From a virus, in IMG/VR virus record IMGVR_UViG_3300023184_002398, positions 1-25,638 of that record: 25,638 nt of DNA; one strand, written 5' to 3'. Position numbers and translations under genes: made by a program. The notes under the pieces are model-generated. The model saw only the letters and a list, made by a program, of their open reading frames with translations, had not been told where the DNA came from and did no database searches. Numbering within the stretch: the stretch's first letter is position 1; each line of letters starts with the position of its first letter. Positions 1-25,638 of the stretch are shown here, one piece after another.

Positions 1-1443
1 GAACTATTTGAGAACACTGAACCCGTATTGATACAAGCCTTACGTGGGTTTCTACCTATTGCCATCAAGCATCTAAAGTTAGATCATGTGCCAAAAATAC
101 GATTGGTTAAAGCCCTACACGACACACACGTGCCTACATTTGGTCGCTTTGAAAACGAAAGTCGCCAGGTCAGCGTGGTCGTAGACAATCGCAATCCAGT
201 AGATATCATCCGCACGTTAGCACACGAATTAGTGCATTATGCACAAGGTGAGCGTGGTGAGCTGGATGCAGACAGTTGGCAAACTGGATCAGCAGAAGAA
301 AATCAAGCACACGAACAAGCTGGCATCATGATGCGTGAATTTGATAGCAAATACCCCGAGTATCTAAGTGCTGAACCAGTGATGCTACCAGAAACATGGA
401 CTAAGAAATATAAGAAAAGTATAAATTGCAGTAATCCCAAAGGATTTAGCCAAAAGGCACACTGTGCTGGACGTCGAGCACGCAAAGCCGGTCGTAAAAC
501 CAAAAGCTCGAGCGTAAGTGAAGCAGTAGAAAAACCTAAATTATATACTGGTGAAGAGTTAGATCTCAGGGTACATGTTTTAAGCAAACAGTTGGGCATG
601 AGTCCAGCAGAAGTTCGCAGACAGTATGTTGACCCTATGCTGAAAGATGGTAGGATTAAATTAGTGCCTTCTAAAGTACAAGAAGCAGAAGAAGGATGCC
701 CACCAGCAACACAGGATATCAACTTAAACCTAAAGAATCGCCAAAAAGCCATAGATGAATATCACTATGGTCCACTTAATCCTAATCTACCTAATGATGA
801 ATATTGGTCTGAGCTAGCAGACAAGTGGAATACCAGTGACATAGAATCAGTTAAACAGAACCGTTGTGGTAACTGTGGAGCATTTGACCTATCTGAAGAA
901 ATGCAGGCCTGCATAGCTAAAGGCATAGGATCTGAACCAGGAAGCAGTGCTATGGACTCAGTCGATGCTGGACACTTAGGTTATTGTAAATTCCTTAAAT
1001 TCAAGTGCGCAAGCAAACGAACATGTGACGCCTGGATAGAAGGTGGTCCTATCACAGAAGGCAAACGTTGTAACGCCAAGGGTGCTGTACCAGAACTTAA
1101 AGCCGCATTAGACCATCGTAAAAAAGAATTAAACAAACTATCAGACAAACAGGTCTATGCTAAGATTGATAAGATCATGACACGTATAGCCAATACCTAT
1201 GACCTAACTGGTCAAGAGCTACACGACATGTGGACTGAACGCTATGGTGAGATCCCAGACACTTATATCATTGAAAACTTTGCAGATGGTAAGAAACCAG
1301 GCCGTAAAGGACTTGCTAAACGTTCAGGTGTAAATTGCAAGCAGAGCGTGACTAAATTAAGAAGTATAGCAAAAAATAGTTCGGGTGAACGAGCACGTAT
1401 GGCACACTGGTGTGCTAACATGAAAGCAGGGAGAAACAAATAA
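1..1443 (+). CDS. Mosaic zinc-metallopeptidase-like / Cys-rich phage protein, 5' end outside window
   Basis: The frame is open to base 1, so the true start is probably upstream; a TTG at 28 is the first start-like codon inside. Counting from it (471 residues), a zincin-type HELVH lies near 66-70 with a plausible glutamate ligand in EENQAHEQ (about 90-97), indicating a gluzincin-like metallopeptidase. Further modules follow: a basic NPKGFSQKAHCAGRR stretch (about 136-150), a segment with CPPATQDINLNLKNRQKAI and YGPLNP (about 224-252), a Cys-rich module starting RCGNC and ending TCDAWIEGGP (about 281-342), and a basic C-terminus with GRKGLAKRSGVNCKQS. I believe these modules recur, separately or fused, in proteins of T4-like marine phages, but cannot verify it here. 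The product may be a virion-associated or late protein with protease and nucleic-acid- or metal-binding parts. Cleavage activity is inferred from the motif alone. Confidence 0.75.
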   Translation, partial: ELFENTEPVLIQALRGFLPIAIKHLKLDHVPKIRLVKALHDTHVPTFGRFENESRQVSVVVDNRNPVDIIRTLAHELVHYAQGERGELDADSWQTGSAEENQAHEQAGIMMREFDSKYPEYLSAEPVMLPETWTKKYKKSINCSNPKGFSQKAHCAGRRARKAGRKTKSSSVSEAVEKPKLYTGEELDLRVHVLSKQLGMSPAEVRRQYVDPMLKDGRIKLVPSKVQEAEEGCPPATQDINLNLKNRQKAIDEYHYGPLNPNLPNDEYWSELADKWNTSDIESVKQNRCGNCGAFDLSEEMQACIAKGIGSEPGSSAMDSVDAGHLGYCKFLKFKCASKRTCDAWIEGGPITEGKRCNAKGAVPELKAALDHRKKELNKLSDKQVYAKIDKIMTRIANTYDLTGQELHDMWTERYGEIPDTYIIENFADGKKPGRKGLAKRSGVNCKQSVTKLRSIAKNSSGERARMAHWCANMKAGRNK

Positions 1444-1553
1444 TGGAACTGATGAGCATGACATTTGTAATTGATGGTAAAGAAATTACCGTGACAGCAC
1501 CAGATGCAATAACCGGGTTACAAATGGCCCAAGAGATTGCCGCAAGAGGCTAA
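1443..1553 (+). CDS. Small hypothetical protein (36 aa)
   Basis: A short frame starts at an ATG sharing its first base with the stop of the upstream gene (TAATG) and ends two bases before the next ATG. The product begins MELMSMTFVIDGKEITVT and looks like a short beta hairpin followed by a helix (ALQMAQ-type C-terminal half). No function is recognised. The tight spacing on both sides suggests a real, translationally coupled gene. An internal ATG at residue 4 or 6 could be the true start. Confidence 0.55.
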   Translation: MELMSMTFVIDGKEITVTAPDAITGLQMAQEIAARG

Positions 1554-1554
1554 A

Positions 1555-1974
1555 ATGACCAATTGGGATGTCTACGTTAGAGAATCCTATGATCTAGTTC
1601 GCAGAGCCGAATGCGAGCTCACAATAAATTTGGAACACGAAATAGAAGCTTACGTTGTCCATCTATTCGCCCATTATCTCGATAAACCACAAGTCAATAC
1701 AGTTCCGGTAGGCGTTAAATTATTAAGCAGTGCTACTCTACCAACACAGGCCAAAAAAGAATTACTCAAAAACGTAGGTGACGAATGCCTACTGATCAAC
1801 AGCATGGAATGGGGCAAGCATCGCTGGCCTACAGAAGTTTACTATAGTGATATGGGTCAGATGGCCTACATGAGTCGTGCTTATGCTGAACGCCCGCCTG
1901 AAGGATTATTCGATGACCTTGCTTATCAATTTCAAACTGCTACTCGTATCTTGCGTAAGTGCAGAATAAATTGA
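1555..1974 (+). CDS. Hypothetical protein (139 aa)
   Basis: The ATG at 1555 lies two bases after the preceding stop and is preferred over a TTG at 1537 inside the upstream gene. The protein starts MTNWDVYVRESYDLV and has a helical N-terminal half (NLEHEIEAYVVHLFAHYLDKP) followed by a mixed region ending with a basic tail. It has no signal peptide, no membrane segment and no catalytic motif I recognise. It is the last gene before a promoter, so it probably closes the operon that starts left of the window. Function unknown. Confidence 0.75.
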   Translation: MTNWDVYVRESYDLVRRAECELTINLEHEIEAYVVHLFAHYLDKPQVNTVPVGVKLLSSATLPTQAKKELLKNVGDECLLINSMEWGKHRWPTEVYYSDMGQMAYMSRAYAERPPEGLFDDLAYQFQTATRILRKCRIN

Positions 1975-2000
1975 CTTCGTGGTAGACAAGCATATATAAT
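1971..2000 (+). promoter_or_regulatory. Sigma70-like promoter before the DsbA-like gene
   Basis: TTGACT at 1971-1976 and TATAAT at 1995-2000 are separated by 18 bp. The -35 box overlaps the end of the upstream gene. A leader of about 30 bases follows, with an AAGGAG Shine-Dalgarno sequence shortly before the ATG at 2038. Confidence 0.7.
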
Positions 2001-2037
2001 TATAGTATAATAAATTTTTCAATCAAGGAGAGCCACA

Positions 2038-2298
2038 ATGGCATCAAAAATGTTTTCGGGTGAGCAAAAAGCTAAATTAACTCAATTGGTTAACGAAGGT
2101 ATCGCTGTATTACAAGAAGTGGAAGATTTAACTGCTGGCCTAAATGATACAGTCAAAGCTGTAGCAGAAGAATTGGAAATCAAACCAGCTATACTTAAAA
2201 AAGCCATTAAGATTGCTCAAAAATCTAAACTAACAGAAACCAATGCCGATCACGAAGTATTGACAGACATCTTAGAAACAGTTGGTCGCACAGTTTGA
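2038..2298 (+). CDS. dsbA: DsbA-like small dsDNA-binding protein
   Basis: This 86-residue, charged, helical protein has the size and layout of T4 DsbA (89 aa), a double-stranded DNA-binding protein associated with late promoters. The central part (LNDTVKAVAEELEIKPAILKKAIKIAQKSKL) resembles the DsbA core, in which a short helix precedes a K/L-rich recognition-type helix, and the acidic C-terminus (HEVLTDILETVG) matches the DsbA tail pattern. It has its own promoter and a strong AAGGAG ribosome binding site. It lies just upstream of the polymerase block and overlaps the next gene by 4 bases. The assignment is by pattern only; another small nucleoid-like phage protein is possible. Confidence 0.6.
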   Translation: MASKMFSGEQKAKLTQLVNEGIAVLQEVEDLTAGLNDTVKAVAEELEIKPAILKKAIKIAQKSKLTETNADHEVLTDILETVGRTV

Positions 2299-2585
2299 TC
2301 GATTGGCACAAGACTGTAAAGTTTATAAAAGATGATTGGCATAGTCATCCCGTTAGATTAATATTAGAAACTATAAATTGGTTACTGAATTTAACTATTG
2401 GTTTGATATTTGCATTTACAGTGCCGAATGTGCCATTATTGTTATGTTATAGTTTATTTCTAATAGCCATCTCTATCAGTATATATTCAAGCGTGAGCCG
2501 TGGTAGTTTTGGATTATTAGCTACAAGTATTACGATTTTCACAATCGACTTGATCACTTGGATAAGGTTGTTGTATAATAGTTAA
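2295..2585 (+). CDS. Small integral membrane protein (96 aa)
   Basis: Translation probably begins at a TTG overlapping the upstream TGA stop (TTGA), giving a product starting MIDWHKTVKFIKDDWHSHP. Three hydrophobic stretches at about 23-45, 47-66 and 72-92 suggest three inner-membrane helices; the conserved-looking features are the N-terminal HPVR and the SRGSFG turn between helices 2 and 3. It lies between the DsbA-like gene and the DNA polymerase, and its 3' end contains the candidate polymerase promoter. The function is not recognised. Confidence 0.7.
   Translation: MIDWHKTVKFIKDDWHSHPVRLILETINWLLNLTIGLIFAFTVPNVPLLLCYSLFLIAISISIYSSVSRGSFGLLATSITIFTIDLITWIRLLYNS
2550..2579 (+). promoter_or_regulatory. 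Candidate promoter for the DNA polymerase gene
   Basis: TTGATC at 2550-2555 and TATAAT at 2574-2579 are separated by 18 bp, inside the 3' end of the membrane protein gene. The predicted start near 2586 gives a leader of about 60 bases that carries the hairpin at 2612-2631. Confidence 0.5.
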
Positions 2586-2611
2586 ACGCCCATGTTGGGT
2601 ATGCAGAGTGT

Positions 2612-2631
2612 GTGTGAGCTCGAAGTCGCAC
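2612..2631 (+). promoter_or_regulatory. Hairpin next to the DNA polymerase ribosome binding site (putative translational operator)
   Basis: GTGTGA (2612-2617) pairs with TCGCAC (2626-2631), including one G-U pair, to give a 6-bp stem with an 8-base loop. The Shine-Dalgarno AAGGA and the ATG at 2646 follow directly. In T4 the gene 43 mRNA has a hairpin with an 8-base loop at the same place, bound by gp43 to repress its own translation. A smaller hairpin (CCCA/TGGG, 2589-2599) lies upstream in the same leader. Confidence 0.45.
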
Positions 2632-2645
2632 AAAAAGGAAAATAA

Positions 2646-5303
2646 ATGAGTTATATTGACGCACTGTTCGATCGAACAAAAGATCGTATCTATATCGTAG
2701 AGAGAGTTAATGGCCAGAGAGAATATCAAGAATTTCCAGCTAATTATGTTTTCTACTATGATGATCCTCGCGGTAAGTTTCGCACTATTTACGATACGCC
2801 TGTTAATAGATTTAGCACTAGGATAGGCAAAGAGTTCCACAAAGAACTCAAAATAAATTCAGGTAAGCGTATATGGGAAAGTGACATCAACCCCGTGTTC
2901 CGTTGCTTAGAAGAAAACTATCTGGGCAAACCCGCACCAAAACTACAAACAGCATTTTTCGACATTGAGGTTGACTTTGATCCAGTCAGAGGATTCTCAA
3001 AACCAGAAGATCCATTTAATCCCATAACTGCGGTATCGGTTTATCTTGATTGGTTAGACAAACTGGTAACAATGGTGGTGCCACCTAAGAGCATGAGTTG
3101 GGAAACCGCTGAAGAGATATGTCGGCAGTATGACAACTGTTTCCTAATGGAACGCGAAGAGGATCTGCTCAAAACATTCTTGGATTTGATTGATGATGCA
3201 GATATATTAAGTGGTTGGAACTCAGAAGGTTTCGATATTCCTTACATGATACAGCGTACCAATCGTGTGCTCAGCAAAGATGACACACGCAGATTCTGCT
3301 TATGGGGGCAATTCCCTAAACAGCGTGAGTTCGAACGCTTTGGTGCGGCTAATATGACCTTTGACTTAATTGGTCGAGTCCATTTAGACTACATGCAACT
3401 GTATCGCAAATACACATACGAAGAACGTCATAGTTACAGCTTAGATGCTATCGCTGAGTATGAATTAGATGAACGTAAAACACAGTATGAAGGTACTTTA
3501 GATCAGTTATACAATCAAGATTTCCCTAAGTTTATTGACTACAATCGCCAAGATGCTATGCTGGTAGCTAAGTTAGACAAGAAACTGCGCTTTTTAGATC
3601 TGGCGAATGAGTTGGCGCATGACAACACTGTGCTACTACAGACGACCATGGGTGCTGTGGCTGTTACCGAGCAGGCTATCATCAATGAAGCACATCAATT
3701 AGGTATGGTTGTGCCAAATCGCAATCGTGATGAACAGTTTGACACACAGGCCGCAGGTGCGTATGTGGCATATCCTAAACAGGGCATGCATGACTATGTA
3801 GGTGCTATCGATATCAACTCACTATATCCCTCAGCGATTCGTGCGCTGAACATGGGTCCAGAAACTATCGTAGGACAACTGCGTCCTGTGATGACTGAGC
3901 ACTATATCAAAGAGAAAATGACAGCAGGTAGTAGTTTTGCTGATGCGTGGGAAAATATCTTTGGTAGCTTAGAATATACCGCCGTGATGAATATGGAAGC
4001 GGGCACAGAAATTACCATCGATTGGGAAAATGGTACCAGTGATGTAATCAGTGCCGCAGACTGTTGGCGATTGATATTTGACAGCAACAAGCCTTGGATC
4101 TTGAGTGCTAACGGTACTATCTTTAACAATGAACGCAAAGGTGTGGTGCCGGGACTATTAGAGCGTTGGTATGCTGAACGTAAAGAAATGCAAGCCAAGA
4201 AAAAAGATGCCACTACAGACGAAGACAAAGCGTTCTGGGACAAGCGTCAGTTGGTCAAGAAGATTAACTTGAACAGCTTGTATGGTGCTATCCTTAATCC
4301 AGGTTGTCGCTTTTTTGATAAGCGTATCGGACAATCAACTACATTAACTGGACGTGTGATCGCACGCCATATGGATGCTTATATCAATGAATGTATCATG
4401 GGCAAGTATGATCACGTAGGTGAAGCGATAATCTATGGTGATACAGACTCATGTTATTTCAGTGTTTGGCCTGCTATCCGTGCAGATGTAGAAGCTGGTA
4501 AGATGGAGTGGAATAAAGATATGGCTGTGGCCCTTTATGATAATATCGCAGATCAGGTCAACGAAAGTTTCCCTGCATTCTGTGAGCGTGCTTTCCATAC
4601 TCCACGTCGACAAGGCGAGCTGATCAAAGGTGGACGTGAACTTGTAGCACTCAAAGGCCTGTTTATCAAGAAGAAACGGTATGCTGTATTGATCTATGAT
4701 TTAGAAGGCAAGCGATTAGATTCAGTGGGTCACCCAGGTAAAGTAAAAGCCATGGGCTTAGACTTAAAACGTTCAGACACCCCAAAGGTCATCCAAGACT
4801 TCCTAAGCGATATTCTACTCGATGTCTTAACAGGTGCAGAGCGTGAAGCAATTATTGAAAAAGTTCGTGAATTTAAGTTGGCATTCACTGATCGTCCCGC
4901 TTGGGAAAAAGGCACACCTAAACGTGTAAACAACTTGACCAAATACACTAAAGAAGAAGAACGCTTAGGTAAAGCCAACATGCCCGGGCATGTGCGTGCG
5001 GCAATGAATTGGAACAACTTAAAACGTATGATGGGTGATCAATATAGCATGAATATCGTAGATGGTATGAAAACTATCGTATGCAAGCTCAAAGACAATC
5101 CTCTGGGCTATAGTTCAGTAGGCTATCCTACAGATGAAACACATATTCCACAATGGTTTAAAGAATTGCCTTTTGATGATGCTGAGATGGAGACCACTAT
5201 CGTAGACCAAAAGGTAGAAAACCTATTAGGTGTGTTGGATTGGCGAATCGCAGAAAACACACAGATTGCCACAACATTTGATAATCTATTTACGTTTGAA
5301 TAA
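2646..5303 (+). CDS. 43: Family B DNA polymerase, T4 gp43-like
   Basis: Replicative DNA polymerase with 3'-5' proofreading. At 885 residues it is close to T4 gp43 (898). The exonuclease domain shows FFDIEVDF (Exo I, about 99-106), a NSEGFDIPY Exo II region, and an Exo III-like YNRQDAMLV. Polymerase motif A is DINSLYPSAIRALNMGPE, motif B is KKINLNSLYGAI, and motif C is YGDTDS; KKKRYA follows. The C-terminus ends TTFDNLFTFE, resembling the short hydrophobic tail by which gp43 binds the gp45 clamp, and a clamp gene lies 1 kb downstream. ATG with an AAGGA ribosome binding site and a preceding hairpin suggests translational autoregulation as in T4. All catalytic aspartates appear intact. It is the best anchor for calling this a T4-like phage. 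Confidence 0.97.
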   Translation: MSYIDALFDRTKDRIYIVERVNGQREYQEFPANYVFYYDDPRGKFRTIYDTPVNRFSTRIGKEFHKELKINSGKRIWESDINPVFRCLEENYLGKPAPKLQTAFFDIEVDFDPVRGFSKPEDPFNPITAVSVYLDWLDKLVTMVVPPKSMSWETAEEICRQYDNCFLMEREEDLLKTFLDLIDDADILSGWNSEGFDIPYMIQRTNRVLSKDDTRRFCLWGQFPKQREFERFGAANMTFDLIGRVHLDYMQLYRKYTYEERHSYSLDAIAEYELDERKTQYEGTLDQLYNQDFPKFIDYNRQDAMLVAKLDKKLRFLDLANELAHDNTVLLQTTMGAVAVTEQAIINEAHQLGMVVPNRNRDEQFDTQAAGAYVAYPKQGMHDYVGAIDINSLYPSAIRALNMGPETIVGQLRPVMTEHYIKEKMTAGSSFADAWENIFGSLEYTAVMNMEAGTEITIDWENGTSDVISAADCWRLIFDSNKPWILSANGTIFNNERKGVVPGLLERWYAERKEMQAKKKDATTDEDKAFWDKRQLVKKINLNSLYGAILNPGCRFFDKRIGQSTTLTGRVIARHMDAYINECIMGKYDHVGEAIIYGDTDSCYFSVWPAIRADVEAGKMEWNKDMAVALYDNIADQVNESFPAFCERAFHTPRRQGELIKGGRELVALKGLFIKKKRYAVLIYDLEGKRLDSVGHPGKVKAMGLDLKRSDTPKVIQDFLSDILLDVLTGAEREAIIEKVREFKLAFTDRPAWEKGTPKRVNNLTKYTKEEERLGKANMPGHVRAAMNWNNLKRMMGDQYSMNIVDGMKTIVCKLKDNPLGYSSVGYPTDETHIPQWFKELPFDDAEMETTIVDQKVENLLGVLDWRIAENTQIATTFDNLFTFE

Positions 5304-5305
5304 TC

Positions 5306-6247
5306 GTGTTAGTAAGCCAGTTAATAAAATTTAGAGATGATGTTAAACATCGAATTGCGCTGTTAGAACAAGATCCGGGCCTTGACATAAGCATCAATTT
5401 AATGGACTCAATTCTTCAAGAAAATGCTGATGTTGATAAATTTTCTGCACATACTAAAATAGAAAACATCATTGCAGGATTTAGTTCTTTGCGTGATCAA
5501 TTAAACACGATTAAAAAACAAGCTCCAGATATCATTGATGACATAAACGAAGCGATTGATCAACTGGCTGCACAGTTACTAACTAAACCAGATGATGAAC
5601 CATTTAAATACTATTTTAAAACTGAATTCACATTAGATCAAGAACTGGAGATAGCGATCCGGGCCAATATCCACAAGTATTCGAACTGGTATTTTCCTGC
5701 ACTGCAACTTGGTTGTAGATCAGACGCAAAAAAATTTACTTCAGAACTAATTGCCAATGATCCATTGTATATCTGTGATTATGATATGGATTACATCTCT
5801 GATGTTACCTCACAATTCAACACAGTATATAATAATCGCATAAGGAAATATGTATTATCGGGGCACGACCTGCTGGTCTTACCACAAAATCAATTTGGAT
5901 TTATCTTGTGTTGGTCTTTTTTTAATTATGTTGGAATAGGATCAGTAGAAAAATATTTAGAAAATCTATTAAAGTTATTACGTCCGGGCGGAACGCTAAT
6001 GTTTAGTTATAATAACGGTGACATATTTGATTGCTGTAAGCTAACAGAATCTGGGGGCATGAGTTTTATTTCTAATAGGAAAATCTTGGAAATTTGTAAT
6101 AAAATCGGATATGTAGAGCCTACAAGTTATGATATGATTAACTCTGACCCCGATGTGAAACACATCAGCTGGATTGAAATCAAAAAACCAGGAGAATTAC
6201 TAACAACAAAACGATCTCAAGCAAGGGGGAAAATATTAACCAAATAA
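5306..6247 (+). CDS. Class I SAM-dependent methyltransferase-like protein
   Basis: This 313-residue protein starts at a GTG two bases after the polymerase stop. The first 95 residues are helical and look coiled-coil-like (LLEQDPGLDISINLMDSILQ onward). The rest resembles a class I Rossmann methyltransferase: LQLGCRSD at the motif I position, YICDYDMDY for the acidic strand-2 residue, FILCWSFFNYVGIGSVEKYLENLLKLLRPGG for motif IV to post-IV, and TLMFSYNNGD after it. Motif I lacks the usual GxGxG, so SAM binding may be weak or altered. The substrate is unknown; neither DNA-methylase (DPPY-type) nor rRNA-methylase signatures are visible. It lies between polymerase and clamp genes. Confidence 0.6.
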   Translation: MLVSQLIKFRDDVKHRIALLEQDPGLDISINLMDSILQENADVDKFSAHTKIENIIAGFSSLRDQLNTIKKQAPDIIDDINEAIDQLAAQLLTKPDDEPFKYYFKTEFTLDQELEIAIRANIHKYSNWYFPALQLGCRSDAKKFTSELIANDPLYICDYDMDYISDVTSQFNTVYNNRIRKYVLSGHDLLVLPQNQFGFILCWSFFNYVGIGSVEKYLENLLKLLRPGGTLMFSYNNGDIFDCCKLTESGGMSFISNRKILEICNKIGYVEPTSYDMINSDPDVKHISWIEIKKPGELLTTKRSQARGKILTK

Positions 6248-6261
6248 ATTTATCAAACCTC

Positions 6262-6290
6262 TTGCACGATCTAAATAAATCATATACACT
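6262..6290 (+). promoter_or_regulatory. Promoter region before the sliding clamp gene, with an embedded CTAAATAA box
   Basis: TTGCAC (6262-6267) and TACACT (6285-6290) are 17 bp apart. CTAAATAA at 6271-6278 in the spacer resembles the T4 late promoter TATAAATA. A strong AAAGGAGA ribosome binding site precedes the ATG at 6312. Confidence 0.5.
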
Positions 6291-6311
6291 ATATTATCAA
6301 AGGAGAAACAC

Positions 6312-7043
6312 ATGAGAGACCATCTATTAGACATCGTTAAAAACACTTATGGCTTAGGCATTATTGACTTAGTTAAAGTATCAGGCACAGCAGAAGAAAC
6401 AACCATCGAAGCATTAGCTGAAGATCGATCAGTTATTGTGCAGGCCAAACTTAATGGCCCAGTTGCAGAATTTGTTGGTATATTCGGTATGCCAAACTTA
6501 GGTAAACTAAGCACTATCTTAGGTATTCCAGAATACAAAGAAAACGCTAAGATCACATTAACCAAACAAGATCGAAACGGAGCTCAAGTTCCTGTAGGAT
6601 TGCATTTTGAAAATGCCGCAGGCGACTTTAAAAACGACTATCGTTTTATGAGCCAAGAGATTGTTAATGACAAACTAAAAACTGTAAAGATGCGTCCAGT
6701 AACTTGGAACGTAGAATTTGAACCAACTGTGGCCAATATTCAAAGACTCAAATTCCAAGCGTCAGCTAATAGTGAAGAAAACAACTTTACTGCTAAAACT
6801 AACAATGGTAACTTAGAGCTATCATTTGGTGATCATTCAAGCCATGCAGGTAATTTCGTATTCCAAGCAGGTGTTACAGGTTCACTAACTAAAGGTTGGA
6901 GTTGGCCAGTTAAAGCAGTTATCAGCATTTTAGACTTACCAGGTGATAAGAAGTTCAGCATCAGCGATGAAGGTGCGGCACAGATCACTGTTAATTCAGG
7001 TCTTGCAACTTACAACTATATCTTACCAGCACAGAGCAAGTAA
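6312..7043 (+). CDS. 45: Sliding clamp, T4 gp45-like
   Basis: The DNA polymerase processivity clamp, which in T4 also activates late transcription. At 243 residues it is near the 228 of T4 gp45. Clamp-like features are the opening helix (LLDIVKNTYGLGIIDLVKVSG), the LNGPVAEFVGIFGMPNLGKLSTIL segment typical of T4-type clamps, and alternating strands to the end, including the central NVEFEPTVANIQRLK. It has its own promoter and ribosome binding site, which suits a highly expressed protein. The stop overlaps the next start (TAATG). The clamp loader genes (44/62) are not in the window. Confidence 0.88.
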   Translation: MRDHLLDIVKNTYGLGIIDLVKVSGTAEETTIEALAEDRSVIVQAKLNGPVAEFVGIFGMPNLGKLSTILGIPEYKENAKITLTKQDRNGAQVPVGLHFENAAGDFKNDYRFMSQEIVNDKLKTVKMRPVTWNVEFEPTVANIQRLKFQASANSEENNFTAKTNNGNLELSFGDHSSHAGNFVFQAGVTGSLTKGWSWPVKAVISILDLPGDKKFSISDEGAAQITVNSGLATYNYILPAQSK

Positions 7044-7633
7044 TGGAATTAGGCCGTTGGGCGCACCTTGGACATAGGTTAGGTGAATGTTGGGTAGACG
7101 ATATTAATAATATCAGCTACATACATATTCCTAAGAATGCCAGTAGTTTTGTCAAAGGTGTGCTGATAGGATCAGGCGGTTTTTGGCGACATAGTGAAAC
7201 CTTAATAAACAGCAACGAAAATCTGATCATGTTACGTGATCCTATTGAACGTTGGTGTAGCGGTATCACACAGTATCTATTTAACAGCAAACAAGATCTT
7301 TCTGTAGATGAAATATTTGAAAAGATAACTTTCGACGATCACACGGACCTACAGACATATTTTTTGCAAGGAGTAGACCTTAACAATGCTACATTTATGT
7401 TAGTAGGTGATAACCTTAAGGCAAACTTAAACAATTGGATTTATAATCGGCCTTATAGAACCAATGTTGATATAGCAATACAATATAACAGCAGTAATGA
7501 AGATAGTCGGCGAACAACCAAAGAATACTATGTTAACTTACTTGAACAAAACCCAGAACTTGTGTTAAAATTACAGCAACATTTCGAAGAAGACTATAAA
7601 TTAATTGGTAGCGTAAAATTTTATGAATCGTGA
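7043..7633 (+). CDS. Sulfotransferase family protein
   Basis: The 196-residue product shows both PAPS-binding signatures of Golgi-type (family 2) sulfotransferases: a 5'-phosphosulfate loop YIHIPKNASSFVK (about 26-38) and a 3'-phosphate motif MLRDPIERWCSGITQYL (about 63-79). It is shorter than most cellular family members and has no transmembrane anchor, so it would act in the host cytoplasm. The acceptor is unknown; a virion glycan or a small molecule are both possible. It starts inside the clamp stop codon and overlaps dpdA by 11 bases. Confidence 0.75.
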   Translation: MELGRWAHLGHRLGECWVDDINNISYIHIPKNASSFVKGVLIGSGGFWRHSETLINSNENLIMLRDPIERWCSGITQYLFNSKQDLSVDEIFEKITFDDHTDLQTYFLQGVDLNNATFMLVGDNLKANLNNWIYNRPYRTNVDIAIQYNSSNEDSRRTTKEYYVNLLEQNPELVLKLQQHFEEDYKLIGSVKFYES

Positions 7634-9161
7634 TAACCTAACCCAAAAACAAAAAGATTATGCTGTTTTTCTACCAGCACTAAGTGGTTTCTATGCTACT
7701 TACGTAGGTAAGCAAAGGCATGACCCAAACTATGTTGATCCCCAACGTATACCTGCAGACTTTGACTCTGGTATCGAAGGGCTTAACTGGCTCAATCCAG
7801 ATGCAGCATACTTTCCATATCAATGGGCCTTGTATTCAGCAGGACACGCAGAACTTGATGTAAACAAACATAGTCCCAAAGAAGATATGGTGCGTAATAG
7901 AGATCGTTCACGCAGTTTCATCTTAGGTGATAGTGGTGGATTCCAGATTGGTAAGGGTGTTTGGGAAGGTGATTGGAAAGATCCCAACTGTCCTAAAGCA
8001 CAGAAGAAACGTGAATTGGTATTGTCGTGGATGGATGCTTACATGGATCGCGGCATGATCCTTGATATTCCAGCCTGGGTAGCCCGTTCGCCAGCAGGTC
8101 GCAAGGCCACAGGCATTACCAGTTATATTGAAGCAGTGCAGGGCACTTACATCAACAATGATTATTTTATGAAGAACAGGACTGGTGCATGTAAGTTCCT
8201 AAATGTATTGCAGGGTGAGAATCACGCAGACGCAGATGATTGGTATGATCGCATGAAGAAATACTGTGATCCACGTCAATATGCGCAACCATTTGAAGGT
8301 TGGGCCATGGGCGGACAGAATATGTGTGATGTTCATTTAGTTCTGCGCCGTCTGGTTGAACTACGTCACGATGGTCTATTAGAAAAAGGACGGCATGATT
8401 GGATGCACTTCTTGGGCACCAGCAAACTTGAATGGGCTTGTTTATTAACAGACATCCAACGTGCGGTGCGTAAGTATCACAACGAAAACTTTACTATTAG
8501 TTTTGACTGTGCTAGTCCATTCTTAGCGTCAGCTAACGGGCAGATCTACATACAGACTGAAATCACTGATCGTGAGAAATGGGTATATCGTATGGTGCCC
8601 AGTGTTGACGACAAGAAATATGCCACAGACCAACGCCGCTTCCGCGATGCTGTTCTACAGGATAAGATATTTGAAAACTTTACTGATAGTCCAGTTAGTG
8701 CTCGTTGCACTGTCAAAGATATCTGTATCTATAAACCCGGCGACCTAAATAAGATAGGCAAAGAAGGTAAGACATCGTGGGATAGTTTCAGCTATGCTAT
8801 CCAGATGGGGCACAATGTATGGAGCCATATCTCAGCAGTGCAGGAAGCTAACCGACAATATGATCAAGGCGTTACACCTCGTATGTTAGTGCAGGAAACA
8901 TTTGATCGCACTTATTTTAAACATGTAGTAGAAGCCATATTCGCTACCAGTAACAAAGGTGAAGCATTGGCAGTGATTGAAGACTATAACAAGTTCTGGA
9001 TGAGCATCATTGGCACACGCGGTGCTACAGGTAAGAAAACCGTAAATGCTTCAACCATGTTTAATAATTTATTTGAAAGCGAAGAATCAGAAGAACATCA
9101 CATAGATGACAGTGGGTTTGACGAATCTAACTTAGATGCATTAGAAAATAGTGAACAATAG
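7623..9161 (+). CDS. dpdA: DpdA-like DNA guanine transglycosylase (TGT superfamily)
   Basis: Related to queuine tRNA-ribosyltransferase. Phage DpdA proteins exchange guanine in DNA for a 7-deazaguanine. Key TGT positions are visible: ILGDSGGFQ (D103, equivalent to the base-recognising aspartate of DSGGFQ in TGT), EGWAMGGQ (about 225-232, like GGLAVGE), and SFDCASPF (D295, the equivalent of the nucleophile in FDCVLPTR). The C-terminal IQMGHNVWSHISAVQEANRQY resembles the helix holding the histidine zinc ligand, but the CxCxxC ligands of tRNA enzymes are reduced to C362 and C368. At 512 residues it is longer than bacterial TGT (about 380). No queuosine tRNA context is present, but folE, queE and queD are, so DNA is the likely substrate. 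The acidic C-terminal tail is unusual. The DpdA subfamily is not assigned. Confidence 0.85.
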   Translation: MNRDNLTQKQKDYAVFLPALSGFYATYVGKQRHDPNYVDPQRIPADFDSGIEGLNWLNPDAAYFPYQWALYSAGHAELDVNKHSPKEDMVRNRDRSRSFILGDSGGFQIGKGVWEGDWKDPNCPKAQKKRELVLSWMDAYMDRGMILDIPAWVARSPAGRKATGITSYIEAVQGTYINNDYFMKNRTGACKFLNVLQGENHADADDWYDRMKKYCDPRQYAQPFEGWAMGGQNMCDVHLVLRRLVELRHDGLLEKGRHDWMHFLGTSKLEWACLLTDIQRAVRKYHNENFTISFDCASPFLASANGQIYIQTEITDREKWVYRMVPSVDDKKYATDQRRFRDAVLQDKIFENFTDSPVSARCTVKDICIYKPGDLNKIGKEGKTSWDSFSYAIQMGHNVWSHISAVQEANRQYDQGVTPRMLVQETFDRTYFKHVVEAIFATSNKGEALAVIEDYNKFWMSIIGTRGATGKKTVNASTMFNNLFESEESEEHHIDDSGFDESNLDALENSEQ

Positions 9162-10230
9162 AAAAAATTTTTGTTCTGCGCCGTGGTCCAGTTTATGCTT
9201 GGAACAAACGAATCAGACTAAAATTTGTTGTATTAGTAAAGATTATATCACAACAACAGATTTAAATTCTATTCCTACTAACAAAAAGTTTATTGAAATT
9301 AGGCAGGCATTTGTTGAAGATCTACAGCATAGTAACTGTGATAATTGTTGGAAAGTCGAAGCAACTGATGCTTATCAACCCAGTATGCGATCTACTTATG
9401 GCCCTGATGATTTTTATAATAATGTATACCGTACTGATGATTTCAAACTTGAACTATTAGATGTGAGATGGAGTAACTACTGTAATTTATCTTGCGTATA
9501 TTGTGGTTCCGGCTATAGCAGCAAATGGGATGATCTTTTAGGTAATAAACAAAAATTTAAAATTTTTCCAGATATCACTAAAGACATGCTTAAGAATTTA
9601 AAAGTATTAATGTTAGCTGGAGGCGAACCTCTTTTGATCAAAGAAAATCATTCTTTACTATCTAATCTATTAGAAACAAATCCCAACTGTCGGATACAAA
9701 TTACCACAAACTTAACAAAATTAAATACTCCAAACTATGAATTATTAAAAAAATTCTCTAACGTCACTGTGGTTGTTAGCGTTGAAGCTGTTAGAGAAAA
9801 ATATGAATACATAAGATTTGGAGCCAATTGGGATGAATTCTTTTCTAATTTTAAACAGGTGACAAAAGATTTTCCAACAGTTCAAACTAATATGGTTTTT
9901 TTTCCTCTTAGCATGACAGTTATAGATCAAGCCATTGATTTATTGACTCAATTTATTCCAGAGGAAAATGTTTTTATAGTTCACCAACACGGTGATAAGC
10001 TGCCAAACTTTAATTCAGTTAGTAAATATGTGATTAAAAAATATACTGATCAGCTGACTAATTTTGCCCTAACAAGGCGTAGTCAAACACTTAGAGATAA
10101 AATCCTGGCTAATATTGAATCATTACACTCATCAGCTGATATAACTAAATTAGATTATTATGATAACTTTGATAAATTAACAAAACAAAATCATAAGTTA
10201 ATATTTAAAGAATTATATGGAGGAGAATGA
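9151..10230 (+). CDS. Radical SAM protein with N-terminal twitch/SPASM-like cysteines (first of two)
   Basis: A 359-residue radical SAM enzyme starting at a GTG inside the dpdA 3' end. The [4Fe-4S]-SAM motif is CNLSCVYC (C111, C115, C118) and the GGEP strand is LMLAGGEPLL (157-160). Upstream of the core is a set of cysteines in SPASM/twitch order: FCSAPW (C8), C16, KICC (C26, C27) and CDNCW (C63, C66), likely holding an auxiliary Fe-S cluster. This N-terminal placement matches the family I know as N-terminal-twitch radical SAM proteins, whose reactions are mostly unknown. The substrate cannot be read from sequence. The AT-rich codon choice is stronger than in dpdA, hinting at separate acquisition. 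Confidence 0.85.
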   Translation: MNNRKNFCSAPWSSLCLEQTNQTKICCISKDYITTTDLNSIPTNKKFIEIRQAFVEDLQHSNCDNCWKVEATDAYQPSMRSTYGPDDFYNNVYRTDDFKLELLDVRWSNYCNLSCVYCGSGYSSKWDDLLGNKQKFKIFPDITKDMLKNLKVLMLAGGEPLLIKENHSLLSNLLETNPNCRIQITTNLTKLNTPNYELLKKFSNVTVVVSVEAVREKYEYIRFGANWDEFFSNFKQVTKDFPTVQTNMVFFPLSMTVIDQAIDLLTQFIPEENVFIVHQHGDKLPNFNSVSKYVIKKYTDQLTNFALTRRSQTLRDKILANIESLHSSADITKLDYYDNFDKLTKQNHKLIFKELYGGE

Positions 10231-10231
10231 T

Positions 10232-10459
10232 ATGTCTATGGGCAAACAAATTTTTTATCATAATCTAAAAAATGGTAATGAATCTGAGTTACAGAGCTAT
10301 TTAGAAATTCTTAGAGAACGACATAGAGATTTAGATAAACGTATCGCAGAAGGATATAGTCATTATTTGACCGACAAAGGTATGCAAAAAATGAAATTTG
10401 AAAAAGCCGCCATTAAAAGAGAAATTGTAGAAGTTGAAGAGAAATTAAAAAAACTATAA
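10232..10459 (+). CDS. DUF465/YdcH-like small helical protein
   Basis: The ATG at 10232 is chosen because GGAGGAG (10219-10225) sits six bases before it; an in-frame ATG at 10217 lies on top of that site. The 75-residue product contains LRERHRDLDKRIAEGY followed by MKFEKAAIKREIVEVEEKL, the two-helix hairpin pattern of DUF465 (LxxxHxxLDxxI ... LKKxKLxLKDEI). No cysteines and no Gly/Ser-rich core peptide are present. It lies between two radical SAM genes and overlaps the second by one base (TAATG). The role is unknown, perhaps as a protein partner. Confidence 0.7.
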   Translation: MSMGKQIFYHNLKNGNESELQSYLEILRERHRDLDKRIAEGYSHYLTDKGMQKMKFEKAAIKREIVEVEEKLKKL

Positions 10460-11655
10460 TGGCTTTACCAAAAAACTTTTGTGTTGCACCGTTCGTGCAA
10501 TTAACCACACACCCATCCGGATCATTCGGACCTTGTCCTTATCTCGGTGGAACACAGTGGAAAGCTGTAAAACCTCTTATTTTCTCTCACCAATGGGCGT
10601 CTGCTGAGCTTGATAATCTACGTATGCAGTTTATTAACGATGAGCAACCTGAAATATGTGAAAGATGTTGGCATGAGGAACGTAACGGCAAACGTAGTCT
10701 ACGTAAACGTTTTTGGGATCATGAAACACAAACCACTGATTTTTTTAAGGAAATATCTAAGGAGGTCGTAGACCAGATCGAATATAATATTAGTGAAGGT
10801 GAGTTAGGGTTTCCTACTATTCTTACTATTAAAAATGGTAATGTTTGTAATGCCAAATGCCGAACTTGCCATCCTGGGGACAGCAGTCGGTGGGCTGAAG
10901 ATACGACCAAATTGGTTGACTTAACTGGAAAAACATATTATAATATCCATAATAGTGAAATAAATTGGTCAGATGAACAATTAGCTGAAATCCTACATTT
11001 ATCAATTGGACTTAAACGATTGGAATTATTTGGTGGTGAACCATTATACAATAAAAAGGTTATTTGGTTACTCAATCAATTGATTGCAAAGGGATTAGCT
11101 AAAAATATTACCCTATATATTAATACGAACGGTAGTGTTAACATAGTTGAAAAAGTGCCATCGATTAAAGAATTTGCGCGAGTAGAAATCGGAGTATCAA
11201 TCGACGGAGTAGCGGAACATTTTAATTATATACGACACGGATTGGAATATAGCACAGTTATTGAAAATGTGAAAAAATGGCAACATTATTTTAACGGGCA
11301 CGGAACAGAATATTGGATTGACAGTATCAGCACTGTCGACATACTAAATGTTTACTACTTGCCTGAACTAAGACGAGCGGTAGTAGAAGAATTAGAGTTA
11401 CTTCCACCGTTTTGGAATTTACTAATTGACCCGGCATATCTGTTTGTTAAAAATATGCCCGAATATGTTAAATCAAAAGTAATTGAAAAACTCAGTAATG
11501 CTGGTAATTTTGATGAACTGATTAATACTATAAAACAACCTGCCGACCATGAAGAATGGTATAAATTTTTAGAAATAACTGGCGCATTAGATACTATAAG
11601 AGAAGAAAATTTTGCAATGACTTTTCCAGAATTTTATAAAATCATCAAGGATTAA
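10459..11655 (+). CDS. Radical SAM protein with N-terminal twitch/SPASM-like cysteines (second of two)
   Basis: A 398-residue paralogue-like radical SAM enzyme. The cluster motif is CNAKCRTC (C130, C134, C137), the GGEP motif is LFGGEPLY (192-195), and the strand/loop LYINTNGS follows as in other family members. N-terminal auxiliary cysteines are FCVAPF (C8), C26 in FGPCPYLGG and CERCW (C67, C70). The overall order equals that of the upstream radical SAM gene, but the sequences are clearly different enough for separate substrates. IGVSIDGVAEHFNYIRHG is the typical SPASM-family strand after the core. Chemistry and target are unknown. It starts by TAATG overlap with the DUF465-like gene. Confidence 0.87.
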   Translation: MALPKNFCVAPFVQLTTHPSGSFGPCPYLGGTQWKAVKPLIFSHQWASAELDNLRMQFINDEQPEICERCWHEERNGKRSLRKRFWDHETQTTDFFKEISKEVVDQIEYNISEGELGFPTILTIKNGNVCNAKCRTCHPGDSSRWAEDTTKLVDLTGKTYYNIHNSEINWSDEQLAEILHLSIGLKRLELFGGEPLYNKKVIWLLNQLIAKGLAKNITLYINTNGSVNIVEKVPSIKEFARVEIGVSIDGVAEHFNYIRHGLEYSTVIENVKKWQHYFNGHGTEYWIDSISTVDILNVYYLPELRRAVVEELELLPPFWNLLIDPAYLFVKNMPEYVKSKVIEKLSNAGNFDELINTIKQPADHEEWYKFLEITGALDTIREENFAMTFPEFYKIIKD

Positions 11656-11658
11656 TAA

Positions 11659-12186
11659 ATGAAACGTGATTACCAAGTTGGTGAACAGGATCAAGTAACT
11701 TATTTTATAGGCTGGGAGATCGAAAAAACTCCAGCATTCAATATGCGCACACTATTTGTGGTAGGAGTGCAACGGCCAGAAGAGATTATTCAATTGGCCA
11801 AAGATAATCAATGCACTCACATCTATTTTGGTGCTAATCAGAGCTTTCCAAAAATCGAGTGTGATGATGCACGTATATGGAAACAGTGGGAATTCATGAT
11901 CAAAGAATGTCTTGAAGCAAAATTTTGGTGCACATTGGATTTAGATGCCTACTGTATAGAAGGGCTGTTAGAAAGTCCATTAGTAGAATATCGACGTTTT
12001 ATCCCCCAAATATCAGTAAAGATCCCCTACTTGACACAGTTGGGATATAATGCTACACTTAAGATAGACGACAAGGGTTTTGATGCGACTAATCCAGGTG
12101 TTTGGTGCCATCAGCTACGTAATTTAACAACAACTGAGAGCTTCACTGACTGGGATCAGTATAGCCAAGATGAGATTATCAAATGA
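11659..12186 (+). CDS. Hypothetical protein (175 aa)
   Basis: Starts three bases after the radical SAM stop and ends in an ATGA overlap with the next gene, so it is part of the same transcript. The protein is a soluble alpha/beta type: FFVVGVQRPEEIIQLAKDNQ-like strand-helix units (TLFVVGVQRPEEI), IYFGANQSFPK, CTLDLDAYCIEGLLE and a C-terminal block ending NPGVWCHQLRNL. The repeated strand-turn-helix pattern is compatible with a small barrel or Rossmann-like fold. No catalytic motif is recognised. Coupling to the PTPS-like gene suggests a shared job. Confidence 0.7.
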   Translation: MKRDYQVGEQDQVTYFIGWEIEKTPAFNMRTLFVVGVQRPEEIIQLAKDNQCTHIYFGANQSFPKIECDDARIWKQWEFMIKECLEAKFWCTLDLDAYCIEGLLESPLVEYRRFIPQISVKIPYLTQLGYNATLKIDDKGFDATNPGVWCHQLRNLTTTESFTDWDQYSQDEIIK

Positions 12187-12608
12187 TATTAGAACAACGT
12201 GAACGTATAGAACGTATTAAAAAAGCCAGCCAAAAGAAAGTTTGGGTCACTTTCCAACGTGAAGGTATCCATTGTTTTCCTGCTGCGGCGCAAGATCCTA
12301 AACTAGCAGATGTAGCATTCTTAGCACATCCGCATCGTCACATGTTCCATTTTAGGATAAGTATTGATGTATATCATGATGATAGAGAACTCGAATTTAT
12401 ACAGTTTAAACGATGGTGTGAAGGTCTCTACAGTGGTGTATTAGAATTAAACTATAAGAGCTGTGAAATGATAGCAGATGATCTATATCTGCAGATAGCC
12501 GAAAAGTATCCCAATCGTGATGTTTGGATTGAAGTAAGTGAAGATGGTGAAAATGGATGTTATGTTGAGTACAATCATACCCGTCCCTTGCAATCGATTA
12601 CATTGTAA
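12183..12608 (+). CDS. Divergent PTPS/QueD-like T-fold protein
   Basis: The 141-residue product follows the pattern of 6-pyruvoyltetrahydropterin synthase/QueD. GIHCFPAAA (29-36) stands where FSAAH holds a zinc histidine; HRHMFHFRISIDV (51-63) matches HGHNYxVxVxV; RELEFIQFKRW (68-78) matches GMVxDFxxLK; SCEMIADDL (93-101) matches PTxENLAxxL; and VSEDGENGCYVEY (118-130) matches the VxVxET...AxY end, with E120 or E123 as the substrate-anchoring glutamate. The first zinc histidine appears missing or shifted to H30. A separate, better QueD is present at 22580, so this is probably not the CPH4 synthase. It may use or bind a pterin or deazapurine intermediate. Fold assignment is by eye. Confidence 0.5.
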   Translation: MILEQRERIERIKKASQKKVWVTFQREGIHCFPAAAQDPKLADVAFLAHPHRHMFHFRISIDVYHDDRELEFIQFKRWCEGLYSGVLELNYKSCEMIADDLYLQIAEKYPNRDVWIEVSEDGENGCYVEYNHTRPLQSITL

Positions 12609-12610
12609 AT

Positions 12611-13249
12611 ATGTTAGATCAAAATAAAATGATTCTTTGTGGCAGTGAATACTTCGGTAACGAGGTTCATACTGCTGATCTCGAATACATACACACCCAA
12701 GAAGATAACGATTCATTTATTACTATTGGTAAATTTGAAGGTGATTGGGATGGTGAGATTTATACCGCATTATCTATGTCGCACAAAAGATTAATGTGTG
12801 AAAGAACAGAATTTTCAGATTATGTATATGAGCTAATGTTAGATGATAGTCTTACATCAGTGCTACCTAAGATTTCTAAAATGGCCGACATTTTAGGATT
12901 TGAAAAGGGATATACCAGTTACATACATACGCAACGTCCAGGTTGTGTCATACCGCAGCATGCAGATGATCCTAATTTTACAGGATTGCCATTGGAACTC
13001 CAAAGCCAAGGAGTGAAAGTAACGATCATGTTGGCTCCATGGGAATTTGGGCAACTATTTGCATTTAAAAATTCTTTTTATCAACACTGGGAGGCTGGAA
13101 CTATTATCTATAGTGACTTTGAAAAAACTAAACACTTTACCTGTAATGCCAGTAGTCATTCGAGACCAATGTTGGTAATTACAGGCCTACCAAACAATAC
13201 ACTGAGAAAAATCATAGATGATAAAAAATTCTGTGTTTTTAAAATTTAA
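12611..13249 (+). CDS. 2-oxoglutarate/Fe(II)-dependent oxygenase (Asp/Asn beta-hydroxylase-like)
   Basis: The 212-residue protein shows the double-stranded beta-helix iron site of Asp/Asn beta-hydroxylase-type oxygenases. TQRPGCVIPQHADD holds H117 and D119 (HxD), the distal histidine is probably H175 in KTKHFTCNAS, and R185 in SRPMLVITGL would bind 2-oxoglutarate. The WEAGTIIYSDF segment (160-170) is the usual strand before the distal histidine. The substrate may be a protein side chain or a modified base or sugar; nothing in the sequence decides. It follows the PTPS-like gene by two bases and ends the tight run that begins with the sulfotransferase. Confidence 0.72.
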   Translation: MLDQNKMILCGSEYFGNEVHTADLEYIHTQEDNDSFITIGKFEGDWDGEIYTALSMSHKRLMCERTEFSDYVYELMLDDSLTSVLPKISKMADILGFEKGYTSYIHTQRPGCVIPQHADDPNFTGLPLELQSQGVKVTIMLAPWEFGQLFAFKNSFYQHWEAGTIIYSDFEKTKHFTCNASSHSRPMLVITGLPNNTLRKIIDDKKFCVFKI

Positions 13250-13277
13250 CTTGACATATTACTAAAGGAGATTTATC

Positions 13278-13514
13278 GTGTCAAATCAACCAGTCTGGCT
13301 TAAAAAATATCTTCGCATGACGCCAGAAGTAACAAAAATCTACAACGACTTAGACGCATGGTTAAACTACTGTCGTTTCCGTATGATCAAGTATGATCCT
13401 GCTGATTTATATAGATCACCAGAGTATCGCGAGTGGCAAGAACGCCGCAAGAAACGCCAACAATGGCAGGCCCGTAACGGTGTTGTTCGTAATAACAACG
13501 CCAGAGGACAATAA
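13278..13514 (+). CDS. Small basic hypothetical protein (78 aa)
   Basis: A GTG start with a good AAAGGAGA ribosome binding site gives a product beginning MSNQPVWLKKYLRMTPEV. The middle contains YNDLDAWLNYCRFRMIKYDPADLYRSPEYREW, a pattern I associate with small proteins of T4-like marine phages. The C-terminus is very basic (ERRKKRQQWQARNG), so nucleic-acid binding is plausible. Its stop overlaps the next start (TAATG), coupling it to the glycosyltransferase. Function unknown. Confidence 0.75.
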   Translation: MSNQPVWLKKYLRMTPEVTKIYNDLDAWLNYCRFRMIKYDPADLYRSPEYREWQERRKKRQQWQARNGVVRNNNARGQ

Positions 13515-14581
13515 TGGCTCGAGTATTTTTAGTTGATCTAGAAGCTGTAGAAACCCGTTATACGGCGCAGTGGAAAACTCATGTGCCTGATCTCTTAGGA
13601 AAGGCAGGGCATGAAGTTTACATTATTTCAGGACCAAACGATATTCCAGCGGCTACAACTCCTGGGGCTTTTCTTAACTTTGGCGGCACGAACGTTTATA
13701 AAGCGGCACAAGTCGAACGAATGGGCAGACTCTTTACTGAAGGAGGGGTTAAAGCCGGAGATCATTTCATTTTTACAGATGCTTGGCACCCTGGAATTAT
13801 CAATCTTAAGTATATGTCTGAGTTGCTTGGCATTCCTGTTGTGATACATGCCTTATGGCACGCTGGTAGTTATGATCCACAGGACTTCTTAGGCAGACTG
13901 ATTGGTGATGCGCCCTGGGTCAGACATGCTGAGAAATCATTCTTCTATGCTATTGATCATAACTACTTTGCTACAGAATTCCACATAGATATATTTGAAA
14001 AAAATCTATTAGGCTTAGACACCGGCTATGATCAGATCAAACCCAATCATGTCACACGCACAGGGTGGCCTATGGAGTATATGCCAGAAACTTTAGAATT
14101 TTTCAAACAGATCCCCAAGCGTGATCTTATCTTGTTCCCACATCGCATCGCTCCAGAAAAGCAAGTTGAGATATTCCGTGATCTGGCCGCGACATTACCT
14201 CAATATGAATGGATAGTCTGTCAAGACCAGCCTTTAAACAAACTACAATATCATGGACTCTTAGGGTCATCTAAGATCGTGTTTAGTGCTAACCTACAAG
14301 AAACTTTAGGCATTAGTTGCTATGAAGGTAGTTTAGTCAATGCGATTCCGATGGTACCGGATCGCCTGAGCTACGTCGAAATGTATGCCGACATATGGCG
14401 CTATCCAGAAGAATGGACAGAATCATTTGACAGCTACCTACAGCACAAAGATCAATTAGTGGCTAAGATCGTAGACTACATGACTAACTATGCTGAATAT
14501 GCTAAATTTATTCCGCAACAGGCATCCAGTCTAACCAAGTATTATTTTTCAGCAACTAATCTTCTGGCCAATGTTCAGTAA
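13514..14581 (+). CDS. GT-B fold glycosyltransferase (GT4-like)
   Basis: The 355-residue protein has the two-domain layout of GT-B glycosyltransferases: an N-terminal Rossmann half starting MARVFLVDLEAVETRY with LLGKAGHEVYIISGPND, and a C-terminal half with ILFPHRIAPEKQVEIF, which matches the (G)R(L)xxEKxxxxL nucleotide-sugar motif. ETLGISCYEGSLVNAIPMVPDRLSYVEM matches the E-x7-E donor-binding segment. It is cytoplasmic, with no membrane segment. Donor and acceptor are unknown; a modified DNA base, a virion protein or a sugar intermediate are options. It overlaps the aminotransferase-like gene by 11 bases, so the two probably act together on a sugar. Confidence 0.75.
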   Translation: MARVFLVDLEAVETRYTAQWKTHVPDLLGKAGHEVYIISGPNDIPAATTPGAFLNFGGTNVYKAAQVERMGRLFTEGGVKAGDHFIFTDAWHPGIINLKYMSELLGIPVVIHALWHAGSYDPQDFLGRLIGDAPWVRHAEKSFFYAIDHNYFATEFHIDIFEKNLLGLDTGYDQIKPNHVTRTGWPMEYMPETLEFFKQIPKRDLILFPHRIAPEKQVEIFRDLAATLPQYEWIVCQDQPLNKLQYHGLLGSSKIVFSANLQETLGISCYEGSLVNAIPMVPDRLSYVEMYADIWRYPEEWTESFDSYLQHKDQLVAKIVDYMTNYAEYAKFIPQQASSLTKYYFSATNLLANVQ

Positions 14582-15149
14582 AATACGTGAGTTTGAATCT
14601 GCATTAGCTGAATTTACTGGTGCACCGTATGTGGTCATGACCGATTGTTGCACTCATGCAGTTGAACTTTGCCTACGTTTTGATCAGGTAAAACAATGCA
14701 GTATTCCTGCGCACACCTATCTTAGCATACCAATGACCTTGTGTAAGTTGGATATTGAATATGATTATCAAGATTGGGAATGGATAGGTGAATATCAACT
14801 TGGACATACACGTATATGGGACAGTGCTCGGTTATTACGTAAAAACATGTATCGTCCAGGAATGATACAGTGCCTAAGTTTTGGGTTCGACAAACCCCTG
14901 AGCATAGGACGTGGTGGTGCTATACTTACAGATGATGTAGAAATATATGATATATTAAGCCACATGCGATACGACGGACGTGATTTATCTGTTAGCCCGT
15001 GGGAACAGCAGAAGATATTCCGAGTAGGTTATCACTATAAACCCACACCAGAAGAAGCTATACGTGGGTTAGAATTATTACCAAATATAGATCAAGAACC
15101 TAAATACAAAGAATATCCAGACCTACGTGACATCATTATTATCAAATAA
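14571..15149 (+). CDS. Compact DegT/DnrJ/EryC1/StrS aminotransferase-like protein
   Basis: At 192 residues this is about half the length of normal sugar aminotransferases (about 370), yet it keeps their N-terminal landmarks. FESALAEFTGAPYVVMTDCCTHAVELCL matches FExxxAxxxGxxxAVxxxxGTxAL, IPAHTYLSIPMTL matches the pxxTFxAT strand, WDSA (D84) matches the PLP-ring aspartate, and FGFDKPLSIGRGGAILTDD matches SFxxxKxxxxGeGGaixTd with K108 as the PLP lysine. The family's C-terminal domain is missing and the protein ends in a short tail, with no second fragment downstream. It could be a real compact enzyme or a non-catalytic remnant. Gene overlap ties it to the glycosyltransferase. Confidence 0.65.
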   Translation: MFSKIREFESALAEFTGAPYVVMTDCCTHAVELCLRFDQVKQCSIPAHTYLSIPMTLCKLDIEYDYQDWEWIGEYQLGHTRIWDSARLLRKNMYRPGMIQCLSFGFDKPLSIGRGGAILTDDVEIYDILSHMRYDGRDLSVSPWEQQKIFRVGYHYKPTPEEAIRGLELLPNIDQEPKYKEYPDLRDIIIIK

Positions 15150-15151
15150 GT

Positions 15152-15180
15152 TTGACAACCGCCTAAATAACCTATATACT
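15152..15180 (+). promoter_or_regulatory. Sigma70-like promoter before folE, with embedded CTAAATAA
   Basis: TTGACA (15152-15157) and TATACT (15175-15180) are 17 bp apart. The spacer contains CTAAATAA (15163-15170), also found in the clamp promoter. A leader of about 35 bases contains GGCA/TGCC, a possible 4-bp hairpin (15190-15203), and CGGAG before the ATG at 15223. Confidence 0.75.
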
Positions 15181-15222
15181 ATAACAATATGGCAATCCTC
15201 TGCCTTAACATCGGAGACGTAA

Positions 15223-15918
15223 ATGAGTGATAAAACAATCAGCGAACGGATTCTCGAACGCATCAAAGCAAGTAATACCAGATATTGGGCTGGAGATAAT
15301 ATCTCAGACTTTATATTGGATAGTGAACGTGCTGAATTAGTAGATGAATTAACTGAGAAATTTGAAGGTGTGTTAGATAGTCTACTTATCGATCGCTACA
15401 CAGATCCAAATAGCCAAGGCACAGCACGTCGGTTGGCTAAAATGTATCTATATGAGATCATGGCAGGACGCTATGATCCAGCACCAGATGCAACAGCTTT
15501 TCCAAATGATTCGGAGGACCGTTATGAAGGTATGCTCGTGGTTAGAAGTGAGCTTCGCAGTATGTGTAGTCACCATCATCAGCCTGTCGCTGGTGTTGCC
15601 TATATTGGGATTATCGCCGCACAAAAACTTATTGGGCTTAGTAAGTATACTCGTATTGCTCAATGGTGTGCTCGTCGTGGCACACTACAAGAAGAACTTG
15701 CTAACGACATCGCCCGAGAAATAATGAAGGCAACTGGCAGTGAGAACGTAGCAGTTTACATACAGGCCACACATGGTTGCTGTGAAAACCGTGGTATTAT
15801 GGCACATTCAAGTCTTACACAGACTACTGTGCTTAAAGGTGCTTTTAAAGATGACGGCAATACTAAAAAAGAGTTCTTTGACAATATTAAATTACAACAG
15901 GAGTTTGCACCAAGATGA
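15223..15918 (+). CDS. folE: GTP cyclohydrolase I
   Basis: Converts GTP to 7,8-dihydroneopterin triphosphate, the first step of folate and 7-deazaguanine synthesis. The 231-residue sequence has the zinc and active-site motifs: MCSHHHQP (C115, H118), GLSKYTRIAQWCARRGTLQEELANDIA matching GLSKxxRixxxxxRRxQxQExLxxxIA, and ATHGCCENRGIM (H184, C186) matching AxHxCMxxRG. The N-terminal ~95 residues hold the usual helices. It is full length and appears active. Here its job is presumably to feed QueD and QueE for DNA modification. It opens a new transcript at its own promoter and overlaps the next gene by 4 bases. Confidence 0.95.
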   Translation: MSDKTISERILERIKASNTRYWAGDNISDFILDSERAELVDELTEKFEGVLDSLLIDRYTDPNSQGTARRLAKMYLYEIMAGRYDPAPDATAFPNDSEDRYEGMLVVRSELRSMCSHHHQPVAGVAYIGIIAAQKLIGLSKYTRIAQWCARRGTLQEELANDIAREIMKATGSENVAVYIQATHGCCENRGIMAHSSLTQTTVLKGAFKDDGNTKKEFFDNIKLQQEFAPR

Positions 15919-16238
15919 GTAAACAATTAGCTATCAACTATTTTGAAACATTTAGCCGTAAAGACATTGATGGTCTTGCTGAGTTATTTACAGCTAATCC
16001 CTCACTACGTGATTGGACTGGGTCAGCTACAGGCAAAGCTGATGTGTTAGTTGCCAACAAAACTATTTTTGATAGTGTGGATACTATCACCGTTATTCCA
16101 CTGTCGTTATATGAAGACGGTAACACTGTAGCCGCAGAGATTGAAGTCTTGATAAATGGCACAGATAAACTTTTAGTAGTTGATATAATCACATTTGAAG
16201 GTGATAAGATCGCCAGTGTGCGTGCTTATAAAGGATAA
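15915..16238 (+). CDS. NTF2/SnoaL-like small protein
   Basis: This 107-residue product has the SnoaL/NTF2-like pattern: an N-terminal helix AINYFETFSRKDIDGLAELFTANPSLRDW, then G-rich turn ATGKADVLVANKTIFDSV and four strands (ITVIPLSLYEDGNTVAAEIEVLIN ... LLVVDIITFEGDKIASVRAYKG). Members bind small molecules in a cone-shaped pocket and some are enzymes, others partners. An ATGA overlap with folE suggests co-translation. A substrate is not evident; a pterin-related role is only a guess from the neighbour. Confidence 0.7.
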   Translation: MSKQLAINYFETFSRKDIDGLAELFTANPSLRDWTGSATGKADVLVANKTIFDSVDTITVIPLSLYEDGNTVAAEIEVLINGTDKLLVVDIITFEGDKIASVRAYKG

Positions 16239-16241
16239 CTG

Positions 16242-16544
16242 ATGAATTGGTTAAAACGTAAGATCTGTGAGTGGTTAGGTGTAGAACGTTTTGATGATTG
16301 GGGTGAAGCAGTTCCCTGTCGAGACAATGTCAAAGTTGGACCCAGAGAAGCCCCCACATTCTTTGATCGTAACCCAGAAACTAACTTCCGCATCTATAAT
16401 GCCAGTGGTGGTGTGATCTTAGAAGTAACACGATGGGACAAGACACGCCAAGAGTGGAATACCAACATGCACATCATACACGATGATGATGAGAATAAGA
16501 CAGACAGTATTGCCAAGATCATGACCTTGGAGCTCATGCGTTGA
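16242..16544 (+). CDS. Hypothetical protein (100 aa)
   Basis: Starts three bases after the previous stop and ends in a TTGA overlap. It begins MNWLKRKICEWLGVERFDDW, an amphipathic basic helix, followed by a beta-rich part (FRIYNASGGVILEVTRWD, TNMHIIHDDDENKTDSI) and an amphipathic C-terminal helix. No catalytic residues stand out. No family name is known to me, though the pattern resembles small proteins of T4-like marine phages. Confidence 0.7.
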   Translation: MNWLKRKICEWLGVERFDDWGEAVPCRDNVKVGPREAPTFFDRNPETNFRIYNASGGVILEVTRWDKTRQEWNTNMHIIHDDDENKTDSIAKIMTLELMR

Positions 16545-16876
16545 TCGCATTACCTCCTGGATGCACTATCAACTATGAAGTCACTGTGGTCGTTAACACT
16601 ATGCCCGATGATTTTTTAGCGTGGTGGCAGGAGATAGAAGGATCAGTTAGCTATACATCATACTATACAGCCAAGGGCAAAGAAATTATCACTCCTGTTT
16701 TGCGGTATAAGCAGGGCCGCCTAAGTCATAAAATGGCTGGGCAGGATGAATATCTGATTAGGTTTAAGGGTGAGGATGCTGGTGCGGCACTGATGTTATT
16801 ATTAAAATGGGATCACTTGGTTATTAAACACAACATGCAAGAAGTAGACAAAATGAAAGAGGCACACTATGGTTGA
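16541..16876 (+). CDS. Hypothetical protein (111 aa)
   Basis: Likely starts at a TTG overlapping the upstream TGA, the same TTGATCG context as the membrane protein start at 2295. The sequence is a small alpha/beta protein: strand TINYEVTVVVNTMP, helix DDFLAWWQEIEG, strands SYTSYYTAKGKEIITPVLRYK, DEYLIRFKGEDAGAALMLLLKW. The last part looks like a ferredoxin-like beta-alpha-beta unit. Overlap with both neighbours argues for a real gene. Function unknown. Confidence 0.65.
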   Translation: MIALPPGCTINYEVTVVVNTMPDDFLAWWQEIEGSVSYTSYYTAKGKEIITPVLRYKQGRLSHKMAGQDEYLIRFKGEDAGAALMLLLKWDHLVIKHNMQEVDKMKEAHYG

Positions 16877-17417
16877 GAAAAAGTATTATGATTGGGTAAC
16901 TATCAGAGATTGGGTAAACACTATATCATTCCAAATGTATAAAGATGGGTGGCGCCCAGATTATATCGTAGGATTGACCAGAGGCGGGCTTGTTCCTGCT
17001 GTAATGATGAGCAATAGCTTAGATATTCCAATGCACGCACTAAAAGTCAGCCTACGTGATGGTGGTGATACAGAAAGCAACTGCTGGATGGCAGAAGATG
17101 CCTTTGGATACGTGAGTGCTACTGCCGTGCCTCGTCCGGAGGGTGATCCCACAAACGATCCTGCACTGCGTAAAAATATCCTTGTAGTAGATGATATTAA
17201 TGACACAGGTGCTACATTAGATTGGATCATCGAAGATTGGCAAAGCAGTTGTTTGCCCAATGATACAGCGTGGGCTGATGTTTGGGGTAATAATGTCCGA
17301 TTCGCTGTGTTGATCGATAATTTAAGTAGCAAGTTTAGTAGAAAGGTCAATTACTGTGCAAAAACAATCAACAAAGCAGAACGAGACGTTTGGATCGTCT
17401 ACCCATGGGAACGTTAA
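16869..17417 (+). CDS. Phosphoribosyltransferase family protein
   Basis: Type I PRTase fold. The PRPP-binding signature is NILVVDDINDTGATLDW (about 103-119), and the earlier strand-turn YIVGLTRGGLVPAVMMSNSLDIP (about 32-54) matches YIVGIxRGGLxPAVxLAxxLxxP. The flexible hood contains DGGDTESNCWMAEDAFG, and the C-terminus WIVYPWER matches the W-x-x-(Y/F)PWE end common in xanthine/hypoxanthine-guanine PRTase-like proteins. At 182 residues it is full length. It may salvage purine, or act on a deazapurine base, given the folE/queE context. It is the last gene before the queE promoter. Confidence 0.85.
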   Translation: MVEKKYYDWVTIRDWVNTISFQMYKDGWRPDYIVGLTRGGLVPAVMMSNSLDIPMHALKVSLRDGGDTESNCWMAEDAFGYVSATAVPRPEGDPTNDPALRKNILVVDDINDTGATLDWIIEDWQSSCLPNDTAWADVWGNNVRFAVLIDNLSSKFSRKVNYCAKTINKAERDVWIVYPWER

Positions 17418-17419
17418 GA

Positions 17420-17449
17420 TTGACACAACATCAACAAGTATGTTACAAT
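17420..17449 (+). promoter_or_regulatory. Sigma70-like promoter before queE-metK
   Basis: TTGACA (17420-17425) and TACAAT (17444-17449) are separated by 18 bp. The predicted start lies near 17456, where an ATG begins a short leader frame. queE begins at 17508 with only a weak purine stretch (AGAG) before it. Confidence 0.65.
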
Positions 17450-17455
17450 ATATGG

Positions 17456-17515
17456 ATGCTTATGAAACAACAACATATCTTGAAAACCAATATAACAGAG
17501 CATATCAATGAGTAA
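17456..17515 (+). CDS. Possible leaderless leader peptide upstream of queE
   Basis: A 19-codon frame (MLMKQQHILKTNITEHINE) starts at the predicted transcription start of the queE promoter, 7 bases after the -10 box, and stops 8 bases into queE in another frame. There is no Shine-Dalgarno for it and hardly one for queE, so termination-reinitiation coupling is conceivable. A second short frame from ATG 17452 ends at the ATGA of queE. Either could be chance in an AT-rich leader. Confidence 0.25.
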   Translation: MLMKQQHILKTNITEHINE

Positions 17516-18362
17516 ATTAAAAGTCAGTGAAATATTCTATTCAGCACAAGGTGAAGGACGCTTTATTGGTGTGCCTTCAGTCTTTTTAAGAACATTTGGC
17601 TGTAACTTTACCTGCGGTGGGTTTGGTATGCCAGATCGCACACAGATGAGCACAGAACGTGAGTTCATCGATCCAGCAAAATATCGTATCTATGAAGAAT
17701 TGCCTTTAGTTAATACGGGCTGTGACAGTTATGCATCATGGGATCCAAGATTTAAGAACTTTAGTCCACTATTAACAATCGATGCTGTGGTTAAGCGTAT
17801 GATAGATCTCGTTCCAAGTAACAGTTGGATCATGCCCAATGGTAATGACACTCATTTGGTAATCACTGGTGGTGAACCGTTATTGGGTTGGCAACGTAGC
17901 TATCCAGAACTGTTAGATCATGAAGATATGTTTAATTTATTAAACTTAACATTTGAAACCAATGGCACCCAAGAACTACATGAGGACTTTGTCAAATATT
18001 TAAAATTGTGGAATCGTGGTAGCCGAGAAGTTACATTTAGCGTTAGTGCTAAACTAAGTGCATCAGGCGAGGCATGGACTGATGCTGTCAAACCTGACAT
18101 TGTCAAGAGTTATGAAAAGGTTGGAACAACTTATCTTAAATTTGTAGTCGAGAAGCCTGGAGACTTTGATGAAGTGGATCAAGCCGTAGCAGAGTATCGT
18201 AAAGCCAAATTCAAAGGTGTTGTTTATATCATGCCAGTAGGTGGTGTGGTCAAGGTCTACGATGGCAACAAATTCAATGTAGCAGATGAAGCTATGCGTC
18301 GTGGTTATTATTACAGCCCAAGATTACATGTTGATCTTTGGGGTAACAGTTGGGGGAAATAA
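17508..18362 (+). CDS. queE: QueE-like 7-carboxy-7-deazaguanine synthase (radical SAM)
   Basis: Converts 6-carboxytetrahydropterin to CDG. The start VSEIFYSAQGEGRFIGVPSVFLRTFGCN is the QueE signature. The cluster cysteines are C32 and C36 (CNFTC); the usual third cysteine two residues later is a phenylalanine. A 35-residue insertion follows, ending NTGCDSYASWD, so C72 in GCDS probably takes the place of the WCDT cysteine, giving C-x3-C-x35-C. The GGEP motif is VITGGEPLLGW (121-124), and the strand FETNGTQEL and KYVVEKP-like LKFVVEKPGDFDEV follow as in QueE. At 284 residues it is longer than usual (about 220). metK starts directly after its stop. It should still be a CDG synthase, but the cluster site needs testing. 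Confidence 0.88.
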   Translation: MSKLKVSEIFYSAQGEGRFIGVPSVFLRTFGCNFTCGGFGMPDRTQMSTEREFIDPAKYRIYEELPLVNTGCDSYASWDPRFKNFSPLLTIDAVVKRMIDLVPSNSWIMPNGNDTHLVITGGEPLLGWQRSYPELLDHEDMFNLLNLTFETNGTQELHEDFVKYLKLWNRGSREVTFSVSAKLSASGEAWTDAVKPDIVKSYEKVGTTYLKFVVEKPGDFDEVDQAVAEYRKAKFKGVVYIMPVGGVVKVYDGNKFNVADEAMRRGYYYSPRLHVDLWGNSWGK

Positions 18363-19484
18363 TTGAGTTATCTATTTACAAGTGAAAGTGTTAGTGAAGG
18401 GCATCCAGATAAAGTAGCAGACGCTATCAGCGATGCTGTATTAGATCTTATGATGCGTGAGCAGAATCCTGCTTACCGTTGTGCTTGCGAAACATTAGTA
18501 ACAACTAATCAAGTGATCATAGCCGGTGAATACAAAGGTATCTATAACCATTTGGAAGTCGAAAATGCTGTTCGCCGCGTCATACGTGACATAGGCTACG
18601 AGCAAGATGGATTCAATTGGTCCACCGTGGATATTAAAAACTATATGCATGGTCAATCTGCTGACATCGCCTTAGGCACAGACTCTTTTGGTGCCGGTGA
18701 TCAAGGTCTGATGTTTGGGTATGCTATTAATGAAACCCCAGATCTGATGCCCAGTGCCATATATTATAGCCATAAAATTGTTAAGCATCTTGCAGAAATA
18801 CGTAAAGGAGTAACAGGTATCAGTCCTGTAACGTGGTTAGGTCCAGATGCTAAATCACAAGTGACAATGGAATATCACGATAACGGGTCAGTAAAACGTA
18901 TCGCTAAGATAGTTTGTTCAACACAGCATTCAGCAGAATATGCCATTGAAGATGTTCGTGAAGCAGTTAAAAATATTATCAAAGGCATTTTACCTGGAGA
19001 ACTATTAGATGACGATACTGAGTATCTTATCAATCCTACTGGTCGTTTTGTTATTGGTGGTCCCGATGGTGATACTGGGCTTACTGGTCGTAAAATTATT
19101 GTTGATACTTATGGCGGCTATAGCCCTCATGGTGGTGGTGCTTTTAGTGGCAAAGATCCTACTAAAGTTGATCGTAGTGCTGCTTATATGGCTAGGTATC
19201 TAGCTAAGAATATCGTGGCCACACAAGGCGCACATAAAGCCACAGTTCAACTAAGCTATGCTATTGGGGTTAAAGAACCAACCAGTGTTTGGGTAAAAAC
19301 TGATCGAGGTGTAGACTACGATAGGATCACAACTGATTGGATTCGCAGAAATGTTGATCTAACACCACAGGGTATCATAAATAAGTTTGACTTGTTCCGT
19401 CCTATATACAGCGAAACTGTCAACTATGGACACTTTGGTAAAGCAAATTTACCTTGGGAATCTGTAGATTTATTCAAGGAATAA
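18363..19484 (+). CDS. metK: S-adenosylmethionine synthetase
   Basis: Makes S-adenosylmethionine from methionine and ATP. The 373-residue protein is essentially full length. It opens MSYLFTSESVSEGHPDKVADAISDAVLD (ATP/Mg site, H14 and D16), has signature 1 GAGDQGLMFGYA (110-121) and signature 2 GGGAFSGKDPTKVDRSAAY (258-276), and INPTGRFVIGGPDGDTGLTGRKIIVDTYGG before it. The start is a TTG immediately after the queE stop, with no spacing, so translation is probably coupled. A phage copy is notable; next to queE, in a genome with two more radical SAM genes and a methyltransferase-like gene, it likely boosts the SAM supply during infection. Confidence 0.97.
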   Translation: MSYLFTSESVSEGHPDKVADAISDAVLDLMMREQNPAYRCACETLVTTNQVIIAGEYKGIYNHLEVENAVRRVIRDIGYEQDGFNWSTVDIKNYMHGQSADIALGTDSFGAGDQGLMFGYAINETPDLMPSAIYYSHKIVKHLAEIRKGVTGISPVTWLGPDAKSQVTMEYHDNGSVKRIAKIVCSTQHSAEYAIEDVREAVKNIIKGILPGELLDDDTEYLINPTGRFVIGGPDGDTGLTGRKIIVDTYGGYSPHGGGAFSGKDPTKVDRSAAYMARYLAKNIVATQGAHKATVQLSYAIGVKEPTSVWVKTDRGVDYDRITTDWIRRNVDLTPQGIINKFDLFRPIYSETVNYGHFGKANLPWESVDLFKE

Positions 19485-19486
19485 TT

Positions 19487-19963
19487 ATGGGCATATTCGA
19501 TAAACTAAAAACAGTATTAAATGAAGTAGCACAAGAACCAGCAGGTAAAGTCACAGAAGGCAAAACTCGTGCTAATGTTAAGAAACCTAAGCTCGATAGT
19601 AAAAAGCCCGTTGACCCCCCAGCACCAAAGCCTAAAAAGCCCAAAGCCAAAAAGCCTGCAGAGGATCCAGAAAAAGCCAAAGCAACAAAAAAAGGTGAAC
19701 CGTGGGTGAAAGTTTTAAACATGGAGCTCGATCCAAATGATCCAGGTATGGGTGCATTTGAATTGGATTGGAATGATAAATTTGTAGCTACATTGATTCG
19801 TGCAGGATACCAAGGCAAGACAGATGCTGATATCGTAGACAATTGGTTCCAAAGCGTTTGTCGTAACATAGTTTTAGAAACCTATCAACAGGAAATGGCT
19901 GATCCTACTAACCGTCCAAGCAATCGCAAAGATCTCGGTAATGGTAGGGTAGAAATCAGTTGA
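19487..19963 (+). CDS. Hypothetical protein with Lys/Pro-rich linker (158 aa)
   Basis: The ATG at 19487, two bases after the metK stop, is preferred over an upstream frame extension inside metK. A short amphipathic helix (MGIFDKLKTVLNEVAQ) is followed by a low-complexity linker rich in K, P and A (about 30-68), then a folded domain: GEPWVKVLNMELDPNDPGMGAFELDWNDKFVATLIRAGYQGKTDADIVDNWFQSVCRNIV. The last domain looks like a conserved module of T4-like marine phages, but I have no name for it. The basic linker could bind nucleic acid. It is the last gene before the Rnh promoter. Confidence 0.72.
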   Translation: MGIFDKLKTVLNEVAQEPAGKVTEGKTRANVKKPKLDSKKPVDPPAPKPKKPKAKKPAEDPEKAKATKKGEPWVKVLNMELDPNDPGMGAFELDWNDKFVATLIRAGYQGKTDADIVDNWFQSVCRNIVLETYQQEMADPTNRPSNRKDLGNGRVEIS

Positions 19964-19988
19964 CCTTTACCAAATTTGGTAGTATAAT
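19960..19988 (+). promoter_or_regulatory. Sigma70-like promoter before the 5'-3' nuclease gene
   Basis: TTGACC (19960-19965) and TATAAT (19983-19988) are 17 bp apart. The ATG of the nuclease at 19995 lies where transcription is predicted to begin, and no Shine-Dalgarno is visible, so a leaderless mRNA is likely if this promoter is used. Confidence 0.75.
19968..19981. promoter_or_regulatory. Perfect 14-bp palindrome in the promoter spacer (putative operator)
   Basis: TACCAAATTTGGTA is a perfect inverted repeat lying between the -35 and -10 boxes of the nuclease promoter, a classic repressor site position. The half-site TACCAAA recurs at the same place in the promoter at 21778. Confidence 0.5.
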
Positions 19989-19994
19989 GTTTAC

Positions 19995-20996
19995 ATGAGA
20001 TATTTACTTGTAGACACAGCAAACACATTCTTCCGTGCAAGACATTCAGCCCATCGCCAAGCAGACACTTGGGATAAGCTGGGTTTCGCTATCCATGTAA
20101 CCCTTGCTTCAGTAAATAAAAGCTGGCGTGATCAGAAGGCCGATCATGTTATCTTTTGTCTTGAAGGTCGCAGTTGGCGCAAGGACTTTTACACTCCTTA
20201 CAAGGCTAATCGTGCAGTAGCACGTGCGGCATTAACAGAAAGTGAACAAGAAGAAGATCGATTATTCTGGGAGACATTTGATGCACTCAAAACTTTTATC
20301 GCGGATAAGACAAATTGCACAGTTCTGCACCACCCTGAGCTTGAAGCAGACGATCTTATTGGCGGCTTTATTCAATCTCATCCAAACGACCATCATACTA
20401 TTGTGTCTAGCGATACTGATTTCCATCAACTACTTGCAGACAATGTAAATCAATACAATGGTATTACGGATGAACTCCATACTATACAAGGTATCTTTGA
20501 TAAAAAAGGTAAACCAGTCATAGATAAGAAAACCAAAGAACCTAAGAAGATACCAGATCCAAAGTTTATACTTTTTGAAAAGTGTATGCGTGGTGACCCT
20601 ACTGATAATATTTTTAGTGCTTACCCAGGCGTGCGCACCAAAGGCAGTAAAAACAAAGTTGGCTTAGAAGAAGCCTTTAGTGACAAAGACAAAAAAGGTT
20701 ATAACTGGAACAATCTAATGCTACAGCGTTGGGTTGATCACAATGGTGTCGAACATAAAGTCTTAGATGATTATCAACGTAACGTGACCTTAGTAGATTT
20801 AACAGCACAACCAGATCATATCAAAGAAAAGATCTGGGATACTATCAAAGTCGCAACAGTGCCAAAGAATCAACCAATGGTAGGTGCGCAGTTCTTGAAG
20901 TTCTGTGGCAAATATGATCTTGTTAAACTAAGCGATAATGCACAGGCCATTGGCGAATGGTTATCAGCAGGGTATCCCAAGAAAGAACCAGCATGA
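19995..20996 (+). CDS. rnh: 5'-3' exonuclease / RNase H of the FEN family, T4 Rnh-like
   Basis: Removes RNA primers from lagging-strand fragments. The 333-residue sequence shows the FEN/PIN metal sites: LLVDTANTFFRARH (D7), FCLEGRSWRKDFYTPYKANR (arginine/lysine arch approach), ELEADDLIGGFIQ and IVSSDTDFHQLL. Next comes KCMRGDPTDNIFSAYPGVRTKGS, the H3TH DNA-binding loop. Length is near that of T4 Rnh (305). Catalytic aspartates are intact. The gene has a strong promoter with an operator-like palindrome and overlaps the DnaQ-type exonuclease by ATGA. The T4 homologue is assigned from motifs and context. Confidence 0.85.
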   Translation: MRYLLVDTANTFFRARHSAHRQADTWDKLGFAIHVTLASVNKSWRDQKADHVIFCLEGRSWRKDFYTPYKANRAVARAALTESEQEEDRLFWETFDALKTFIADKTNCTVLHHPELEADDLIGGFIQSHPNDHHTIVSSDTDFHQLLADNVNQYNGITDELHTIQGIFDKKGKPVIDKKTKEPKKIPDPKFILFEKCMRGDPTDNIFSAYPGVRTKGSKNKVGLEEAFSDKDKKGYNWNNLMLQRWVDHNGVEHKVLDDYQRNVTLVDLTAQPDHIKEKIWDTIKVATVPKNQPMVGAQFLKFCGKYDLVKLSDNAQAIGEWLSAGYPKKEPA

Positions 20997-21574
20997 TCGC
21001 AGATGGTAAGTTTTTATCGTTAGACTTGGAGCTCAATCAACCATCTGGCAGGATAATCCAGGTTGGTGTAGCCGTAGGCGATAAGAATACACGATTCGAG
21101 GACTATGTGGTCCGTAAGTGGTATATAAATCCACAAGAGCCTATCAGCGAGTTTATCACCGATCTCACAGGTATTACAGATGCTGATATATCAGCTAATG
21201 CTTATAGCCATGAATATGTTGCCCGTGAGTTAGGTGAACTAATTAAGGAGCATAAGGTCTTTGTTAACCCAGTAACTTGGGGTGGTGGTGATAGTGGTGA
21301 ATTACTACAAGAATTCAGCAAAAACCATGTGGATTTCCCGCATTTTGGCCGTCGTTGGATCGATGTTAAGACCTGGTACACATACTTGATGCTGACACGC
21401 GGTAAAACTCCGAGCGGAGGGTTAGCATCAGCTATGGGATACTTTAAACTACATTTCAAAGGCAAGGCACATCGTGCAGACGTGGATGCGGCTAATACTT
21501 TGGCACTTTTCTTTAACTTATTAGAGCGTCAGGCCAAATTGGAAAGTATTTTGGATTCCGCTAAAAACATATAA
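20993..21574 (+). CDS. dexA: DnaQ/DexA-like DEDD 3'-5' exonuclease
   Basis: The ATG at 20993 overlaps the upstream stop (ATGA) and is preferred to a start 36 bases earlier inside rnh. The 193-residue protein begins MIADGKFLSLDLELNQPSGRIIQVGVAVG: D11 and E13 are the DxE of motif I. ITGITDADISANAY is the strand-helix link of DnaQ-type nucleases, FVNPVTWGGGDSGELLQEF carries a motif II aspartate, and KGKAHRADVDAANTLALFFNLL is the HxxxxD motif III (DEDDh type). T4 DexA is a similar enzyme of 227 residues. It probably takes part in host DNA degradation or repair. The gene symbol is by analogy. Confidence 0.75.
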   Translation: MIADGKFLSLDLELNQPSGRIIQVGVAVGDKNTRFEDYVVRKWYINPQEPISEFITDLTGITDADISANAYSHEYVARELGELIKEHKVFVNPVTWGGGDSGELLQEFSKNHVDFPHFGRRWIDVKTWYTYLMLTRGKTPSGGLASAMGYFKLHFKGKAHRADVDAANTLALFFNLLERQAKLESILDSAKNI

Positions 21575-21777
21575 TGGTATTCGAAGCAATCACAGCGTTA
21601 CTATTAGGTTACCAAACGATAGCACCAGAATATCGCAACAATAGTCTTTATACCTTTAATATTGATCCTAATACCAGTGAAGTGGTTGTAATGAATACAC
21701 AGACCGGACACTTGTATCGATGTAATAAGAACTTTGAATGTGATGGTGGGTTGGATCTTAAACCAAAAGAAAAATAG
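21574..21777 (+). CDS. Small hypothetical protein (67 aa)
   Basis: Starts by TAATG overlap with the exonuclease stop. It begins MVFEAITALLLGYQTIAPEY, a short hydrophobic N-terminus that could be a weak signal or membrane anchor, followed by a beta-rich part (LYTFNIDPNTSEVVVMNTQTGHLYRC) and a short CNKNFEC pair of cysteines. No known family. A promoter for the next gene starts in its stop codon. Confidence 0.65.
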   Translation: MVFEAITALLLGYQTIAPEYRNNSLYTFNIDPNTSEVVVMNTQTGHLYRCNKNFECDGGLDLKPKEK

Positions 21778-21806
21778 TTGACTTGTACCAAAAATCTAAA
21801 TATAAT
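21778..21806 (+). promoter_or_regulatory. Sigma70-like promoter before the 36-aa membrane protein
   Basis: TTGACT (21778-21783) and TATAAT (21801-21806) are 17 bp apart. TACCAAA (21786-21792) repeats the operator half-site of the nuclease promoter, and CTAAATAT (21796-21803) overlaps the -10. AGAAAGGA precedes the ATG at 21833. Confidence 0.75.
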
Positions 21807-21832
21807 ATATACTTAAGAAAGGACTTTAAAGT

Positions 21833-21943
21833 ATGGGATATTATCTAGCATTAGCAGTTTTAATAATCGCTTGTTTAGCAGGATTCAATTATATGACCTA
21901 TCATAATGGTGGAGTCAAACCTGGTAATTGGGAAGATGAATAA
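21833..21943 (+). CDS. Very small single-pass membrane protein (36 aa)
   Basis: A frame with a good AGAAAGGAC ribosome binding site directly downstream of a strong promoter. The product starts MGYYLALAVLIIACLAGFNY, a single transmembrane helix of about 18 residues, followed by a polar tail ending GGVKPGNWEDE. The cysteine in the helix is not in a convincing lipobox, as no signal-peptide charge precedes it. It overlaps the next gene by 8 bases. Small inner-membrane proteins like this are common in phage early regions; the target is unknown. Confidence 0.65.
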   Translation: MGYYLALAVLIIACLAGFNYMTYHNGGVKPGNWEDE

Positions 21944-22196
21944 AGAATTAGAAACCTTAGCAGAACAAGCAGGATTACCCGTAACGGATAATCTTGAACA
22001 CTTCTATCGTTTGGTCGGTAGTCGCTGTGCTGACATGTGTGGTAGTCAAGCTGATCAAAAGAATATCCGCCGTTACTTTGGTTTAGATTATTACAACGGT
22101 CCTACGCACTATCAAGACACACGTCATCAAGAAACACAGTATGACTGGAGCAAACATTACATTGAGGGAAAGAATGGAAAAGAAACTTTGGGATAG
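21936..22196 (+). CDS. Hypothetical protein (86 aa)
   Basis: The ATG at 21936 overlaps the end of the 36-aa membrane protein gene; an ATG at 21906 would add ten residues but lies deep inside that gene. The protein begins MNKELETLAEQAGLPVTDNL, is helical for its first half, and contains SRCADMCGSQADQKNIRRYFGL and a His/Tyr-rich C-terminus (YNGPTHYQDTRHQETQYDW). The cysteine and histidine content could mean metal binding. It overlaps the QueF-like gene by 23 bases. No family recognised. Confidence 0.6.
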   Translation: MNKELETLAEQAGLPVTDNLEHFYRLVGSRCADMCGSQADQKNIRRYFGLDYYNGPTHYQDTRHQETQYDWSKHYIEGKNGKETLG

Positions 22197-22578
22197 TATC
22201 GACAGCTCAATACTTAAATCATTACCTAATGCCGCTAAAGGCTATGAACAGCGTATCAGCATACCAGAATTTACATTCTTAGGTGGTGCTAATCAACCAG
22301 ACTTTGGTGATGTGACTATTTGGTTCTATGGCAAGGATAAGACTATTGAATTAAAAAGTCTCAAGCAGTATATCTTTCAATACAGAGATACAAGACTAAG
22401 CTATGAACGAGCATTAGATGTCATGTATAAGGATCTAATGAAAGTATATGAACCAGATCGCATCCGTATAGAAATTGAATATCGCCCCAGAGGTGGTATA
22501 AGTAGTAGAATGACAGTAGACAGTGATTGGGGCCATTTAGGTGGTTCTGATACATTATGGCAACATCACAAGGACTGA
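22174..22578 (+). CDS. QueF-like T-fold protein lacking the catalytic cysteine
   Basis: The ATG at 22174 follows GAGGGAAAG and is preferred over 22141. The 134-residue protein aligns with unimodular QueF (preQ0 nitrile reductase). PEFTFLGGANQPDFGDVTIWF stands where QueF has EFTxLCPxTGQPDFAxI; the aspartate (D43) of QPDF is kept but the thioimide-forming cysteine is a glycine and one residue is missing. ELKSLKQYIFQYRDTRLSYE (60-79) matches the QueF motif ExKSxKxYLxSFRxxxxxxE, and PDRIRIEIEYRPRGGIS (94-110) matches the C-terminal FxPRGGI end. It cannot do normal nitrile reduction. It probably binds a 7-deazaguanine, and a decarboxylase of CDG (the DpdL role) is a plausible function. queD follows immediately. 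Confidence 0.8.
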   Translation: MEKKLWDSIDSSILKSLPNAAKGYEQRISIPEFTFLGGANQPDFGDVTIWFYGKDKTIELKSLKQYIFQYRDTRLSYERALDVMYKDLMKVYEPDRIRIEIEYRPRGGISSRMTVDSDWGHLGGSDTLWQHHKD

Positions 22579-22579
22579 T

Positions 22580-23128
22580 ATGAGTTGGATTATTGATAAA
22601 ACGTTTGAATTTTGTTATGGACACAGAGTTTGGACACAGAAACTGAATGGTGAATATGCGGCAGACTTGAAGTGTGCTTGCCGTCACCTACATGGACATG
22701 AAGGCAAGATGCAGGTATATCTAAAGAGCTTAGATGGCCGTTTAGATCAGACTGGTATGGTAACAGACTTCCGTCATTTGGAATGGTTGAAGAAATGGAT
22801 TAATGAATATATCGATCATCAGTTTATCATTGATAGGAATGATCCTTTGTATAGCAAAATCATCGGCGAACGTGGACTTGTGCCTGTGATGGTTCCTAAT
22901 ACCATGCATGGGGCTGGGTGGCATTTAGATTTGAGTGACTTAGATCCTAATACACCAGAGTATGAATACTATGAAGGGTTCATGATCGTAGATTTTGTGC
23001 CAACAAGTGAACGCTTGTCACATTGGATGGCTGATCTGGTAGATGCGAAAATGAAACCACTTAATGTTACAGTTGACCACATTGATTGGTGGGAGACTCC
23101 TAAGAGCCGTAGCGTATATTACAGATGA
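22580..23128 (+). CDS. queD: QueD-like 6-carboxy-5,6,7,8-tetrahydropterin synthase
   Basis: Converts dihydroneopterin triphosphate to CPH4, the QueE substrate. The ATG at 22580 with AAGGAC upstream is chosen over a frame extension inside the QueF-like gene. The zinc histidines are H15 (FCYGHRVW), H38 and H40 (CRHLHGHEGKM). C34 takes the catalytic cysteine place (C-x3-HGH as in QueD). GMVTDFRHLEWLK matches GMVxDFxxLK, IDHQFIID matches LDHxxLN, PTSERLSHWM matches PTxENLAxxI and DWWETPKS holds the pterin-binding glutamate (E172). At 182 residues it is longer than most QueD (about 120), with an insertion of some 40 residues between the DH motif and the PTS motif. ATGA overlap with the next gene. 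Confidence 0.9.
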   Translation: MSWIIDKTFEFCYGHRVWTQKLNGEYAADLKCACRHLHGHEGKMQVYLKSLDGRLDQTGMVTDFRHLEWLKKWINEYIDHQFIIDRNDPLYSKIIGERGLVPVMVPNTMHGAGWHLDLSDLDPNTPEYEYYEGFMIVDFVPTSERLSHWMADLVDAKMKPLNVTVDHIDWWETPKSRSVYYR

Positions 23129-23493
23129 CATTAACCGTATTCCTATTATTGGCCTTGTTTGGTATTAAACATTTCATCGCAGACTTCCTAACGCAGTATG
23201 ACTACATGATCCGTGATAAGGGTATCTATGGTGCATCTGGTGGGTTACATCATGCAGGCACTCATGCCGCGTGGACCTTTCTGATTCTGGTGCCATTTGT
23301 GCATAATCCCAACGATTTATTATTATCACCATTGGCGGATGCGGTGATTCACTATCATATTGATTGGGCTAAACAACAACTGAATAAGGGCCTTACTCCT
23401 GCAGACAATAAATTTTGGGTTTGGCTTGGATTAGACCAAGCCCTGCACTATTTAACTTACGTAGGAATTATCTATTATGTCACTGTTAGCTAA
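23125..23493 (+). CDS. DUF3307-like membrane protein
   Basis: The 122-residue product has hydrophobic segments at about 1-18, 46-62 and 103-121. The pattern KHFIADFLTQYDYMIRDKG, then HHAGTHAAWTFLILV, then HYHIDWAKQQ, then WLGLDQALHYLTYVGII follows the DUF3307 layout (HFxxDFxxQ, H...H, HxxIDxxK, DQxxH), with histidines and aspartates lying close to the membrane. Family function is unknown. It is coupled to queD by ATGA and overlaps the next gene by 17 bases. Confidence 0.72.
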   Translation: MTLTVFLLLALFGIKHFIADFLTQYDYMIRDKGIYGASGGLHHAGTHAAWTFLILVPFVHNPNDLLLSPLADAVIHYHIDWAKQQLNKGLTPADNKFWVWLGLDQALHYLTYVGIIYYVTVS

Positions 23494-23983
23494 AGCAATC
23501 GTCAAGAATAAATGTTGGATCGTTGAAGACAATGGACACCAGGTTGGAACCATCCTGGCTAACCCAATGGGAGTTGTCTATTCTCATGATCAACGCAAAG
23601 AACAGTTTGCCAGCCTAAAACTACTCAGTGACAAATATAATATTGTAGTAGATAAGACACCGCCAAAACGTGTGATAACTGAAAGCAATACTGTATACGG
23701 ATTTCCCTGCGAACATAAACCCAATAATGTCTTGTGGGATGTCAAGCACAAATTACCTATCTATACTAAGGGCAATAAGTCAAAGAGCTTTTTCTGTGCT
23801 GGCTACTATATTGTTAAGTTTAACAACGGTTGGGTTAAATCATATTGCCCTAAACTAATCACACTCAATCGCTACCCCTATGCTGGGCCATATGACACGA
23901 TAGAAGAAATGCAAGAACGACTAAGGATCGCAAATGGAGCACTATTTGGAACAACAATTAAGCCTGCATCTGAAGAACTTTAA
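23477..23983 (+). CDS. Conserved hypothetical protein (168 aa)
   Basis: The ATG lies inside the end of the membrane protein gene. The N-terminal half (KNKCWIVEDNGHQVGTILANPMGVVYSHDQRKEQFASLKLLSDKY) is a beta-rich domain with a helix. The C-terminal half holds YGFPCEHKPNNVLWDVKHKLPIYTKGNKSKSFFCAGYYIVKFNNGWVKSYCPKLITLNRYPYAGPY, rich in aromatics, lysine and cysteine. I recall this second block as widely conserved in T4-like marine myoviruses, without known function. No catalytic motif is evident. Confidence 0.75.
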   Translation: MSLLAKAIVKNKCWIVEDNGHQVGTILANPMGVVYSHDQRKEQFASLKLLSDKYNIVVDKTPPKRVITESNTVYGFPCEHKPNNVLWDVKHKLPIYTKGNKSKSFFCAGYYIVKFNNGWVKSYCPKLITLNRYPYAGPYDTIEEMQERLRIANGALFGTTIKPASEEL

Positions 23984-24164
23984 TAACAAGATTAAAGTCC
24001 TAAATCAGACCGGCGCAAAAGATCTAACTCTAACAGCAGTAGAAGCACGTAATATCCACAGTGAAATCTTTGAGCTGTTAATGCAGATACAAGAGTTAGC
24101 TAAGGTCAAAAAAGAACAGGCCAATGAAGTCATTACCGTGCAAGTTGGTGGCGGTAAATTCTAA
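23934..24164 (+). CDS. Small helical hypothetical protein (76 aa)
   Basis: Overlaps the previous gene by 50 bases in another frame. The sequence is almost wholly helical: MEHYLEQQLSLHLKNFNNKIKVLNQTGAKDLTLTAVEARNIHSEIFELLMQIQELAKVKKEQ, with heptad-like leucine spacing indicating a coiled coil or helical hairpin, then a short strand ITVQVGGGKF. The long overlap is unusual, but the coding character of the part beyond 23983 is good. Function unknown. Confidence 0.68.
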   Translation: MEHYLEQQLSLHLKNFNNKIKVLNQTGAKDLTLTAVEARNIHSEIFELLMQIQELAKVKKEQANEVITVQVGGGKF

Positions 24165-24184
24165 TTATATACTCTGATAATTGG

Positions 24185-24192
24185 CATAAATA
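24185..24192 (+). promoter_or_regulatory. T4-late-promoter-like octamer
   Basis: CATAAATA differs at one base from the T4 late consensus TATAAATA. It lies 19 bases before the ATG at 24211, in a 46-base gap with no good -35 box. GGAGAA follows at 24198-24203 as ribosome binding site. Confidence 0.35.
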
Positions 24193-24210
24193 TATGTGGA
24201 GAACATATAA

Positions 24211-24498
24211 ATGTCAAGACCAAAACCTAATGTGCTATTAGAGCACGTTAACAAAACAAACTACAAAAGTGATCAGATTCTGAGTTCAGAAGGTATCTGG
24301 GCGGTGTTTTTTGATAACCAACCTATCAACCTCAAGACACAAAATATGTTAGTGGCATATCCTGGACCCAAATATAAAAAAGTGTCATTTAGTAATCCCG
24401 GACATGCTATCAATCTGGCTAAAAAACTCAACACCCTATTCAAGAGTGATAAGTTTAGTGTAGTCTTACTCAAAGTTGGCGATCAGATCTACCCTTAA
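24211..24498 (+). CDS. Conserved hypothetical protein (95 aa)
   Basis: Starts after a clear GGAGAA ribosome binding site. The product begins MSRPKPNVLLEHVNKTNYKSDQ and contains IWAVFFDNQPINLKTQNML, YPGPKYKKVSFSNPGHAINLAKKLNTLFKSDKFSVVLLKVGD. The GPKYKK...SFSNPGHAxNLAxKLNxLF block looks like a conserved module of T4-like marine phages. A compact alpha/beta fold is likely. No function known to me. Confidence 0.75.
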   Translation: MSRPKPNVLLEHVNKTNYKSDQILSSEGIWAVFFDNQPINLKTQNMLVAYPGPKYKKVSFSNPGHAINLAKKLNTLFKSDKFSVVLLKVGDQIYP

Positions 24499-24500
24499 TC

Positions 24501-24899
24501 ATGGCCAAACGCACTGCTGAATCATTGCAGAATGTATGGCAGGCTCAGTTCCAACAGCATACTCTAAATCCTTTTACCAGTGATCCTAAACTTGGCCTGC
24601 GCTATCAACGTTTCGATAACCCTGCAAGTTGGTGGCATAATCCAGTTAATCCTGATAGCCTACGCTTAACCCGCCCAGCATTCAACATGCTGAATAAAAA
24701 CCCAGAGATTAAAAGCTGGCAGTTTAAGTTACCCGAGCCATTGGTAACTCGTGCGTATATTCAATTAGAAAAACATTTTAAAAGTCCGTATTATATACCC
24801 AGCCACAAGTCAATCGTAGTATTCGATGAACGTGATAGTATAATGCTGGCCTTACATGGTAGCAACTTACAGCAGTATCTTGACAATTTAGATCAATGA
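24501..24899 (+). CDS. Conserved hypothetical protein (132 aa)
   Basis: Starts two bases after the previous stop. The product has SLRLTRPAFNMLNKNPEIKSWQFKLPEPLVTRAYIQLEKHFKSPYYIPSHKSIVVFDERDSIMLALHGSNLQQYLDNL. The LRLTxxxxxxL start resembles a winged-helix-like unit, and the PYYI...IxVFxExDxxMLxLHGxNLxxYL end is a repeated pattern in marine T4-like phage proteins. It may be a small DNA-binding protein, but this is a guess. The promoter for the next gene lies in its last codons. Confidence 0.72.
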   Translation: MAKRTAESLQNVWQAQFQQHTLNPFTSDPKLGLRYQRFDNPASWWHNPVNPDSLRLTRPAFNMLNKNPEIKSWQFKLPEPLVTRAYIQLEKHFKSPYYIPSHKSIVVFDERDSIMLALHGSNLQQYLDNLDQ

Positions 24900-24908
24900 T
24901 GCTATACT
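24880..24908 (+). promoter_or_regulatory. Sigma70-like promoter before the 82-aa gene
   Basis: TTGACA (24880-24885) and TATACT (24903-24908) are 17 bp apart, overlapping the end of the upstream gene. The next ATG at 24915 is 7 bases past the -10, at the predicted transcription start, and has no Shine-Dalgarno. Confidence 0.7.
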
Positions 24909-24914
24909 TGTTGA

Positions 24915-25163
24915 ATGTTAGAATACTTAGGCGCACTGTTTGGTATGCATCAAGCAGATTCAATAATTAGTTCTGCCCAAGCAGAAGAAACTCCTCCAGC
25001 TATAATTCATCAAACCAAAGAGCCCAGGCCTGTTTATCGTGTGCCCAGAGATCAGCGTATGGAAGTTATACGCAAACGCCTTGAACAACAGCAGAAAGAC
25101 GATAAAAATACCCCAGATCCCTATGCTGATATGTGGGACAAAGACTGGATTAATAAGCCTTAA
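24915..25163 (+). CDS. Hypothetical protein (82 aa), possibly leaderless
   Basis: The first ATG coincides with the predicted transcription start. An internal ATG at 24945 would shorten the product by ten residues but has no ribosome binding site either. The protein has a short hydrophobic N-terminus (MLEYLGALFGMHQADSIIS), an Ala/Glu/Pro segment (AQAEETPPAIIHQTKEPRP), a basic helix (RDQRMEVIRKRLEQQQKDD) and an acidic, Trp-rich end (DPYADMWDKDWINKP). Probably mostly disordered. No family recognised. Confidence 0.6.
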   Translation: MLEYLGALFGMHQADSIISSAQAEETPPAIIHQTKEPRPVYRVPRDQRMEVIRKRLEQQQKDDKNTPDPYADMWDKDWINKP

Positions 25164-25171
25164 AATTCAAA

Positions 25172-25183
25172 GACTTATAAGTC
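25172..25183. promoter_or_regulatory. Perfect 12-bp palindrome in an intergenic gap
   Basis: GACTTATAAGTC is a perfect inverted repeat just after the stop at 25163, with a related GATTTATAAAGA at 25187-25198. It could be an operator or a weak terminator stem; no T-run follows, which argues against a standard terminator. Confidence 0.35.
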
Positions 25184-25223
25184 ATTGATTTATAAAGATT
25201 TCTTAAAATACCCTAAATTTTGG

Positions 25224-25252
25224 TTGACTTTTGGTTACTTTTCCTGTATAAT
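25224..25252 (+). promoter_or_regulatory. Sigma70-like promoter with repeated TTTTGGTT units
   Basis: TTGACT (25224-25229) and TATAAT (25247-25252) are 17 bp apart. TTTTGGTTGAC (25218-25228) and TTTTGGTTAC (25229-25238) form a near-perfect tandem repeat over the -35. AAAAGGAG precedes the ATG at 25286. Confidence 0.75.
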
Positions 25253-25285
25253 ACTACGTATAGACAATAAGAAAAGGAGCAAAAG

Positions 25286-25552
25286 ATGGTAGAAAAAACA
25301 GCAAATTTAGAGTGGGAATTACAATGTTACGGTATGAGCAAACGAGCATTAGATAACATGGTAAAAACACAGGCTTTCCCAGGCCAAGAAATGATGTTTG
25401 CCATGGGTATGTTAAGTGATGCCCAAGAAATCCTTTCAGCAGAATGGAACCCACCCGACTGCGTAGACGCCCACAATGCTAACCGCGCTCGTCAGATGAT
25501 TAACTGCGCTAAGGCTATTATATTTGACCTAATGGATAAGGAGACTGCATAA
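25286..25552 (+). CDS. Hypothetical protein (88 aa)
   Basis: Has its own strong promoter and AAGGAG ribosome binding site, so it is probably well expressed. The helical product begins MVEKTANLEWELQCYGMSKRALDNMVKTQ and includes QEMMFAMGMLSDAQEILS and an Asn/Arg/Ala helix ANRARQMINCAKAIIFDLMD. The methionine-rich helical bundle pattern fits a small early regulatory or anti-host protein, but nothing specific is recognised. The stop overlaps the next ATG. Confidence 0.72.
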   Translation: MVEKTANLEWELQCYGMSKRALDNMVKTQAFPGQEMMFAMGMLSDAQEILSAEWNPPDCVDAHNANRARQMINCAKAIIFDLMDKETA

Positions 25553-25638
25553 TGGCTAAATTTAAACGAATAGCGATGATCACACTCAGCAACATCGGTG
25601 GTGACTTGGACTGTGTTCACGCCGACAGCACCAGCACC
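25552..25638 (+). CDS. Partial hypothetical protein, 3' end outside window
   Basis: Begins at an ATG overlapping the upstream stop (TAATG) and is open to the window end, 29 codons. It starts MAKFKRIAMITLSNIGGDLD, perhaps a first beta strand of an alpha/beta protein, then CVHADSTST. Too little is visible to name it. Confidence 0.55.
   Translation, partial: MAKFKRIAMITLSNIGGDLDCVHADSTST

Follow-up and report, generated by a model that had tools for sequence, protein, structure and literature searches.

A QueF-like family of phages and bacteria that lacks the catalytic cysteine and lies among methionine, SAM and folate genes

A cysteine-free QueF homologue in a phage genome fragment

The window described here is the whole of a 25,638-nucleotide stretch of viral DNA (IMG/VR record IMGVR_UViG_3300023184_002398, positions 1 to 25,638). 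On its plus strand, an open reading frame at 22174..22578 encodes a QueF-like protein of 134 amino acids, as judged from the frame itself, a match to PF14489 and alignment with its family. The frame starts with an ATG at 22174, ends with a TGA at 22576-22578 and follows a probable Shine-Dalgarno sequence, GAGG, found by direct reading at 22164..22167 on the same strand, 7 nt before the ATG. An alternative in-frame ATG lies at 22141; the alignable part of the family begins at 22174. A Pfam scan of the protein found QueF as its sole domain (PF14489, E 5.9e-18, 65.3 bits against a cut-off of 27.3), with no homology to PF02219 or a TIM-barrel MetF. The protein also matches the QueF of B. subtilis (4f8b/4fgc) at E values of 3-5e-13.

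In canonical QueF, Cys55 and the nitrile form a thioimide, which is reduced by NADPH, and the resulting imine is reduced in a second step; NADPH is held by the QueF motif, and the base is anchored by Glu97 (PMC5372742). An earlier note on this DNA had proposed a QueF homologue without the catalytic cysteine, and the alignment bears this out. The segment SLCPKTGQPDF of B. subtilis QueF corresponds to FLG-GANQPDF in the window, such that Cys55 is lost along with one residue of length. The altered site, GGANQPDF, is encoded at 22282..22305 (plus strand) and retains the equivalent of Asp62 as D43 (22300-22302). The protein has no cysteine in any of its 134 positions, so none from elsewhere can replace Cys55. 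Nitrile reduction by the known mechanism is thus impossible, as the note had argued, given that the cysteine of the thioimide is gone; the fold and the base pocket are retained.

The other features that the note had listed as kept, namely the QPDF aspartate, the ELKSLK motif and the RPRGGIS end, are all seen in the window protein, and their core residues are invariant across the 164 family members discussed below. By the family alignment, on the plus strand, the QueF motif reads ELKSLKQY (22348..22371), with its Glu, both Lys and the Tyr invariant in 164/164. The segment SYER (22399..22410) keeps the Glu97 equivalent as E78 of the window protein, but carries replacements of Phe95 by Ser, His96 by Tyr and Asp98 by Arg that are fixed in the family. 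The PRGGI motif (22486..22500) is invariant, and a C-terminal DSDW motif (22519..22530) is specific to the family and not present in canonical QueF.

Structure prediction agrees with the assignment. The AF2 model of the window protein has a pLDDT of 80 and finds its best structural match in QueF 4f8b (Z 16.1 over 120 residues), so that the predicted fold is the tunnelling fold. Comparison with profiles was less uniform; although the QueF family profile PF14489 is matched, the window protein scores 79.3 bits against the NCBIfam equivalog for preQ1 synthase, TIGR03139, below its cut-off of 86.9. Scores to TIGR03139 across the family range from 77 to 87 bits, compared with 166 for the QueF of phage Dp-1, and one copy (L117) reaches 87.2. 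Because these scores straddle the cut-off, annotation as preQ(1) synthase is likely in many genomes.

A single family under purifying selection

The cysteine-less QueF paralogues are referred to here as Q*. A first scan of IMG/VR gave 68 loci, nearly all with 75-98% identity across most of the protein, and a profile scan contributed more distant loci. A scan of bacterial genomes gave 176 stretches, of which 80 were retained, with 51-69% identity. Residue statistics were taken over 164 phage and bacterial sequences. Cys55 is absent from all of them, and Asp62, Glu97, Glu78, Lys80, Lys83, Tyr85, Arg90 and PRGGI are invariant. The substitutions S53F, P56G, S79L, F95S, H96Y and D98R are fixed. Of the canonical motif E(S/L)K(S/A)hK(L/Y)(Y/F/W), the family keeps E-L-K-(S/A)-h-K-x-Y, with mostly Q or E at the L/Y position. 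Q* preserves the core of the NADPH motif together with Glu97 and the acid; what the nitrile step requires is gone, as are the pocket residues Phe95 and His96.

The ratio dN/dS between phage copies is 0.03-0.06, which indicates strong purifying selection. Together with the absence of the cysteine in 164/164, this rules out sequencing error, chance or a pseudogene as the source of the loss. Q* is monophyletic with respect to the cysteine-containing QueFs of phages and bacteria (support 98/97), on a tree with long branches whose bootstrap is not fully settled. Known phage QueFs were considered as members and rejected, since those read (phiSM, ValKK3, Pan1, R26L, HVTV-1, HCTV-1, Dp-1 and others) retain the cysteine; the seven named here also have an annotated QueC near QueF. 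The search for a close relative among named phages found none, the best being 34.5% identical. Q* is an unrecognised family of phages and bacteria.

Gene neighbourhoods, riboswitches and gene content of the carriers

In the window, Q* adjoins a gene for a QueD or 6-carboxytetrahydropterin synthase homologue (22580..23128, by Pfam and NCBIfam), and context genes encode a FolE or GTP cyclohydrolase I (15223..15918) and a QueE-like radical SAM protein (17508..18362), all on the plus strand. A further plus-strand gene, at 7623..9161, is a candidate for a DpdA-like transglycosylase by its TGT-type DSGGFQ motif alone. Its product is possibly a divergent DpdA; it has no match in Pfam or among PDB sequences, and its model has a pLDDT of 43.5. 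This protein, of 512 amino acids, has relatives in Pseudomonas jumbo phages such as PA5oct that carry no annotation and match it at 34% over its full length. The region 9151-11655 encodes two successive radical-SAM proteins with a small ORF between them, and relatives of these occur in several Q* phages.

A set of FolE, QueE, QueD and DpdA-like genes alongside Q* would suit a CDG decarboxylase, in which case the 7-deazaguanine produced would be inserted into phage DNA by DpdA. The earlier note had proposed such a switch of reaction, with reference to DpdL, a proposed phage CDG decarboxylase that may be related to QueF. The literature searched contained no usable report on a phage DpdL or on any link between QueF and methionine. 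The retention of the base-anchoring Glu97 and of the acid Asp62 is consistent with a decarboxylase, as is the recurrence of FolE, QueD and QueE without QueC in related phages.

The 7-deazaguanine context of Q* is, however, local only. QueD lies within 2 ORFs of Q* in just 12 of 67 phage loci, so the adjacency that had been read as a functional clue is not conserved. Among 20 phage records, roughly seven have Q* together with FolE, QueD, QueE and DpdA; QueD, FolE and DpdA were undetected in the other 13, many of which are fragments, and there the QueE profile gave only weak radical-SAM matches. A phage record of 338 kb (G016), read piecewise, showed no DSGGFQ and no match to FolE, QueD, QueE or DpdA; it does carry SAM synthetase and a thymidylate-synthase motif in addition to Q*. 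Where the window-type phages have QueD beside Q*, the loci L028-L038 have SAM synthetase, and any QueD on the same contig lies at a distance of about 3.5 kb. The invariant core of the NADPH motif also counts against a decarboxylase, which would not need it. The earlier note's remark that QueC is not visible holds for the window, but carries little weight given that the record is a 25.6-kb fragment and that a relative of 210 kb (G013) has a weak QueC-like protein far off, separated by about 190 kb from the que cluster. The latter (1072-1689 of L082) is a divergent PP-loop protein with 27.3 bits to PF06508.

The association that is conserved is with methionine, SAM and folate genes. The window has a gene for S-adenosylmethionine synthetase, a recurrent partner of Q*, at 18363..19484 (plus strand), and this gene is directly beside Q* in L028-L038, L041-L044, L054, L067 and L205. 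Of 67 phage loci, 34 have SAH hydrolase within 2 ORFs of Q*, and 16 have SAM synthetase. The neighbours of bacterial Q* include MetH halves (20-22 of 73 loci), ThyX (9) and MetF (3), and 33/73 have at least one one-carbon or methionine gene. As a control, 844 more distant ORFs contained one such match. Neighbour identities were confirmed by Pfam, and the loci are not mutually independent.

The arrangement varies with lineage. In Bacteroidota, Q* sits between split halves of metH, and in most cases its ORF overlaps that of metH_N; in Gammaproteobacteria it is divergent from a full-length metH, and in Deltaproteobacteria it is 3' of thyX. A SAR11-like contig has the order CGS/sulfhydrylase-Q*-metE, and the operon at L184 has the order sulfhydrylase-Q*-homoserine dehydrogenase. 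Many copies in Bacteroidota (Marinilabiliaceae, Chitinophaga) are solitary. On the contig L114, labelled Pelagibacterales, the region 2953-8079 encodes a CGS/sulfhydrylase, Q*, MetE and a second Cys/Met PLP enzyme. At the phage locus L203, a class II aldolase-family protein (422-1084) is directly 5' of Q* and resembles, by eye, the methylthioribulose-phosphate dehydratase of methionine salvage. In a 382-kb phage record, the surroundings of Q* include many tRNA genes in an array as well as GOLLD and skipping-rope RNAs (L201, 4116-16319).

SAM riboswitches accompany several of these operons. Of 15 scanned metH_N-Q*-metH_C loci, all but L135 have a SAM-I riboswitch immediately 5' of metH_N (14 of 15), and another precedes the L184 operon. 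A SAM-V riboswitch lies ahead of the metE-containing operon of L114, at 2883-2948. The Rfam scan found no SAM riboswitch at gathering score at orphan bacterial copies or at the scanned phage loci. Membership of Q* in a methionine/SAM regulon is well supported, and these neighbours and riboswitches are a further argument against a CDG decarboxylase.

The gene content of 20 bacterial carriers bears on any role in 7-deazaguanine synthesis. Seven have QueC and a separate, longer, cysteine-containing canonical QueF; ten, all of them Bacteroidota, lack both QueC and any second QueF; and in three Deltaproteobacteria, QueC is present and Q* is the only QueF-type protein. Given the ten carriers without QueC and the seven with a separate canonical QueF, the occurrence of Q* does not track preQ0 synthesis. 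The three Deltaproteobacteria, and the naming of the family as preQ(1) synthase by similarity on scores that surround the TIGR03139 cut-off, would fit a preQ0 reductase or other 7-deazaguanine enzyme that works without a thioimide. Such an enzyme is very improbable, however, as half of the carriers have no known source of preQ0, seven have canonical QueF as well, and two residues of the preQ0 pocket, Phe95 and His96, have been substituted in 164/164. Homologues of QueE were found in 20/20 carriers and of QueD in 10/10 of those without QueC, and a role of Q* linked to CDG therefore stays as a minority reading. Since the genes for canonical QueF and QueC coexist with Q* in some carriers, in addition to the phage records in which no que or DpdA gene was detected and the methionine, SAM and folate neighbours, the proposed switch to CDG decarboxylation is not upheld and is considered highly unlikely. 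The QueE homologue of the QueC-less Bacteroidota is mostly encoded directly after folD, often in the order lepA-folD-queE (L235-L244).

Folate enzymes were surveyed in the same 20 carriers. MetF is present in 16, and is within the Q* operon at L117, L122 and L148. PF02219 was not found in four (G022, G027, Pleionea sediminis G030 and G032), three of which are possibly incomplete MAGs; in G022, G027 and G030, Q* is beside metH. A simple replacement of MetF by Q* is thus unsupported. PF00186 dihydrofolate reductase (DHFR) is also present in 16 and absent from four, including all three tested thyX-Q* genomes, and simple replacement of DHFR is likewise unsupported.

MetH, MetE and ThyX all release unsubstituted tetrahydrofolate. 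The occurrence of Q* beside each of these enzymes could reflect another NADPH-dependent folate or pterin reductase, either a dihydrofolate reductase or an enzyme that repairs oxidised tetrahydrofolate or 5-methyl-dihydrofolate. The missing DHFR in the thyX-Q* genomes (3/3) would fit, as would the retention of the NADPH-motif core and Glu97. This is nonetheless unlikely, given that most of the carriers have DHFR and that SAM synthetase, SAH hydrolase and SAM riboswitches are better suited to methyl supply than to the reduction of dihydrofolate.

A proposed role in one-carbon metabolism and comparison with known systems

The fold, residue pattern, selection, single clade, neighbourhoods and SAM riboswitches described above are results of the analysis, and their best explanation is that Q* works in the methionine/SAM/folate one-carbon cycle rather than in 7-deazaguanine synthesis. 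Given metH, metE, thyX, SAHH, SAM synthetase and SAM riboswitches around Q*, reduction of methylene-tetrahydrofolate (methylene-THF) best fits both the chemistry and the context. We infer, with a confidence somewhat short of even, that Q* is an NADPH-dependent, flavin-free 5,10-methylene-THF reductase, analogous to MetF, where the substrate, the use of the cofactor and the reaction are all part of the inference. Counting against it are chiefly the presence of MetF in 16 of the 20 carriers and of QueD and QueE homologues in the ten without QueC, and also the many solitary Bacteroidota copies, at which no SAM riboswitch was detected; in its favour, Q* adjoins metH in three of the four carriers in which MetF was not found.

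The proposed mechanism builds on that of QueF. Both preQ0 and pterins present a 2-amino-4-oxo-pyrimidine edge, and Glu97 would hold the substrate by this edge. The second half-reaction of QueF transfers hydride to an exocyclic imine at C7, which would match N5 of the pterin in that both are beside the ring carbonyl; by structural reasoning, the N5-methylene of the pterin would sit where the C7 substituent of 7-deazaguanine does. Ring opening of methylene-THF to the N5 iminium would use a proton from Asp62, and the iminium would then accept hydride from NADPH bound at the QueF motif. QueF needs its cysteine for attack on the nitrile; in the absence of that residue the nitrile step would drop out and the reduction of the iminium would be what is left. 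Flavin-free methylene-THF reductases are known: in the mycobacterial Mfr, protonation gives an N5 iminium, to which hydride is transferred directly (PMC11094777). In the phage, methyl groups from Q* would enter a cycle that the phage's own SAM synthetase enhances, as SAH hydrolase would in related phages.

Q* may instead be a non-catalytic ring of tunnelling-fold subunits that binds a folate or purine and regulates or chaperones enzymes of the methionine cycle. The loss of the catalytic cysteine and His96 and the tight operon coupling with the metH halves are compatible with such a protein, but the invariance of Asp62, Glu97 and the Glu, Lys, Lys and Tyr of the NADPH motif in 164/164 goes beyond the usual need of ligand binding, and the partner enzymes differ between lineages. 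A regulatory function is thus rather unlikely.

Framed as a class, the methylene-THF reductase reading is put forward still more tentatively: Q* may be a new, structurally unrelated class of these enzymes, a QueF minus the nitrile (thioimide) half-reaction that retains the imine-reducing half, widespread in Bacteroidota and, as part of a methyl-cycle cassette, in environmental phages, and misnamed preQ1 synthase. If so, a family held in databases as preQ1 synthase is misplaced in queuosine synthesis and serves methionine, SAM and folate metabolism. An alternative T-fold reductase would fill gaps in metF-less genomes and would be a clear case of a change in enzyme function through loss of a catalytic nucleophile. 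Phages with Q*, SAM synthetase and SAH hydrolase would then steer the methyl supply of the host during infection.

Among known systems, Q* is closest to unimodular QueF of the B. subtilis type (4f8b/4fgc/5udg), with which it shares about 30% identity, the tunnelling fold of the AF2 model (Z 16.1), the QueF motif core, the QPDF acid, Glu97 and PRGGI. It differs from unimodular QueF in the loss of Cys55 chemistry, in the changes of Phe95 to Ser, His96 to Tyr, Asp98 to Arg and Ser79 to Leu, in the new DSDW motif and in its methionine-cycle gene context. The QueF-Like archaeosine synthase (5jyx, 5k0p) is also a single tunnelling-fold domain, with Z 14.1 to the Q* model, but forms a covalent thioimide, according to the title of 5jyx, whereas Q* has no cysteine and lies beside methionine-cycle genes. 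Likeness to a DpdL-type enzyme would lie in the phage context with FolE, QueD, QueE and DpdA, whereas the family as a whole is mainly tied to methionine genes. With MetF, which uses FAD, and the flavin-free mycobacterial Mfr, Q* would share its proposed reaction, and it shares a place beside metH or metE and in SAM-riboswitch operons. Unlike a substitute for MetF, Q* co-occurs with MetF in most carriers. MetF and Mfr are TIM-barrel proteins to which the sequence of Q* is unrelated, and Q* would thus be an independent solution to the same reaction.
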